Assembly: GCF_014218295.1 (NCBI RefSeq)
Contig: NZ_AP023287.1
Span: 1,240,001 to 1,304,000, forward strand
Direction of reading: 5' to 3'
From: Mycolicibacterium litorale
Lineage (GTDB): Bacteria; Actinomycetota; Actinomycetes; Mycobacteriales; Mycobacteriaceae
Length of the DNA: 64,000 bases
Below, piece by piece: positions 1-64,000 of this stretch. A program made the translations under genes and the position numbers. Numbering within the stretch: position 1 is the first letter of the stretch; every line of letters starts with the position of its first letter. The notes below the pieces were generated by a model that was not told the DNA's origin, did no database searches, and was given only the letters and a program-made list of their open reading frames with translations.

Positions 1-563
1 GGCACAAGTACGGGTTGACCTATCCGGGCATCGGTTTCGTGGTGTGGCGCAACGCCGAGCAGCTGCCGGAGGAACTGGTGTTCCGGGTGAACTATCTGGG
101 CGGTGACATGCCGACCTTCACGCTCAACTTCTCGCGGCCGGGCAATCAGGTGGTGGGCCAGTACTACAACTTCCTGAGACTGGGCCGCGGCGGATACGCC
201 CAGGTCATGCAGTCGCTGTCGCAGACGGCGCGATGGCTCGGCGACGAACTGCGCGACAGCGAGCACTTCGAGCTGATCAGCGACGGCTCGGCGATCCCCG
301 TCGTCAGTTTCCGACTCAAGGGTGATCCCGGATACACCGAATTCGACATCTCGCAGACGCTGCGCTCCTACGGCTGGCAGGTGCCCGCGTACACGATGCC
401 GGAGGGTGCCGAGGACGTCACCGTGTTGCGCGTGGTGGTGCGGGAAGGGTTCTCCGCCGACCTGGCCCGCTCGCTGCGCGACGACATGGTCACCGTGCTC
501 AACCACCTCGACGAGCTCAAGCCTGGCGGTCACTTCGACGAGGTCCAGCCCTTCGCCCACTAG
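1..563 (+). CDS. gadB: glutamate decarboxylase, C-terminal part (5' end outside window)
   Basis: PLP-dependent decarboxylation of L-glutamate to GABA, consuming a cytoplasmic proton. The reading frame is open from base 3 and begins with HKYG, the motif that carries the PLP-binding lysine in group II decarboxylases, so the N-terminal half including most of the PLP-binding fold lies upstream of the window. The visible 186 residues contain the family's C-terminal blocks (GQYYNFLRLGRGGY, and the SFRLKGDPGYTEFD strand). The stop is at 561-563 and alr follows after about 100 bases on the same strand, as in other mycobacteria. Identification rests on recalled family sequence; confidence is high because the PLP-lysine motif and domain end both fit. 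Confidence 0.9.
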   Translation, partial: HKYGLTYPGIGFVVWRNAEQLPEELVFRVNYLGGDMPTFTLNFSRPGNQVVGQYYNFLRLGRGGYAQVMQSLSQTARWLGDELRDSEHFELISDGSAIPVVSFRLKGDPGYTEFDISQTLRSYGWQVPAYTMPEGAEDVTVLRVVVREGFSADLARSLRDDMVTVLNHLDELKPGGHFDEVQPFAH

Positions 564-573
564 GAACCCACCG

Positions 574-632
574 CCGAGATCAGGCATATCGCCCGCGTCA
601 GGCCGTTTGCAGTGCATCAACCCTGATCTCGG
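574..632 (+). promoter_or_regulatory. 11-bp inverted repeat between gadB and alr
   Basis: The arms CCGAGATCAGG (574-584) and CCTGATCTCGG (622-632) are exact reverse complements separated by 37 bases. The structure ends 36 bases before the alr start. No run of T follows, so it is not a canonical terminator; it could be a gadB mRNA end, a protein-binding site or an alr leader structure. Function is not known from the sequence. Confidence 0.45.
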
Positions 633-668
633 GCAGTGGCGGGGTTCTGGGACAATCGGGGCGGTGAT

Positions 669-1817
669 ATGACCATGCAGACAACCGAGACCCCCACCGC
701 ACAGGCGGTCATCGACCTCGACGCGATCACGCACAACGTCGGCGTTCTGCGTGAACGCGCGGGTGCCGCCCAGGTGATGCCGGTCCTCAAGGCCGACGGC
801 TACGGGCACGGCGCCACCGAGGTGGCCAGGACGGTGCTCGCCGCGGGGGTCACCGAACTGGGCGTCGCCACCATCGGCGAGGCGCTCGCGCTGCGCGGTG
901 ACGGCATCGGCGCACCGGTGCTCGCCTGGTTGCACGCCCCGGGGACCGACTTCGCCCCGGCCCTGGCCGCCGACGTGCAGCTTGCGGTGTCGTCGGTGCG
1001 CCAACTCGACGAGGTGCTCGACGCCGTGCGCCGGACCGGCCGGACGGCCGACCTGACCGTCAAGGTCGACACGGGGCTGAGCCGCAACGGGGTCAGCCCC
1101 GCCGAGTACCCGGCACTCCTCGAGCGCCTCGGTCGCGCCATCGCCGAAGACGCGGTGCGGGTGCACGGCATCATGAGCCATCTGGCGTGCGGCGACGAAC
1201 CGGACAATCCGACCAACGACCGGCAGGCGCGGCGGTTGACCGATATGCGTCGCCAGGCCGTCGACGCCGGCGTGCGCTTCGAGGTGGCGCACCTGTCCAA
1301 TTCGCCCGCGGCGATGACCCGGCCCGACCTGGCCTTCGACATGGTCAGGCCGGGGATCGCCGTCTACGGCCAGACGCCGATCCCCGCGCACGGCGATATG
1401 GGCCTGCGTCCGGCGATGACTCTGAGATGTCCGGTGACGCAAGTGCGTTCGATACATGCCGGCGACGGGGTCTCCTACGGGCACACCTGGATCGCCCAGC
1501 GGGACACCACGGTGGCGCTGCTGCCGATCGGATACGCCGACGGGGTCTACCGCACCCTCAGCGGCCGGTTGCAGGTGTTGATCAACGGCCGGTTGCGCCC
1601 CGGTGTCGGCCGGATCTGCATGGACCAGTTCGTCGTCGACCTCGGACCCGGAGCCGTCGACGTCACGGAGGGTGACGAGGCCGTCCTCTTCGGCCCGGGC
1701 ACCCGGGGGGAGCCCACCGCCCAGGACTGGGCCGACCTGGTCGGCACGATCAACTACGAGATCGTCACCAGCCCCCGCGGCCGGGTGGTCCGGACCTATC
1801 GGCAGGAAAGCCGTTGA
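669..1817 (+). CDS. alr: alanine racemase
   Basis: PLP enzyme interconverting L- and D-alanine for peptidoglycan precursors. With the start at ATG 669 the protein is 382 residues, normal for the family. The PLP lysine is Lys41 in [10 protein letters not shown]; the second catalytic base is the Tyr at about residue 270 in GVSYGHTW; the C-terminal beta domain contains GRICMDQ. An in-frame ATG at 636 adds eleven residues without a ribosome site; 669 has GGGGCGG just upstream, and ATG 675 matches the recalled M. smegmatis start (MQTTE), so 675 is a fair alternative. The stop TGA overlaps the TTG start of the next gene, giving translational coupling. Confidence 0.95.
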
Positions 1818-2923
1818 CCGACAACGGTGGCGGGCGGCGCAGCAATGCCGGCTGGTTGGCGGGTGTCGCCGGGCTGGCCGCTGTCGGGTCCCTGGCCGGG
1901 GTGACCGTCGCCCGCTCCCTGACACGCCGCGTCACCGACGACGATCCCTACGCGGGCGAGGATTTCGAACTGCTCGACGCCGACCGCAGCTCCGTGGTCA
2001 CCACCACCGACGGGGTGCCGCTGGCCGTGCGCGAGGTCGGCCCCACCGACGCGCCGATCACCGTGGTCTTCGCGCACGGATTCTGCCTGCGCATGGGCGC
2101 CTTCCATTTCCAGCGGGCCCGCCTGTCCGAACAGTGGGGCGACCAGGTGCGCATGGTCTTCTACGACCAGCGCGGTCACGGCCAGTCCGGCGCGGCGGAT
2201 CCGGACACCTACACCGTCACTCAACTCGGACAAGACCTCGAAGCGGTGCTGGCCGTCGTCGTCCCGCGCGGCCCGGTGGTGCTGGTGGGCCACTCGATGG
2301 GCGGCATGACGGTGCTGTCGCACGCCCGGCAGTACCCGCAGCGCTATCCCACCCGCATCGTGGGAGCGGCCATCATCTCCTCGGCCGCCGAGGGCGTGGC
2401 CCGCTCACCGCTCGGCGAGATCTTGAAAAACCCTGCCCTCGAAGCGGTCCGGTTCACCGCCCGTTACGCACCCGGTGCGGTGCACCGCACCCGCGGACTC
2501 TCCCGCGCGGTGATCGGTCCGATCCTGCGCGCCGCGTCCTACGGTGACGAGAAGATCAGCCCGAGCGTCGTCGCCTTCTCCGAGAAGATGATGCACGACA
2601 CCCCGATCGACACGCTGGTCGAATTCCTGCACGCGCTGGAGGTGCACGACGAGACCGAGGCGCTGCCCACGTTGGCCAAGATCCCCACTCTGATCGCCTG
2701 CGGCGACCGGGATCTGCTCACCCCGCTGGAGTCCTCGAAAGAGATGGCCGCCGTCCTGCCCAAGTGCGAACTGGTCATCGTCCCCGGCGCCGGTCATCTG
2801 GTGCAGCTCGAACAGCCCGAGGTGATCGACGATGCGCTGGTGCGCCTCGTCGAGCGGGCCACCCCGTCCAGACTCGTCGCGCTGGCCCGGCGACTGCGTG
2901 AGCGGACCCGGTCCCGTGGCTGA
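1814..2923 (+). CDS. alpha/beta-fold hydrolase, Rv3422c-neighbourhood type
   Basis: A 369-residue alpha/beta hydrolase of unknown substrate. Residues 15-35 form one hydrophobic segment following a short Gly/Asn-rich start, suggesting a membrane anchor or signal. The nucleophile elbow is GHSMGG; the oxyanion region is [11 protein letters not shown]; the late acid and histidine are in [10 protein letters not shown] and [10 protein letters not shown]. The TTG start (1814) overlaps the alr stop, and the 3' end overlaps tsaE, so it sits inside an operon linking cell-wall and tRNA-modification genes. The same placement between alr and tsaE is remembered from other mycobacteria. Esterase or lipase-like activity is inference from fold only. 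Confidence 0.85.
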
Positions 2924-3383
2924 GCGGCAGAGCGGCACGGCCGAACTCGCCACCGCACAGGACACCATGGCGCTGGGCGCACGGCTGGGAGCCGAACTGC
3001 GCGCCGGCGACGTCGTCGTGCTCTCCGGTCCGCTCGGGGCGGGAAAAACCGTGCTCGCCAAGGGAATCGCTCAAGCGATGGACGTCGACGGACCGGTCAC
3101 CTCGCCCACGTTCGTGTTGGCGCGGGTGCACCGCGCCCGCCGGCCCGGCCGGCCTGCGATGGTGCATGTCGACATGTACCGGCTGCTCGACCATCCCGGC
3201 ACCGACCTGCTCGCCGAACTGGATTCGCTCGACCTCGACACCGACCTCGACGATGCGGTCGTCGTCGTCGAATGGGGTGAGGGTGTGGCCGAGCGACTCT
3301 CCGACAGCCATCTCGACATCCGGCTGGAACGCCAGGTCGAGACCGAGGCGCGCACCGCCATCTGGAAGTGGAGCCGGCAGTGA
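2916..3383 (+). CDS. tsaE: tRNA t6A biosynthesis ATPase TsaE
   Basis: P-loop ATPase that works with TsaB and TsaD to transfer threonylcarbamoyl to A37 of ANN-decoding tRNAs. The Walker A motif GPLGAGKT lies near residue 35, followed by the family block TSPTFVLA and HVDMYRL and the late VVVVEWGEG. I place the start at GTG 2916, which overlaps the stop of the hydrolase gene and yields 155 residues, the usual size; the open frame continues upstream to 2832 but that part is an out-of-frame reading of the hydrolase. The end overlaps tsaB. Confidence 0.93.
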   Translation: MAERQSGTAELATAQDTMALGARLGAELRAGDVVVLSGPLGAGKTVLAKGIAQAMDVDGPVTSPTFVLARVHRARRPGRPAMVHVDMYRLLDHPGTDLLAELDSLDLDTDLDDAVVVVEWGEGVAERLSDSHLDIRLERQVETEARTAIWKWSRQ

Positions 3384-4012
3384 ACGGCCTCGTCCTGGCC
3401 ATCGACACCGCCACCCCCGCCGTCACCGCCGGGGTGGTGCGCCGCACGGACGACGGCGTGACCGTCCTCGCCGAGCAGGTGACCGTGGACCCGCGGGCCC
3501 ACGCCGAACGCCTGACGCCCAACGTGCTGGCCGCCGTGCGCGACGCCGGCATCACCGTCGACGATCTCGCCGCGGTGGTCGTCGGGTGCGGACCCGGACC
3601 GTTCACGGGCCTGCGGGTGGGGATGGCCACCGCCGCCGCCTACGGGCACGCGCTCGCGATCCCGGTGCACGGCGTGTGCAGCCTCGACGCCATCGGGGTC
3701 GAGACGTCCGGTGAGGCGCTCGTCGTGACCGACGCCCGACGTCGCGAGGTGTACTGGGCGCGCTACCGCGACGGTGTGCGGACCGACGGCCCGGCGGTCA
3801 ACGCCCCCGCGGACGTGCCGTCCGGGGCCGTCGTGGCGGCCGGAAGTCCGGAGCACGCGGCGCTTTTCGGCCTCGATGTCATCGGACCGCAGTACCCGAC
3901 CGTGGCCGCCCTGGTGCGCGCCGTCGCCGACTGGACCACGGCACCGGATGCTCTGGTGCCGCTGTACCTGCGCCGCCCCGATGCGACCCCGCGTGCGGAG
4001 CAGAAGCGGTGA
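3380..4012 (+). CDS. tsaB: tRNA t6A biosynthesis protein TsaB
   Basis: Non-catalytic partner of TsaD in t6A formation (ASKHA fold). The N-terminus reads [15 protein letters not shown], the phosphate-1 loop of the fold, and [13 protein letters not shown] is the family signature. The GTG at 3380 shares bases with the tsaE stop (GTGA); a GTG at 3368 is the only nearby alternative. With 3380 the product is 210 residues. The gene overlaps rimI at its 3' end by four bases, so tsaE, tsaB, rimI and tsaD are all chained by overlaps. Confidence 0.93.
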
Positions 4013-4485
4013 GCGTCGTCTACGGCCCGTTGACCAAAGCCGACGCCGCCCGATGCGCCGAACTCGAGGCCGTGTTGTTCCCCGGCGACGATCCGTGGCC
4101 GGCGCGCGCCTTCCACGCCGAACTCGACGGCGGGCACACCCATTACGTGGCGGCCCGCGACGACGGCACCCTGGTCGGCTATGCCGGGATCGCGCAGTTG
4201 GGCCGAACGCCGCCCTACGAGTACGAGATCCACACGATCGGTGTGGACCCCGCCTATCAGGGCCGTGGCATCGGTCGCCGGATGCTCGAGATGCTGCTCG
4301 AGGTCGCCGACGACGGGGTGATCTTCCTCGAGGTCCGCACCGACAACGAGCCGGCGATCGCGCTGTACGAGAGCGTCGGGTTCGCCAGGGTCGGCCTGCG
4401 CAAGCGCTACTACCGGATCAGCGGGGCCGACGCCTATACGATGAGGCGAGACCCACCGAGCGTTGCGAAGCGAGAAGCGCCGTGA
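4009..4485 (+). CDS. rimI: ribosomal protein S18 alanine N-acetyltransferase-like GNAT protein
   Basis: GNAT-fold N-acetyltransferase of 158 residues. The acetyl-CoA pyrophosphate loop is visible as [14 protein letters not shown], preceded by the beta4 strand YEIHTIGV and followed by [19 protein letters not shown], all classical for RimI. In mycobacteria the enzyme appears to have broad N-terminal specificity, so S18 as sole substrate is uncertain. GTG 4009 overlaps tsaB and the stop overlaps the tsaD start at 4482. Its place between tsaB and tsaD is the usual one. Confidence 0.92.
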
Positions 4486-5504
4486 TCATCCTGGCCATCG
4501 AGAGCTCCTGCGACGAGACCGGTGTCGGCATCGCCGAGCTGTCCGACGACGGCACCGTCACCCTGTTGGCCGACGAAGTCGCCTCGAGTGTCGACGAACA
4601 CGCCCGCTTCGGCGGGGTGGTGCCCGAGATCGCCTCGCGTGCCCATCTGGAGGCGTTGGGGCCGACGATGCGCCGGGCGCTCGACACGGCCGGGGTGCGC
4701 AGGCCCGACGTGGTGGCCGCCACCATCGGGCCCGGGCTGGCCGGTGCGCTGCTGGTGGGAGTTGCCGCGGCCAAGGCGTATTCGGCGGCGTGGCAGGTGC
4801 CGTTCTACGGTGTCAACCACCTGGGCGGGCACCTGGCGGCCGACGTCTACGACCACGGACCGCTGCCCGAGAGCGTGGGGCTGCTGGTGTCCGGTGGTCA
4901 CACCCATCTGTTGCACGTGCGCTCGCTCGGGGAGCCGATCGTCGAATTGGGCAGCACGGTCGACGACGCCGCGGGGGAGGCGTACGACAAGGTGGCCCGG
5001 CTGCTCGGGCTGGGCTATCCGGGCGGCAAGGTGCTCGACGACCTCGCCCGCGAAGGCGACCGCGACGCGATCGCGTTCCCCCGCGGGATGACCGGCCCGC
5101 GCGACGATCCCTACGCGTTCAGCTTCTCCGGGCTCAAGACCGCGGTGGCCCGCTACGTGGAGAGCCATCCCGAGGCGTCGCAGGCCGACGTCGCGGCCGG
5201 CTTCCAGGAGGCGGTGGCCGACGTGCTCACCCGCAAGGCGGTGCGGGCGGCCACCGATCTGGGGGTGTCGACGCTGCTGATCGCCGGTGGGGTGGCCGCG
5301 AATTCACGGTTGCGGGAGCTGGCCGAGCAGCGCTGCGCCGAGGCCGGGCTCACGCTGCGCGTCCCGCGGCCGCGGCTGTGCACGGACAACGGCGCGATGA
5401 TCGCGTCGTTCGCCGCGCATCTGATCGCGGCGGGCGCACCGTCGTCACCGTTGGACGTGGCCAGCGACCCCGGGCTGCCCGTGGTGCGGAGCCAGGTGGC
5501 GTGA
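4482..5504 (+). CDS. tsaD: tRNA N6-adenosine threonylcarbamoyltransferase TsaD
   Basis: Catalytic subunit of the t6A complex, a metal-dependent ASKHA enzyme. It begins [19 protein letters not shown]. Metal-binding histidines are in VNHLGGHL, a further conserved block is VSGGHTHL, and late motifs include [10 protein letters not shown] and [10 protein letters not shown]. Starting at GTG 4482, which shares bases with the rimI stop, the protein has 340 residues, the normal length; the frame is open far upstream but only as the shadow of rimI. The 3' end overlaps the following NTF2-like gene by four bases. Confidence 0.95.
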
Positions 5505-5956
5505 CCGTCACCGACACGCTCGCGATCCACGAATTGCTGTACCGCTACGCCGAACTGGTGGACGCCGGCGATTTCGACGGGGTCGGCCGACTCCTGGCCC
5601 GCGGGTCGTTCGCCGGGGTGACCGGTGCGGCGGCGATCGCCAGGCTGTTCGCCGCCACCACCCGCCGGTTCCCCGAGACCGGAACCCCGCGCACACGCCA
5701 CCTGGTGCTCAATCCGATCGTCGAGGTCAGCGGGGACACCGCCACCGCCCGGTCCACCTTCTGCGTCGTGCAGGCCACCGACACGGTGCCGCTGCAGCCG
5801 ATCGTCGTCGGCCGCTACGCGGACGCGTTCGCCCGCGACGCCGAGGGGTGGTACTTCACCGGTCGACAGGTCGACGTGGAGTTCGTCGGCGACGTGTCCG
5901 CGCATCTTCTGATCGACCCCCGCGACTTCGACGACCAGGCACCCTCCCAGCCTTGA
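5501..5956 (+). CDS. nuclear transport factor 2-like (SnoaL-type) protein
   Basis: A 151-residue protein with the alpha+beta cone of the NTF2/SnoaL superfamily: [27 protein letters not shown] at the start, [22 protein letters not shown] in the middle and [20 protein letters not shown] at the end. Members are often dehydratases or isomerases or accessory proteins, so no reaction can be assigned. GTG 5501 overlaps the tsaD stop by four bases, implying co-translation with the t6A operon. Its stop lies within the first palindrome of the groES operator, so the two operons abut closely. Confidence 0.8.
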
Positions 5957-5986
5957 GTGCTAGCACTCGCATGTATAGAGTGCTAG
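5955..5986 (+). promoter_or_regulatory. CIRCE operator (HrcA site) of groES-groEL1, with an extra half-site
   Basis: CTAGCACTC (5960-5968), nine bases, then GAGTGCTAG (5978-5986): exact inverted arms matching the CIRCE consensus bound by HrcA. The left arm is additionally part of a perfect 14-bp palindrome GAGTGCTAGCACTC (5955-5968), giving three half-sites in 32 bases. HrcA itself is not in the window. About 140 bases separate the operator from the groES start. Confidence 0.92.
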
Positions 5987-6125
5987 GTGGCAGGCGACCA
6001 ACCCGGTGTCGGCACCCGCGACGACGACGCATGGGCCCGGACGCCCGCCGGACATCTGTAAACGCTGGAAACATTCAGGTCCAGAGACCACCTGGACCTA
6101 CACCGAACTAGTGGAGGGCTCCATC

Positions 6126-6428
6126 GTGGCGAGCGTGAACATCAAGCCACTCGAGGACAAGATCCTCGTTCAGGCCAACGAGGCCGAGACCACGACCGCT
6201 TCCGGTCTGGTCATCCCGGACACCGCCAAGGAGAAGCCGCAGGAGGGCACCGTTGTCGCCGTCGGCCCCGGCCGCTGGGACGACGAGGGTGAGAAGCGGA
6301 TCCCGCTGGACGTGTCCGAGGGCGACACCGTCATCTACAGCAAGTACGGCGGCACCGAGATCAAGTACAACGGCGAGGAGTACCTGATCCTGTCGGCCCG
6401 CGACGTGCTGGCTGTCGTCAACAAGTAA
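6126..6428 (+). CDS. groES: co-chaperonin GroES (Cpn10)
   Basis: Heptameric lid of the chaperonin. Start GTG 6126 with GGAGGG at 6113-6118 gives 100 residues, [16 protein letters not shown] onward, almost identical to the recalled M. tuberculosis Cpn10. The mobile loop is the [18 protein letters not shown] region (about residues 18-36) and the roof loop [13 protein letters not shown] longer open frame from 6006 has no ribosome site. Controlled by the CIRCE element upstream; groEL1 follows after 87 bases. Confidence 0.98.
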
Positions 6429-6440
6429 GCACCCGTGTCC

Positions 6441-8138
<1,698 letters not shown>

Positions 8139-8153
8139 CAGTTCCTGAACGAG

Positions 8154-8183
8154 CACCCCCGGTCCGTGGACCGGGGGTGTTTT
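8154..8183 (+). terminator. intrinsic terminator after groEL1
   Basis: CACCCCCGGTCC (8154-8165) and GGACCGGGGGTG (8168-8179) are perfectly complementary and are followed by TTTT (8180-8183). This is one of the few canonical hairpin-plus-U-tract terminators in the window. Confidence 0.9.
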
Positions 8184-8296
8184 CGTTTGGTCGATGAATT
8201 CGCTGAATCTGTGGAAACCGGCAGTCGACGCTGTGAAAACCGCTAGATTGACGTCGTGGTAAATAGCCGACGCTGCGCTCGAGAAAGGGATCGCAG

Positions 8297-8647
8297 ATGA
8301 ACGGGACGTGGAAGAAGCTCGCGCTCGGTATGGTGGCGGCCCTGGTCGGGCTGATCGGGATCGCGGTCGCGCCGGCCAGTGCGCAAGACCGCAACGTGTT
8401 GATCATCAACGAAACGCGGCACACGATCGTGGAGTTCTATGCCTCCAATATCGGCCGCGACACGTGGGAGGAGGACATCCTCGGCGAGGACGTGCTGGCG
8501 GTCGGCCAGTCGATCAACATCAACATCGACGACGGCACCGAAGCGTGCCTGTACGACTTCAGAGTGGTGTTCGACGACGGATCGGATCTGGTGCGTAACC
8601 GTATCGACGTGTGCACCATCGGCACCTACCGGTACACGCAGGAGTGA
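8297..8647 (+). CDS. small secreted protein, unknown function
   Basis: 116 residues with a clear Sec signal peptide: MNGTWKK, a hydrophobic core about residues 8-24, and likely cleavage after APASA near residue 29. The mature part of about 87 residues is acidic and beta-rich, with only two cysteines (EACLYDF and DVCTIG) that could form one disulfide once exported. A fair ribosome site GAAAGG (8283-8288) precedes ATG 8297. I do not recognise the family. It stands alone between the groEL1 terminator and the aroG leader. Confidence 0.75.
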   Translation: MNGTWKKLALGMVAALVGLIGIAVAPASAQDRNVLIINETRHTIVEFYASNIGRDTWEEDILGEDVLAVGQSININIDDGTEACLYDFRVVFDDGSDLVRNRIDVCTIGTYRYTQE

Positions 8648-8709
8648 GCACGGCATTCGGGGCAGGATCGCGTGACGGCACCGATTTCCGTCGCCCCGGC
8701 CACCCGTTG

Positions 8710-8715
8710 TACGAT
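8710..8715 (+). promoter_or_regulatory. -10 promoter element for the aroG leader
   Basis: TACGAT fits the TANNNT -10 consensus and ends seven bases before GTG 8723. That is the normal distance from -10 to the first transcribed base in mycobacteria, so transcription probably starts on the GTG itself and the leader peptide would be translated from a leaderless RNA. No Shine-Dalgarno sequence is present before 8723, in agreement. Confidence 0.6.
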
Positions 8716-8722
8716 CGGCCGC

Positions 8723-8797
8723 GTGACCATCGGTGTGCGTGCCTGCTATTGGCGCTTTATCAAGGCTCCGGGCGGAGCCGATAAAGCGCGCAACTAG
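8723..8797 (+). CDS. aromatic-amino-acid leader peptide (attenuator ORF)
   Basis: A 24-codon ORF, GTG 8723 to TAG 8795-8797, reading MTIGVRACYWRFIK and then APGGADKARN. The run Cys-Tyr-Trp-Arg-Phe places codons for all three aromatic end products within four codons (TAT 8747, TGG 8750, TTT 8756). It lies directly upstream of a DAHP synthase, the first enzyme of aromatic synthesis, and overlaps the 5' arm of a hairpin, which are the features of ribosome-mediated attenuation leaders. A comparable leader (aroR before aroF) is described in Corynebacterium glutamicum as I recall. Too short for ordinary gene calling. Confidence 0.85.
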   Translation: MTIGVRACYWRFIKAPGGADKARN

Positions 8798-8845
8798 AGC
8801 ACGCATCCACCCGGAGCCCAGGCAGTGACCATCAGGTCGCTGCCT
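8736..8845 (+). promoter_or_regulatory. ribosome-mediated attenuator upstream of aroG
   Basis: Several RNA pairings are visible. Hairpin A: GCGCTTTATC (8752-8761) with GATAAAGCGC (8780-8789), containing an inner GGCTCC/GGAGCC stem (8764-8769 with 8774-8779); its 5' arm carries the Trp, Arg and Phe codons. An outer stem TGCGTGC (8736-8742) with GCACGCA (8799-8805). A competing pairing GGCTCCGGG (8764-8772) with CCCGGAGCC (8810-8818). A terminator-like hairpin AGGCAGTGACC (8820-8830) with GGTCGCTGCCT (8835-8845), then TTTCGT. A ribosome stalled on aromatic codons would melt hairpin A. The exact order of switching is inference. Confidence 0.75.
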
Positions 8846-8905
8846 TTCGTCATTCAAGGGCGCCGGACCTCCACGTTGGTGCCCACACCAGAAAGGCACC
8901 CGAAC

Positions 8906-9964
8906 GTGACATCCGCCCAGCTGACCACCGCGCCCGCGACCTCGGACCGACGCGTCCGCAGATTCAGCGAGATCCCCAGCCCGCACGACGTGCGCGCCGA
9001 GTTCCCGCTGGGCGCGCGCCGCGCCGGGCGGGTGGCCCGCGACCGCGACGAGATCGCTGACATCCTCGCCGGCCGCGACGATCGACTGCTCGTCGTGGTC
9101 GGCCCGTGCTCGGTCCACGATCCCGCCGCGGCACTGGATTACGCCAGCCGACTGGCTCGGGTCACCGACGAACTGAGCGACCGCCTCAGGATCGTGATGC
9201 GCGTGTACTTCGAGAAACCGCGGACCACGATCGGGTGGAAGGGCCTGATCAACGACCCCGACATGGACGGCACGTTCGACGTGGCTCGCGGTCTGCGGAT
9301 CGCGCGGCAACTGTTGCTCGACGTCATCGACATCGGCCTGCCGGTCGGGTGTGAATTCCTCGAGCCGACCAGCCCGCAGTACATCGCCGACGCCGTCGCC
9401 TGGGGTGCCATCGGCGCCCGCACCACCGAATCGCAGGTGCACCGCCAGCTCGCGTCGGGCCTGTCCATGCCCGTCGGTTTCAAGAACGGCACCGACGGCA
9501 ACATCCAGGTGGCTGTCGACGGGGTGAAAGCCGCTGCCGCACAACATGTCTTCTTCGGCATGGACGATCTGGGCCGGGGTGCGGTGGTGAGCACCGAAGG
9601 CAACGAGGACTGTCACGTCATCCTGCGCGGCGGCACCGACGGGCCCAATTACGATGCCGAGGCGGTGACCGCCACCGCGGCGAAACTGGCCGCCGCCGGG
9701 CTGCCGGGCCGGGTCGTGATCGACTGCAGCCACGCCAATTCCGGCAAGGACCACGTTCGCCAGGCGGCCGTCGCCGAGGAGGTGGCCCGGCTGGTGCGCG
9801 ACGGGCTTCCGGTCAGCGGCGTGATGCTGGAGAGCTTCCTGGTCGCCGGCGCCCAAGCTCCCGACGCGCAGCCGTTGACCTACGGGCAATCGGTGACCGA
9901 CAAATGCATGGACTGGGCGACAACGGATTCCGTGTTGCGGGAGCTCGCGCGGCGCTCCGGCTAG
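8906..9964 (+). CDS. aroG: 3-deoxy-7-phosphoheptulonate (DAHP) synthase, class I
   Basis: Condenses phosphoenolpyruvate and erythrose 4-phosphate in the first step of the shikimate pathway. At 352 residues it is the AroF/G/H (class I) type, not the class II enzyme that is the well-known DAHP synthase of M. tuberculosis. Motifs: VVGPCSVHD (metal-ligand Cys near residue 61), FEKPRTTIGWKG, INDPDMDGTF, GARTTESQVHRQ, GFKNGTDG, ILRGGTDGPNY, DCSHANS and MLESFLVAG. Start GTG 8906 has AGAAAGG upstream; an in-frame GTG at 8825 lies inside the leader terminator hairpin and is rejected. Preceded by an aromatic leader-peptide attenuator. Symbol is by family, subtype not certain. Confidence 0.93.
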   Translation: MTSAQLTTAPATSDRRVRRFSEIPSPHDVRAEFPLGARRAGRVARDRDEIADILAGRDDRLLVVVGPCSVHDPAAALDYASRLARVTDELSDRLRIVMRVYFEKPRTTIGWKGLINDPDMDGTFDVARGLRIARQLLLDVIDIGLPVGCEFLEPTSPQYIADAVAWGAIGARTTESQVHRQLASGLSMPVGFKNGTDGNIQVAVDGVKAAAAQHVFFGMDDLGRGAVVSTEGNEDCHVILRGGTDGPNYDAEAVTATAAKLAAAGLPGRVVIDCSHANSGKDHVRQAAVAEEVARLVRDGLPVSGVMLESFLVAGAQAPDAQPLTYGQSVTDKCMDWATTDSVLRELARRSG

Positions 9965-10024
9965 TTCGGGCACTCCCGCCGTTCCGGCCCGCCCGCACCG
10001 CCGGCCGCGCTAGCGTGGGTCACC

Positions 10025-10774
10025 ATGCGAATCGCGGTTGCCGGAGCGACGGGCAACATCGGCGCCCGCACCGTCTCGTTCCTCGAGCGCGACGGCCACG
10101 ACGCCGTCCGCATCAGCCGCTCCCTCGGCGTCGACCTCCTCACCGGTGAAGGGCTCGACGCCGCCCTGCACGGCGTCGAGGCCGTCGTCGACGCCATCAG
10201 TTCCCCGCCGGTCAGCGCCGAGGAGACGCGCGAGTACTTCGGCACGACGACGCGCAACCTGCTCGCCGCCGAGCGGCGTGCCGGGGTCCGCCACCACGTC
10301 CTGCTGTCCATCGTGGGAATCCACCGGACGTCCGGCGGCACCGACCATTACGCCGGGAAGCGTGAACAGGAACGGCTGGTGGCGGAGGGCCATGTGCCGT
10401 GGACGATCGTGCCGGCCACGCAGTTCCACGACTTCGCGGTGTTGGCGGCCGGCTGGACCGAGCGCGACGGCGCGGCGACGATCGCGCCGCTGCTCGTGCA
10501 GCCGATCGCCCCCGACGACGTCGCCGAGGTGCTGGCCGAGATCGCCGCGGGGGCGCCGCAGGGCCGATACGTCGACGTCGCCGGACCGGAGCCCCAGGAC
10601 CTCGTCGACATGGCGCGCCGGACTCTCGACGTCCTCGGGCGCACCGTCACGCTCATCCCGACGTGGTCCGGTCCGCTCGGTGAGGAGTTGGCGGGCAACG
10701 TGCTGATGCCGGGGGACAACGCCCGCATCGCCCCGACGACGTTCGACCAGTGGCTGGCCGCCGGCGCCCGGTGA
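10025..10774 (+). CDS. NmrA-like NAD(P)-binding oxidoreductase
   Basis: A 249-residue atypical short-chain dehydrogenase. The Rossmann glycine motif is GATGNIG at residues 7-13. The active-site YxxxK is present as YAGKRE-type (DHYAGKREQE), so catalysis is possible, although many NmrA-like members only sense redox state. VLLSIVGIHR and TIVPATQFHDF are standard family blocks. It follows aroG by 60 bases on the same strand; no functional link is evident. The substrate is unknown. Confidence 0.82.
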   Translation: MRIAVAGATGNIGARTVSFLERDGHDAVRISRSLGVDLLTGEGLDAALHGVEAVVDAISSPPVSAEETREYFGTTTRNLLAAERRAGVRHHVLLSIVGIHRTSGGTDHYAGKREQERLVAEGHVPWTIVPATQFHDFAVLAAGWTERDGAATIAPLLVQPIAPDDVAEVLAEIAAGAPQGRYVDVAGPEPQDLVDMARRTLDVLGRTVTLIPTWSGPLGEELAGNVLMPGDNARIAPTTFDQWLAAGAR

Positions 10775-10848
10775 GGACCGGCGGACAGAGAAAGCCCCAC
10801 CCCGGCAGTTTGCTGGGATGAGGCTTGCTCGTGGGTCGGCGCGGCTCG

Positions 10849-11139
10849 TCAGGCGGTCCGGCGAATACCGCGTTTCAGCAACAACTCGCGCTCGGATTCG
10901 CTCAATCCGCCCCAGATTCCGTACGGCTCGCCGACCGCGAGCGCGTGCGAACGGCACTGGGCGATCACCGGGCAGCGTCGGCACATTTCCTTGGCGCGCA
11001 TTTCGCGCTGAGCGCGGGCCCGGCCGCGCTCGCCGTCGGGGTGGAAAAACATCGAAGAATCGACACCCCGGCAAAGTCCGTGCATCTGCCAATCCCAGAT
11101 GTCGGCGTTCGGTCCGGGCAGCTGCTGCGGCTGAGGCAT
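10849..11139 (-). CDS. whiB3: redox-sensing transcription factor WhiB3
   Basis: Iron-sulfur cluster protein that responds to oxygen and nitric oxide and interacts with the principal sigma factor. From ATG 11139 (with GAGAGGGG upstream) the protein is 96 residues and starts MPQPQQLPGPNADIW, nearly the recalled M. tuberculosis WhiB3. The four cluster cysteines fall at positions 23, 53, 56 and 62 exactly as in that protein. The beta-turn is GIWGGLSESE and a basic tail ends RGIRRTA. Compared with the 102-residue reference it lacks about six residues between LLLK and RGIRRTA. The frame is open up to 11235, but that extension lacks family similarity. Confidence 0.96.
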   Translation of the reverse strand: MPQPQQLPGPNADIWDWQMHGLCRGVDSSMFFHPDGERGRARAQREMRAKEMCRRCPVIAQCRSHALAVGEPYGIWGGLSESERELLLKRGIRRTA

Positions 11140-11548
11140 GGCAAAACCCCTCTCTGCGCACCCATTTCGGGGACGTGATGGAGCGCGCGTCGTAAAACAG
11201 ATCCGAGCCGTTGTCGCCGATGACCACTCGTGCACACAACGTAGAAGGGCGAAAGAATTTCCGTCAATAGCCCGATCATGTGCTCAATCGCATAACCGCA
11301 GCTCAAGAATTTACGTCACGTTCATCCTTCCGACTTGCCGGTGGCGCGAGATCTGCTAACGGCGCTGTTCAGTCTGCGACTGACGAGGGCATTCGGGCAG
11401 TTGGTGCCCATCGGCCGATGGCACCTTCCGACGGCCGTTTAACGCGGCCGTAACGCAGCGCCCACGAAGAGTTAACCGGCCGCGCCGTCCCCGGCGACGG
11501 GGTTTGCCGGTCCGCGGGCCGGTGCCGCATTGATAGCGTCACACTGCC
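11140..11548. other. 409-base divergent intergenic region of whiB3
   Basis: No gene is supported here. The stretch from about 11200 to 11340 is noticeably more AT-rich than its surroundings and probably contains the whiB3 promoters and a long 5' untranslated region, plus the promoter of the divergent Rv3415c-like gene. I could not identify a convincing -10/-35 pair or an inverted repeat. Confidence 0.5.
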
Positions 11549-12334
11549 ATGACCAACCGTGCCGCGCTCTTCGACGCCGCGTTCGGCGAGCGCCCGCAAG
11601 CATGGCCCCTTCCCGCCGCGACCGACCCAGAGCAGCGATGGTGGCGCGCGGTGGCCGCAGGCGGGCAGGGCCGCTACGCCGTCGCCCTCGGGGAACTCGG
11701 CACGCTGCACCGCACGTCCGCACCTGCCCTGAGGTCCCTGGCGATGAGCACCAGGGCGTCCTTCCTGCGCCAGCTGGGCGGACACCGGGAGGCCGCCGGT
11801 TGGGACGGCCGGGCGCTGGCCGCCGCGGGCGGCGACGCCGAGGCCGTCGCCGACGCGCTGATCGGTCTGGCCGCCGACGCGCTCGGGGTGGGCCGGTTCG
11901 CGGCGTCCGAGCGGCTCCTGGACTGCGCGGTCGGACCGGTCGACGACGCGGACGACGCCCGGCTGCCGATCCGGCTGGACTGGGTCGGTGCCGAGCTGGC
12001 GATGATGCGCGGAGACGGCGCGACGGCCGTCGTGCACGCCGAACGCGCGGTCGCCGCGGCCGCTGCGCATCCGTCGACGCGGCATCGGCTCAAGTCCGAG
12101 GTGGTGCTCGCCGCGGCGCTGTGCAGCCACGGGCAGCTCGACCGGTCCCGGGCGATCGCGGACGCGGCGCTCGACCGATCAGGCGATCTCGGGCTGGTGC
12201 CGTTGCGGTGGGCGCTGGCCAGTCTGCTGGCCGATATAGGGAGCGCCGCGTACACGCCGGGGCAGGTCAGCGACTTTCGCGTCGCGAGCGCCGATACTGT
12301 GCGTCGCAGGGGTGGCGTGTGGTCCGATCGCTAG
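11549..12334 (+). CDS. conserved alpha-helical repeat protein, Rv3415c-like
   Basis: 261 residues, very rich in alanine, with repeated helical pairs resembling tetratricopeptide repeats (for example LGELGTLHRTSAPALRSLA, VADALIGLAADALGVGRF, RSRAIADAALDRSGDLG). No catalytic motif is visible. It sits immediately upstream of sigD and divergent from whiB3, the position of Rv3415c in M. tuberculosis. The function is not known; a protein-interaction role is inference from the repeat pattern. The start ATG 11549 lacks a strong ribosome site. Confidence 0.75.
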   Translation: MTNRAALFDAAFGERPQAWPLPAATDPEQRWWRAVAAGGQGRYAVALGELGTLHRTSAPALRSLAMSTRASFLRQLGGHREAAGWDGRALAAAGGDAEAVADALIGLAADALGVGRFAASERLLDCAVGPVDDADDARLPIRLDWVGAELAMMRGDGATAVVHAERAVAAAAAHPSTRHRLKSEVVLAAALCSHGQLDRSRAIADAALDRSGDLGLVPLRWALASLLADIGSAAYTPGQVSDFRVASADTVRRRGGVWSDR

Positions 12335-12421
12335 TCCGGGTGGCGCCCGCCGGCATCGTTATTGTTTAGCTGAGCCAGAGCGCCGGATACGCCGTTCGTA
12401 ACGTTGGAGAACACACCCACG

Positions 12422-13000
12422 ATGACACTTTCGGGAGAACGTCTCGATGCTGTCGTCGCTGAGGCAGTGGCGGGAAATCGTGACGCACTCCGCGAAGTGT
12501 TGGAGACCATTCGACCCATCGTCGTGCGGTACTGCCGAGCCAGGATCGGCGCGACGGAACGAAGCGGTCTCTCCGCCGACGACGTTGCGCAGGAGGTTTG
12601 CTTGGCCGCCATCACGGCGCTGCCGCGCTACAAGGACCAGGGACGACCGTTCCTCGCCTTCGTGTATGGCATCGCAGCGCACAAGATCGCGGACGCTCAC
12701 CGCGCGGCGAGCCGCAACAAGTCGGATCCCACCGACGTGGTGCCCGAACGCTTCTCCACGGAGGCGGGCCCCGAACAACTGGCCATCAACGCCGAATCGT
12801 CGGCGCGCATGGACAAACTGCTCGGTGTGCTGCCCGACAAGCAGCGCGAGATCCTCATCCTGCGTGTCGTCGTCGGCATGAGCGCCGAGGAGACGGCCGA
12901 AGCCGTCGGCAGCACCGCGGGAGCGGTCCGGGTCGCGCAGCACCGCGCACTGGCGCGACTCAAGGCGGAGATCATCGCGACGGGGCACGACCATGCCTGA
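12422..13000 (+). CDS. sigD: ECF RNA polymerase sigma factor SigD
   Basis: Alternative sigma factor of 192 residues from ATG 12422. Region 2 is seen in LSADDVAQEVCLAAITALPRY and FVYGIAAHKIADAHR; region 4 in LGVLPDKQREILILRVVVGMSAEETAEAVG and TAGAVRVAQHRALARLK. An in-frame TTG at 12404 would add six residues, but GGAG at 12406-12409 serves ATG 12422 only loosely. SigD is held by the RsdA anti-sigma factor encoded by the next gene, which overlaps it by eight bases; in M. tuberculosis RsdA is removed by regulated proteolysis. Confidence 0.95.
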   Translation: MTLSGERLDAVVAEAVAGNRDALREVLETIRPIVVRYCRARIGATERSGLSADDVAQEVCLAAITALPRYKDQGRPFLAFVYGIAAHKIADAHRAASRNKSDPTDVVPERFSTEAGPEQLAINAESSARMDKLLGVLPDKQREILILRVVVGMSAEETAEAVGSTAGAVRVAQHRALARLKAEIIATGHDHA

Positions 13001-14195
13001 CTTCCCGCGCCGATCCTCCAACGGGGGCGATCCGTCGCTGCCCGAGATCAGCCACACCGACCGTCTTCTCGACGCGCTCGCGATGGAGCAGCCGGTCTAC
13101 TCGAACGAGCCCGGCGAGGCCGAACTGGCCTATCTGCTGGCCGGCTGGCGCGACGAAGTGCGGCAGGCGCCCATGTCGACCGTCGTCACGCCGCGCGATG
13201 CGGCGATCGCTCTGGACCGCGCCACCTCGACCGAGCGTCGGGCCACCCAGCGCCGCCGGTTCTCACTGGCCGTCGTCGGATCGGTGGCCGCCGCGGTGCT
13301 GTGCCTCGGCGGTTTCGGCTCGGTGGTCTACGGCGCCGGACCGGGTGATCCGCTCTACGGTGTGCGCACGATGCTGTTCGGTGAACAGCAGGCGACCCGC
13401 GACGATCAGGTCGCGCTCGCGGCCCAGACGCAGATGGCACAGGTCGAGCAGCTCATCGCCCAGGGCGACTGGGCGGCCGCGCAGAACAAGCTGCAGACGC
13501 TCACCACCACCGTCGCGGCGGTGGGGGACACCGACCGTCAGCAGGAGCTCGTCGACCAGTGGCAGCAGTTGTCGGTGAAGGTCGAGACCCGCGACCCGAA
13601 CGCGACGGTGCCGCCGGACGCGCCGCCGGTGGTACTGCCCGAGGTGCCGTCGGATCTGCCGCTCCCGGTGCTGCTCTCGCCGGACGCCACCTCGCCGTCG
13701 AGTACCTCACCCGTGGACGCGACGACGCCGTCGTCGACCGAACCGTCGGTCACCACGACCGAATCGCCGTCCTCGACGCCGCCGCCGGGCACGACGACGA
13801 CCTCCCCGCCGGCAAGTACCTCACCACCACCGTCGGCCACCTCGTCGACGGCGCCCCCTCCGGCGCCGTCGTCGTCGGCTGCCGCGGAGCCCGGGACCAC
13901 GACCACCCGGGGTCCCGTCGAGGCGCCGCCGCCGTCCTCGGCACCGGTGACGACGAGCGCGCCGGTCACCACGGCGAGTGCGCCCGCGGTCACCACGACG
14001 ACCGTCGCGCCGGGAACCACGGAGGCGCCGGCGGCCACGCCGCCGGTGGTCGGTGAGGCCGAGGTGGAGGTGGAGGTGGAGGTGGAGGTGCCGACTCAGC
14101 AGGCGCCGACCGTCGAGCGGCCCGAAATCGCCGCTCCGGTGGCCACCACCACGGTGGTGCTGCCGCTGCCGGGCGGCGGATCAACAGAAGAGTGA
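12993..14195 (+). CDS. rsdA: membrane anti-sigma-D factor RsdA
   Basis: 400 residues. The cytoplasmic N-terminal 88 residues would bind SigD; one transmembrane segment spans about residues 90-113 (SLAVVGSVAAAVLCLGGFGS). The outside part has a short helical section (about 120-205) and then a long Pro/Ser/Thr-rich stretch, typical of a wall-spanning linker. Near the C-terminus there is a perfect (Glu-Val)5 run from five copies of GAGGTG at 14061-14090. The gene overlaps sigD by eight bases, so the pair is co-translated. The Pro/Thr region is longer than I recall for Rv3413c (299 residues), probably by repeat expansion. Confidence 0.92.
   Translation: MPDFPRRSSNGGDPSLPEISHTDRLLDALAMEQPVYSNEPGEAELAYLLAGWRDEVRQAPMSTVVTPRDAAIALDRATSTERRATQRRRFSLAVVGSVAAAVLCLGGFGSVVYGAGPGDPLYGVRTMLFGEQQATRDDQVALAAQTQMAQVEQLIAQGDWAAAQNKLQTLTTTVAAVGDTDRQQELVDQWQQLSVKVETRDPNATVPPDAPPVVLPEVPSDLPLPVLLSPDATSPSSTSPVDATTPSSTEPSVTTTESPSSTPPPGTTTTSPPASTSPPPSATSSTAPPPAPSSSAAAEPGTTTTRGPVEAPPPSSAPVTTSAPVTTASAPAVTTTTVAPGTTEAPAATPPVVGEAEVEVEVEVEVPTQQAPTVERPEIAAPVATTTVVLPLPGGGSTEE
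14061..14090 (+). repeat. hexanucleotide microsatellite (GAGGTG)5 in rsdA
   Basis: Five perfect tandem copies of GAGGTG encode (EV)5. Because the unit is two codons, copy-number change would alter the length of the extracytoplasmic region of RsdA without shifting the frame. Confidence 0.95.
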
Positions 14196-14203
14196 CGAAC
14201 CGC

Positions 14204-14638
14204 TCAGCGGTAGCCGTCTGAGTCCGACGTCGCTTCGTTCAGCGAGGCGTCGGCGTACCCGCGGCAGTAGTCCCAGGTGACGTACGCGTCGGGTTCGGGA
14301 TCGTAGGCGGGTTCGTGCGGCCGAACAGTGCCGTCGACGAGCAGCTGCAGCAGGTTGGCGCGCAGCATGTCCCAGTCGTGGTAGTGATCCTGCTGGCATT
14401 CGTCACAGCAGACGACCAGGCCGCGGATCCCCTTGTGGGCCAGAAGCGCCTCGTAGACCGCGAGATCGGCGAGGTCCGCCTCGACGGCGGTACGCTCCTG
14501 CGGGTCCAGCGGCTGACCCGGTTCGAGCGCGTCGAGCGCCGCCGAGGGATCGCACGGATCGTCGGCGAACGGATCGGGCGGCAAACCAGGTGGCAGATGG
14601 TCTCGCACGAGTCCCACATTACGCAGCCCCACTGTCAT
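14204..14638 (-). CDS. DUF5319 family protein, Rv3412-like
   Basis: About 144 residues from ATG 14638 ([11 protein letters not shown]), with GTG 14608 (VRDHLPPG) as an alternative. Cysteine/histidine block [16 protein letters not shown] in the middle suggests metal binding (CCxxC-type plus histidines), and another Cys lies in WDYCRGYAD. The end of the gene nearly touches the end of rsdA, the two converging. The sequence is strongly conserved compared with my memory of Rv3412. No function is known. Confidence 0.85.
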
Positions 14639-14707
14639 CGCGCCAGCCGTCGACCGGTGTGGCGACCCAGGTGTGCGGGGCCGAGCCACCACAGCCCCAA
14701 CCGATAG

Positions 14708-16300
<1,593 letters not shown>

Positions 16301-16329
16301 CGGGACTGGGGAACAGCACTGTGCGAGAC

Positions 16330-17457
16330 ATGGTCGAAATCGGTATGGGCAGAACCGCCCGCCGCACCTACGAACTCCACGACATCAACATCGTGCCGTC
16401 GCGGCGCACCCGCTCGTCGCAGGACGTGTCGACCGCCTGGCAGCTGGACGCCTACCGGTTCGAGATCCCGGTGGTGTCGCATCCGACCGATGCGCTGGTG
16501 TCGCCGGAGTTCGCGATCGAACTCGGCCGGCTCGGCGGGCTCGGGGTCCTCAACGGTGAAGGGCTGATCGGCAGGCACGCCGACGTCGAGGAGAAGATCC
16601 GCCAGGTCGTCGAGGCCGCGGACAAGGAGCCCGATCCGTCGGCCGCGATCCGGCTGCTGCAGCAACTGCACGCCGCGCCGCTGGACCCGGAGCTGCTGGG
16701 CGCGGCCGTGGCGCAGATCCGTGATGCGGGTGTGACGACGGCGGTGCGGGTGAGTCCGCAGAACGCGCAGGCGCTCACCCCGGCGCTGCTGCAGGCGGGG
16801 ATCGACCTGCTGGTCATCCAGGGCACGATCGTGTCGGCCGAACGCGTGGCCTCCGATGGAGAACCGCTCAACCTCAAGACGTTCATCTCCGAACTCGACA
16901 TCCCGGTGGTGGCCGGCGGTGTGCTCGACCACCGCACCGCACTGCACCTCATGCGCACCGGTGCGGCCGGGGTGATCGTCGGCTACGGGTCGACGTCGAA
17001 CGTCACCACGAGCGACGAGGTGCTGGGCATCAGCGTGCCGATGGCCACCGCGATCGCCGACGCCGCCGCCGCCCGCCGCGAGTACCTCGACGAGACCGGC
17101 GGACGTTACGTGCACGTGCTCGCCGACGGCGACATCCACACCTCCGGGGATCTCGCCAAGGCCATCGCCTGCGGCGCCGACGCGGTCGTGCTGGGCACAC
17201 CGCTGGCCAGCGCCGCCGAGGCGATGGGCGGCGGCTGGTTCTGGCCCGCGGCCGCCGCGCATCCGTCGCTGCCCCGTGGTGCGCTGCTGCAGGTCGCTCT
17301 CGGTGAGCGGCCGTCGCTGCAGCAGGTACTCACCGGACCGTCGGACGATCCGTTCGGCTCGCTCAACCTCGTCGGCGGGCTGCGCCGGTCGATGGCCAAG
17401 GCCGGCTACTGCGATCCGAAGGAATTCCAGAAGGTCGGCCTGACGGTCGGCGCCTGA
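16330..17457 (+). CDS. guaB3: GuaB3 family IMP dehydrogenase-related protein
   Basis: 375 residues from ATG 16330 (MVEIGMGRTARRTYELHDI); GTG 16321 is an in-frame alternative. It has the IMPDH/GMP-reductase TIM barrel but no CBS domains. Recognisable blocks are VVSHPTDALVSPEFA, VRVSPQNAQALTPALL, AGGVLDHRTALHLM and HVLADGDIHTSGDLAKAIACG. The activity of actinobacterial GuaB3 was long uncertain (IMPDH or GMP reductase), so I give the family name only. The 5' end reads in the same operon as guaB2. The frame is open far upstream, but only as a shadow of guaB2. Confidence 0.93.
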   Translation: MVEIGMGRTARRTYELHDINIVPSRRTRSSQDVSTAWQLDAYRFEIPVVSHPTDALVSPEFAIELGRLGGLGVLNGEGLIGRHADVEEKIRQVVEAADKEPDPSAAIRLLQQLHAAPLDPELLGAAVAQIRDAGVTTAVRVSPQNAQALTPALLQAGIDLLVIQGTIVSAERVASDGEPLNLKTFISELDIPVVAGGVLDHRTALHLMRTGAAGVIVGYGSTSNVTTSDEVLGISVPMATAIADAAAARREYLDETGGRYVHVLADGDIHTSGDLAKAIACGADAVVLGTPLASAAEAMGGGWFWPAAAAHPSLPRGALLQVALGERPSLQQVLTGPSDDPFGSLNLVGGLRRSMAKAGYCDPKEFQKVGLTVGA

Positions 17458-17512
17458 GGGTTTCGCCGCGGCTGGAAAGTTCCTTTACACGTTAGGGCTA
17501 CCTGTCTAGATA

Positions 17513-17528
17513 GTTACCCATTGGTAAC
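17513..17528 (+). promoter_or_regulatory. perfect inverted repeat before choD
   Basis: GTTACC-CATT-GGTAAC, with exact 6-bp arms and a 4-bp centre, ends 13 bases before the choD start. A site in that place would overlap the promoter or the very start of the transcript and looks like a repressor operator (TetR-type geometry). No local regulator gene adjoins it, so the protein that binds is unknown. Confidence 0.55.
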
Positions 17529-17541
17529 CCATACTGGTCTC

Positions 17542-19308
17542 ATGCAGCCTGACTACGACGTCCTCATCATCGGTTCGGGTTTCGGCGGCAGCGTGACCGC
17601 GCTGCGGCTCACCGAGAAGGGTTACCGCGTCGGCGTGCTGGAGGCCGGCCGCCGCTTCGCCGACGAGGACTTCGCGAAGACCTCGTGGGATCTGCGGAAC
17701 TTCCTGTGGGCGCCGCAGCTGGGGTGCTTCGGCATTCAGCGCATCCATCTGCTGCGCGACGTCCTCATCCTCGCCGGCGCGGGCGTCGGCGGCGGATCGC
17801 TCAACTACGCCAACACCCTGTACGTGCCGCGTGAGCCGTTCTTCAACGATCCGCAGTGGAAACACATCACCGACTGGAACGACGAGCTGCTGCCGCACTA
17901 CGAGCAGGCGCAGCGGATGCTCGGCGTCGTCACCAATCCGACGTTCACCGACGCCGACCGCATCGTCAAGGAGGTCGCCGAGGAGATGGGCGTCGGCGAC
18001 ACCTTCGTGCCCACACCGGTCGGCGTGTTCTTCGGACCCGACGGGCAGAAGGCCCCCGGCAAGACCGTTCCCGATCCGTATTTCGGCGGCGCGGGTCCGG
18101 CCCGCCGCGGCTGCATCGAGGTCGGCGAATGCATGACCGGCTGCCGCCACAACGCCAAGAACACGTTGGTGAAGAACTACCTGTACCTCGCCGAGAACGC
18201 GGGCGCGAAGGTGCACCCGATGACGACGGTGACGAGCTTCGAACAGCGCCCCGACGGCGTCTGGGAGGTGACCACCGTCCGGACCGGCAGCAAGCTGCGC
18301 CGCCACAGGCAGACCTTCACCGCCACCAACCTCGTGCTCGCCGCGGGCACCTTCGGTACCCAGAAGCTGCTCTTCAAGATGCGTGACGCCGGCAAGCTGC
18401 CGCAGCTGTCGGACCGGTTGGGCATGCTGACCCGCACCAACTCGGAGTCCATCGTCGGTGCGGGCCGCTTCCACGTCACCGACGACCTCGACCTCACCCA
18501 CGGCGTGGCGATCACCTCGTCGATCCACCCGACCTCCGACACCCACATCGAGCCGGTGCGCTACGGCAAGGGCTCCAACGCCATGGGGCTGCTGCAGACC
18601 CTGATGACCGACGGCGCCGGTCCCGAGGGCACCGACGTGCCGCGCTGGAAGCAGCTGTTCATCAACGCGCGCAAGGATCCGCGTGGCACCGTCCGGTTGC
18701 TCAACGTGCGGCGGTGGAGCGAGCGCACGCTGATCGCCCTCGTGATGCAGAACCTCGACAACTCCATCACCACGTTTACCAAGCGCACGAAGTTCGGTAC
18801 CAGGAGACTGACGAGCAAACAGGGCCACGGCGAACCGAACCCGACGTGGATCCCGGTGGGCAACGAGGTGACCCGGCGTATCGCCGAGAAGATCGACGGC
18901 GTCGCGGGCGGTACCTGGGGCGAACTGTTCAACATCCCGCTGACCGCCCACTTCCTCGGTGGCGCCGCCATCGGGGACAGTGTCGAGCACGGCGTCATCG
19001 ACCCGTATCACCGCGTCTACAACTATCCGACCCTCTACGTCACCGACGGTGCGGCGATCTCGGCCAACCTCGGCGTCAACCCGTCCCTGACGATCAGTGC
19101 GCAGGCGGAACGGGCGGCCTCGCTGTGGCCGAACAAGGGGGAGCAGGATCTGCGGCCGGCCCAGGGCGAGGGCTACCGCCGCCTCGATCCGATCGCCCCC
19201 GCCCATCCGGTGGTGCCCGCGGGCGCCCCGGCGGCTCTGGACTGGAACGCCAGCCGCGAGACCGTCAACCGGCGGGATCCCACCACGTCGGAGGCGCGCG
19301 GCGCCTGA
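17542..19308 (+). CDS. choD: GMC family oxidoreductase ChoD (putative cholesterol oxidase)
   Basis: FAD-dependent glucose-methanol-choline oxidoreductase, 588 residues from ATG 17542 (MQPDYDVLIIGSGFGGS). The dinucleotide motif GSGFGG is at residues 11-16, followed by GAGVGGGSLNYAN and, near the C-terminus, YVTDGAAISANLGVNPSLTISAQAER. A Cys-containing loop RRGCIEVGECMTGCRHNAKN in the middle is common in this subgroup. The M. tuberculosis counterpart is annotated as a cholesterol oxidase, but sterol catabolism does not depend on it and its true substrate is debated. ATG 17521 in frame would lie within the upstream palindrome and is less likely. Confidence 0.88.
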   Translation: MQPDYDVLIIGSGFGGSVTALRLTEKGYRVGVLEAGRRFADEDFAKTSWDLRNFLWAPQLGCFGIQRIHLLRDVLILAGAGVGGGSLNYANTLYVPREPFFNDPQWKHITDWNDELLPHYEQAQRMLGVVTNPTFTDADRIVKEVAEEMGVGDTFVPTPVGVFFGPDGQKAPGKTVPDPYFGGAGPARRGCIEVGECMTGCRHNAKNTLVKNYLYLAENAGAKVHPMTTVTSFEQRPDGVWEVTTVRTGSKLRRHRQTFTATNLVLAAGTFGTQKLLFKMRDAGKLPQLSDRLGMLTRTNSESIVGAGRFHVTDDLDLTHGVAITSSIHPTSDTHIEPVRYGKGSNAMGLLQTLMTDGAGPEGTDVPRWKQLFINARKDPRGTVRLLNVRRWSERTLIALVMQNLDNSITTFTKRTKFGTRRLTSKQGHGEPNPTWIPVGNEVTRRIAEKIDGVAGGTWGELFNIPLTAHFLGGAAIGDSVEHGVIDPYHRVYNYPTLYVTDGAAISANLGVNPSLTISAQAERAASLWPNKGEQDLRPAQGEGYRRLDPIAPAHPVVPAGAPAALDWNASRETVNRRDPTTSEARGA

Positions 19309-19312
19309 ACGG

Positions 19313-21679
19313 TCAGCCGCCCTTCTTCACCCTGCGCCGCAACGGTTCCCGACCGGGTGGTTGCGGCGGCGGGGGCAGCAGCGGCCGACACGGTTCCAGG
19401 GCGACCGTGGTCGGCGCCTGGGTCGTGAGCGTGAGCTCGCGCTCGGCGTGCCGGATGGTCAGCGTGCCGCCGGGTCCGTCACGCAGCGTGTAGGTGACGT
19501 CGGAATGGTTGACCAGCACCGTGACCCGGAAGTCGCGCCAGCGGATGCGGAACCGCAGGCACGAGATGCCGTCTGGCAGATGCGGATTCAGTGACAGTAC
19601 GCCCTCGTCGTCTCGCAGGCCGCCGAATCCGGCTACCAGTGCGGTCCATGCGCCGGCGAGCGAGGCCATGTGCAGCCCGTCGCGGGTGTTGCGGTGCAGA
19701 TCGCGCAGATCGATCATGGCCGCTTCGTAGGTGTAGTCGTGGGCGAGTTCGAGGTGGCCCACCTCGGCGCACATCACGGCCTGCGTGCACGCCGACAGCG
19801 AGGAGTCGCGGGTGGTGCGCCGCTCGTAGTAGTCGACGTTGCGGGCCTTCTGCTCGGCGGTGAACGCATGACTCTGCCACTGCATCGCCAGCACCAGGTC
19901 GGCCTGTTTGAGCACCTGCGCCGGGTACAGGCGGACGTAGGGTTCGTGGAGCAGCAACGGGTACACCGTGTTCGCCGTGAAATCCCACTCCCGCAGCGTG
20001 GTGAACCCCTCGCACTGCGGATGCACGCCGAGTTCCTCGTCGAACGGGATGTGCACCGCGTCGGCGGCGTCGCGCCAGGCGGCGGTCTCCTCCGTCGACA
20101 CCCCGTGGTCACGAGCGGTTTCCGGGTGCCGGGTGCACGCGTCGGCCGCGGCGCGCAGGTTGCCCGCGGCCATCAGGTTGGTGAACACGTTGTCGCGCAC
20201 CACCGCGGTGTATTCGTCGGGACCGGTGACCCCGTCGAGATGCCAGACCCCGTAGCGGTCGTGGTGGCCCAGCGACATCCACAGCCGCGCCGTCTCGATC
20301 AGCACCTGCAGGCCGCATTCGCGTTCCAGCGAGTCGTCACTGGTGACCTGGCGGTAGCGTTCGAAGGCCATCGCGATGTCGGCGTTGACGTGCCAGGCCG
20401 CGGTGCCCGCAGGCCAGTAGGCCGAGCACTCCTCGCCGCGGATGGTCCGCCACGGGAACGCCGCACCCTTCAGGTCCAGTTGGGCCGCACGCTCTTTGGC
20501 GAGGTCGAGTGTGGAGGCCCGCCAGCGCAGCGCGTCAGCGGCCGCCGAGGGTTTGGTGTAGGTCAGCACCGGCAGCACGAAACCCTCGGTGTCCCAGAAC
20601 GCGTGCCCGTCGTAACCGGTTCCGGTCAACCCCTTGCCCGGGATGGCGCGCCGTTCGGCGCGGGCACTGGCCTGCAGGACGTGGAAGAGCCCGAACCGGA
20701 CGGCCTGCTGACAGTCCGGATCCCCCTCGACTTCCACGTCGGCGCAGTCCCAGAACTCGTCGAGATACGCGCGCTGCGCATCGAGCAGACCCTGCCAGCC
20801 GCTGTAGCGGGCGCCGGTGATCGCCGCGCTGGCCTGATCGCTGAGGGCGGGCCGCGACCGCAGGCTCGACCACCCGTAGGCGAGGTACTTGACGATGCGC
20901 AGCCGCTGGCCGGGGCGCAATCCGCAGACCACGGTGGTGCGGGCGAGGTCTGCGCCGCTGTCGGTGGTGATCTCGACCCGCCCGGGCACATCCACCTCGT
21001 GATCCATCGCGGCGACCATCATGAGGCCGCTGCCCCGGGTCCGGTGCACCAGCAGAGCGCTGTGGTCGGTCTGTTCGTGGTGGACCGCTTCCAGGGGTTT
21101 GCGCAGCACGGCCGCCACGCGGGGGTCGCCCGATGTCTCGGGCTGGTCCTCGTTGGCGACCAGTTCGGATTGCACTGTCACACGGACGAATTCGTCGAGC
21201 GCCTCGACGACGTACTCGATGGCGGCAATGCTGCGCTGGGTCAGCGAGACCAGCCGGGTCGAATGCACCTTGACCTGTTTGCCTGCCGGAGAACGCCACT
21301 GGGTCTGCCGGCTCAGCGTTCCGGCGCGCAGGTCGAGCACCCGTTCGTGGTCGATCACCTCGCCGTAGCGCACGTCGAACGGTTCGTCGTCGACGAGCAG
21401 GCGCAGGATCTTGCCGTTGGTGACGTCGACGACGGTCTGGCCGGCCTCCGGGTAGCCGTAACCCGCTTCGGCGTAGGGCAGTGGCCGGATCTCGTAGAAC
21501 GAGTTGAGATACGTGCCGGGCAGGCCGTGCGGTTCGCCCTCGTCGAGGTTGCCGCGCAGCCCGATGTGGCCATTGGACAGCGCGAACAGCGACTCCGACT
21601 GAGCGAGCAGCTCGAGTTCGAGGCTGGTCTCGCGCACGTGCCACGGTTCGACCGGGAAGGCCTCGTGGGTGATCATCAT
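19313..21679 (-). CDS. glycoside hydrolase family 65 (disaccharide phosphorylase-like)
   Basis: 788 residues, the length of maltose/trehalose/kojibiose phosphorylases and related hydrolases. An N-terminal beta-sandwich (LFALSNGHIGLRGNLDEGEPHG) leads to an (alpha/alpha)6 barrel with the general-acid glutamate in VTGPDEYTAVVRDNVFTN. The barrel also shows GHAFWDTEGFVLPVLTY and PWRTIRGEE. The C-terminus is a proline-rich, basic tail. It is the last gene of a two-gene unit with a HAD-type phosphoglucomutase, which together would convert a disaccharide plus phosphate to glucose 6-phosphate. Substrate is not decidable here; the Rv3401 counterpart has the same neighbour. Confidence 0.9.
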   Translation of the reverse strand: MMITHEAFPVEPWHVRETSLELELLAQSESLFALSNGHIGLRGNLDEGEPHGLPGTYLNSFYEIRPLPYAEAGYGYPEAGQTVVDVTNGKILRLLVDDEPFDVRYGEVIDHERVLDLRAGTLSRQTQWRSPAGKQVKVHSTRLVSLTQRSIAAIEYVVEALDEFVRVTVQSELVANEDQPETSGDPRVAAVLRKPLEAVHHEQTDHSALLVHRTRGSGLMMVAAMDHEVDVPGRVEITTDSGADLARTTVVCGLRPGQRLRIVKYLAYGWSSLRSRPALSDQASAAITGARYSGWQGLLDAQRAYLDEFWDCADVEVEGDPDCQQAVRFGLFHVLQASARAERRAIPGKGLTGTGYDGHAFWDTEGFVLPVLTYTKPSAAADALRWRASTLDLAKERAAQLDLKGAAFPWRTIRGEECSAYWPAGTAAWHVNADIAMAFERYRQVTSDDSLERECGLQVLIETARLWMSLGHHDRYGVWHLDGVTGPDEYTAVVRDNVFTNLMAAGNLRAAADACTRHPETARDHGVSTEETAAWRDAADAVHIPFDEELGVHPQCEGFTTLREWDFTANTVYPLLLHEPYVRLYPAQVLKQADLVLAMQWQSHAFTAEQKARNVDYYERRTTRDSSLSACTQAVMCAEVGHLELAHDYTYEAAMIDLRDLHRNTRDGLHMASLAGAWTALVAGFGGLRDDEGVLSLNPHLPDGISCLRFRIRWRDFRVTVLVNHSDVTYTLRDGPGGTLTIRHAERELTLTTQAPTTVALEPCRPLLPPPPQPPGREPLRRRVKKGG

Positions 21680-21684
21680 GGTGG

Positions 21685-22494
21685 TTACCGCAATTCCGCG
21701 AGGTCGGTGACGACGATGTCGGCGCCGTTGCGGCGCAGTTCCTCAGCCTGCCCTACGCGGTCGACCCCCACCACATAACCGAACCGTCCGGCCCGTCCGG
21801 CCGCGACCCCGGCGAGGGCGTCCTCGAACACGGCGGCGTGTTCCGGTGTCACGCCGAGCAGTTCGGCCGCCCGCAGGAACGAGTCCGGCGCGGGCTTTCC
21901 CGCGATGTGTTCCTCGCGCATGGTCACCCCGTCGACGCGGTACTGCACGTAGCGCGCCATGCCGGTGACCTCGAGCACCTCTTTGGTGTTCGCGCTCGAC
22001 GAGACGACGGCGATGCCGAAGCCGGCGGCGCTGGCCTCCTCGAGATAGCGGCGGGAGCCCTCGAACACCTCGACCCCGTCGCGGCGCACGGTCTCGTGGA
22101 ACATCTCGTTCTTGCGGTTGCCCAACCCGTGCACGGTCTCGGCGTCCGGCGGATCATCGGGGTCGCCGTCGGGGAGTTCGATGCCGCGGCTGGCCAGAAA
22201 CGACCGCACGCCGTCCTCGCGGCGTTTGCCGTCGACATAGCGTTGGTAGTCCGCACCCGCGTCGAACGGCACGAACTGTTCCCCGGTGCGCTGCGCCCTG
22301 GTCTGCAGGTATGCGTCGAACATGGCCTTCCACGCCCGGGTGTGGACGCTGGCGGTATCGGTGAGCACGCCGTCGAGATCGAACAGGCATGCCGTTATCT
22401 GCTCGGGCAGACCCAGCACGGCGAACCTCGCTTCCGCGTTTGGTTTCCCCGCTGGGGTAACCACTGCCACCGCGACAGTAACGTGACGGCGCAA
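21685..22494 (-). CDS. HAD-family beta-phosphoglucomutase-like protein
   Basis: Up to 269 residues. The HAD nucleophile motif is [13 protein letters not shown], motif II is VVSSSANT, the lysine is in [13 protein letters not shown] and the acidic motif in [13 protein letters not shown], the pattern of beta-phosphoglucomutases. The start is unsure: ATG 22494 reads through a Val-rich stretch, whereas GTG 22461 or another near AVLGLPEQ would give a length closer to Rv3400 (262). Only five bases separate it from the GH65 gene, which supports a joint pathway from disaccharide phosphorolysis to glucose 6-phosphate. Divergent from guaA. A near-perfect inverted repeat (22442-22462) covers the alternative start. 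Confidence 0.88.
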
Positions 22495-22537
22495 AACCGG
22501 CCGGTCGACGATCCCGGGGCCCCACTAGACTGAGGCA

Positions 22538-24097
22538 GTGAATTCCCCATCTCCGCGGCCTGTGTTGGTGATCGATTTCGGCGCGCAGTACGCACAGCTG
22601 ATCGCCCGCCGGGTGCGCGAAGCCCGGGTCTTCTCCGAGGTCGTCCCGCACACCGCTTCCGTCGAGGAGATCAAGGCCAAGGATCCGCAGGCCATCGTGC
22701 TCTCCGGCGGTCCGGCGAGTGTCTACGCCGACGGCGCCCCCCAGTTGGACCCGGCGCTGTTCGACCTCGACGTCCCGGTGTTCGGCATCTGCTACGGCTT
22801 CCAGGCCATGGCGCAGGCGCTGGGCGGCACCGTCGCGCACACGGGCACCAGTGAGTACGGCCGCACCGAGCTGAAAGTGGCTGGCGGAGAATTGCATTCG
22901 GATCTGCCGGCCACGCAGCCGGTGTGGATGAGCCACGGTGACGCGGTCACCGAGGCCCCGTCGGGTTTCGAGGTGGTGGCCACCAGCGCGGGTGCTCCCG
23001 TCGCGGCGTTCGAGAACCGGGCCCGGCGGCTGGCCGGCGTTCAGTACCACCCCGAGGTGCTGCACTCGCCGCACGGTCAGCAGGTGCTCAGCCGGTTCCT
23101 GCACGATTTCGCCGGCATCGGCGCGAAGTGGACGCCGGCCAACATCGCCGATGCGCTGGTCGAGCAGGTCCGTGAACAGATCGGTGACGGCCGCGCCATC
23201 TGCGGGCTGTCCGGCGGGGTGGATTCCGCGGTGGCCGCGGCGCTGGTGCAGCGCGCCATCGGCGACCGCCTGACGTGCGTGTTCGTCGACCACGGCCTGT
23301 TGCGTTCGGGGGAACGGGCGCAGGTGCAGCGCGACTTCGTCGCCGCCACCGGTGCCAACCTCGTCACCGTCGACGCCGCCGAGCGGTTCCTCGAGGCGCT
23401 GTCCGGGGTGACCAACCCGGAGGGCAAACGCAAGATCATCGGCCGCGAGTTCATCGCCGCGTTCGACGGGGCGGTGCTCGACATCGTGGGGGACAGCGGC
23501 GCCCCGGTCGATTACCTGGTGCAGGGCACCCTGTATCCCGACGTCGTCGAATCCGGCGGCGGCTCGGGCACGGCCAACATCAAGAGCCACCACAACGTGG
23601 GCGGTCTGCCCGCCGACCTGAAGTTCACGCTGGTCGAGCCGCTGCGGCTGCTGTTCAAGGACGAGGTCCGCGCGGTCGGTCGCGAACTCGGGCTGCCCGA
23701 GGAGATCGTGGCGCGCCAGCCGTTCCCCGGGCCGGGGCTGGGGATCCGCATCGTCGGTGAGGTGACGAGGGAGCGGTTGGAGACCCTGCGGCTCGCCGAT
23801 GCGATCGCCCGCGAAGAGCTGACTGCCGCGGGGCTGGACAACCAGATCTGGCAGTGCCCGGTGGTGCTGCTGGCCGATGTCCGGTCGGTCGGTGTGCAGG
23901 GCGACGGCCGCACCTACGGCCATCCGATCGTGCTGCGCCCGGTGTCCAGCGAGGATGCGATGACCGCGGACTGGACCCGGGTGCCCTACGAGGTGCTCGA
24001 GCGGATCTCCACCCGCATCACCAACGAGGTGCGCGAGGTGAACCGCGTCGTGCTGGACGTGACGAGCAAGCCGCCCGGCACCATCGAATGGGAATGA
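22538..24097 (+). CDS. guaA: GMP synthase (glutamine-hydrolysing)
   Basis: Converts XMP to GMP using glutamine. 519 residues with a class I amidotransferase domain first (nucleophile Cys in [12 protein letters not shown]; His/Glu in [10 protein letters not shown]) and then the ATP pyrophosphatase domain with PP-loop [14 protein letters not shown], and a C-terminal dimerisation part ending [13 protein letters not shown]. The start is GTG 22538. A palindromic hairpin without T tract lies about 25 bases after the stop. With guaB2 upstream, it completes the guanine branch of purine synthesis within this window. Confidence 0.97.
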
Positions 24098-24120
24098 CCC
24101 AGGGCCGTTAGGACCTTCTC

Positions 24121-24154
24121 CGGCCGCTGATGGCGCACGCGCTGTCAGCGGCCG
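24121..24154 (+). terminator. hairpin after guaA (no U-tract)
   Basis: CGGCCGCTGA (24121-24130) pairs perfectly with TCAGCGGCCG (24145-24154) across a 14-base loop. It begins 23 bases past the guaA stop. There is no T run, a form often proposed for mycobacterial terminators, so termination is likely but not shown. Confidence 0.6.
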
Positions 24155-24229
24155 CCTGTTGCGCTGTGGACGCCTGCGGTGACGGATCGAGCTTGACGCT
24201 TGTCGGTGCCGCGGTGTTTACTCGTCGTA

Positions 24230-24245
24230 TCGAACAAGAGTTCGA
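24230..24245 (+). promoter_or_regulatory. LexA SOS box of imuA'-imuB
   Basis: TCGAAC-AAGA-GTTCGA is a perfect match to the mycobacterial/Gram-positive SOS box (TCGAAC N4 GTTCGA). It ends 36 bases before the imuA' start, so LexA would repress the imuA'-imuB unit until DNA damage. Confidence 0.95.
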
Positions 24246-24281
24246 ACAACGGGTGTTTCGGTTGATGCTGGAGGTGCTTCT

Positions 24282-24989
24282 GTGACAGCGGCGACCAACC
24301 TCGGCCTGGCTCATCGTACCCGTGCTGAGCAGGTAGAACACCTGCGCAAGCAGATGGCGGCGGTGGCCGGGAAGGTCGGGTCCGGCCGCCGGGGGCCGAC
24401 CCCCTCGGCCGATCCCTCACCGGTGGCGGATAGTTTGCTGCCGCTGCCCGAATCGCTGGCTGAGCACCTGCCGAGGTCGTTGCCGCGAGGTACGGTCGCG
24501 GTGCTCTCGGGTGCCCGGTCCCTGCCGTTGGGCATGGTCGCGGCGACGACGGCGGCCGGTGGTCACGCCGCCATCGTCGGTCAGCCCGATGTCGGTCTGC
24601 TGGCTGCTGTCGAGATCGGCGCCGACCTCAGCAGGCTCGCCGTCATCCCGGATCCGGGAGGGGATCCGGTGGAGGTGGCGGCGGTGCTGATGGACGGAAT
24701 GGACCTGGTGGTGCTCGGGCTGGGCGGGCGGTCGGTGCCCGCGGGCCGGGCCCGTGCGGTGACGGCCCGGGCACGGCAGAAGGGATGCACCCTGCTGGTC
24801 ACCGACGGCGACTGGCACGGGGCGTCGGCCCGGTTGGAGGCCCGGGTGTGCGGTTACGAGGTGGTGGGCGCCGGTTCGCGAGATCCGGGGCAGCCGCCGA
24901 CACCGGGATGCGGACGGATCAGCCGAGTGCGGCTGGCGATGCGGGCCCGCGGTCGCGGCTTCGGCCCCGCCCGCGCGGTCGGTGAGTGA
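24282..24989 (+). CDS. imuA': ImuA', accessory protein of the SOS mutasome
   Basis: 235 residues, the Rv3395c-type ImuA' that joins ImuB and DnaE2 in damage-tolerant synthesis. The sequence looks like a degenerate RecA-like core ([25 protein letters not shown] in the place of a P-loop strand, then [34 protein letters not shown]) but no intact Walker A is present. Start GTG 24282 has GGAGG at 24270-24274. A six-codon ORF (24265-24285) ends across this GTG and might couple its translation, or be chance. The 3' end overlaps imuB by eight bases. Repressed by the LexA box at 24230. Confidence 0.9.
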
Positions 24990-26577
24990 CGTGGCGCGGT
25001 CCGCTCCGGCGGCGTCGCGGGTGCTGGCCGTCTGGTGCATGGACTGGCCGGCGGTCGCCGCCGCCGCAGCGGCGAACCTGGCCCCGACGGCACCGGTCGC
25101 GGTCACGCTGGCCAACCGGGTCATCGCGTGTTCGGCCTCGGCGCGTGCCGCGGGGGTGCGGCGGGGGCTGCGGCGCCGTGAGTCGCAGGCCCGGTGTCCG
25201 CACCTGCACGTCGCTCCGGCCGATCCGGCCCGCGACGCCCGCCACTTCGAGAACGTCACGGCCGCGGTGGACGACCTGGTGCCGCGCGCCGAGGTGCTGC
25301 GGCCGGGGCTGCTCGTGCTGGCGGTACGCGGGGCGGCCCGGTACTTCGGTTCCGAACAGGCCGCCGCCGAACGGCTGGTCGACGCGGTCGCCGCCGCCGG
25401 GGTGGAATGTCAGGTCGGCATCGCCGATCAGTTGCCCACGGCGGTGTTCGCCGCGCGTGCGGGCCGCATCGTGGCGCCCGGCGCGGATGCCGAATTCCTG
25501 TCCGCACTGTCGATCCGACAGCTGGCCACCGAGCCGAGCCTGGCCGCTCCCGGGCGGGAAGAGCTCGCAGACCTGTTGTGGCGGATGGGAATCCGCCACA
25601 TCGGCCAGTTCGCGGCACTGTCCCGGACGGATGTGGCATCCCGATTCGGGGCGGATGCCGTCGCCGCGCACCGGTTCGCCAGGGGTGAGCCCGACCGCGG
25701 TCCGTCCGGCCGGGAACCGCCGGCAGAGCTCGACGCGGTGATGGCCTGCGATCCGCCCATCGACCGGGTGGACGCCGCGGCGTTCGCCGGCCGGTCGCTG
25801 GCCGGCCAACTGCACCGCAGCCTCGAGTCGGCGGGGGTGGGCTGCACCCGGCTGGCCATCCATGCCGTCACCGAGGACGGCAAGGAGCTGGAACGGGTCT
25901 GGCGGTGCGCCGAACCGCTGACCGAGGACGCCACCGCGGACCGGGTGCGCTGGCAGCTCGACGGCTGGCTGAACCGGCGCAACCCCAACGACCGGCCCTC
26001 GGCGCCGATCACCGTGTTGCGGTTGCGGCCGGTCGAGGTGATCTCCGCCGAAGCGCTGCAGCTGCCGCTGTGGGGCGGCGTAGGGGAGGAGGACCGGTTG
26101 CGGGCCCGCCGGGCGCTGGTGCGTGTGCAGGGTCTGCTCGGACCGGAGGCGGTGCAGGTCCCGGTGCTCAGCGGTGGGCGCGGCCCCGCCGAGCGGATCA
26201 CCTTCACCGCGTTCGGGGATGAGCCGGTACCGCAGGCCGATCCGAGCCAGCCGTGGCCGGGGCAGTTGCCCGAGCCGTCGCCCGCCGTGCTGCTCGACGA
26301 TCCGGTGGAGGTGCTCGACGCCGAGGGGAACCCGGTGCGGGTCACCCATCGGGGGTTGTTCTCCGGCTCCCCGGCGCGGTTGGACGGCGGGGGATACCGC
26401 GGGGATCTGGCCTGGTGGGCCGGGCCATGGCCGGTCGACGAGCGCTGGTGGGACCCCGACCGCGCCAAGGGCCGCACCGCCCGGGCACAGGTGCTGGTCG
26501 ACGGCCGTCACGGGCAGGCCGCGCTGCTGCTGTGCTACCGCCAGCGGCGCTGGTACGTGGAGGGCGCCTATGAGTAA
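24982..26577 (+). CDS. imuB: ImuB, catalytically inactive Y-family polymerase-like adaptor
   Basis: 531 residues. It has the Y-family polymerase layout from [19 protein letters not shown] onward, but in place of the second catalytic motif (SxDE) it reads [14 protein letters not shown], so it should not polymerise. Helix-hairpin-helix-like segment [26 protein letters not shown] follows. The beta-clamp-binding motif is QLPLWGG around residues 356-362, the element that recruits the DnaE2 mutasome to the sliding clamp. C-terminal region [14 protein letters not shown] and YVEGAYE is the part reported to contact ImuA' and DnaE2. GTG 24982 overlaps imuA'; GTG 24991 is an alternative. Confidence 0.93.
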
Positions 26578-26597
26578 ACCCGTAGATCAGTTGTGCA

Positions 26598-26608
26598 CAA
26601 TTGAATTG
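26598..26608 (+). promoter_or_regulatory. probable OhrR operator
   Basis: CAATT-G-AATTG is a perfect inverted repeat inside an AT-rich island (26591-26610) that stands out from its high-GC surroundings. It resembles known OhrR operators, in which AATT repeats dominate, and ends 18 bases before the ohrR-like start, consistent with autorepression of ohrR-ohr. Confidence 0.65.
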
Positions 26609-26626
26609 CGAGCTACCGTTTCTGGT

Positions 26627-27082
26627 ATGGCCACGCTCCGCCTCGATCAGCACCTGTGCTTCGCGCTGTACTCGGCGACGCGTGCCATGACGGCGGCCTA
26701 CCGGCCGGTGCTCGACGAGTTGAACCTCACCTATCCGCAGTACCTGGTGCTGGTGGTGCTGTGGGAGGAAGGCCCGGTCACGGTCGGCCGGCTCGGTCAG
26801 CGGTTGCAGCTGGACTCGGGAACCCTCTCACCACTGCTGAAACGCCTGGAGGCCAACGGGATCGTCGTCCGACGCAGGTCACGCGCCGACGAACGACAGG
26901 TCGAGGTCGAGCTCACCGACGCCGGGCGGGCACTCGAGGAACGCGCCCAGTGCATCCCCGAGCGACTGTTCGGCGCCACCGGCCTGTCGGTCGAGGACGC
27001 CGAACAGTTGCGGGACGCCGTCCGCCAGTTGAGCGACGCGCTCACCAACGCCCCCGAAGACAACCGGAAGGAACCGACATGA
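26627..27082 (+). CDS. ohrR: MarR-family organic hydroperoxide sensor OhrR
   Basis: 151 residues from ATG 26627. The winged helix is LTYPQYLVLVVLWEEGPVTVGRLGQRLQLDSGTLSPLLKRLEANG. The reactive cysteine expected in OhrR is Cys11, in the typical setting DQHLCFALYSATRAM. Oxidation of this residue releases the DNA. The stop shares bases with the ATG of ohr (27079), so repressor and enzyme are co-translated. The frame is open much further upstream, but only opposite-frame imuB sequence is read there. A second Cys occurs at QCIPERLFG. Confidence 0.93.
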   Translation: MATLRLDQHLCFALYSATRAMTAAYRPVLDELNLTYPQYLVLVVLWEEGPVTVGRLGQRLQLDSGTLSPLLKRLEANGIVVRRRSRADERQVEVELTDAGRALEERAQCIPERLFGATGLSVEDAEQLRDAVRQLSDALTNAPEDNRKEPT

Positions 27083-27501
27083 AGACGCTCTACACCGCAG
27101 AGGCGTTGGCCACCGGCGAAGGCCGCGACGGCCACGGCCGCAGCTCCGACGGCCGCCTCGACTTCGACCTCGCCATCCCCAAGGAGATGGGCGGCAGCGG
27201 CAACGGCACCAACCCCGAGCAGCTGTTCGCGGTCGGCTACGCGGCGTGCTTCCACTCCGCCCTGCGCCTGGTGGCCCGCCAGGAGAAGGTCGACGTCACG
27301 GATTCGACGGTCGGAGCCCGGGTTTCGATCGGCCAGCTCGACAACGGCGGCTTCGGCCTGGCCGTGGAGCTGGAAGTGGCGCTGCCCAACGTCGACGAGA
27401 AGACCGCCCGCGAGCTCGCCGACAAGGCCCACCAGGTGTGCCCGTACTCCAACGCGACGCGCGGCAACATCGACGTCACGCTCACCGTCACCGACGACTG
27501 A
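27079..27501 (+). CDS. ohr: organic hydroperoxide resistance protein Ohr
   Basis: Thiol peroxidase of 140 residues that reduces organic hydroperoxides, usually with lipoyl or similar thiol donors. The two active-site cysteines are Cys57 (AACFHSAL) and Cys121 (VCPYSNATRGN), the OsmC/Ohr pattern. The N-terminus has YTAEALATGEGRDGHGRSSDG, characteristic of Ohr rather than OsmC. It overlaps ohrR by four bases. It converges with the nucleoside hydrolase gene, with only three bases between the stops. Confidence 0.95.
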   Translation: MKTLYTAEALATGEGRDGHGRSSDGRLDFDLAIPKEMGGSGNGTNPEQLFAVGYAACFHSALRLVARQEKVDVTDSTVGARVSIGQLDNGGFGLAVELEVALPNVDEKTARELADKAHQVCPYSNATRGNIDVTLTVTDD

Positions 27502-27504
27502 CCG

Positions 27505-28554
27505 TCAGTGAAGGGACTGGGCGAACGGTCCCACCCGCGCGATGAACCGGTCGAAGAAGACCCCCGCGTCGACGCCGATGCCGACGAGGGCGTTCGGTGG
27601 CCGGCCCCACCGTCCATTCCAGTCCGCGATCGTCATTCCGCGGGTCAGCGTGCCCGTCACCTCCACGTCCACCGTCGCGGGCCGGTACTGCACCAGGTCG
27701 GGATCGAGCGCGACGGCGGCCGCCAGCGGATCGTGCAGATGCGCGAGATAGCCCTCGCCCTGATCGAAGTGGAACTCGAAGTAGAACCGCATCGCATCCT
27801 CGAGCACCCGGATCAACGGGTTGGCGGCCGCCGAACGGGTGCCGCGATCGTCGAGCACGCTCATGGGCGCACTCGGTGACTGCGCGGCGGCCGCCAACCG
27901 GGTCAGCACGGTCGGCGTCAGCGCGATGTGCTCGGTCAGGTTGAGCCCCAAGACGATCGGCGGCTCGAGACCGGGGGCGCTCCACGCGGCGAACACCTCC
28001 GCGGCGGCCTCCGGGTCGACGCTGATGTTCCACTCGGCCACCGCGGTCGTGTTCCCCCGGTAGTCGAACGCGCCGCCCATGATCACCAGCCTGCGCAGCA
28101 GGGTCGGCAGCGCCGGTTCGGCCCGCAGGGCGAGCGCCAGGTTCGTCAGCGGGCCGACCGCCAGACCCACCAGCGCACCGGGATGCGCGCGTGCCGCCCT
28201 CACCCACGCCTCGGCGGCGTCGTAGCTCGTCAACGCCGCATCCCCGGACGGCAGCCGCGCATAACCCAACCCCTGCGGACCGTGCGTGTCCTCCGCGGTC
28301 CGCAGCGGTGAGGCGACCGGACCGTCGGCGCCGCGGGACACGGGAATGCCCGTCATACCGCACAATTCGAGCAGGCCGAGATTGTTGCGGCAGACCTGGT
28401 CGACACCGACGTTGCCTGCGGTGGAGGCGATACCGACCAGGTCGGCATCTGCGCTGGCGAACAGGTACACCAGCGCCATGGCGTCGTCGACACCGGTGTC
28501 CACATCGGCGAAAACCGGTATCCGGGCGGCCGACTCGCTGTCCTCGGTGGGCAT
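27505..28554 (-). CDS. iunH: inosine-uridine preferring nucleoside hydrolase
   Basis: 349 residues; hydrolyses the N-glycosidic bond of ribonucleosides for base salvage. The calcium-binding cluster DVDTGVDDAMAL is near residues 17-28, and LRRLVIMGGAFDYRGNTT with EWNISVDPEAAAEVF form the active-site floor. The late DPLAAAVALDP motif supplies a further ligand. Start ATG 28554 (MPTEDSESAAR). It neighbours a MarR gene on the same strand, 24 bases upstream of that gene's end. Equivalent in place to Rv3393 of M. tuberculosis. Nucleoside preference cannot be read from the sequence. Confidence 0.92.
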   Translation of the reverse strand: MPTEDSESAARIPVFADVDTGVDDAMALVYLFASADADLVGIASTAGNVGVDQVCRNNLGLLELCGMTGIPVSRGADGPVASPLRTAEDTHGPQGLGYARLPSGDAALTSYDAAEAWVRAARAHPGALVGLAVGPLTNLALALRAEPALPTLLRRLVIMGGAFDYRGNTTAVAEWNISVDPEAAAEVFAAWSAPGLEPPIVLGLNLTEHIALTPTVLTRLAAAAQSPSAPMSVLDDRGTRSAAANPLIRVLEDAMRFYFEFHFDQGEGYLAHLHDPLAAAVALDPDLVQYRPATVDVEVTGTLTRGMTIADWNGRWGRPPNALVGIGVDAGVFFDRFIARVGPFAQSLH

Positions 28555-28578
28555 GGGCAGACGATACGCCGGAAGGGG

Positions 28579-29007
28579 TCAGCCCCTGGCGGTGCGGGCG
28601 GCGCCGACGTCGCTCAGGGCCGCCAACTGGTCGGGAGTCAGCCCGGCCAGCCCGAACTGCGCGGCCGCCAGCGTCGCGGTCGCGGCATCCGCGATGTCGC
28701 GCCCCTCGTCGGTGATGCTCACCAGCGTCGCCCGGCGATCGGTGGGGTGGGCGTGACGCACCACCAGGTTGCGTTGCGCGAGCCGCTCGGTGGCGATGCT
28801 CACCGTGGTCGCGTGGACGAACAGGTCACGGGCCACGCCGCCCAGCAGGCTGGTGCCGGCCTCACTGGACTGCAGTTGCTTGAGGATCTGGTAGTCGATC
28901 AGCCGCAGCCCGAACTCGTCCTTGAGGTCCTGGTCGACGACGGCCGTCATCGACCGGCAGAGCACCAACACCGAGCGCATCGCCTGCCAGCCCGCGGGTT
29001 CGGCCAT
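28579..29007 (-). CDS. MarR-family transcriptional regulator
   Basis: 142 residues from ATG 29007 (MAEPAGWQAMRSVLVLCRSM). The winged-helix core is FGLRLIDYQILKQLQSSEAGTSLLGGVARDLFVHATTVSIATERLAQRNLV, with the wing RHAHPTDRRATLVSITDEG. The open frame continues to 30282 but is the shadow of the divergent genes. A perfect 12-bp palindrome lies 26 bases upstream in the divergent promoter region, and the MaoC-type dehydratase begins on the other side, so autoregulation and control of that gene are likely. Ligand unknown. Confidence 0.88.
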   Translation of the reverse strand: MAEPAGWQAMRSVLVLCRSMTAVVDQDLKDEFGLRLIDYQILKQLQSSEAGTSLLGGVARDLFVHATTVSIATERLAQRNLVVRHAHPTDRRATLVSITDEGRDIADAATATLAAAQFGLAGLTPDQLAALSDVGAARTARG

Positions 29008-29032
29008 GGCCCTATCGATATCCAGATTTTCA

Positions 29033-29044
29033 CCGGTTAACCGG
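29033..29044 (+). promoter_or_regulatory. palindromic operator between marR and maoC genes
   Basis: CCGGTTAACCGG is a perfect 12-bp palindrome, flanked by TTTT on one side and AAA on the other. It lies between the divergent MarR gene (start 29007) and the dehydratase gene (start 29083), the expected place for a MarR binding site. Confidence 0.6.
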
Positions 29045-29082
29045 AAAGATAGTGTCCGATTCACGCCGAGAAGGGAGTGTCC

Positions 29083-29952
29083 ATGCCGATCGACCCCGAT
29101 GCCATTGGCAAGAAATCCGCGCCGGTGCTCTACGAGTGGACCGACCGGGAGACGTTGCTCTACGCCCTCGGCGTCGGAGCGGGAACCGCCGACCTGGCCT
29201 TCACCACCGAGAACAGCCACGATGTCGAGCAGCAGGTGCTGCCCACCTACGCGGTCATCGCGTGTCCGGCCTGGGGTGCGGTGGGCGCCGTCGGCTCGTT
29301 CAACTTCAGCATGCTGCTGCACGGGTCGCAGCAGATCCGGCTGTTCGCGCCGCTCAAACCCGCGGGCACGCTCAGCGTGGTCTCCGAGGTGGTCGACATC
29401 CAGGACAAGGGTGAGGGCAAGAACGCCATCCTGGTGTTCAAGGGCACGGGCACCGATCCGGACACCGGTGAGGTCGTCGCGGAGACGGTGTCGACGGCGG
29501 TGATCCGCGGCGAGGGCGGATTCGGTGGGCAGCCGGGGACCCGCCCGCAGGCACCCGAGATTCCCGACCGCGAACCGGATGCGCGTATCGCACTGGCGAC
29601 CCGCGAGGACCAGGCGCTGCTGTACCGGCTCTCCGGTGACCGCAACCCGCTCCACAGCGATCCGTGGTTCGCCCGCGAACTGGCCGGCTTCCCGCGGCCG
29701 ATCCTGCACGGGCTGTGCACCTACGGTGTCGCGGGCCGCGCGCTGGTCGCCGCCCTCGGTGCGGGTGACGCCACCAGGATCACCGCGATCGGTGCCCGTT
29801 TCACCTCGCCGGTGTTTCCGGGGGAGACGTTGACGACGTCGATCTGGCGGACCGCCGACGGTGAGGCGGTGTTCCGCACCGAGGCCGCAGCCCCCGACGG
29901 ATCCGGCGCACGGCTCGTGCTCGAGGACGGAACCGCACAGTATCGACCGTGA
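29083..29952 (+). CDS. MaoC-like 3-hydroxyacyl-thioester dehydratase (HtdY-like)
   Basis: 289 residues, a double hot-dog protein. The first hot-dog (about 1-145) lacks catalytic residues; the second contains the hydratase 2 motif YRLSGDRNPLHSDPWFARELAGFPRPILHG with the Asp/His pair. This architecture is that of HtdY (Rv3389c) and peroxisomal-type hydratase 2, acting on 2-enoyl-CoA or hydroxyacyl-CoA in fatty acid or sterol side-chain metabolism. ATG 29083 has GGGAG at 29073-29077; GTG 29077 would have no room for a ribosome site. Control probably by the divergent MarR. Confidence 0.9.
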   Translation: MPIDPDAIGKKSAPVLYEWTDRETLLYALGVGAGTADLAFTTENSHDVEQQVLPTYAVIACPAWGAVGAVGSFNFSMLLHGSQQIRLFAPLKPAGTLSVVSEVVDIQDKGEGKNAILVFKGTGTDPDTGEVVAETVSTAVIRGEGGFGGQPGTRPQAPEIPDREPDARIALATREDQALLYRLSGDRNPLHSDPWFARELAGFPRPILHGLCTYGVAGRALVAALGAGDATRITAIGARFTSPVFPGETLTTSIWRTADGEAVFRTEAAAPDGSGARLVLEDGTAQYRP

Positions 29953-30042
29953 ATTCGGTGAAGCGCCGGTGAGATCGGCGCCGGGTTGACAGGATTGGAA
30001 GCCGCGGCGTTCGCCGGACGCGAGATGGGCGGTGGTTCGGTC

Positions 30043-30930
30043 ATGAGGTTGCTCGTCGGATATCTCGCCACCCCGGGTGGCGCCGATGCGCTTGCGCTCG
30101 GCGTGCGCCTGGCCCGCACCCTCGGCGCCGAGCTCGAGGTGTGCATCGCCCTGCCTGCCGACCGGATGCTGCCTGCCGTGGTGCCGAGCGGCGCCCATGA
30201 CGATCTGTTGAGCGGCCATGCCGAGAAGTGGCTGACCGATGCGATGGCCACGGTGCCCGCCGAGGTCTCGGCGCGCAGCCACATCGCCTTCGCCGACAAC
30301 TCCGCCGACGCGCTCATCCAGGAGGCGGCCCGGCTGGAGGCCGATGTGATCGTGGTGGGTGGTTCCGGCGGCGGCCTGGCCGCGAGTTACTCACTGGGGT
30401 CTGTGGTCAACGAGCTGCTGCACTCGGCGCCGATGCCGGTTGCGGTGGCGCCGCGCGGGATCCGTGAATCACCGGTGAGCCGGGTGCGGGAGGTGACGTG
30501 CGCGATCGGCCGGCGGGAAGGGGCGGACCTGCTGCTCGAGCACGCCGTCCGGTTCAGCTCGGCGGCGGGCACGCCACTGCGGCTGGTCTCCCTCGTGGCG
30601 CTCGACCCGACGTTCGGCGTCCTGCGCGGCGACGACGACGCGGTCCAGCACCGCGCCCTCGAACACGCCGCCCATACCCTGGACGTGGCGAAAAGCCTTC
30701 TCCCGAGGGATATTCCGGTGACCTCGACAGTGGTCGAGGGGCGCGGCGTCGAGGATGCGGTCAGCAAGCTGGAGTGGCACGACGGCGACCTCATCATGGT
30801 CGGCTCCAGCCGGCTGAGTGCCCCGCGGCGGCTGTTCCTCGGCTCGACCGCCGCGAAAATGCTTCGGGTGCTCAACGTTCCGATGATGGTGGTCCCGCGC
30901 GACCAGTTCGGACCCGAGGACCTTCCCTAG
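30043..30930 (+). CDS. universal stress protein with two UspA domains
   Basis: 295 residues from ATG 30043 (MRLLVGYLATPGGADAL); in-frame ATG 30025 is possible. Domain 1 (1-140) has the ATP-binding loop VVGGSGGGLAASYSLGSVVNELL; domain 2 (150-290) has MVGSSRLSAPRRLFLGSTAAKML, both matching the G2xG9xG(S/T) pattern, so both halves may bind ATP. Tandem Usp proteins are common in mycobacteria, often in dormancy responses, but I found no DosR-type site here. The stop codon TAG falls in the first copy of an 11-bp tandem repeat shared with the converging gene. Confidence 0.9.
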   Translation: MRLLVGYLATPGGADALALGVRLARTLGAELEVCIALPADRMLPAVVPSGAHDDLLSGHAEKWLTDAMATVPAEVSARSHIAFADNSADALIQEAARLEADVIVVGGSGGGLAASYSLGSVVNELLHSAPMPVAVAPRGIRESPVSRVREVTCAIGRREGADLLLEHAVRFSSAAGTPLRLVSLVALDPTFGVLRGDDDAVQHRALEHAAHTLDVAKSLLPRDIPVTSTVVEGRGVEDAVSKLEWHDGDLIMVGSSRLSAPRRLFLGSTAAKMLRVLNVPMMVVPRDQFGPEDLP

Positions 30931-30957
30931 CCGCGCCCTAGCCGCGCCCTAGCCGCG
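30925..30957. repeat. three perfect 11-bp tandem repeats carrying both stop codons
   Basis: CCCTAGCCGCG occurs three times in a row (30925-30935, 30936-30946, 30947-30957). The first copy contains the TAG stop of the universal stress gene; read on the other strand the third copy contains the TAG stop of the acidic secreted protein. Each copy offers CTAG, so copy-number change would keep a stop for one or both genes. Confidence 0.95.
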
Positions 30958-31971
30958 CAGGCCGTGGTCGCCGTACTCGTGCAGCAGCGCCAGCGGGTCG
31001 AGGGTGTCCCACACCGTGCTGTAGAACTGCTCCTTGATCAGCCGGGCCTCGTACTCCATGTTCGCCAGGTCGGCGATCTGGTCGTAGCCGTAGTACAGCA
31101 GTGACACCGGTCCGGTGGTCTTGAGCAGTTCGTTGATGATGATCTGCGCGCCGGCTTTGTTGCCCTGTGCGGCTTCGAGGAACGCCGGCACGATCTTGTA
31201 GGCGGGGACGACGACGTTGACCCACGGCACGATCTGGCTGCCGCGGTACACCGCTTCGACGCCTTCGCGGACGTACGGCTTGAACTCCGGAGCGGCGACC
31301 CCCATGAGGAGGTTGCGCAGGGCGAGGACCGCTGCGGGCATGCCGTCGGGCTCGGGGTCCTCGGGTCGGAACGGGTCGGGGCTCCACGGCACCGGTTCGG
31401 CGGCCAGCGAGACCGGTTCGTCGGCCGGGTCCTGGATGGCGGGCTCGTCGGCCGGCTCCTGCACCAGCCGCGGCTCGGCGGCTTCGGCAAGCCGGGCCGG
31501 CTGAGTCGGCTCGTCCTCGGTCTGATCGGCAGAAGCGCTGTGGCCCTTGGTGTCCGGCTCTTCGCCGTCGATCACGCGCGGTGTGAACGCGTTGCGCAGC
31601 TTCTCGATCTGCTCGGCTTCGAACTGCTGCGCCGACTGCCGGATCTTCTCGGTCAGCGACGGTCCGGTGGCACGGGGCCTGTCTTCGTCACCTGTCCCGG
31701 CCTCGTCGGGCTCGTCGTCGCCCTCGGATGATCCGGACTCGTCGGACCCGGCCTCGTCGTCGCCGGCGCTGTCCGCTTTGTCGGCCGCGTCATCGGTGTC
31801 GGTGGCCGGCTTCTTCGGGCCCGCGCTCACGGCGCCCGCCGATTCCGACGCGCTCGATGCGGACTCGGTCTCCGCATGGGCGATGCCCTGGCCGGCGCCG
31901 GCGACCGCGGCGCCCACGCCGAGTGCGACTGCCAGTCCGCCGACGTATCCGATGTACCTGTGTGACGTCAT
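30949..31971 (-). CDS. secreted acidic protein, unknown function
   Basis: 340 residues. The N-terminus MTSHRYIGYVGGLAVALGVG and a hydrophobic run to about residue 32 ending GIAHA form a signal peptide of a type common in mycobacterial exported proteins. Residues 33-110 are low-complexity and acidic (Ser/Asp/Glu/Gly), 110-210 mixed with Pro/Glu, and the last 130 residues look folded (AVLALRNLLMGVAAPEFKPYV, VPWVNVVVPAYKIVPAFLEAAQGN, YGYDQIADLANMEYEARLI). The PE-PPE-fold gene at 52932 has a similar acidic low-complexity section, at its C-terminus. No enzyme motif is seen. The gene ends in an 11-bp tandem repeat. Confidence 0.75.
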   Translation of the reverse strand: MTSHRYIGYVGGLAVALGVGAAVAGAGQGIAHAETESASSASESAGAVSAGPKKPATDTDDAADKADSAGDDEAGSDESGSSEGDDEPDEAGTGDEDRPRATGPSLTEKIRQSAQQFEAEQIEKLRNAFTPRVIDGEEPDTKGHSASADQTEDEPTQPARLAEAAEPRLVQEPADEPAIQDPADEPVSLAAEPVPWSPDPFRPEDPEPDGMPAAVLALRNLLMGVAAPEFKPYVREGVEAVYRGSQIVPWVNVVVPAYKIVPAFLEAAQGNKAGAQIIINELLKTTGPVSLLYYGYDQIADLANMEYEARLIKEQFYSTVWDTLDPLALLHEYGDHGLRG

Positions 31972-32049
31972 CCCCCGAATTTCCTTCCCTAGGCAAGGAC
32001 ATCGTAGAGGTGAGGGGGCGGGTCGGCAGCACGGCTGCGTTGGGTGGTT

Positions 32050-32403
32050 TCAGCCCTCGGGATAAAAGAGGAAGAGTTCGCACCCCTCGGACGACTGCGG
32101 CACGTGCCAGGATCCGGCCGGTGCGTGCAGGAACGTGCCGGCCCGGTAGTCGTTGACGCCGTCGTTGAACACCCCCGAGATCACGTAGACCTCTTCGGGG
32201 CCGGGCCAGTGATGGTCCTCGCCCTTCCAGACGGCACCGGGCTGAATGGTGGTGATGGCGGCCTTGGCGCCGTTGTCACCTTCCCAGAGCAGCTTGACGG
32301 TGATGCCGGGAAAGACCTCGACGGCTTCGGCATCCCGCGCGTCGGCCCATGCATAGCCTGGCGCGGCCGGACCGAAGTTCTCGGCTGTAGTGTCGTGGCT
32401 CAC
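32050..32403 (-). CDS. single-domain cupin protein
   Basis: 117 residues. The cupin metal-binding motif 1 appears as EDHHWPGPEEVYVISG (His-His and Glu) and motif 2 as GTFLHAPAGSWHVPQ, resembling the ChrR/anti-ECF cupin and small dioxygenase-like groups. Likely binds a divalent metal; no substrate can be named. It is divergent from dnaE2, with 77 bases between the two starts that include the SOS box, so damage-responsive transcription in its direction is conceivable but unproven. Confidence 0.82.
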   Translation of the reverse strand: MSHDTTAENFGPAAPGYAWADARDAEAVEVFPGITVKLLWEGDNGAKAAITTIQPGAVWKGEDHHWPGPEEVYVISGVFNDGVNDYRAGTFLHAPAGSWHVPQSSEGCELFLFYPEG

Positions 32404-32452
32404 AGTCGATCCAACCCGCGGTGCGCCGGAGTTGTTCCGCGACGTGGCGGTA

Positions 32453-32474
32453 TCGAACGTGCGTTCGATACAGT
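32453..32474 (+). promoter_or_regulatory. LexA SOS box and -10 of dnaE2
   Basis: TCGAAC-GTGC-GTTCGA (32453-32468) is a perfect SOS box. It is followed directly by TACAGT (32469-32474), a good TANNNT -10 element. The GTG start of dnaE2 lies seven bases further at 32481, so the dnaE2 transcript is predicted to be leaderless and LexA would block the -10 region. Confidence 0.93.
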
Positions 32475-32480
32475 GGCGGG

Positions 32481-35400
32481 GTGAGCTGGTTCAACGGGCC
32501 GCCGAGCTGGTCGGAGATGGAGCGGGTACTCACCAGCAAGCCCCGCCGCGCCGGTGAGTCGCTCGTCGAATCACCCGGCGACGGCGGCGACAGTCCCGCC
32601 TGGTCCCGCAAGCGCGGCGCGTATCAGGCCCCGGACGTGCCGCGCTCCGGCGGTGCGGTGCCCTACGCCGAACTGCACGCGCATTCGGCCTACAGCTTCC
32701 TCGACGGTGCCGGCACCCCGGAGGAACTCGTCGAAGAGGCTGCCCGCCTGGACCTGCGGGCCATCGCGCTCACCGATCACGACGGGCTCTACGGCGTCGT
32801 CCGGTTCGCCGAGGCGGCCAGGGAACTCGACATGCAGACGGTCTTCGGCGCCGAGCTGTCGCTGGGCATGGGCGCGCGCTCCGGAAGAAACGAGGTGCCC
32901 GATCCCCCGGGGCCGCACCTGCTGGTGCTGGCCCGCGGACCCGAGGGCTACCGCCGGCTGTCGCGCGAGATCGCCAGAGCGCATCTGGCCGGCGGGGAGA
33001 AGGGGAAACCGCGCTACGACTACGACGCGCTCACCGAGGCTGCCGGCGGCCACTGGCACATACTCACCGGATGCCGTAAAGGACATGTCCGCCAATCACT
33101 CTCAGAGGGCGGGCCGGAGGCGGCCGAGAAGGCGCTGGCCGATCTGGTGGACCGGTTCGGCCGCGACCGCGTCAGCGTCGAGCTCACCCATCACGGCCAC
33201 CCCCTCGACGACGAGCGCAACGCCGCGCTCGCCGAGCTGGCACCGCGTTTCGGCCTCGACGTCGTCGCCACCACGGCGGCGCACTTCGCCGAACCGTCGC
33301 GCGGGCGGCTGGCGATGGCCATGGGGGCGATCCGGGCCCGCAACTCGATCGACGAGGCCGCCGGTTACCTCGCCCCGCTCGGCGGCTCGCATCTGCGCTC
33401 GGGGGAGGAGATGGCCCGGCTGTTCGCCCACCGCCCCGAGGTGGTCACCGCCGCCGCGGAGCTGGGGGAGCAGTGCGCGTTCGGCCTGGCGCTGATCGCC
33501 CCGCAGTTGCCGCCGTTCGACGTGCCGGCCGGCCACACCGAGGACAGCTGGCTGCGGCACCTGGTGATGCTGGGCGCCCGGGACCGTTACGGCCCGCCGG
33601 AGCGGGCGCCGCAGGCCTACGCCCAGATCGAGCACGAACTGCGGATCATCGAGAAACTCGCCTTCCCCGGCTACTTCCTCGTCGTCCACGACATCACCCG
33701 GTTCTGCAAGGAGAACAACATCCTGGCCCAAGGCAGGGGGTCGGCGGCCAACTCCGCGGTCTGCTACGCGCTCGGGGTCACCAACGTCGACCCGGTCGCC
33801 AACGAGTTGCTGTTCGAGCGGTTCCTGTCCCCGGCCCGCGACGGGCCGCCCGACATCGACATCGACATCGAATCGGATCTGCGGGAAGAGGCGATTCAGT
33901 ACGTCTACGAACGCTACGGCCGCGACTACGCCGCCCAGGTCGCCAACGTGATCACCTACCGCGGACGCAGCGCCATCCGCGACATGGCCCGCGCCCTCGG
34001 CTTCTCCCAGGGGCAGCAGGACGCCTGGAGTAAACAGCTCAGCAAGTGGAACGGGCTGGCCGACTCGCCGGACCTCGAGGGCATTCCCGAACCGGTGGTG
34101 GAGTTGGCGTGTGAGATCTCGAACCTGCCGCGCCACATGGGTATCCACTCCGGCGGCATGGTGATCTGCGACCGCCCGATCGCCGACGTGTGCCCGGTCG
34201 AGTGGGCGCGCATGGCCAACCGAAGCGTACTGCAGTGGGACAAAGACGACTGTGCCGCAATCGGTCTGGTGAAGTTCGACATGCTCGGCCTCGGCATGCT
34301 CTCGGCGCTGCACTACTGCATCGACCTGGTGGCCGAGCACAAGGGCATCGACGTCGACCTGGCGAAGCTGGACCTGTCCGAACCCGGCGTCTACGAAATG
34401 CTGCAGCGTGCGGATTCGGTCGGGGTGTTCCAGGTGGAGTCCCGCGCGCAGATGGCCACGCTGCCACGGTTGAAACCCCGGGTGTTCTACGACCTGGTGG
34501 TCGAGGTCGCGCTGATCCGGCCCGGCCCCATCCAGGGCGGTTCCGTACACCCGTACATCAAACGCCGCAACGGCGAGGAGCCGGTCACCTACGACCACCC
34601 GTCGATGGAGCCCGCGCTGCGCAAGACGCTGGGGGTGCCGCTGTTCCAGGAACAGCTGATGCAACTGGCCGTCGACTGCGCCGGGTTCACCGCCGCCGAG
34701 GCCGACCAGCTGCGCCGGGCGATGGGGTCGAAGCGCTCCACCGACAAGATGCGCCGGCTGCGGGGCCGGTTCTACGACGGGATGCGTCAGCGTCACGGCA
34801 TCACCGGCGAGGTGGCCGACCGGATCTACGAGAAGCTGGAGGCATTCGCGAATTTCGGCTTCCCCGAGAGTCATTCGCTGAGCTTCGCCTCGCTGGTGTT
34901 CTACTCGTCGTGGTTCAAACTGCACCACCCGGCCGCGTTCTGCGCCGCTCTGCTCCGGGCCCAGCCGATGGGCTTCTACTCACCGCAGTCGCTGGTCGCC
35001 GACGCCCGCCGCCACGGTGTGGTCGTGCACGGACCGGACGTCAACGCCAGCCTGGCGTACGCGACGCTGGAGAACGCCGGCACCGAGGTGCGCCTGGGCC
35101 TCGGCGCGGTCCGCCACATCGGCGACGAACTCGCCGAGCGCATCGTCGAGGAGCGAAAAGCCCACGGCCCGTTCGCGGATCTGCTCGATCTGACCGGACG
35201 CGTGCAGCTGTCGGTGCCGCAGACCGAGGCGCTGGCCACCGCGGGAGCACTGGGCTGTTTCGGCATCACCCGCCGTGAGGGGCTGTGGGCGGCGGGTGCG
35301 GCCGCCGCGGAACGACCCGACCGGCTGCCCGGGGTCGGGTCGGCGGGGCAGATCCCGTCGCTGCCCGGAATGAGCGAACTGGAACTGGCGGCGGCCGACG

Positions 35401-35783
35401 TGTGGGCCACCGGGGTGTCCCCGGACAGCTATCCCACCCAGTTCCTGCGCGAGGACCTCGACGCGATGGGTGTCGTGCCCGCGGGGCGGTTGCTGGAGGT
35501 GCTCGACGGCACCCGCGTGCTGGTGGCGGGCGCGGTGACGCACCGGCAGCGTCCGGCCACGGCCCAGGGCGTGACGTTCCTCAACCTCGAGGACGAGACG
35601 GGGATGGTGAATGTCGTGTGTTCACCGCAACTCTGGTCGCGTCAGCGCCGGCTGGCGCAGACCGCGCCGGCGATGGTGGTCCGCGGCATCGTGCAGAACG
35701 CCACGGGCGCGGTGACGGTCGTCGCCGACCGGCTTGGCAAGCTCGACATGCGGGTGGGGTCGAAGTCACGCGACTTCCGTTAG
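32481..35783 (+). CDS. dnaE2: error-prone DNA polymerase III alpha subunit DnaE2
   Basis: SOS-induced C-family polymerase responsible for damage-induced mutagenesis in mycobacteria. 1100 residues from GTG 32481 (VSWFNGPPSWSEMERVL). The PHP domain comes first (ELHAHSAYSFLDGAGT and ALTDHDGLYG, with metal histidines), then the palm with catalytic aspartates in PDIDIDIESD near residues 457-466, the GRGSAANSAVCYALG finger segment, helix-hairpin-helix motifs near 880-940, and a C-terminal OB-fold (VTFLNLEDETGMVNVV). It works with ImuA' and ImuB encoded 8 kb upstream under an equivalent SOS box. DnaE2 has no clamp-binding motif of its own that I can see. Confidence 0.96.
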   Translation: MSWFNGPPSWSEMERVLTSKPRRAGESLVESPGDGGDSPAWSRKRGAYQAPDVPRSGGAVPYAELHAHSAYSFLDGAGTPEELVEEAARLDLRAIALTDHDGLYGVVRFAEAARELDMQTVFGAELSLGMGARSGRNEVPDPPGPHLLVLARGPEGYRRLSREIARAHLAGGEKGKPRYDYDALTEAAGGHWHILTGCRKGHVRQSLSEGGPEAAEKALADLVDRFGRDRVSVELTHHGHPLDDERNAALAELAPRFGLDVVATTAAHFAEPSRGRLAMAMGAIRARNSIDEAAGYLAPLGGSHLRSGEEMARLFAHRPEVVTAAAELGEQCAFGLALIAPQLPPFDVPAGHTEDSWLRHLVMLGARDRYGPPERAPQAYAQIEHELRIIEKLAFPGYFLVVHDITRFCKENNILAQGRGSAANSAVCYALGVTNVDPVANELLFERFLSPARDGPPDIDIDIESDLREEAIQYVYERYGRDYAAQVANVITYRGRSAIRDMARALGFSQGQQDAWSKQLSKWNGLADSPDLEGIPEPVVELACEISNLPRHMGIHSGGMVICDRPIADVCPVEWARMANRSVLQWDKDDCAAIGLVKFDMLGLGMLSALHYCIDLVAEHKGIDVDLAKLDLSEPGVYEMLQRADSVGVFQVESRAQMATLPRLKPRVFYDLVVEVALIRPGPIQGGSVHPYIKRRNGEEPVTYDHPSMEPALRKTLGVPLFQEQLMQLAVDCAGFTAAEADQLRRAMGSKRSTDKMRRLRGRFYDGMRQRHGITGEVADRIYEKLEAFANFGFPESHSLSFASLVFYSSWFKLHHPAAFCAALLRAQPMGFYSPQSLVADARRHGVVVHGPDVNASLAYATLENAGTEVRLGLGAVRHIGDELAERIVEERKAHGPFADLLDLTGRVQLSVPQTEALATAGALGCFGITRREGLWAAGAAAAERPDRLPGVGSAGQIPSLPGMSELELAAADVWATGVSPDSYPTQFLREDLDAMGVVPAGRLLEVLDGTRVLVAGAVTHRQRPATAQGVTFLNLEDETGMVNVVCSPQLWSRQRRLAQTAPAMVVRGIVQNATGAVTVVADRLGKLDMRVGSKSRDFR

Positions 35784-35796
35784 CGTTCCGCGTTAC

Positions 35797-35904
35797 GTGC
35801 TCACCGCCCGGGAGCTCATCCGCAAACCGGTCGTCGGTTCCGTCATCGACATCCTCAAGACGCGCGCCCGGGAGACAATCGAACGAAACACACGGCCAGG
35901 ATGA
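35797..35904 (+). CDS. possible 35-codon ORF between dnaE2 and LLM gene
   Basis: GTG 35797 to TGA 35902-35904, reading VLTARELIRKPVVGSVIDIL and then a basic helix. The frame is open upstream into the dnaE2 end. Its stop overlaps an in-frame ATG (35901) that could begin the LLM flavoenzyme. The sequence has the look of a genuine protein end, so it may be a remnant of a lost gene or a short coupled ORF; I see no ribosome site. Confidence 0.3.
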   Translation: MLTARELIRKPVVGSVIDILKTRARETIERNTRPG

Positions 35905-35933
35905 CCACCGGCGGCTGGATTCGAGGGGTACAG

Positions 35934-36809
35934 ATGAGAGTGGGATTGCACGCGCTCGGCATCGGCGCCGGGGCCGATCGCCGAGTCATCGACGAAGTGG
36001 CCCGGGCCGCGGAAGAGTGCGGGTTCTTCACCCTGTGGTCCGGCGAGCACGTCGTGATGGTGGACCGGCCACAGTCGCGCTACCCCTATTCCGACGACGG
36101 TCGCATCGCCGTCCCATCCGAAGCCGACTGGATCGACCCGATGATCGGGCTCAGCTTCGCCGCAGCGGCCACCTCAACCATCCAGATAGCCACTGGTGTG
36201 CTGCTCCTGCCCGAACACAACCCTGTGTTGATCGCCAAACAAGCAGCCACCCTTGACGTGTTGAGTGGCGGCCGTCTCACCCTTGGTGTCGGAATCGGAT
36301 GGTCGAGGGAGGAATTCGACGCCCTCGGCGTGCCATTTGCACGACGCGCCACCCGCACCGCCGAATACGTCGACGCGATGCGCATGCTTTGGCGCGACGA
36401 CATTGCCTCCTACAACGGTGAATTCGTCGCATTCGACTCGATCAGAGTCAACCCCAAGCCACTTCGCGACAGGAAAATCCCCGTGGTGATCGGCGGCAAC
36501 AGCGATGCAGCACTCGGTCGGGTAGCACATTGGGGCGACGGCTGGTACGGGTTCAACCTCGAGGACATCCCGGCTGCCGGTGAGCGGCTGGCAGCACTTC
36601 AGCGCCTCTGCGATCAACATGGTCGCGACCGCGGCCAACTCACGACGGCCATCTCTCTGCGCAACCCACAACCGGACGTCATCGACAAGGTTGCCGCACT
36701 CGGCGTCGACGAGCTCGTCGTCGTCGACAGTCCGCCGGAAGACCCTCACGCAGCCGCTGACTGGGTGTACGTACTGGCCGCCCGCTGGATGGTCGGCGAA
36801 ACGTCGTGA
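35934..36809 (+). CDS. LLM-class F420-dependent oxidoreductase
   Basis: 291 residues with the luciferase-like TIM barrel: LGIGAGADRRVIDEVARAAEECGF, TLWSGEHV, IATGVLLLPEHNPVLIAKQAATLDVLSGGRLTLGVGIGW and PVVIGGNSDAALGRVAHWGDGWYG, the pattern of F420-binding members. ATG 35934 has GAGGGG at 35923-35928; ATG 35901 is an in-frame alternative. The coding sequence has a lower GC level and less biased third positions than its neighbours (for example more CAA, ACA, TTG codons), suggesting later arrival. Substrate unknown. Confidence 0.9.
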   Translation: MRVGLHALGIGAGADRRVIDEVARAAEECGFFTLWSGEHVVMVDRPQSRYPYSDDGRIAVPSEADWIDPMIGLSFAAAATSTIQIATGVLLLPEHNPVLIAKQAATLDVLSGGRLTLGVGIGWSREEFDALGVPFARRATRTAEYVDAMRMLWRDDIASYNGEFVAFDSIRVNPKPLRDRKIPVVIGGNSDAALGRVAHWGDGWYGFNLEDIPAAGERLAALQRLCDQHGRDRGQLTTAISLRNPQPDVIDKVAALGVDELVVVDSPPEDPHAAADWVYVLAARWMVGETS

Positions 36810-36873
36810 CCACCCACCCGGGTCCTCGGGTCGTCGGCCGCGCGTCATGCGGCGGCGTCGGTAGCCTCGATCC

Positions 36874-37515
36874 ATGACCCTCAACCTGACTGTCGACGAA
36901 CTGCTCACCACCACCCGCTCGGTGCGCAAGCGGCTGGACCTGGAGAAGCCGGTGCCGCGCGAGGTCATCATGGAATGCCTCGACCTCGCGTTGCAGGCCC
37001 CGACGGGGTCCAACGCCCAAGGGTGGCAATGGGTATTCGTCGAAGACCCCGAGAAGAAAAAGGCGATCGCCGACATCTACCGGTCCAATGCGAACGCCTA
37101 CTTCGACATGCCCAAGCCCTCATACGACGACGTGCGCGGCGAACGCATGGAGCTGGTCAGCGATTCCGCGCGCTACCTCAACGACCACTTCCACGAGGTG
37201 CCGGTGCTGATGATCCCGTGCCTGGAGGGCCGCCCCGACGGGGCGCCGGCAGGCATGTCGGCCTCGTTCTGGGGTTCGCTGCTTCCGGCCGCGTGGAGCT
37301 TCATGCTGGCGCTGCGCTCCCGCGGCCTCGGTTCGGCGTGGACGACCCTGCACCTGCTGGGTGAGGGGGAGAAGCAGGCCGCCGAGGTGCTCGGCATCCC
37401 CTACGACAAGTACTCGCAGGCCGGGCTGTTCCCGATCGCCTACACCAAGGGCACCGATTTCAAGAAGGCCAAGCGGCTGCCCGCCGAGCAGCTGACCCAC
37501 TGGGACACCTGGTAG
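36874..37515 (+). CDS. nitroreductase-family FMN oxidoreductase, Rv3368c-like
   Basis: 213 residues. Nitroreductase fold with FMN-binding start TTRSVRKRLDLEKPV, the helix APTGSNAQGWQWVFVEDP and the late SFMLALRSRGLGSAWTTLHLL. Nearly the same protein is remembered as Rv3368c, whose natural substrate is not established. The start is ATG 36874. It converges with trmL; a short hairpin lies between the two stops. Confidence 0.88.
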   Translation: MTLNLTVDELLTTTRSVRKRLDLEKPVPREVIMECLDLALQAPTGSNAQGWQWVFVEDPEKKKAIADIYRSNANAYFDMPKPSYDDVRGERMELVSDSARYLNDHFHEVPVLMIPCLEGRPDGAPAGMSASFWGSLLPAAWSFMLALRSRGLGSAWTTLHLLGEGEKQAAEVLGIPYDKYSQAGLFPIAYTKGTDFKKAKRLPAEQLTHWDTW

Positions 37516-37533
37516 TCGGGACGCGTTCATCGG

Positions 37534-37550
37534 GCGGTGAACTACACCGC
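37534..37550. terminator. short hairpin between converging genes
   Basis: GCGGTG (37534-37539) pairs with CACCGC (37545-37550) around a 5-base loop that contains the trmL stop. No T tract. It may end transcription from either side, but the stem is only six base pairs. Confidence 0.4.
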
Positions 37551-38036
37551 TCCGGGCTCCGATGTCGCCGCCGGGGCGGCTCCGGAAAACCCGTGTTGGC
37601 GCCACGCCTCGTACACCGCGACAGCGGCGGCGTTCGACAGGTTCAGCGAGCGCCGCCCGGCCAGCATCGGGATCCGCACCCGCGCGGTGATGTGCGGATC
37701 GCCCAGCGTCTCGGCGTCCAGGCCGGTGGGCTCCGGCCCGAACATCAAGACGTCGCCCGGCTGATAGGCGACATCGGCGAACGAGACGTTTGCGTGCGCG
37801 GTGAACGCGTACACCCGAGCCGGCATCAGCGCCTCCCATGCCGACGCCAGATCGTCGTGCACGGTGACCGAGGCGAGATCGTGGTAGTCGAGCCCGGCTC
37901 GCCGCAGCTTCGGTTCGGACAGGTCGAATCCCAACGGTCGCACCAGATGCAGTTCGCACCCCGTGCCCGCCACCATGCGGATCGCGTTGCCGGTGTTGGG
38001 CGCGATGCGCGGCGAATAGAACATCAGCCGGAACAT
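37542..38036 (-). CDS. trmL: tRNA (cytidine/uridine-34 2'-O)-methyltransferase TrmL-like
   Basis: 164 residues, a minimal SPOUT methyltransferase. N-terminal FYSPRIAPNTGNAIRMVAGTGCELHLVRPLGFDLSEPKLRRAGLDY and the trefoil-knot AdoMet site in MFGPEPTGLD and IPMLAGRRSLNLSNAAAVAVYEAWRQHGF are diagnostic. It 2'-O-methylates the wobble base of certain leucine tRNAs in Escherichia coli; mycobacterial targets are presumed similar. The annotation spoU used for Rv3366 refers to this type. It is divergent from the mfp conservon. Confidence 0.92.
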   Translation of the reverse strand: MFRLMFYSPRIAPNTGNAIRMVAGTGCELHLVRPLGFDLSEPKLRRAGLDYHDLASVTVHDDLASAWEALMPARVYAFTAHANVSFADVAYQPGDVLMFGPEPTGLDAETLGDPHITARVRIPMLAGRRSLNLSNAAAVAVYEAWRQHGFSGAAPAATSEPGAV

Positions 38037-38230
38037 CCGACGATGATCTCAGGCCTGTCGCGGGCTTTGCCCGATCACCACACGGACGCGCATCGGTCTG
38101 GTCACGAACTCTGTCTGTTCAGTAAGAACTGTGGAAACCCCAGCTGACGGCTGTCATACTCGTCGAATTGCCAGGCGTACCAGGCGCGATCCCGCGTCCC
38201 GCGAACAGGTGCGAACAGCAGGAAACCTCC

Positions 38231-38287
38231 ATGAATGACGCTTCAGTACTGACATGCGGAGCCGGCTGCGCGGCCGGGCGCCCATGA
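38231..38287 (+). CDS. short upstream ORF coupled to the mfp conservon
   Basis: ATG 38231 to TGA 38285-38287, 18 codons reading [18 protein letters not shown]. It follows GGAAACC and its stop overlaps the ATG (38284) of the sensor kinase as ATGA. The spacing suggests translational coupling, since the kinase start has no good ribosome site of its own. Two cysteine codons occur but not in a run, so cysteine attenuation is not supported. Confidence 0.45.
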   Translation: MNDASVLTCGAGCAAGRP

Positions 38288-40887
38288 CTGCCTTCACCCA
38301 GCAGACCGAGACACCGCCCGCGCCGCCGAAACGGCCGTCGCGCTGGTCCCCGGCGAATTGGCCCGTCAGGTGGAAAGTGCTCGCGATCGTGCTGGTGCCG
38401 TTGATCCTGGCGGGCACCTTCGGCGGCTCCCGCATCGCGGCGAATCTGCAGCAGGCCGGCGAGCTGCGACTGGCCGCACAGCGCATCGAGCTCATCCCGC
38501 AGATCAACACCTACATGGCCGCCCTGGAGAACGCCGTCGTGGCGGCGACCGAGGGCGGCGAGACGCAGTCGGCCCTCACCCGGTTCGACACAGCCAGAAC
38601 CGGGCTGCGCACCGAGCTCGACGGCACCGACGTCATCCCCGACGTGCGGCTCGCGGTGACCACCCTGCTCCACCTCGGACAGGACCTCGTCAACAAGGTC
38701 ATGGCCAACTCGATCGACCTGCGCCAGCGGGTGATGTCCTACGCCCCGCTGCTGCTGACCGCGGAGACCGCCATCACCGGGTCGGCCCGCGGCGACGACC
38801 AGCAGGTGCAGATGCAGGCCGAAGCCCTGTCCCGGGCGATCGGGGCGCGCGGCCAGATGGCGATGCAGAACATGCTCGTCACCCGCGGCGGTGACGTGCC
38901 CGAACCGGAACTGCGCACCTCGATGAACACGGTGGCGGGCACCGAACCGTCGACGGTCAACGGGATGGCCGAACTGCTCGGCGGCGCCTCGCCGGAAGCG
39001 AACACGCTGCGCAGCGAGATGTTCAAGCGGATGTCGATGATCGCCAACCCGGCCGTGGTGCTCGTCGGGAACCCCGACCTGCTGCAGTCACAGACCGTCA
39101 CCGCCGACATCGCCGACACCATGATCGCCGACACCACCGAGGCCATCCCGGCGGCGGTCACCCGCGCCGCCGACGCCGAACGCTCCGCCGCGATCCGCGA
39201 CGCCGTGCTGGTGGTGCTGGCGTTCGTCGCCGCACTGATCCTCGTGCTGCTGGTGGCGCGTTCCCTGGTGCGGCCACTGCGCCGGCTGCGCGACAGCGCG
39301 CTCAAGGCCGCGCACGAGGATCTGCCCGCCGAACTCGACCGCGTGCGCGCCGGCGACGACCCGGGTCCGGTGACCCCCATCCCGGTGTACACGACCGAGG
39401 AGATCGGGCAGGTCGCGCACGCCGTCGACGAACTGCACGAACAGGCGGTGCTGCTGGCCGGTGAGCAGTCCCGGCTGCAGCACCAGATCAGCGACATGTT
39501 CGAAACGCTGTCGCGGCGCAGTCGCTCGCTGGTGGACCAGCAGTTGTCGCTCATCGACCGGCTCGAGCGCGACGAGGACGACCCCGAGCGGCTGGAGAGC
39601 CTCTTCCGCCTCGACCACCTGGCGGCACGGATGCGGCGCAACGGCGCCAACCTGCTGGTGCTCTCCGGCGCGGCGATCCCACGCGACCGGAGCGAGCCGG
39701 TCCCGATCGCCACCGTCATCAACGCGGCCGCCTCCGAGGTGGAGGACTACACCCGGGTGGTGACGGCCACCGTCCCCGACAGCCGCATCGTCGGCGCCGC
39801 GGCCGGCGACCTGGTGCACCTGCTCGCCGAACTGCTCGACAACGCCCTGCGGTACTCGCCGCCGAGTTCACAGGTGCGGGTGTCGGCCGTCCACACCGGT
39901 AACGGCGGGCTCGTCGTCGAGGTCAGCGACACCGGCCTTGGCATGGCCGAGGCGGATCTGCGGGTCGCCAATGCGCGCCTGCAGTCCGGCGGCGAGGTCA
40001 TCCCGTACACCGCGCGGCACATGGGGCTGTTCGTGGTGGGACGGCTGGCCGCCCAGCACGGCTTCGTCGTCCGGTTGCGCAGCACCGTCGTCGACGAACC
40101 CAACTCTGGCACCACCGCCGGCGTGTACGTTCCGGCCGACCTGCTCGCCGGAACCGACGCCCCGGCTCCCGCCCCGGCTCCCGTACCTGCCTACGCGCCG
40201 GCGCCGACCGCCGCCGTCGACCACCCGCGCCACCAGCGGCCCGAACCGGCCGCCCAGGAGCTCAACGGGTACGGCGAGGTGCCCGCCGGTGTGCTTCCTC
40301 AGCGCAATCCCGGCGCCAGCGGGATCGCGGGCTCGGCCGGTGAGCGGACCGACCCGCACCGGCCGATCCCGGCACCCACCGACACGTCGGCTTTCTTCAC
40401 CTCACGTGCACAGGCCGCAGGCAACGGCGTGCCCGGGCAGCGCGAGCCGCAGCCGGCACCCGAACCGGCCGCCAGGCCGACCGCGGGCGCCGACGACGCG
40501 ATCTACCAGTCGATGCTGTCGGAGTGGCTGGTCGACCCGACCGAACTGGGCCGCAGCGCCGACCTCGACTGGAAGACGGTGTGGGACCACGGCTGGTCGG
40601 CGGCCGCCGCCGCGGACGAGGCGCCGGTGCGGGAGCGGACCGACGAAGGTCTGCCGGTGCGTGATCCGGGGGCGCGGTTGGTGCCCGGCAGCGGTCAGCG
40701 CAGGTCCGCGTCCGGTGGAGCGCACCGCAGCGACGACACCGACGAGCAGGTAGCATCGGCGGCTGAGTTCGACGCCGCCCCGCGTCGCGATCCGGAGGCC
40801 ATCCGCGCCAGCATGAGCAGCCATTTCGGTGGTGTGCACGCCGCCCGCGCCCACTCCCGAGAAGCCAGAGGAACAGATCTCGAATGA
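38284..40887 (+). CDS. nitrate/nitrite-sensor-like histidine kinase of the mfp conservon
   Basis: 867 residues, first gene of a five-gene conservon (M. tuberculosis Rv3365c position; called mfpE in M. smegmatis as I recall). A cytoplasmic start (1-35), TM1 about 36-53 ([17 protein letters not shown]), an extracellular sensor domain to about 300, TM2 about 309-328 ([17 protein letters not shown]), HAMP-like segment, then a GHKL ATPase domain ([30 protein letters not shown]). The phospho-accepting histidine motif is atypical: [22 protein letters not shown] long Pro/Ala-rich tail follows. ATG 38254 is an in-frame alternative. Probably a G-protein-regulating sensor as in Streptomyces conservons. 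Confidence 0.88.
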
Positions 40888-41300
40888 CCTACCCGGCACG
40901 TTCGGCGCAGCGCGAATCGCTCGACTGGCTGGTCTCCCGATTCGCCCGCGACGTGTCCGGGGTGTCGCACGCGGTGCTGGTGTCCGCCGACGGTCTGCTG
41001 ATGGCCGCCAGTGAGCACATGCCGGTGGAACGCGCCGACCAGCTCGCCGCGGTCGCGTCCGGGTTGGCGAGCCTGTCGACCGGTGCGGCCCAGTTGTTCG
41101 ACGGCGGATACGTGCTGCAGTCCGTCGTCGAGATGGAGAACGGGTACCTGCTGCTGATGCGCGTGGGTGACGGCTCCCACCTGGCGACACTGGCCACCCG
41201 GTCCTGCGACATCGGGCAGATCGGCTACGAGATGGCGATCCTGGTCGAGCGGGTGGGCACCGTCGTCCAGTCGCAGCGACGAACCCACCAGCACTCGTGA
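40884..41300 (+). CDS. roadblock/LC7 domain protein of the mfp conservon
   Basis: 138 residues with the roadblock/MglB fold ([63 protein letters not shown]). Such proteins act as activators of MglA-type small GTPases. The start ATG overlaps the kinase stop (ATGA). It should pair with the GTPase encoded 354 bases downstream. Counterpart of Rv3364c. Confidence 0.93.
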
Positions 41301-41307
41301 GTGCCTC

Positions 41308-41673
41308 GTGGACGAACCGGTTCCCGCCGCGCAACCCAGCCTGGTACGGCCCTACACGCTGACCGCGGGTCGCACGGACCCGGGCGTGCACCTGCCGCTC
41401 GAGGCCCCCGTCGAAACGCTCGAATCGTCCCGCCCGCCGCGCTGGCCTGCGGGCGACGTCCGCGCTGACATCGTCGCGCTGTGCGTGCAACGGCCCTCTG
41501 TGGCGGAGATCGCGGCACGTTTGTCGGTGCCGCTCGGCGTGGCGCGCGTGCTTGTGGGGGACCTGGTGACGCAGGGTTATCTCCGGGTGCACACCACCCT
41601 CGACCACACGGCGAACAACGACGAGCGCCGCGAACTCATAGGAAGGACACTGCGTGGCCTACGAGCACTCTGA
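41308..41673 (+). CDS. DUF742 protein of the mfp conservon
   Basis: 121 residues from GTG 41308 (VDEPVPAAQPSLVRPYTLTAGRT). DUF742 proteins have a winged-helix-like C-terminal part, here ADIVALCVQRPSVAEIAARLSVPLGVARVLVGDLVTQGYLRV. The Rv3363c family accompanies roadblock and GTPase genes in actinobacterial conservons. Only seven bases separate it from the roadblock stop, and it overlaps the GTPase gene by 20 bases. Its role is unknown. Confidence 0.9.
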   Translation: MDEPVPAAQPSLVRPYTLTAGRTDPGVHLPLEAPVETLESSRPPRWPAGDVRADIVALCVQRPSVAEIAARLSVPLGVARVLVGDLVTQGYLRVHTTLDHTANNDERRELIGRTLRGLRAL

Positions 41674-42235
41674 GAGGCGCCGCGCCAGTGCGACGAAGAT
41701 CGTCGTCTCCGGCGGTTTCGGTGCCGGCAAGACGACGTTCGTGGGCGCGGTGTCCGAGATCATGCCGCTGCGCACCGAGGCCCTGGTGACCAACGCCTCG
41801 GCGGGCGTGGACGGCCTGGAGTCCACCCCCGACAAGCGCACCACCACGGTGGCCATGGACTTCGGCCGCATCACGCTGGCCGACGACCTGGTGCTGTACC
41901 TGTTCGGCACACCGGGACAGCGCCGGTTCTGGTTCATGTGGGACGACCTGGTGCGCGGGGCGATCGGCGCGATCATCCTCGTCGACGTGTGCCGGCTGCA
42001 GGACAGCTTCGCCGCCGTCGACTTCTTCGAGGCGCGCAATCTGCCGTTCCTCGTCGCCATCAATGAATTCGACGGCGCCCCAAGGTATTCGACAGAGGCC
42101 GTGCGCAAGGCGCTGGCGCTGCCCGACCACATCCCGGTCATCACCGTCGACGCTCGCAACCGCGATTCGGCCAAGGCGGCGCTGATCGCGGTCACCGAGT
42201 ACGCGCTCGACAGCCTCTCGGCGTTGCGGAGCTGA
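41654..42235 (+). CDS. mfpB: small GTPase MfpB of the conservon
   Basis: 193 residues, an MglA/Ras-like GTPase. The P-loop is GGFGAGKTT (residues 18-26), switch II lies at LFGTPGQRRFWFMWDD, and specificity is INEFDG in place of NKxD, as in other conservon ATP/GTP-binding proteins. GTG 41654 follows GGAAGGA and overlaps the DUF742 gene. In M. smegmatis a GTPase in this position is reported to modulate the action of MfpA on gyrase. MfpA follows one base after the stop. Confidence 0.93.
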   Translation: MAYEHSERRRASATKIVVSGGFGAGKTTFVGAVSEIMPLRTEALVTNASAGVDGLESTPDKRTTTVAMDFGRITLADDLVLYLFGTPGQRRFWFMWDDLVRGAIGAIILVDVCRLQDSFAAVDFFEARNLPFLVAINEFDGAPRYSTEAVRKALALPDHIPVITVDARNRDSAKAALIAVTEYALDSLSALRS

Positions 42236-42236
42236 C

Positions 42237-42788
42237 GTGGCCGAGTGGATCGATGAGGAGTTCCTCGAACGGGACTTCCGCGACGAGGACCTGAGTCGGT
42301 TGCGCACCGAGCGGGTGGTGTTCGACGGGTGCGATTTCAGCGGCGTCGACCTGTCGGAGTCCGAGCACGTCGGCTCGGCGTTCCGCAACTGCGTGTTCCG
42401 CCGGGCCTCGCTGTGGCACAGCACCTTCCGTAATTGCAGCATGCTCGGTTCGGTGTTCACCGAATGCCGGCTGCGGCCGCTCACGCTGTCCGAGGTGGAC
42501 CTGACGCTCGCCGTGCTCGGCGGGTGCGATCTGCGCAAGGTCGACCTGTCGGACTGCCGGTTACGGGAAGCAAGCCTGGTCGGCACGGACCTGCGCGAGG
42601 CGGTTCTGCAGCGCTCCGACCTGCGGGGCGCCCGCGTGCAGAACACCCGGTTCGAGGGCGCCGACCTGCGGGGTGCCCGCGTCGACCCGACGTTGTGGAC
42701 CACCGCGGCGGTGCGCGGCGCGCGCATCGACATCGAGCAGGCGCTGGCGTACGCCGCGGCGCACGGGCTCGACGTCCACGGCGGCTGA
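42237..42788 (+). CDS. mfpA: pentapeptide-repeat DNA-gyrase-protecting protein MfpA
   Basis: 183 residues, a right-handed quadrilateral beta-helix that mimics B-form DNA and binds gyrase, lowering susceptibility to fluoroquinolones. Repeats of the A(D/N)LxX type run throughout: CDFSGVDLSESEHVGSAFRN, CVFRRASLWHSTFRN, CDLRKVDLSDCRLREASL, DLRGARVQNTRFEGADLRGA. The C-terminal helix IDIEQALAYAAAHGLDV matches the dimerisation helix. Start GTG 42237. Last gene of the conservon; a LysR gene converges from the other side nine bases after the stop. Confidence 0.96.
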   Translation: MAEWIDEEFLERDFRDEDLSRLRTERVVFDGCDFSGVDLSESEHVGSAFRNCVFRRASLWHSTFRNCSMLGSVFTECRLRPLTLSEVDLTLAVLGGCDLRKVDLSDCRLREASLVGTDLREAVLQRSDLRGARVQNTRFEGADLRGARVDPTLWTTAAVRGARIDIEQALAYAAAHGLDVHGG

Positions 42789-42796
42789 GGTTTTCC

Positions 42797-43663
42797 TCAG
42801 ACTGGGTCGGCCCGCTCGGCGACCTGGGCGAGGAACGCGCGGGCGGGTGCCGCTGCGCTCGCCGAGACGGCGACCCCGAGCCGTCGCACCGTCCTGGGCA
42901 GCAGCGGCCGCACCACCACACCCGCGGGAAGCGCCGGTAGACCCGCACCCGGCAGGATGCTGACGCCCAGACCGGCTTGCACGATCCCGAGGACGGCCGA
43001 GATCTGCCGCGCTTCGAAGGCCACGTCGAACTCGACGCCGGCCCGCCGCGCCACCGGGGTGAACACCTCGGCGCAGCCCCCGGTCGAGCGGATGAACGGC
43101 TGCGTGGCCAACTGCGCATAGGTCACGCCGTCCGCCGCGGCGAACCGGTTTCCTTCCGGTAGTACCGCCACCATGTCCTGGTAGCCGAGCACCACGCTGT
43201 CGAGTCCCCGGATCGGCAGGCTCACGACGCCGGCCTCGGCGGCGCCCTGATCCAGCCAGTCGCGGACCTCTTCCTCGCTTCCTTCGAGCAGCCGGACCCG
43301 GACCGCCGGATGCCGTTCGGAGAACGTCTGAAGGACGGGCGCGACAAGGGTCGAGGTGACGCTGGCCAGGCTCGCCAGCCTCAGCGTGCCGGTGAGATCG
43401 CCTGCGAGGGTGGCGAGGTCGGTCCGCATCGCGGACAGGTGCCGAACCACTTGACGCGCGTGCGTGAGCGCCAGCGACCCGGCCTCGGTGAGGGACACCC
43501 CGTTGCGGCCGCGCACCAGAAGAGGCAGACCCAACTCCTTCTCCAGCGTGGCGACGGCGCGGCTGACGGCCGGCTGCGTCAACCGCAGGTGGCGGCTCGC
43601 CGCGGTGAAACCTCCCTCGTCGACGACGGTGACGAACGATTCGAGCTGCGAGACCGTCGGCAT
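42797..43663 (-). CDS. LysR-family transcriptional regulator
   Basis: 288 residues from ATG 43663 (MPTVSQLESFVTVVDEGG), which has GAGGAGG just upstream; an ATG at 43690 in frame is less well placed. The winged helix-turn-helix is GFTAASRHLRLTQPAVSRAVATLEKELGLPLLVR, followed by a periplasmic-binding-protein-like effector domain (TGTLRLASLASVTSTLVAPVLQTF, GLGVSILPGAGLPALPAG). It is divergent from a small gene plus MBL-fold gene, with an ATATC-N6-GATAT inverted repeat in the shared region, so those genes are its likely target. Effector unknown. Confidence 0.92.
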   Translation of the reverse strand: MPTVSQLESFVTVVDEGGFTAASRHLRLTQPAVSRAVATLEKELGLPLLVRGRNGVSLTEAGSLALTHARQVVRHLSAMRTDLATLAGDLTGTLRLASLASVTSTLVAPVLQTFSERHPAVRVRLLEGSEEEVRDWLDQGAAEAGVVSLPIRGLDSVVLGYQDMVAVLPEGNRFAAADGVTYAQLATQPFIRSTGGCAEVFTPVARRAGVEFDVAFEARQISAVLGIVQAGLGVSILPGAGLPALPAGVVVRPLLPRTVRRLGVAVSASAAAPARAFLAQVAERADPV

Positions 43664-43694
43664 GAACCCTCCTCGATAAGGAAACGGCATCGCT

Positions 43695-43712
43695 CATATC
43701 AACGGCGATATG
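43695..43712 (+). promoter_or_regulatory. LysR-type operator in the divergent region
   Basis: CATATC-N6-GATATG is a perfect inverted repeat that contains a T-N11-A core as bound by LysR proteins. It sits between the lysR start (43663) and the small ORF start (43774). Confidence 0.65.
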
Positions 43713-43773
43713 ACCGAACGAACTTCCCTCGGCGTTCCTCCAGACAGGGACACGACGTCGAAAGGAGGGTGCC

Positions 43774-43947
43774 ATGGCACCGAAATGCGTACGCAGCGCC
43801 GGGGAATCGAAGGCGATCGGATCGATCCACCTCGACGATCTGTTCGACAACGCCGTCGCACCGGGTCCGACCGAGAAGGAGATGTACCGCGGTCGCAGCA
43901 CCGGACAGGTCATCCGAGCCGACGACGCCGGAAGCGTCGCCGCGTGA
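43774..43947 (+). CDS. 57-residue protein coupled to MBL-fold hydrolase, unknown
   Basis: ATG 43774 to TGA 43945-43947, with a strong ribosome site (GGAGGG, 43764-43769). The product starts MAPKCVRSAGESKAIGSIHL and continues with an acidic DDLFDNAV segment and a hydrophilic C-terminus with TEKEMYRGRSTGQVIR. Only one Cys. No signal peptide or membrane segment. The stop shares bases with the GTG start (43944) of the MBL-fold gene (GTGA), so both are translated together. It lies below usual size limits for gene calling. It could be a partner, a substrate or a peptide precursor; I cannot assign a function. Confidence 0.65.
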   Translation: MAPKCVRSAGESKAIGSIHLDDLFDNAVAPGPTEKEMYRGRSTGQVIRADDAGSVAA

Positions 43948-44834
43948 GCACGGGACCGCTTCCGGTCGGCCGGCCGGGGGATCCGTCGGCGGTGCGGTCG
44001 CTGCGGGTCGACGACCTCGTCGCGACATATGTGGTCGACGGGGTGCTGGCCATCCCGTTGTCGTTCTTCCCCCGCATTCCGGGCGACTACTGGTCGGCAC
44101 GCCCCGAATGGGTCAGTCCCGCAGGCCGACTGCGGGTGAGTGCCGGCGGTCTGCTCGTCGAGAGCGACGGGGTGACGTTGCTCATCGACGCCGGTGTGGG
44201 TGCGGTGCGCCGCGAGGTGGCGGTGGGTGGGGTGGACTGCGGTGCGTTGCTGGATGTACTGGCCGCCACCGGCCGGAGCCCTGGGGACATCGACGTCGTC
44301 GCGTTCACCCATCTGCACTTCGACCACGCCGGAGGGGCGTTCGTCGACGGTCGCAAGACGTTTCCGAACGCCCGCTACGTCCTGTCGGCGGCCGAATGGG
44401 CACCGCACGCCGACGGCGACCACCGGGGCGACGAGCATTCACCGTCGCATGTGCTCCGCGATTTGGCCCGCACGCCGCTCGAGTTGATCGACGACGGCGC
44501 CGAGATCCTGCCCGGGGTACGCGCCATCGTCACCGGAGGACACACACCGGGGCACACGGCGTACGTCATCACGTCGCGGACCGGTCGGCGGCTCATCGCG
44601 TTCGGGGACGCTTTCCAGATCCCGGCGCATCTGGCGCACCCCGAGTGGTTCTCGACAGCCGACGCCGATCACAGCGGTGTCCTCGCCGCGCGGCGCCGCC
44701 TCCTCGACGAGCTCCACGCGCCCGACACGTTCGGATTCGGCTTCCACTTCGGTGACCAGGCGTTCGGCCGGGTCACCGGAGTGGACACGTGGACGCCGGT
44801 GCCCACCGTTGTCCTCGGCCCCTCGCCACGGTAA
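43944..44834 (+). CDS. MBL-fold metallo-hydrolase
   Basis: 296 residues from GTG 43944 (VSTGPLPVGRPGDPSAVR). Metallo-beta-lactamase fold with the metal motif THLHFDHAGG, a second block GGHTPGHT, then IAFGDAFQIPAHL and GFHFGDQAFG with the final histidine. The length and the extended N-terminal strand resemble quorum-quenching lactonase/alkyl-hydrolase groups, but the substrate cannot be inferred. It is translationally coupled to a 57-codon gene and probably regulated by the divergent LysR protein. The frame continues upstream to 43710, where it reads the small gene in another frame. Confidence 0.88.
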   Translation: MSTGPLPVGRPGDPSAVRSLRVDDLVATYVVDGVLAIPLSFFPRIPGDYWSARPEWVSPAGRLRVSAGGLLVESDGVTLLIDAGVGAVRREVAVGGVDCGALLDVLAATGRSPGDIDVVAFTHLHFDHAGGAFVDGRKTFPNARYVLSAAEWAPHADGDHRGDEHSPSHVLRDLARTPLELIDDGAEILPGVRAIVTGGHTPGHTAYVITSRTGRRLIAFGDAFQIPAHLAHPEWFSTADADHSGVLAARRRLLDELHAPDTFGFGFHFGDQAFGRVTGVDTWTPVPTVVLGPSPR

Positions 44835-44928
44835 CTCGAGACCCGGAATGACGAGACCTTGACTCTGCAACGGCCCCTGGTCATTTCGCGCCGCAGAGGC
44901 GAATACTGAGGCGGTCAGGGAGGTGTCC

Positions 44929-46416
44929 ATGACCGAAAGCTGTGACCTCTGCATCGTCGGGGCCGGCCTGGCCGGGCTCAACGCCCTCTACGCCGCCAGC
45001 CGGCACCTCGCGCCGGACCAGCGCATCGTCTTGGTCGACCGCAGGCGGCGGGTGGGCGGTATGTGGGTCGACACGTACCCGTACGTGCGACTGCATCAGC
45101 CGCACGGCATGTTCACCGCGGGTGACATCGCCTGGACCCTCGGCCGAGAGCGGTCCTACCTGGCGACCAGGGACGAGGTGCTCGACCATCTGCAGTACTG
45201 CCTCGAGGAGTTGCGGACGCGGGTGCGGGTCGACGAGTTCTACGGGTGGGACATGGTGTGCGATGAGCAGACCGACGGGGGAGTGCGCGTCTCCTGCCGA
45301 TCGGCCGACGGCGAGACGCTGGAGATCGATGCGGCGAAGCTCATCAAGGCTTACGGTTTCCGGATCACGCCGAACGAGCCGCTGCCCCTGTCCAGTGCGC
45401 GCGTGCACTCGGTGTCACCGGATCACTGCGACGTCCGCGACGGCGAGATCCGCGACAGCGCCGCCCCGGTCTGGATCATCGGTGGCGGCAAGACCGCGAT
45501 GGACACCGCCCACGCGCTGATCACGCACTGTCCCGGCCGGGAGGTGAACCTGGTGGCGGGCGGCGGCACGTTCTTCCAGTGCCGCGACAAGTTCTTCCCC
45601 GACGGAGCCCGGCGGTGGTTCGGCGGCACCCTCATCAGCGCCCTGGGCGCGCAGGCGTCCCGCCGGTTCGACGGCACCAACGAGGACGAGGTGTGGCGCT
45701 GGCACCGCGCCCGGTACGGCACCTGGCTCACCCCGGACACCGCCAGCTTCCTGCTCGGCGTGCTGTCCGAGGACGAGTGCAAGACCATCGCCGACGGGCT
45801 GCATTCGGTGACGATGGACTATCTCGTCGACGCAGTCGACCGGGGCGACGGGGTCGAGCTGACGTTCCGCAGCGGTGCGACGACAGCCATCGAACCCGGT
45901 GGCTGGATCGTCAACTGCACGGGATACGTCACCCACCGCGACGATCCCTACGAGCCGTACCTGTCGGCGGGCGGATCGGTGGTCTCCATCCAGATCCGCT
46001 CGGCGACACTGCATCTGAGCTCCTACATGGGCTACTTCATGACGCACATGCTGATGCTCGACCGGTTGCGCGGCACCCCGCTCTACGAACTCGACGTCCA
46101 GGAGCTGCGGAACAAGTCGCCCAAGGCGCTGCCGTACACCCTGCTGACCCTCGCGCAGTACAACCTCAGCCTGATGGCAGACGAACTGCCGGCGAAGGTG
46201 TTCGCCGAATGCGGGCTCGATTTCGACCGCTGGTATCCGCTGCCCCGCCGGCTGGCGGCGACGGCGCGGTTCATGCTCACCCACCGCCGCCGGCGTGACC
46301 ACCAGCGCCGCGCCCTCGACACCGTTTCCGAGAGGTTCGACCTGCGCTGCGGCCCGCTGCCCGGCCAAGGTCGAACACCGGTTCGATCAAATACCGCCAA
46401 TTCGACACGCATGTGA
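44929..46416 (+). CDS. FAD/NAD(P)-binding monooxygenase-like protein
   Basis: 495 residues from ATG 44929, GGGAGG at 44918-44923. FAD-binding GAGLAGLNA motif (residues 11-19), a RRVGGMWVDTYPYVRLHQPHG stretch like flavin monooxygenases, and a second Rossmann motif IIGGGKTAMDTA near residue 185. The usual Baeyer-Villiger fingerprint is not evident. The last 60 residues are basic (LTHRRRRDHQRRALD). A perfect SOS box overlaps its final codons. It follows the MBL gene by 94 bases on the same strand and may belong to the LysR-controlled group. Substrate unknown. Confidence 0.82.
   Translation: MTESCDLCIVGAGLAGLNALYAASRHLAPDQRIVLVDRRRRVGGMWVDTYPYVRLHQPHGMFTAGDIAWTLGRERSYLATRDEVLDHLQYCLEELRTRVRVDEFYGWDMVCDEQTDGGVRVSCRSADGETLEIDAAKLIKAYGFRITPNEPLPLSSARVHSVSPDHCDVRDGEIRDSAAPVWIIGGGKTAMDTAHALITHCPGREVNLVAGGGTFFQCRDKFFPDGARRWFGGTLISALGAQASRRFDGTNEDEVWRWHRARYGTWLTPDTASFLLGVLSEDECKTIADGLHSVTMDYLVDAVDRGDGVELTFRSGATTAIEPGGWIVNCTGYVTHRDDPYEPYLSAGGSVVSIQIRSATLHLSSYMGYFMTHMLMLDRLRGTPLYELDVQELRNKSPKALPYTLLTLAQYNLSLMADELPAKVFAECGLDFDRWYPLPRRLAATARFMLTHRRRRDHQRRALDTVSERFDLRCGPLPGQGRTPVRSNTANSTRM
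46371..46386 (+). promoter_or_regulatory. perfect LexA-type SOS box before a transglutaminase-like gene
   Basis: TCGAAC-ACCG-GTTCGA matches the mycobacterial SOS box at every arm position, like the boxes before imuA' and dnaE2. It lies within the last codons of the flavoprotein gene, 30 bases before that stop and about 85-100 bases before the transglutaminase-like start. TCAAAT (46387-46392) just after it could act as a -10, less perfectly than at dnaE2. Confidence 0.6.
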
Positions 46417-46470
46417 TTCGCCCGGCGCGCTTGCACTGCGCCGCCACCCGATCGGCACCAGACTGTGCCG

Positions 46471-47289
46471 ATGCCCCGCGACACCATGAGCCGAACCGTC
46501 GGCGCCGAACTCGAGGTCGAGGTCACCGCGTCCACCACCCTCGAATTCCAGATCGCGCTGGCCGAGCACCCCGGCGCCGAGGTCACCGAGACGCTGCGCT
46601 TCACCCACGACGGCACGCCCGTCGAGGCGCGGGAACTGATCGGCGAGCACGGCACCCGCATCCACAAGTTTGCCGCCGCCGCGGGGACGGTGACCGCCTC
46701 GTACGAGGCGACGGTCTCAGGGTTGGCCGAGCCGCCGCCGGTGCGCGACATCGACCTGTCGACTTACTTACGGCCGAGCCGCTACGCCGAGGCGGACAAG
46801 TTCTTCGGTTTCGCCGCAACGGAATTCGGTGACCTCGCCGACTCGGTCGCCCTGCCGGAACGGGTGTCGTCCTGGGTGGGCACACGGCTGCACTACGTTC
46901 CCGGCTCCAGCGATCCGATCGACGGGGCCGCCGATACGCTGCTGGCCGGCGCGGGGGTCTGCCGCGACTACGCCCACCTGGTGATCGCGCTGCTGCGTGC
47001 CGTCAACGTGCCGGCCCGGCTGGTGTCGGTCTACGCGCCGGGATGTAGTCCGATGGACTTCCACGCCGTCGCCGAGGCGTACGTCGACGGGCACTGGCGG
47101 CTGGTCGATGCGACGTGCCTGGCGCCCCGGCAGTCCATGGTGCGCATCGCCACCGGGCGCGACGCCGCCGACACCGCGTTCCTCGACAACCACGGCGGTG
47201 CGATCACCCTGCAGAAGATGGCGGTGACCGCGGTCGTCGACGGTGAGCTCCCGAGGGATTCGGTGTCGGATCTCGTCACGTTGCGCTGA
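46471..47289 (+). CDS. transglutaminase-like cysteine protease-fold protein
   Basis: 272 residues from ATG 46471; GTG 46465 and ATG 46486 (MSRTVGAELEVEV) are alternatives, and none has a clear ribosome site. The catalytic triad is complete: Cys in AGAGVCRDYAHLVIALLRA, His in DFHAVAEAYVDGHW and Asp in LVDATCLAPR. An N-terminal beta-rich domain precedes it. Such proteins are peptidases or amide hydrolases of unknown substrate in mycobacteria. The 3' end overlaps the converging hydrolase gene by 14 bases. A perfect SOS box lies about 85 bases upstream. Confidence 0.88.
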   Translation: MPRDTMSRTVGAELEVEVTASTTLEFQIALAEHPGAEVTETLRFTHDGTPVEARELIGEHGTRIHKFAAAAGTVTASYEATVSGLAEPPPVRDIDLSTYLRPSRYAEADKFFGFAATEFGDLADSVALPERVSSWVGTRLHYVPGSSDPIDGAADTLLAGAGVCRDYAHLVIALLRAVNVPARLVSVYAPGCSPMDFHAVAEAYVDGHWRLVDATCLAPRQSMVRIATGRDAADTAFLDNHGGAITLQKMAVTAVVDGELPRDSVSDLVTLR

Positions 47290-48502
47290 CCGCGAGCCAG
47301 TGCACCAGCCGGTCGTAGATGTCGGGATGGTTGAGCAGATCGAAGTGATGCAAACCGGTCATCACCAGACCGTTGTCCGCCTCGAACGGGATCCGGCGTC
47401 GCCGGCCGCGCCCCGCCGCGCTCGACGGCCGCACCAGGTGGTCGCCGAGCATCATGCCCACCGGCCTCGGCGCCGCCGACGTCGCCACGAAGTGATACGA
47501 GACCCCCGTCAGGAACGGCACTTCCGCGCAGCGGTCGCGCAGGAACTCGTCGGGATCGGCCTCGCCCCAGTCCTCGTCGAGGCAGGCGCCGAAGCGCAGA
47601 TCCTTGATCCCGTCGCTGCGGAGGTTGAGAAACTCCGCCAGAGCCCGGGTTTCGCGTAACCGCGACAACGCCCACGACGCCGCGTTGACACCCTTCTCGA
47701 GGTCGGCGCCCAGATGCGGCGAGCCCAGACACACCACCTGGCGGACCTTGCCGACCCAGGGGCGGCCGGCCTCGTCGCCGTAGTGGCAGGCGCTGCGCAC
47801 CACCAGACCGCCCATCGAATGCCCCACCAGCGCGATGTCGGACACCGGGACGGGCCACGCCTCGGTCAGCGCGGTCAGCAGCTCGTCGAGGCCGTGCCCG
47901 TTGCTCGAGATGTGCAGGCCGGTGTTGTAGCGGACGTCGACCGGGGTGAAGCCGAGATCGTCGCGCAGCCGCGCACCGTAGGGCCGCGGATCCGGCGCGT
48001 CGACACCCGGCCGCGGTGGCCGGCGCCACGACGTCTCCGTCTGACACAGGCCGTGGACGAACACCACGATCCGGTTCGTCGCATCGGGGAACGCCTCGGC
48101 CACGGCCGAGGGCGTCGGGTCGACGCGTCTGCCGTCGACGCGGACCGCCATGGTGGTGGCCAGTGCGTTGCCGCGGGCGGCGAGTTCGTCACCGTAGATG
48201 CCGTTCAGCGCGGCGATCGCCTCCGCCGCGGCCGGCGTCTGGTCGATCGGGGTGTCGTCGTGCACGCGGGCGGCGGCGACGGCAGTGACCGCTTCGGGCA
48301 GACGTTGCCCGGCGGTGCCGACGGCTGAGTACACCGTGTGCGCGATCGCGTCGTGGATCACCTCGACGGGTCTGGCGGCCGGACCGACCGAGGTGAACAC
48401 CCGGCTCGCGATGCCGGTGTGCATTCCGCGGACGACGTCGCGGAGGACCGTCACACCCTCGGCGGCGACCTCGCCGAGGGCCCTGATCTCAGTGGCGCGC
48501 AT
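47276..48502 (-). CDS. alpha/beta hydrolase, PGAP1/lipase-like
   Basis: 408 residues from ATG 48502; ATG 48535 is in frame. An N-terminal helical part of about 160 residues (RDVVRGMHTGIASRVFTSVGP) precedes the hydrolase domain: VVFVHGLCQTETSW near the oxyanion hole, nucleophile Ser in [14 protein letters not shown], and the later histidine in MTGLHHFDLLNHPDIY. The PGAP1-type block suggests lipid or ester hydrolysis. Start region overlaps the end of the rhomboid gene by 14 bases; the 3' end overlaps the converging transglutaminase gene. Confidence 0.85.
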   Translation of the reverse strand: MRATEIRALGEVAAEGVTVLRDVVRGMHTGIASRVFTSVGPAARPVEVIHDAIAHTVYSAVGTAGQRLPEAVTAVAAARVHDDTPIDQTPAAAEAIAALNGIYGDELAARGNALATTMAVRVDGRRVDPTPSAVAEAFPDATNRIVVFVHGLCQTETSWRRPPRPGVDAPDPRPYGARLRDDLGFTPVDVRYNTGLHISSNGHGLDELLTALTEAWPVPVSDIALVGHSMGGLVVRSACHYGDEAGRPWVGKVRQVVCLGSPHLGADLEKGVNAASWALSRLRETRALAEFLNLRSDGIKDLRFGACLDEDWGEADPDEFLRDRCAEVPFLTGVSYHFVATSAAPRPVGMMLGDHLVRPSSAAGRGRRRRIPFEADNGLVMTGLHHFDLLNHPDIYDRLVHWLAVSAT

Positions 48503-49130
48503 ATCCCTGTGTACCCGGATACGGGTGGCGGTCACGGTCGGTTGCCAGCGGGCTGAGCGTCAGGCCGGTGACGAACGCGCTGAGGTGGCCGACCTCGGTG
48601 AACGTCGGCCGCACCACCACGTTCGTCGTCAGCACCGCGACACCCGCGGCGCGCACCGGCATCCGGTGCCGTCGGGGCAGGTACGCCGTCAGGGTCCCCG
48701 CCACGCCGAGCAGGAAGTAGCTCACCCCGACGTCGTGGGCGTCGGCCAGGCGGGGCGGAGCCTGTTCGGTGCGGATGGAGCGGCGCAGATAGCCCTGGCC
48801 GAGGTAGGTGCCGGCAACGTGGGCGGCGGCGCCGACGACGAGCCACCGCAGGGTTCCCAGGCGGCGTTCTGCGGGGGCGAGCACCGCGGCGAACGGCGGG
48901 ACGTACGGCCACCACCGGCTGCCGTCCAGCCAGAACAGGCTGGCCGCCAGCACCCGGGTCGGCTCGTCGGACAGGTGGTTGAGATTGGTCGACTGGCTGC
49001 GCAGCAGTTGGGACCGCGCACGGCCCGCCTCCCGCTGCACGCGGGTGGTGAACGCGAGCACCACCAGCCACGTGAACGTCGCGGGCGCACCGGCCAGATG
49101 GCGTCCGACCACTTTCAGCGCACGGATCAC
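48489..49130 (-). CDS. rhomboid-like intramembrane protein
   Basis: 213 residues, five or six predicted membrane segments. The rhomboid nucleophile motif GxSx is present as GVSYFLLGVAG and the histidine as GHLSAFVTGL, both in membrane helices, so proteolytic activity is possible. The mycobacterial rhomboid-like group is shorter than GlpG and lacks a long N-terminal cytoplasmic domain. It overlaps the hydrolase gene, forming a two-gene unit on the minus strand. Substrates are unknown. Confidence 0.75.
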   Translation of the reverse strand: MIRALKVVGRHLAGAPATFTWLVVLAFTTRVQREAGRARSQLLRSQSTNLNHLSDEPTRVLAASLFWLDGSRWWPYVPPFAAVLAPAERRLGTLRWLVVGAAAHVAGTYLGQGYLRRSIRTEQAPPRLADAHDVGVSYFLLGVAGTLTAYLPRRHRMPVRAAGVAVLTTNVVVRPTFTEVGHLSAFVTGLTLSPLATDRDRHPYPGTQGYARH

Positions 49131-49146
49131 CTTGTGAATCTACCGG

Positions 49147-50103
49147 TCACCCGGCGTGCAGCGTCACCTGCGGATTCTGGCCGTAGGACCCGCGGTAGAA
49201 CTCCTCGAACGACGAGATGTGCGGGAATCCCCAGCGCGCGGCGATCCGGTGCACCGTGGTCGTGTCCGGTGTGTGGTCGAGCAGGTCGAGGTGGGCGCGG
49301 TCGAGCCGGATCCGGCGCAGATGTTCGAGCGGACCCACCTCGAGGTGGCGGCGGAACAGGTAGGTGACCCCTTCCGGCGTGAGCTCGACGGCGGCGGCGA
49401 TGTCGACCAGGCCGATGTCGTCGGCCGCGTTGTCCTCCATGTAGGCGATCGCGCGGCGCAGGAAGTTCGGCACCAGCCGGCCGGGGTGATCGGTTCCGGG
49501 GGTTCTCGTGGTGGGGAAGATCTCGAGCACCTTGGCCGCCAGCATGCGGCCGGCCTTGCCGAGCACAATGGGGGTGGCGGTGTCCGGGTCGGCCAGCAAC
49601 CGCTCGACGGTGTCGAGTGTGGTCACCCACTGTTCGGCGGCGCCGGCGCTGACCGGGTTTCCTGACATGAACCGCAGCGCCGACGGTGCGACGCCCGCGG
49701 TTTCGGCCAGCACTCGCACCGGGACGGTGACGGTGTGCGACCAGGCGTGGTCGGCGTGGCACCGGTAGTGCGCACCGGGGAAGTTCGCCATGAAGACGTC
49801 ACCGCGCCGATAGGAGATGCCGTGGGCGTCGCTGTTGGTGGTGACCGTCCCCGCCTGTAGCGAGGCGATCACGACGGCGTCGAACTCCTCCACGTCGAAC
49901 TGCAGTTGCGCGGGGAGGCGCACGTCATGGCATTCGAAGGTGGGCGCGACGCGCCGGTCGACGCTGAGCGGGCGGGCTTTGGTGCGGGATTCGCGCAGCC
50001 GCAGGCTGGCCCCGTACTCGGCCCGCAAGATCTCGCCGGCTTCGGCGAGGTCCGGCGTGGCCCACGAGTCCCGGCGGACAAGGGTTGCCGCGTCGACGTT
50101 CAC
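49147..50103 (-). CDS. AraC-family transcriptional regulator
   Basis: 318 residues from GTG 50103 with AAAGGGGG upstream. An N-terminal AraC-binding-like domain (SVDRRVAPTFECHDVRLPAQLQF, RRGDVFMANFPGAHYRCHA) is followed by the double helix-turn-helix (AIAYMEDNAADDIGLVDIAAAVELTPEGVTYLFRRHLEVGPLEHLRRIRLDRAH, RWGFPHISSFEEFYRGSYGQNP). Target genes are not evident. It lies 16 bases from the rhomboid gene on the same strand and downstream of the FHA-ABC pair, with a 117-base gap before it. Confidence 0.92.
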   Translation of the reverse strand: MNVDAATLVRRDSWATPDLAEAGEILRAEYGASLRLRESRTKARPLSVDRRVAPTFECHDVRLPAQLQFDVEEFDAVVIASLQAGTVTTNSDAHGISYRRGDVFMANFPGAHYRCHADHAWSHTVTVPVRVLAETAGVAPSALRFMSGNPVSAGAAEQWVTTLDTVERLLADPDTATPIVLGKAGRMLAAKVLEIFPTTRTPGTDHPGRLVPNFLRRAIAYMEDNAADDIGLVDIAAAVELTPEGVTYLFRRHLEVGPLEHLRRIRLDRAHLDLLDHTPDTTTVHRIAARWGFPHISSFEEFYRGSYGQNPQVTLHAG

Positions 50104-50220
50104 CCGTGGCCCCCTTTCGCCGACGGCTGATCGGTCAGCACGTCAGCCGCGTTCGGGAACCACCATAACCGTGCTCATGGACCTGGCGTCAATATTTGCC
50201 CATTCGTGTCGCACTCGAGA

Positions 50221-52290
50221 TCAACCGCTCTTGAGCCGGATCTTCCAGCGCACGAAGCCCAGATAGCCGATACACAGGACGGCGAGCATCCCCATGTCGA
50301 ACCACCAGGCGGAGCCGGTGTGCTCCCAGTGCGAATCCTTCGGAGTCAGCGGTCCGGGCACCAGCTTGATGAGATCGATCGTCGATGCCGATGCGGCGAA
50401 ACCCCACCGCGCCGGGGTGAACCACGACAGCTGGTCGAGGACAAGGCGGTCGGTCACCGGGATCATGCCGCCGGAGAACACCAGCTGGCTCATCACCGCG
50501 ACGACCAGCAGCGGCATGATCTGCTCGTTGGACTTCGCCAGCGCCGACAGCGCGAGGCCGACCATCGCTGCGGTCACCGTCGTCGCGGCCATCACCACGA
50601 ACAACTCGGCCGTCGGACTCAGGAATGTCAGCGCGCCCTGGGTGGGCGCCCCCTTGCCGGCGATGGTGATCGCGGTGACGATCGACGACTGCAGGATCGC
50701 GAACACCGCGTAGATGCACACCTTGGCCAGCAGGTACGCGGTGGTGGACAGACCGACGGCCTGTTCCCGCCGGAAGATCGCGCGTTCGCCGATCAGGTCG
50801 CGGACCGTCAGCGCCGTGCCCATGAAGATCGCACCGACGTTGAGCAGGACCAGGATCTGGCCGGGTTCGTTGGGCGCGTCGCCCATCGGGTCGGGCACGC
50901 CGAACCCGACGGTGCCGGGCACCGACAGCGACAGCACACCCATGATGAACGGCAGCAGTGCGAGGAAGACGAAGTAGCCGCGGTCGGAGACGATCAGCCG
51001 CATCTGGCGGCGGGCGATGGTCGAGAACTGCCGTCGCAGGCTCGTCTTCGACGGTTCGCCGAGGTTGCTCGGTTCGTCCTCGGTGGGCGGCTGATCGGGG
51101 GGCGGGCCGTGCAGCGCGAGGAATCGCTGATTGGCGCCGTCCGGGTCGCTGGCCACCGAACTGAAGATGTCGGCCCAGTTCGTGGTGCCCATGGCCGGGC
51201 CGATCTCGCCCGGCGGACCGCAGAACGCGGTCTTGCCGCCGGGGGCGAGCAGCAGCACCTGATCGCACACGTCGAGGTAGGTCAGCGAGTGGGTGACCAC
51301 GAGCACCACGCGGCCGGCGTCGGCCAGTTGCCGCAGCATCGTCATGACCTGGCGGTCCAGCGCCGGGTCAAGACCGGAGGTCGGTTCGTCGAGGATCAGC
51401 AGCGACGGCCCGGTCAGCAGTTCCAGCGCCACCGACGCGCGTTTGCGCTGACCGCCGGAGAGCTTGTCCACCCGGGTCTCGAGGTGCTTGGTCATCTCGA
51501 GTTCCTCGAGGACCTGCATGACCACTTGTTCGCGGTCGGCCTTGGTGGTGTCCGGGGGCAGCCGCAGCTCCGCGGCGTACATCAGCGCCTGTTTGACGGT
51601 GAGCTGGCCGTGGACGACGTCGTCCTGGGGCACCATCCCGATCCGGGACCGCAGCGAGGCGTATTCGGCGTGGATGTTGTGACCCTCGAACGTCACTGAT
51701 CCGGCGGTGGGGTGCGTGTAGCCGGCGACCAGACGCGCGAACGTCGACTTGCCCGCGCCCGACGGCCCGATCACCGCGGTGAGGGTGCCCGGCCGCGCGG
51801 TGAGCGAGATGTTGTCGAGCAGGGTCTTGTTGTTCTCGATCGTCCACGTGACGCCGCGGACGTCGAGGCCGCCGGTGGCGGTGGCGGCGGCGGTCTCGGT
51901 GCGCCGCACCAGTGTGCCGCCACTGAACACCAGGTCGACGTTGCCGATGGTGACCACGTCACCGTCGGTCAACGGTGCCGCGTCGACGCGCTGGCCGTTC
52001 ACGAACGTGCCGTTGATGCTGCGGTTGTCGACGATCTCGGCGCCGGTGCCCGTCGGGACCAGCGTGGCGTGGTGACGCGAGGCGAGGACGTCGGGAATGA
52101 CGAGGTCGTTGTCGCTCGCGCGGCCGATCTTGATGCCGCCGGCCGGCACCTCCGGTGCCCGCCCGGGGCGCAGGATCTTGAGCATGCTCGTGGCGAGGTT
52201 GCCGCCGCCGTCACCGGAGCGCGGGGCAGCGGTCGGACCCAGCCGGGTGACGGGTTCGAGGCCGGCCTGCTCGGACAGCGGAGGCGTCAT
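50221..52290 (-). CDS. FHA-ABC exporter, Rv1747-like (second FHA, ATPase and membrane domains)
   Basis: 689 residues: FHA domain (about 38-125; IKIGRASDNDLVIPDVLASRHHATL, NRSINGTFVNGQRV), ABC ATPase (about 145-375; Walker A GPSGAGKST, signature LSGGQRKRASVALELL, Walker B LLILDEPTSGLDP), then six membrane helices (ABC-2 type). In M. tuberculosis the same order is preceded by another FHA domain in one 865-residue protein (Rv1747), which is phosphorylated by PknF and affects phosphatidylinositol mannosides. Here that first FHA is a separate upstream gene; the two overlap by the four bases ATGA. No kinase gene is present. Confidence 0.93.
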   Translation of the reverse strand: MTPPLSEQAGLEPVTRLGPTAAPRSGDGGGNLATSMLKILRPGRAPEVPAGGIKIGRASDNDLVIPDVLASRHHATLVPTGTGAEIVDNRSINGTFVNGQRVDAAPLTDGDVVTIGNVDLVFSGGTLVRRTETAAATATGGLDVRGVTWTIENNKTLLDNISLTARPGTLTAVIGPSGAGKSTFARLVAGYTHPTAGSVTFEGHNIHAEYASLRSRIGMVPQDDVVHGQLTVKQALMYAAELRLPPDTTKADREQVVMQVLEELEMTKHLETRVDKLSGGQRKRASVALELLTGPSLLILDEPTSGLDPALDRQVMTMLRQLADAGRVVLVVTHSLTYLDVCDQVLLLAPGGKTAFCGPPGEIGPAMGTTNWADIFSSVASDPDGANQRFLALHGPPPDQPPTEDEPSNLGEPSKTSLRRQFSTIARRQMRLIVSDRGYFVFLALLPFIMGVLSLSVPGTVGFGVPDPMGDAPNEPGQILVLLNVGAIFMGTALTVRDLIGERAIFRREQAVGLSTTAYLLAKVCIYAVFAILQSSIVTAITIAGKGAPTQGALTFLSPTAELFVVMAATTVTAAMVGLALSALAKSNEQIMPLLVVAVMSQLVFSGGMIPVTDRLVLDQLSWFTPARWGFAASASTIDLIKLVPGPLTPKDSHWEHTGSAWWFDMGMLAVLCIGYLGFVRWKIRLKSG

Positions 52291-52841
52291 CGCGCGGCGC
52301 CGGTGGCGGGCGGGCGCGCCGGTGGGTGGGTACCCGTGCGGGGCGGAGCCGGATAGTGCGGCTGCGGACCCGACGGGTACGACGGCGGCTGCGGTCCGGT
52401 GGGGTAGCGCGGCTGCGGCCGCGACATCGGGGGAGCGGCGTGCTGCGGCGGGGCCGACGGCGTCCAGCCGCCGGTGGCCGCCCTCGCGACCGGGACGGCG
52501 GTCGTTTGCGGTGGCCGGCCCGCCGAACCCTGGTGGCGGCCGACCTCGAACGTCAGCTGCGGACCGTCCGGGTTGCCGATGTTGATGCTCTGCCCGTCAC
52601 GGATGTCGACGGCGGGCACCCGCCTGCCGTTGACGAACATGCCGTTGAGGCTGCCGTTGTCGATCGCGACCCAGCGGCCCTGGTCGAACCGCAGCACCAG
52701 ATGCGCACGCGAGATCAGGGGGTGGGCGATCCGGACGTCGGCCCGCAGATCGCGACCGATGACAACGTCGTTGCCCGGTGCGAACGTGCGAGTGGATCCT
52801 TCGTACCGAACGGTCAGCGCAGGTGGGGCTGGTCGGCTCAT
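52287..52841 (-). CDS. stand-alone FHA domain protein (Rv1747 N-terminal half)
   Basis: 184 residues from ATG 52841 (MSRPAPPALTVRYEGS). FHA fold: VVIGRDLRADVRIAHPLISRAHLVLRF, NGSLNGMFVNGRRVPA, binding phosphothreonine peptides. The C-terminal 70 residues are a Pro-rich linker with repeated (Y/R)P(T/S)GPQP units. Sequence aligns with the first FHA domain and linker of Rv1747 as I remember it, which continues directly into the second FHA. Its stop overlaps the ABC gene start (ATGA). Thus it may act in trans on, or next to, the transporter subunit. Confidence 0.9.
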   Translation of the reverse strand: MSRPAPPALTVRYEGSTRTFAPGNDVVIGRDLRADVRIAHPLISRAHLVLRFDQGRWVAIDNGSLNGMFVNGRRVPAVDIRDGQSINIGNPDGPQLTFEVGRHQGSAGRPPQTTAVPVARAATGGWTPSAPPQHAAPPMSRPQPRYPTGPQPPSYPSGPQPHYPAPPRTGTHPPARPPATGAAR

Positions 52842-52931
52842 CGGGACCAACTCTATCGGTACGGTGCCCGGAATCTCGTGAGGTGACGCCGGGGGGTCTG
52901 GTGTGTGCGCCGGACCGCGGTCCGACCGTTG

Positions 52932-54446
52932 CTACGCCGCGGCGTCGTCCGAGTCGCCGGTGGCGCTGTCCATCTTGTCCTTGCTGTCCGAGGCGGCCGT
53001 CTTGCCGCTTTCGGACTCGGGGTCATCGGCATCGGCATCGGTGTCGGTGTCGGCATCGGTATCGGTATCGGTATCGGCCGCGAGGTCCTGTTCGCGATCG
53101 CCCCGCACTTCCGCGTCCGCGTCGTCCGCCTCATCTGCCCGATCGCCCCGGTTGTCGCCGGAATCCTCTGTCCGCTCGGCCGTCTCGTCCTCGACGTCGG
53201 CTTTCGCCGGGCTGGGTTCGTCGGCATCGTGTTCGTCGGCGACGGTGTGCGCAGCGCGCAAGGTGGCGTCGATGTCATCGGGGTTGTCGTCCCTCGGTGC
53301 ATCGGATCGGGTTCTGAGCGCGTCATGGACGCCCTCACCGACCGCCTCGACGACGTCCGCGGTCAGCTTGATCAGGTTGATCGGCGGGATCAGGCGGGCC
53401 GGGGTGTTCTGGCCCATCGGGATGGACCGGTCGTAGCCGGTGTCGATCAACACCTTCAGCGTCGGCTCGATCAGCCGCATCAGCGGTTCGACGACCGCGG
53501 ACGTGCCGGTGGCGTGACCGAGGTCGCGGATCGGCTGCAGCAAGGGCAGCCGGGTCGAGGGGATCAGGACGTAGGTGTTGTCCCACTCCTGCGGATCGCC
53601 GTCGGGGTCGTCATCCTTGCCCGGGTACTTCTGCACCGTGCCCGAGGCCAGTAGCTCCTCGAACGACGCCTCGCTGTGCGAGCCCCACGGGAAGTCCGGG
53701 GAGGTGGCGGACGGGTCGGCATAGGTGAGGTGGGCGTAGAAGAAACCCAGCGCCGCATTCGCCGTCGCCAGCAGATTGAGCGGGTACAGCGGAGCGTCGG
53801 AGATGATGTCGTATTCGTAGGAGATGTCGGTCATCTGGTAGCCGGTGTCGGTCGGAGTGGGACCGTCGAAGGTGATGCCGAGCAACGGGATGGAGATGCC
53901 GTTGAACCGGGACCCGATTCCACCGTTGGGGCGGCTCCAGTTGCCGACGAGGACGATCTGCAGCTGGTCGGCGTCCGGAACGATGGTGTCGTTCTCCGCC
54001 GCATGATCCGGGTCGGTGAGTCTGCGGAGCATCAGGTTGGTGATCCGGCCGCTCTGCGAATAGCCGAAGATCACGACATTGTCGTCGGGCGCAGCGTGCA
54101 GCTGCTGCTGCAGTGCGTCGTCGAGGTGATCGAGCCCCTGGCGGGTCGACTGGTTGAACGTCAGTGCGGTCAATCCGCCGTACACCGGCCAGAACTCTTC
54201 GGGCCCGTAGACGTTGCGGGCCTCGCAGGCCAGTGCGCCGCAGATGGAGTTGGGCTCGATGTAGCGCCGCACGACGTTGTCGACGTAGGCCTTCTCCGGC
54301 CAGGGCCGCCCGGAATTGCCCATGATCAGTGCGACGGGTTCGGCACGCGCCCCCACCGCCGCGGTCAACGTCGAACCGATCGTCAGCGCCACCGCGCCGA
54401 GCACCGCGACCACTGTGACGAGCAGCGACCTGACGAACCCCCGCAT
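52932..54446 (-). CDS. PE-PPE-fold secreted serine hydrolase with acidic tail
   Basis: 504 residues from ATG 54446 with TTGGAG upstream. Signal peptide to about residue 36 (LLVTVVAVLGAVALTIGSTL ... VGARA). The catalytic domain has the PE-PPE (PF08237) hydrolase features: MGNSGRPWPEKAYVDNVVRRY and the nucleophile elbow IFGYSQSGRITNLML. Cysteines in SICGALACEARN may form a disulfide. From residue 390 onward the protein is an acidic low-complexity tail ending with a DTDTDADTDTDADADD tract coded by 6-bp repeats. Such proteins without PE or PPE domains occur widely in mycobacteria; lipid ester hydrolysis is inferred. Confidence 0.88.
   Translation of the reverse strand: MRGFVRSLLVTVVAVLGAVALTIGSTLTAAVGARAEPVALIMGNSGRPWPEKAYVDNVVRRYIEPNSICGALACEARNVYGPEEFWPVYGGLTALTFNQSTRQGLDHLDDALQQQLHAAPDDNVVIFGYSQSGRITNLMLRRLTDPDHAAENDTIVPDADQLQIVLVGNWSRPNGGIGSRFNGISIPLLGITFDGPTPTDTGYQMTDISYEYDIISDAPLYPLNLLATANAALGFFYAHLTYADPSATSPDFPWGSHSEASFEELLASGTVQKYPGKDDDPDGDPQEWDNTYVLIPSTRLPLLQPIRDLGHATGTSAVVEPLMRLIEPTLKVLIDTGYDRSIPMGQNTPARLIPPINLIKLTADVVEAVGEGVHDALRTRSDAPRDDNPDDIDATLRAAHTVADEHDADEPSPAKADVEDETAERTEDSGDNRGDRADEADDADAEVRGDREQDLAADTDTDTDADTDTDADADDPESESGKTAASDSKDKMDSATGDSDDAAA
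53024..53077. repeat. degenerate 6-bp tandem repeats in the hydrolase tail
   Basis: About nine units of the type TCGGCA, TCGGTG or TCGGTA code for alternating Asp-Thr and Asp-Ala pairs on the minus strand. The two-codon period means length changes keep the reading frame. Confidence 0.9.
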
Positions 54447-54557
54447 GGACGACTCCAATCCGCCGACGGCACCGCCGGACCAGGCGGGCACGATCAGATA
54501 CCCGGATTGATCTTGGTTTACGCCATCACTTTCCGCGCGGAGGCGCCGGCGACCGCG

Positions 54558-55763
54558 TCAGCCCAGCACGGGCAGCGAATCCGGTGCGCCGGTGACCACA
54601 CAGTGGGTGTGGCTGTAGATCGTCGCCATGCACTTGTTGCAGTGCGTACACGCCGACCGCACGGAACCGCGGACGTCCTCGGCCTGGATGCGCTGCAGCA
54701 GATCGGGTTCGGCGAGCAGGGCGCGGCCCATCGCCACGAATTCGAAGCCCTCGGCCATCGCCAGGTCCATGGTCTCGCGGTTGGTGATGCCACCCAGCAG
54801 GATCAGCGGCATCGTGAGTTCGGCGCGGAACTTCCTGGCCTTGTCCAGCAGGAACGCCTCGCGGTACGGGTACTCGCGGAAGAACTTCTTGCCGGTCATG
54901 CGGATGCCCCAGCTCAGCGGCGGCTTGAACGCCCCGGCGAACTCCTTGACGGGCGCGTCGCCGTGGAACAGGTACAGCGGGTTGACCAGTGAACTACCCG
55001 CGGTGAGTTCGAGTGCGTCGAGGCCGCCGTCCTCCTCGAGCCACTTGGCGGTCTGCAGCGACTCCTCGAGCGGGATCCCGGCGCGCACACCGTCGGTCAT
55101 GTTGAGCTTCGCGGTCACCGCGATCTGGTTGCCGACCGCGTCGCGCACCGCCCGTACGACACCGCGCGCCACCTTGGCGCGGTTCTCCAGCGAGCCGCCG
55201 AATTCGTCCCGGCGCTTGTTGAGCAGCGGGCTCAGGAACGAACTGGCCAGATAGTTGTGGCCGAGGTGCACCTCGACGGCGTCGAAGCCGGCGTCGATCG
55301 CCAGCCGTGCCGCGTTGGCGTGCGCCGCGGTGACCTCGGCGATGTCCTCGCGCGTGGCCTTCTTGGCGAACCGCATCGACAGCGGGTTGAAGAACCGCAC
55401 CGGCGCGAGCGCCTTGGCCTTGTTGGTGCGCGAGTTGGCGACCGGCCCGGCGTGCCCGATCTGGGCGCTGATGGCCGCACCCTCTGCGTGCACCGCCTCG
55501 GTCAGCCGGCGCAGGCCGGGCACCGCCTCGGGGCGCATCCAGATCTGCCACCCGTCGGTGCGTCCACCGGGGGCCACCGCGCAGTAGGCGACCGTGGTCA
55601 TGCCGACGCCGCCGGCGGCGGGCAGCCGGTGGTAGTGGATCAGGTCGTCTGTGACCAGCGCGTTCGGTGTCGACGCCTCGAACGTGGCGGCCTTGATGAT
55701 GCGGTTGCGCAATGTCACCGGGCCGAGCTTGGCCGGGGTGAACACATCTGGCTGGGTGTTCAT
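54558..55763 (-). CDS. NADH:flavin oxidoreductase / old yellow enzyme family
   Basis: 401 residues from ATG 55763 ([21 protein letters not shown]). FMN-binding TIM barrel: [61 protein letters not shown], then [12 protein letters not shown] and [15 protein letters not shown]. Late cysteines CTHCNKCM ... HC resemble the Fe-S binding cluster of 2,4-dienoyl-CoA reductase relatives, but the second (FAD) domain is missing. Position corresponds to Rv3359. The frame is open to 55886 but overlaps folD in that part. Divergent from folD with 19 bases between the starts. Confidence 0.9.
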
Positions 55764-55782
55764 ACTCGGTGAGCCTGCCACA

Positions 55783-56649
55783 ATGGCTCGCGTGGGTGCG
55801 ATAACGCTCGACGGAAAAGCAACGCGGGACGAGATCTTCGTCGACCTCAAGGACCGGGTGGCCGCGCTCACCGCGCAGGGACGCACGCCGGGGCTGGGTA
55901 CCGTTCTGGTCGGCGACGACCCCGGTTCGCAGGCCTACGTGCGCGGTAAGCACGCGGACTGCGCGAAGGTCGGCATCAACTCGATCCGCCGCGATCTGCC
56001 CGCCGACATCAGCCAGGCCGAACTCGACGCCACCATCGACGAGCTCAACGCCAACCCGGAGTGCACGGGCTACATCGTGCAGCTGCCGCTGCCCAAGCAC
56101 CTCGACGAGAACGCCGCGCTGGAGCGCATCGATCCCGGTAAGGACGCCGACGGCCTGCACCCGACCAATCTGGGGCGGCTGGTCCTCAACGAACCCGCCC
56201 CGCTGCCGTGCACGCCACGCGGGATCGTGCACCTGCTGCGCCGCTTCGAGGTCGAGATCGCCGGCGCGCACGTCGTGGTGATCGGCCGCGGCGTCACGGT
56301 CGGTCGGCCGCTGGGGCTGCTGCTGACCCGCCGCTCGGAGAACGCGACGGTCACGTTGTGCCACACCGCGACCCGGCACCTGCCGCAGTTCACGCGGGAA
56401 GCCGACATCATCGTGGCCGCGGCCGGCGTGCCGCACATGGTGACCGCCGAGATGGTGCGCCCGGGTGCGGCGGTGGTCGACGTGGGCGTGAGCCGCGACG
56501 ACGACGGCAAGCTCGTCGGTGACGTCGCTCCCGACGTCTGGGACGTGGCCGGTCACGTGTCGCCCAACCCGGGCGGTGTCGGCCCGCTGACCCGGGCGTT
56601 CCTGCTGACCAATGTCGTCGAGCGCGCCGAGGCTCTCGCGCGCGGGTGA
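55783..56649 (+). CDS. folD: methylenetetrahydrofolate dehydrogenase/cyclohydrolase
   Basis: Bifunctional one-carbon enzyme, 288 residues from ATG 55783 (with GGTGAG before it) or 285 from GTG 55792, the latter matching the M. tuberculosis start. Active-site lysine in [16 protein letters not shown], substrate block [19 protein letters not shown] site [20 protein letters not shown] and the late [18 protein letters not shown]. The stop overlaps a DUF3017 gene (GTGA). It is very close to the divergent oxidoreductase gene, so the two promoters must overlap the other gene's coding region or be leaderless. Confidence 0.97.
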
Positions 56650-56939
56650 CCGCCAAGGAGTTCGCCCGCAAGGTCTTCGCGGGGCAGTGGCCGATCCTGG
56701 TGGTCGGCCTGATCGTCGTGGCGGCGCTCGGCCTCGTGGTCGCCGGCTACTGGCGACGTGGGGCCCTTGTCCTGGCCGTCGGTGTGGGCGTCGCTGCGGC
56801 CCTGAGGATTTCGCTGACCGACGAACGGGCCGGCCTGCTCGCGGTGCGCAGCAAGGCGGTCGACGTCGTCACCACAGCGACGGTCAGCGCGACGATGCTC
56901 TACGTCGCGTGGACGATCGACCCGCTCGGCACGAGCTAA
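56646..56939 (+). CDS. DUF3017 small membrane protein
   Basis: 97 residues with three hydrophobic helices ([38 protein letters not shown] and [16 protein letters not shown]). DUF3017 proteins follow folD in many actinobacteria, here with a GTG that overlaps the folD stop by four bases. Its function is unknown. Corresponds to Rv3355c. Confidence 0.9.
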
Positions 56940-56973
56940 CACCGTGCGCTCGGCGCTGCGGGAATCCTGCCCA

Positions 56974-57013
56974 GCGGGCAATCTTGCCCGCCGTGCAAGT
57001 TCTGCGCTAACGT
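56974..57013 (+). promoter_or_regulatory. palindromic operator and promoter of tetR-monooxygenase
   Basis: GCGGGCAA-TC-TTGCCCGC (56974-56991) is a perfect inverted repeat. TTGCCC within it (56984-56989) can serve as -35, with TAACGT (57008-57013) as -10 at an 18-base spacing. ATG 57020 starts seven bases after the -10, so the transcript is predicted to be leaderless and self-repressed by the TetR product. Confidence 0.7.
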
Positions 57014-57019
57014 GGGCGC

Positions 57020-57619
57020 ATGGACGCTCCCTTGGGCCTGCGTGAGCGCAAGAAACGGGACACCCGATGGGCGCTCAGCGACGCTGCACTCGAACTGGCG
57101 CTGGAGCGTGGGCTGGACAACGTCACCCGCGAGGACATCGCCAACCGGGCCGGTGTGTCGCTGCGAACCTTCAACAACTACTTCACCGGCAAGTACGAGG
57201 CGATCGCGTTCCGGCAGGTCGACAGGATGCGGCAGAGCCTTGCGGTGTTCCGGCAACGGCCGGCGGGCGAAGGCCTGTGGTCGGCGATCACGGAGTCGAT
57301 GCTGGCACCGCTGCAGTCCGGTGGGACCGATGTCGCGCCGACCGCGGGTGAGGTGGCGGTCATCCGGGATCTGCTGGCGGCGCGGGACCTCCGCGCGGCG
57401 CTGACCAAGGACCTCTTCGCCGACTGGGTCGAGGCGATCGCGCAACGCACCGGCACCGACCCGGCGCGCGATATGTATCCGCGGCTGGTCGCCGGGGTCG
57501 TCCGGGCGGTCGGCGAGGTCGCGATCGAGATGTACGCCGACGCCGATCCGCCGGTCGCCTATACCGAACTCCTCCGCCGGGGCCTCGCCGAGGTGTCGGC
57601 CGGACTGCCCGAAAGGTGA
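57020..57619 (+). CDS. TetR-family transcriptional regulator
   Basis: 199 residues. The helix-turn-helix is ALELALERGLDNVTREDIANRAGVSLRTFNNYFTGKYEAIA, followed by a helical ligand domain (MLAPLQSG, VRAVGEVAIEMYADAD). Its predicted operator sits directly before its start, and the stop overlaps the beginning of the FAD monooxygenase gene, which it probably controls. The inducer is unknown; an aromatic compound would be in keeping with the enzyme type. Confidence 0.92.
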   Translation: MDAPLGLRERKKRDTRWALSDAALELALERGLDNVTREDIANRAGVSLRTFNNYFTGKYEAIAFRQVDRMRQSLAVFRQRPAGEGLWSAITESMLAPLQSGGTDVAPTAGEVAVIRDLLAARDLRAALTKDLFADWVEAIAQRTGTDPARDMYPRLVAGVVRAVGEVAIEMYADADPPVAYTELLRRGLAEVSAGLPER

Positions 57620-57624
57620 TGTCG

Positions 57625-59157
57625 ATGACCGACGTTCCGGTGGTGATCTCCGGTGCGGGCCCGACGGGCCTGATGGTGGCATGTGAGCTCGCGTTGGCCG
57701 GCGTGCGGCCGGTCGTGCTCGAGCGGCTGCCGGCGCCCAGCGAGGAACCCAAGGCCAACGGCTTGGTCGGCCAGATCGTCCGCATGCTCGACATGCGGGG
57801 GCTGTACGGGGTGCTCAGCGGCGCCGCCGAACCGCCGAAACCCATGGACCAGTGGATGTTCAGCGGGCTGCGCGTGCCGCTGACCGGTATGCCGGACAAC
57901 CCGATGTATGCGCTGATGATCCAGCAGCCGCGCCTGGTGCGATCACTCGTCGAGCACGCGCGCGGACTCGGTGTCGACATCCGCTGGGGCCACGAGCTCA
58001 CCGGTGTGAGGGCCGGAGTCGATGGTGTCGCCGTGACCGTGGCGTCCGCGGACGGCGTCCATGGGTTCGACGCGAGCTACCTCGTCGGCGCCGACGGCGG
58101 GCGCAGCGGTGTGCGCAAATGGGCCGGCATCGGCTTCCCGGGCCACACATCCGACACCGTGGCCCGGCTCGCGCACGTCGATGTGCCCGACGACATCCGG
58201 TCGCCGGACGGTGGTCTCGACGTCCCCGGCGTCGGGCGGCTGCCGTGGGGACACCACCGCCTCGACGACGGTGGGTTCATCTTCGCCGAGCTCGAACCCG
58301 GCCGCCCGATGGTCGGCACCATCGAGTTCGGCGGTCAGGTCGACGATGCGCAGCCGATGACGCTCGACGAATTGCGCGACAGCGTGCACCGAGTGCTCGG
58401 GAGCGAGCTCGCCGTCGGCCCACCGCGCGGCGACGGACCGCATGCGATGCGCCGTATCGCCGGACAGAACACCCGGCAGGCCGACCGGTGCCGCGCGGGC
58501 AACGTGTTTCTCGTGGGGGATTCGGCGCACGTACATTCGGCGATGGGTGGACCTGGGCTGAACCTGGGTCTTCAGGATGCGATGAACCTCGGGTGGAAAC
58601 TGGCCGCGGCGGTGAACGGCTGGGCGCCGGAGGGTCTGCTGGACACCTACCACAGCGAACGTCATCCGGCCGGACTGCGGGTGATGATGCACTCCATGTC
58701 GCAGACCGCGCTGTTCGCCCCGGGTCCCGAGATCGGCGCGTTACGCGGGTTGTTCGCCGAACTCCTGCAGCTGCCGAGCGCGGCCGAACACGTGGCGCAC
58801 CTGCTCGCGGGCTCCGACGTCCGCTACGACACCGGCGACGACCATCCGCTGTCGGGACGGTTGGTGCCGGAGTGGACGCTGGCCGACGGCCGCCTGGTCG
58901 CCGATCTGCTGCGCCCCGCGTGTCCCGTCCTGATCGACGGCGCCGACGGCTCGGCGATCACCGTGGCCGAGCCGTGGACGGAGCGCGTGGAGTGCCTCAC
59001 CGCGACCGTCACGGATGGGCCCGCCGCGGTACTCATCCGGCCCGACGGCTACATCGCATGGGCGGCAGACACATTCGACGCCGCCGCCGAGGAGGGGTTG
59101 CGGCTCGCGCTGCACCGGTGGTGCGGTCGGCGAGGCGTCGCCACTTACAGACTGTAA
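57625..59157 (+). CDS. class A FAD-dependent aromatic monooxygenase
   Basis: 510 residues from ATG 57625 (MTDVPVVISGAGPTGL) with GAAAGG at 57611-57616; ATG 57619 overlaps the tetR stop. FAD motif GAGPTG (residues 9-14), DG motif LVGADGGRSGVRKWAG, and the FAD ribityl block NVFLVGDSAHVHSAMGGPGLNLGLQDAMNLGWKLAA are those of the PheA/TetX/Rox group. C-terminal thioredoxin-like domain (PVLIDGADGSAITVAEPW). Related mycobacterial enzymes include rifampicin monooxygenases, but I cannot tell substrate from sequence. Cotranscribed with its TetR. Confidence 0.9.
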   Translation: MTDVPVVISGAGPTGLMVACELALAGVRPVVLERLPAPSEEPKANGLVGQIVRMLDMRGLYGVLSGAAEPPKPMDQWMFSGLRVPLTGMPDNPMYALMIQQPRLVRSLVEHARGLGVDIRWGHELTGVRAGVDGVAVTVASADGVHGFDASYLVGADGGRSGVRKWAGIGFPGHTSDTVARLAHVDVPDDIRSPDGGLDVPGVGRLPWGHHRLDDGGFIFAELEPGRPMVGTIEFGGQVDDAQPMTLDELRDSVHRVLGSELAVGPPRGDGPHAMRRIAGQNTRQADRCRAGNVFLVGDSAHVHSAMGGPGLNLGLQDAMNLGWKLAAAVNGWAPEGLLDTYHSERHPAGLRVMMHSMSQTALFAPGPEIGALRGLFAELLQLPSAAEHVAHLLAGSDVRYDTGDDHPLSGRLVPEWTLADGRLVADLLRPACPVLIDGADGSAITVAEPWTERVECLTATVTDGPAAVLIRPDGYIAWAADTFDAAAEEGLRLALHRWCGRRGVATYRL

Positions 59158-59311
59158 GCAGTCCGCATTGATCGGTGACTCAGTGTCACCGACAAATCGA
59201 TCGGCGCCACGAGAGACTCATCAGCGGGTGGCAGCGTCGCGACCGGTACACGAACCAATCGTTTGTGGGAAAGCGGATTCGCGACGGCCCGCGATCGAGA
59301 GGACCGAATCC

Positions 59312-62300
59312 GTGAGTGCGCACAATGACCGGCCCGTCGGCGAGCCGACGGAAGACGTCCGGGCAGAGTCACTGCTGGACCCCGCCGCGCTGCAAAACCT
59401 GAGCGGCGACGGCATCGCGCTGGCGCTCGGTCGCACCGGCAGCGACGGCCGGTTGCGTTTCGTGCTGGCCGCCGCGCAGCCCGTGCCGTTGCGGCGCATG
59501 CTTCCAGCGTTGCAGAGCATGGACCTCGAGGTCCTCCACGAGCACACCACGTCGACGGTCCGTGCGGATGGAACCTCATGCCACGTCTACGATCTCGTGC
59601 TGCAGACCGGCGCCGTCGCCGCGGCCGGGTTCAGCAGGGACTGGCAGCAGACCGACCGCCGCATCCGTGACACGTTCCACGCGATCTGGGCGGGCCGCGC
59701 CGAGGCGGACAACTTCAACGCGCTGGTGCCCGCGGCGGGGCTGACCTGGCGTCAGGTGTGTGTCCTGCGCAGCTACAGCCGCTACCTGCGTCAGTCCCCG
59801 ATGCCCTACGGGCAGGGGCGGATCCAGAGTGTGCTGCTGGAGAATCCGGCAGCCACCCGCGCCGCCGTCGCGCTGTTCGAGGCGCGTTTCGGCCGCGGTG
59901 ACCGGTCGGCGCACGATCCTCAGCGGCAGGCCGCCATCGCGGCCGCCGAGGACGATCTCGCCGCGCGGATCGACGGTGTGGTGCACATCGACGCCGACCG
60001 GATCCTGCGCGCATACCGCAGCCTCATCTCCGCGACCGTGCGCACCAACGCCTTTGCGCCAGAAGCGCTCAGCGCGTCGGCGCCGTATCTGGTCCACAAG
60101 TTGCGCGCCCAGGACATCGACGAACTGCCGCAGCCGCGCCCGCTGTCGGAGATCTTCGTCTACTCACCCGACTTCGAGGGTCTGCATCTGCGCTTCGGTC
60201 TGGTCGCGCGCGGCGGGCTGCGCTGGTCGGACCGCCACGACGACTACCGCACCGAGGTGCTCGGCCTGGTCAAGGCGCAGGCGGTGAAGAACGCCGTGAT
60301 CGTGCCCGTTGGGGCGAAGGGGGTCTTCGTCGTGCGCCCCACCCCCGGCGCCGACCAGGCCGCCGCCCGCAGTCGCGGCCTGCGCTGCTACCGGCAGTTC
60401 GTGTCGGCGCTGCTCGACGTCGTCGACAACGCCGCACCGGGGACCGAACCGCCGCGCAGCGGTGTGGTGTGCCACGACGACGCCGACCCCTACCTGGTGG
60501 TGGCCGCCGACAAGGGCACCGCGACGTTCTCCGACACCGCCAACGCGGTGGCCGTGCAGCGCGGCTACTGGCTCGGCGACGCGTTCGCCTCCGGCGGGTC
60601 GGCGGGCTACGACCACAAGGCGATGGGCATCACCGCCCGCGGCGCATGGGTCAGCGGCGACAGCCATCTCGAAGCGCTGGGCATCGACGCCGACCGCGAC
60701 GAATTCCGCGTCGTCGGCATCGGCGACATGAGCGGCGACGTGTTCGGCAACGGCATGCTGCTGCGCCGCGGCATCGCGCTGGTGGCCGCGTTCGATCACC
60801 GGCACATCTTCGTCGACCCGGAACCGTCCGTGCAGCGGGCCTACCGCGAACGCAGGCGACTGTTCGACCTGCCGCGTTCCTGCTGGGACGACTACGACCG
60901 CGCACTGATCAGCGCCGGTGGCGGGGTATGGCCGCGCACCGCCAAGACCATCGCCGTGTCGCCGCAGATGCGCACCGCCCTCGGCATCGCCGACCCGGTC
61001 GCCACCCTGACGCCGACCGAGTTGATCAGCCACATCCTGCGTGCGCCGGTCGACCTGCTCTTCAACGGCGGCGTGGGCACCTACATCAAGGCCGCGGACG
61101 AACAGCATGCCGACGTCGCCGACAAGGTCAACGACACATTGCGCGTCGACGCCGACGCGGTCCGGGCCCGCGTCGTCGTCGAGGGTGGCAACCTCGGGGT
61201 GTCACCCCGTGCGCGTGTCGAATTCGCCCAGGCCGGTGGACGTATCAACACCGACGCCATCGACAACGCCGCCGGTGTCGACTGCTCGGACCACGAGGTG
61301 AACATCAAGGTCATGCTCGACGCGGCGGTCCGCGCCGGCTCGCTGCCCCGCAGCGCACGCAACGGCCTGCTCGCCGAGATGACCGACGACGTCGCGGCGC
61401 TGGTACTGGCCAACAACAGAGCCCACAACCGGCTGCTGAGCGACGCGGAGTTCAACGCGGGCCAGATGGTCCACGTCCACGCGCGGATGACGACCGAGCT
61501 GGAACGCCGGCGCGGACTGCACCGCAAACGGGAGAACCTGCCGAGCCCCGCCGAGTACGGCGAGCTCGCCAAATCGGGTACCGGCCTGACCCGCCCGCAG
61601 CTGGCGACGCTGATGGCGCACGTCAAACTCGACCTGAAGGCGGATCTGCTCGCCGCCGACGAGCTGGCCGATCCGCACTTCGAGGAGACGCTGCGGCGCT
61701 ACTTCCCGGCGACCATGCGGCGCCGGCTCGGCGACGCGCTCCAGCAGCACCCGCTGCGGCGCGAGATCCTCGCCACCTCGATCGTCAACCACGTGCTGGC
61801 CACCTCCGGGCTCACCTACGCCTTCCGGCTCGCCGAGGAGACGGGTGCGACCACCAGCGACATCGTCCGGGCGCACGCGGTGGTGTCCGAGGTGTTCGAC
61901 CTCGACGGGCTGTGGGCCGACATCTACGCGGCAGGTCTGCCGCCGGCGCTGACCAACAGCCTCGTCATCGAGGGTCGGCGGCTGCTCGACCGCGCGTCGC
62001 GGTGGTTCCTGCTCAACCGCCCGGCGCCGTTGCAGATCGACACCGAGGTCAGCCGGTTCGCCCAACAGGTCGCGACCCTGCGCGGCAAGCTGGGGGCGAT
62101 GCTGCGCGGCGGCGAACTGGCCACCGTCACCCGCACGCACCGCGAACTCGTCGAGCAGGAGGTGCCACCGGCGATTGCGGGCGCGATCAGCGAATCGCTG
62201 TACGCCTACAGCCTTTTGGACATCATCGACATGGCGCACCTGCACGGGGAGGACGCCACCAAGCTGGCCCACATCTACTTCGAGCTGTCCGATCATCTCG

Positions 62301-62608
62301 GGGTGGACACCCTGTTGATGGCGGTGTCGTCGCTGCCGCGCGGCGGCCGCTGGCACTCACTGGCGCGGCTCGCCCTGCGGGAGGACCTCTACCGCTCGCT
62401 GCGCGGGTTGACGCTCGACGTCAGCAGGCGCGTCTACCCGTTCACCGACGACGTCAGCGTGGTCGACGAGTTCGAGGCGTACAACCGCCCGCGCCTCGAA
62501 CGCGCCCGCCGCACCCTGGAGGAGTTCCTCGACACCGAGCAGCCGGATCTGGCCGTGGTGTCGGTGGCGTCCGCCCAGTTGCGCCGGCTGACCACGACGC
62601 AGGGGTAG
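59312..62608 (+). CDS. short-form NAD-specific glutamate dehydrogenase
   Basis: 1098 residues from GTG 59312 with AGAGGA upstream. Large NAD-GDH family: VARGGLRWSDRHDDYRTEVLGLVKAQAVKNAVIVPVGAKG (substrate site), DKGTATFSDTANAVA, SGGSAGYDHKAMGITARGAW, IGDMSGDVFGNGMLL, VEGGNLGVSPRARVEFAQ and a long C-terminal helical domain. The usual mycobacterial enzyme (Rv2476c type) has about 1620 residues; this one starts at the equivalent of the third ACT-like domain and so lacks some 500 N-terminal regulatory residues. The start could extend if an upstream exon-like frame were used, but no ribosome site is seen. A second, full-length enzyme may exist elsewhere. Confidence 0.88.
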   Translation: MSAHNDRPVGEPTEDVRAESLLDPAALQNLSGDGIALALGRTGSDGRLRFVLAAAQPVPLRRMLPALQSMDLEVLHEHTTSTVRADGTSCHVYDLVLQTGAVAAAGFSRDWQQTDRRIRDTFHAIWAGRAEADNFNALVPAAGLTWRQVCVLRSYSRYLRQSPMPYGQGRIQSVLLENPAATRAAVALFEARFGRGDRSAHDPQRQAAIAAAEDDLAARIDGVVHIDADRILRAYRSLISATVRTNAFAPEALSASAPYLVHKLRAQDIDELPQPRPLSEIFVYSPDFEGLHLRFGLVARGGLRWSDRHDDYRTEVLGLVKAQAVKNAVIVPVGAKGVFVVRPTPGADQAAARSRGLRCYRQFVSALLDVVDNAAPGTEPPRSGVVCHDDADPYLVVAADKGTATFSDTANAVAVQRGYWLGDAFASGGSAGYDHKAMGITARGAWVSGDSHLEALGIDADRDEFRVVGIGDMSGDVFGNGMLLRRGIALVAAFDHRHIFVDPEPSVQRAYRERRRLFDLPRSCWDDYDRALISAGGGVWPRTAKTIAVSPQMRTALGIADPVATLTPTELISHILRAPVDLLFNGGVGTYIKAADEQHADVADKVNDTLRVDADAVRARVVVEGGNLGVSPRARVEFAQAGGRINTDAIDNAAGVDCSDHEVNIKVMLDAAVRAGSLPRSARNGLLAEMTDDVAALVLANNRAHNRLLSDAEFNAGQMVHVHARMTTELERRRGLHRKRENLPSPAEYGELAKSGTGLTRPQLATLMAHVKLDLKADLLAADELADPHFEETLRRYFPATMRRRLGDALQQHPLRREILATSIVNHVLATSGLTYAFRLAEETGATTSDIVRAHAVVSEVFDLDGLWADIYAAGLPPALTNSLVIEGRRLLDRASRWFLLNRPAPLQIDTEVSRFAQQVATLRGKLGAMLRGGELATVTRTHRELVEQEVPPAIAGAISESLYAYSLLDIIDMAHLHGEDATKLAHIYFELSDHLGVDTLLMAVSSLPRGGRWHSLARLALREDLYRSLRGLTLDVSRRVYPFTDDVSVVDEFEAYNRPRLERARRTLEEFLDTEQPDLAVVSVASAQLRRLTTTQG

Positions 62609-62610
62609 GC

Positions 62611-62626
62611 GACGCCGACCGGCGTC
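62611..62626. terminator. hairpin between converging gdh and methyltransferase genes
   Basis: GACGCCG (62611-62617) and CGGCGTC (62620-62626) are complementary with a 2-base centre. It begins three bases after the dehydrogenase stop and overlaps the first bases of the converging methyltransferase stop, fitting a bidirectional transcript end. No T tract. Confidence 0.4.
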
Positions 62627-63356
62627 AGGCCATCGTGGCGCGGATGCACACCGTCACGTACGGCAGCGCCAGACCGGCGGCGTTGACCAGCGCCGGATGG
62701 GTGGCCAGCAGCTCGCGGACGCGGTCCAGCGTGCGGGTGCGCACCTCGGCCGGTGAGGTGATGCAGTAGCTGCGCGAGGCCACCAGGTCGATCAGCGCCT
62801 GCGGGGTCAGGTAACTCGTCCACTCCACGTGGTGACGCTGGATGTCGGTGAACGGGCCGGGCAGCGACACCTGATCGGTGAACGGGTCGTTCTCGTGACC
62901 GATGATGCGGCCGAGATCCTTGACCCAGCCCATCCTCTCGTCGCGGGTGTTCCACACCAGCCCGAGCCGGCCGCCGGGCCGAAGCACCCGGGTGACCTCC
63001 TTGACCGCGCGTTCGGGGTCGAACCAGTGCCAGGCCTGCGCGACCAGCACCGCGTCGACGCTGTCGTCGGCCAGCGGGATCTCCTCGGCGGTCCCGAGCA
63101 GCGCCGGGGTCTCGGGCAGCGCACCCGTGAGGACCTCGAGCATCTCCGGGATGGGGTCGACGGCGATGACGTCGAGACCGCGTTCGACCAGCCGCGTGGT
63201 CAGCTTGCCGGTGCCCGCGCCGAGGTCGAGCACGGTGTGCGCACCGCTGGGCAGCAGCCAGTCGATCGCCTCCGGCGGATACGACGGCCTGCCCCGTTCA
63301 TACGCCGCGGCCTGGGCACCGAACGACAGCGACGGGTCCGCGGGTTCCCGGGTCAC
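62625..63356 (-). CDS. class I SAM-dependent methyltransferase, Rv3342-like
   Basis: 243 residues from GTG 63356, which overlaps the metX stop (GTGA). AdoMet site [19 protein letters not shown], acidic loop [10 protein letters not shown], motif [36 protein letters not shown]. The N-terminus [24 protein letters not shown] is typical of this mycobacterial group, similar to Rv3342 next to metA. Substrate is unknown. Translation appears coupled to metX. Confidence 0.9.
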
Positions 63357-64000
63357 CGCGCCGCCAGCTCCAGGGTGCGCCGGATCAGCTTGCCGACGGC
63401 CTCCGACTCGACCAGGAACCCGTCGTGGCCGTAGATGGAATCGACCACCTCCAGCCCGGTGCAGCCGGGCAGCAGGTCGGCGAGCTCGGCCTGCAGCCGC
63501 AGCGGGTAGAGCCGGTCGGAGGTGATCCCCCCGACGATCGCGGGCACGCGGCACCGCTGCAGTGCGGCGCGCACCCCGCCGCGGCCACGGCCGACGTCGT
63601 GGCTCGACAGCGCGTCGGTGAGCGCCACGTAGGTGCCGGCGTCGAACCGTTCGACCAGTTTCGCGCCCTGGTACTCCAGGTAGCTCTGGACGGCGTACCG
63701 CCCGCCCGTGGTGGGGTCCTCCTCACCCTGGGCGTCGTTGCCGAACCGGTCGTCGAGTTCCTGTTCACCGCGATAGGTCAGGTGGGCGAACCGGCGGGCG
63801 AGCGCGAGGCCGGTGGCCGGGGTGCGCCCGGTGTCGTGGTAGTCGCCACCGCACCAGTGCGGATCGGCCTTGATCGCGGCGACCTGCGTGCTCTGCGTGC
63901 CGATCTGGTCGGCGGTGGCGCGTGCGCCGACCGCGAGGATGAGCGCCGCGCGGACAGTGTCGGGATGCCCGACGATCCACTCCAGCGCCCGCGCTCCGCC
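63353..64000 (-). CDS. metX: homoserine O-acetyltransferase, C-terminal part (5' end outside window)
   Basis: Acetylates L-homoserine for methionine synthesis via direct sulfhydrylation. The frame is open to the window edge and the first visible residues are [14 protein letters not shown], which follow directly on the nucleophile elbow of the MetX alpha/beta hydrolase, so about 216 of roughly 375 residues are seen. Further blocks are [44 protein letters not shown] and [14 protein letters not shown], with the catalytic His in [10 protein letters not shown]. In M. tuberculosis the gene is called metA (Rv3341). Confidence 0.95.

Follow-up and report, generated by a model that had tools for sequence, protein, structure and literature searches.

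The first shikimate step in mycobacteria is usually discussed as a matter of allosteric feedback. A class I DAHP synthase gene of Mycolicibacterium litorale, located in the 64,000-nt stretch of DNA analysed here (in the following, the window), raises the question whether the transcript itself takes part in the control, and if so, by which mechanism. For the DNA directly upstream of the gene, the original prediction was a leaderless leader peptide followed by an attenuator that senses all aromatic amino acids together. Based on a comparison of related sequences, we find the element to be real and conserved, and very probably a ribosome-mediated aromatic attenuator.

The leader and its RNA in the window

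The analysis refers to the following features.

8710-8715, forward strand: -10 box TACGAT, read directly; seven nucleotides before the start codon, which suggests a leaderless transcript
8723-8797, forward strand: leader peptide ORF VTIGVRACYWRFIKAPGGADKARN with GTG start, 24 codons and stop TAG (8795-8797); a counterpart precedes 103/103 orthologues of the genus
8747-8758, forward strand: sensor codons TAT TGG CGC TTT (Tyr-Trp-Arg-Phe); Tyr kept in 101/103, Trp in 102/103, Arg in 102/103, Phe in 103/103
8752-8761, forward strand: S1, the 5' arm of P1; pairs with S3' (8780-8789) and overlaps the sensor codons
8764-8775, forward strand: S2 GGCTCCGGGCGG; partner of either S3 (8774-8779) or S4 (8807-8818)
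8774-8789, forward strand: S3 (8774-8779, partner of S2) and S3' (8780-8789, partner of S1); S2:S3 is without covariation support
8807-8819, forward strand: S4 CCACCCGGAGCCC; pairs with S2 or alternatively with S6
8820-8854, forward strand: intrinsic-terminator-like hairpin (8820-8845, 11 pairs) and T-rich tail, from pairing and covariation
8858-8866, forward strand: S6 GGGCGCCGG, beyond the terminator; second partner of S4 according to a duplex test
8878-8884, forward strand: S7 GGTGCCC; can pair with S6 or S8
8890-8900, forward strand: likely Shine-Dalgarno site AGAAAGG (8890-8896) and S8 GGCACC (8895-8900), read directly
8906-9964, forward strand: aroG, class I DAHP synthase, likely GTG start at 8906; PF00793 (E 7.9e-89) and TIGR00034 (aroFGH)

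A direct reading of the sequence agrees with the predicted GTG start at 8723, its 24 codons and the seven bases between TACGAT and the start. The leader also contains the codons TGC TAT TGG CGC TTT (8744-8758), i.e., the Cys-Tyr-Trp-Arg-Phe run that had been proposed, but the Cys lies outside the conserved motif (TGC precedes Tyr in 2/103 leaders of the genus). Downstream, both family models identify the expected class I DAHP synthase. The upstream neighbours in the window are an apparent groES, groEL1 and a small secreted protein, all named by eye from their ORFs. A further GTG (8825) within the terminator hairpin shares the aroG reading frame with no stop in between (window 8825-8905), such that automatic annotation may place the start of aroG 27 codons too early.

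With regard to structure, the RNA from 8723 to 8910 is predicted to fold at -98.8 kcal/mol compared to -65.9 kcal/mol (sd 4.6) for shuffled versions (z -7.1; 0/200 shuffles). The proposed 10-bp stem over the sensor codons (P1, 8752-8761/8780-8789) pairs perfectly and encloses an inner 6-bp stem (8764-8769/8774-8779) that was absent from the earlier list, as were all features from the terminator to aroG. The competing 9-bp pairing (8764-8772/8810-8818) is likewise perfect and a conserved alternative, but S2:S4 ends at 8818 and the terminator begins at 8820, i.e., they have no bases in common. The terminator hairpin (8820-8845) comprises 11 pairs, one of them T-G, and is followed by TTCGTCATT.

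Comparison of window positions 8600-9000 with Rfam yielded no match at E≤5, and the leaders of 12 related loci gave none either. The two leader peptides compared with NCBIfam and Pfam (from the window and from Streptomyces) were also without match.

Conservation of sensor codons and helices

A lack of conserved codons and stems across orthologues had been set beforehand as the outcome that would refute the original prediction, and both are clearly conserved. The enzyme was detected in 104 of the 297 genus genomes searched. Upstream DNA was taken for 103 of these (30 loci and 73 regions), while the remaining match (G173) starts at a contig end and was left out. The leader element, with end-product codons clustered in a short ORF, is found upstream of 103/103 orthologues examined. 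A strict TA[CT]TGG[CA]G search recovers the peptide in 99/103 loci; the other 4 have the element with one sensor codon altered (YRRF, YWLF, HWRF, MWRF). Three aromatics fall within six codons in 100/103 leaders and two in the other 3.

Codon usage of the leader differs from that of the gene. Among the 103 leaders, Tyr is encoded by TAT in 97 and by TAC in 4, Trp by TGG in 102, Arg by CGC in 102 and Phe by TTT in 103. In aroG itself, counted for 27 species after 3 of 30 had been set aside due to an in-frame stop within the stretch, TTT accounts for 0/245 Phe codons and TAT for 7/132 Tyr codons. That is, the leader uses codons that are shunned in the gene (TTT 103/103, TAT 97/101).

Two natural variants alter the leader more strongly. 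In G077, TAG follows immediately after Ile and the entire hairpin is still present. In G154 (L170), a deletion joins S2 to S4, with S3 and the leader stop gone, and would be expected to lock the S2:S4 state. As a separate observation, G231 has, besides its full class I DAHP synthase match, a partial one (G231:C1:465476-465958, residues 2-162) some 540 nt further upstream.

At family level, the enzyme was found in 212/251 genomes (26/31 genera), and we examined the upstream DNA of 40 members hand-picked from 23 other genera. The leader rule comprised a TA...T box, 5-9 nt, a start codon and at least three aromatics in seven residues. All 40 sampled relatives have a leader, 35 by the rule and 5 by eye, of which L226 is the weakest with Tyr as its sole aromatic. 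On named contigs, the element is present in Williamsia, Gordonia, Tsukamurella, Dietzia, Streptomyces, Catellatospora, Puerhibacterium, Isoptericola and Glycomyces, and a sister form (YFWFS or YWFS) in Rhodococcus, Nocardia, Amycolatopsis and Antrihabitans. Among the best 80 of more matches, 24/32 actinobacterial loci show a leader; none was found within about 500 nt in two Nocardiopsis, four bifidobacterial, the Gryllotalpicola and one MAG locus. Tyr, Trp and Phe occur within six codons in 165/172 collected leaders, of which 46 came from the aromatics-requiring rule and 18 from the sensor motif. The order and number of the aromatic codons differ (YWRF, YFWF, FYF, YPYF). Type-B leaders (YFWFSRPAPGGS) occur in Rhodococcus, Nocardia, Amycolatopsis and their kin (L013, L027-L029, L031, L038, L039, L041, L047, L229-L242).

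As a clean negative control for the leader rule, we used 452 other stretches of the window, none of which combines the leaderless geometry with at least three aromatics in seven residues. A set of 48 non-actinobacterial class I loci was intended as a negative control as well, but 8 of its 9 rule matches look like real attenuators of Betaproteobacteria, so that this set cannot serve as a clean control. An in-frame GTG or ATG follows the TA...T box after 6-8 nt in 121/121 element sequences (104 at 7 nt), compared to only 30/21,309 control positions of the window with the same geometry. This suggests a leaderless transcript with its start at or beside GTG 8723.

Covariation was assessed in 40 diverse sequences (alignment A1) against 500 shuffles, where each helix was also counted alone. 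Jointly, S2:S4 and the terminator are paired in 96.2% of cells, with both-side changes in 10 pairs and 44 cells (0/500 shuffles); slid versions come nowhere close, and most of the both-side cells stem from the terminator. Considered alone, the terminator is 99.8% paired (both-side changes in 7/11 pairs, 38 cells; 0/500 shuffles), S2:S4 is 93.1% paired (3/12 pairs, 6 cells; shuffles 0/500 for cells, 3/500 for pairs) and P1 is 87.2% paired (4/10 pairs, 11 cells; shuffles 0/500 for cells, 50/500 for pairs). P1, S2:S4 and the terminator covary between genera, which bears out both the proposed sensor stem and the proposed terminator-like hairpin before aroG. Examples of compensation in S2:S4 are GGCTCTGGGTGG/CCACCCAGAGCC in Catellatospora, AGGCTCCGGGA/TCCCGGAGCCT in Tsukamurella, GGCTCCGGATGG/TCATCCGGAGCC in genus g369 and GGGCTCCGGTTG/CAACCGGAGCCC in genus g238. 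S2:S3 is 98.3% paired with zero both-side changes (n=40); it hardly varies and is thus uninformative on covariation.

We also compiled a genus-centred set, in which 103 genus members and six named relatives give 106 distinct rows once identical ones are merged. Here, P1 is paired in 96.3% of cells and S4:S6 in 98.0%, the latter being invariant. Since S2, S3, S4 and S6 are nearly invariant in the genus, within-genus counts are neutral for them. S4:S6 was also considered as a duplex against dinucleotide shuffles in 37 representatives with less than 80% identity, which results in a combined p of 2.7e-15 (16/37 with p≤0.05), where the combined value takes the representatives as independent and many of them share one genus. 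Long matched versions are found in Dietzia (GACACCCGG/CCGGGTGTC) and L191 (CTCACCCGG/CCGGGTGAG).

The hairpin-plus-T-tail rule holds for 127/149 type-A leaders and 0/149 shuffled ones. The gap between S4 and terminator is 0-4 nt in 40/40 sequences (42 picked, 2 dropped because S4 or the terminator was not recognised). By eye, we also considered an antiterminator made from the terminator's own arms (a partner of the 5' arm GGCAGTGACC; S3' AAAGCGCAGCG with the 3' arm CGCTGCCTTT). The S3'/3'-arm pairing was seen in only part of the genus, and this candidate was thus dropped.

Finally, a covariance model from 40 sequences was run on 296 genomes of the class (cut-off E≤0.001). It matched in 47/296 genomes, with 44 full-length matches, 43 of which precede a gene for DAHP synthase or chorismate mutase. 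That is, 33/44 precede a class I DAHP synthase (6 of the 33 were in the training set) and 10/44 a chorismate mutase, nine of these joined to a DAHP-synthase-like domain and one alone. A match in G881 (1-139; 26.5 bits) is without leader and looks spurious, and partial or antisense matches (G053, G862, G831, G766, G102, G829, G731) were not counted as members.

The chorismate mutase leaders (L279-L288) belong to nine loci of family f91 and one f93 genome, where the DAHP-synthase-like domain is short and divergent. Pfam finds CM_2 in 6/6 of the genes examined, with DAHP_synth_1 above the cut-off in 4, below it in 1 and none in 1 (L287); the other four genes were assigned by like sequence. Chorismate mutase leads to Phe and Tyr, not to Trp. 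The leader codons fit this branch: among the ten leaders (e.g., MTCRYAFIEPAPGGPVGG, VDRRYFGFTPPAPDEPVGAP), Phe is found in 10/10, Tyr in 6/10 and Trp in 0/10. DAHP synthase leaders carry Trp in 169/172 collected cases, but in only 14/25 of those found by the model outside the genus (partly the same genomes), where 11 are without Trp and in 3 more it lies solely outside the cluster (YPYF type, family f93). Given that the sequences are related, the Trp contrast between both groups is suggestive only.

Mechanism and competing explanations

To relate the helices to ribosome positions, ten sequences were folded with the bases beneath a stalled ribosome masked. In unmasked folds, S2 is part of S2:S3 in 8/10 sequences and already of S2:S4 in the other two. 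With the ribosome masked on Tyr or Trp, S2:S4 forms in 9/10. A ribosome masked on Phe covers S2, and full S2:S4 is found in 0/10. The terminator is retained in every masked or unmasked state computed.

We consider it highly likely that a ribosome on the leader senses charged aromatic tRNAs and thereby controls the class I DAHP synthase. Judging from the geometry, transcription would begin at or beside GTG 8723 and the leader would be translated without a Shine-Dalgarno site. When aromatic tRNAs are plentiful, the ribosome would reach the stop codon, and either P1 and S2:S3 form again or S3 is hidden beneath the ribosome. S2 would then be unavailable to S4, and the hairpin 8820-8845 would presumably end transcription. 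When Tyr-tRNA or Trp-tRNA is short, the ribosome would stall at 8747-8752, cover S1 and block P1. With S1 covered, S2 could pair with S4 right against the base of the terminator. Because starvation is expected to increase expression, S2:S4 most likely represents the permissive state. In transcripts that run past the terminator, a free S4 would pair with S6, while S4 held by S2 would leave S6 free, which might perhaps expose the Shine-Dalgarno site of aroG.

These considerations narrow the original prediction. Its leader ORF, hairpins and terminator are conserved, but the equal sensing of three amino acids is unsupported, since S2 would lie beneath a ribosome stalled on the Phe codon. Furthermore, S2:S4 has no base in common with the terminator, which persists in every computed fold; S2:S4 is thus not a textbook antiterminator. 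That is, a covarying sensor hairpin over the regulatory codons and a predicted intrinsic terminator before the structural gene (8820-8854) are both found, while no antiterminator that excludes the terminator through shared bases was seen in the 40 gap-measured sequences or the ten masked folds. The constant closeness of S4 and terminator suggests that S2:S4 acts either sterically within the exit channel or on a later step, via S6.

A tentative and less likely extension is a two-tier riboregulator with a leaderless three-codon sensor. Here, the stalled ribosome would let S2:S4 disable the abutting terminator sterically in the RNA exit channel rather than by common bases, while a free S4 would pair with S6 and shut the Shine-Dalgarno site of leaked transcripts. 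The layout would be reused branch-wise across Actinobacteria, i.e., with Tyr/Trp/Phe for DAHP synthase and Phe/Tyr without Trp for chorismate mutase. With S4 taken, the mean opening energy of the Shine-Dalgarno site changes from 7.6 to 6.2 kcal/mol (lower in 23 and higher in 8 of 37), where the script chose doubtful start codons in some genera (e.g., L007, L009, L190). Given the weak shift and the doubtful starts, we put little weight on a relay to the Shine-Dalgarno site.

Some observations run against the favoured explanation. Two of the ten sequences fold into S2:S4 even when unmasked, and S2:S3 shows no both-side change. A sensor codon is altered in 4/103 orthologues, and Trp is missing in 11/25 model-found leaders outside the genus. 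In addition, the available text of PMC11802643 reports that the C. glutamicum relative responds to Phe and not to Tyr.

Among the alternatives, a mainly translational control survives best, although we regard it as rather unlikely. It shares the tRNA-sensing core, but takes the terminator as constant and lets the leader ribosome set access to the Shine-Dalgarno site (within S7:S8) via S2:S4 versus S4:S6. The between-genus support of S4:S6, which spans the terminator (combined p 2.7e-15, 16/37), is in line with this, as is S7:S8, which is 89.9% paired in the 106 rows with both-side cells exceeding 200/200 shuffles. Also, only 1/23 type-B leaders (L236) satisfies the terminator rule, and 2/5 folded ones (L234, L235) pair part of the leader with the sequence immediately upstream of the Shine-Dalgarno site. 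On the other hand, the predicted opening of that site barely shifts, S6:S7 (91.2% paired in the 106 rows) has no more both-side changes than shuffles, and S4:S6 is weak (p>0.3) in L013, L192, L193 and L205. Moreover, a purely translational switch needs no T-tailed hairpin, which 127/149 type-A leaders have.

It is very improbable that the switch consists in ribosome arrest by the nascent peptide YWRFxxAPGGA, triggered by a free amino acid or metabolite instead of tRNA charging. The peptide is kept across many genera, and proline-glycine stretches are known to slow ribosomes. Yet APGGA is untranslated in G077 due to the stop after Ile, and it is gone or altered in the g238 leaders MRNWRFYFEWGSGR, MRMWRFYFSKAPEAETS and MSVQRFYFGGAPVGADDAAASSSR, all with RNA pairing kept (S2 and S4 in the latter three); in L225, another g238 genome, S2 is kept in a different reading frame. 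These cases rule out conservation of APGGA at the peptide level. Past the sensor codons, it is by all appearances the RNA rather than the peptide that is kept. The extreme choice of TTT and TAT as well as the varying order and number of aromatic codons also speak against arrest.

Hardly credible at all is a non-regulatory structured transcript that merely terminates upstream read-through and whose ORF is a chance reading: the never-varying letters (n=40) do lie mainly in S2, S4 and the terminator, but 121/121 sequences have the in-frame start after a -10 box, differing sequences retain the aromatic codons (three within six codons in 100/103, two in 3/103), and 43/44 full-length model matches precede DAHP synthase or chorismate mutase.

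Relation to known attenuators and significance

The original account of the aroR leader of the C. glutamicum aroF operon is reportedly that of Neshat et al. 2014. In the available text of two further papers, this leader carries Phe-Tyr-Phe (PMC4046766), is named AroR, and its operon answers limitation of Phe, not of Tyr (PMC11802643), such that a corynebacterial aroF leader is indeed known, as the original prediction stated. Like the proposed attenuator, aroR is an aromatic leader before a DAHP synthase gene with ribosome-mediated attenuation, as far as described in the accessible parts of both sources (PMC11802643, PMC4046766). In contrast to aroR, the element has Tyr-Trp-Arg-Phe including a Trp codon as well as conserved P1 and S4:S6. 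The leaders of the small-genome genus g238 (WRFYF, QRFYF) have the same Phe-Tyr-Phe as aroR and show an S2/S4/terminator layout; g238 is probably Corynebacterium.

The trpL and pheL leaders of E. coli likewise combine end-product codons, alternative hairpins and an intrinsic terminator (as also outlined in the accessible part of PMC11802643). By contrast, the element is leaderless by geometry and holds codons for three end products in one leader, and its alternative helix abuts the terminator instead of overlapping it, with a 3' strand that also pairs beyond the terminator.

Aromatic leaders (e.g., MTSRFAFFAFYFWFSVPGGREARL) were also observed in Burkholderiales and Xanthomonadales, 145-257 nt before a class I DAHP synthase (L035, L050, L062, L068, L070, L071, L073, L074, L075, L078, L079). 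They share with the element a start soon after a -10-like box, an aromatic-rich peptide and an S2 complementary to a terminator strand. Their terminator is CCGCCGG/CCGGCGG, followed by a run of 6-9 T. They differ from the element in being classical, i.e., a CCGGCGG copy of the 3' terminator arm within the leader competes for the 5' arm CCGCCGG. L035, L070 and L079 have a compensatory CTGGCGG/CCGCCAG form, and L068 has TTGGCGG.

The novelty that the original prediction attached to a leaderless leader peptide does not hold. According to the available text of PMC8079986, eight leader peptides are listed for S. lividans, most of them leaderless and none for DAHP synthase, and no typical terminator is reported for leuL1. 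Leaderless polycysteine attenuators of mycobacteria are in print (Canestrari et al. 2020, cited in the accessible part of PMC13236596), as are candidate uORFs of cysteine type (PMC4633059, in part). They resemble the element in that a short leaderless ORF with many codons for the regulated amino acid precedes its biosynthetic genes, but the amino acid is cysteine, and a 2005 survey of Actinobacteria, as far as its available text goes, reported no conserved terminator hairpin for them (PMC1262725). The same text describes the actinobacterial LEU element of leuA, which also ties leader codons to RNA structure including the Shine-Dalgarno box, but differs by a predicted pseudoknot and by leucine. 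Transcription attenuation is in print for ilvB1NC of M. tuberculosis (PMC13236596, in part), and the uORF section available for M. abscessus includes leuA, ilvB and nirA among those named, not the DAHP synthase gene (PMC4974804).

In the literature searched (titles and abstract openings, with few subscription journals covered), we found no account of the element outside Corynebacterium, in agreement with the original prediction, which knew of no described mycobacterial counterpart. The element is a variant of known attenuation, with an abutting helix and a second partner beyond the terminator.

The element adds a conserved, probable RNA switch in Actinobacteria where the 2005 survey, in its available text, reported no conserved RNA structures before phenylalanine and tyrosine operons (PMC1262725). 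The covariance model and the natural variants, i.e., altered sensor codons, the S2-S4 fusion and the stop after the sensor codons, accompany it. Together with DAHP synthase and chorismate mutase leaders with and without Trp, these variants make the stall-codon specificity and a possible effect of the abutting helix on the terminator testable. In strains for the production of aromatic compounds, the element may serve as a control element that can be modified.
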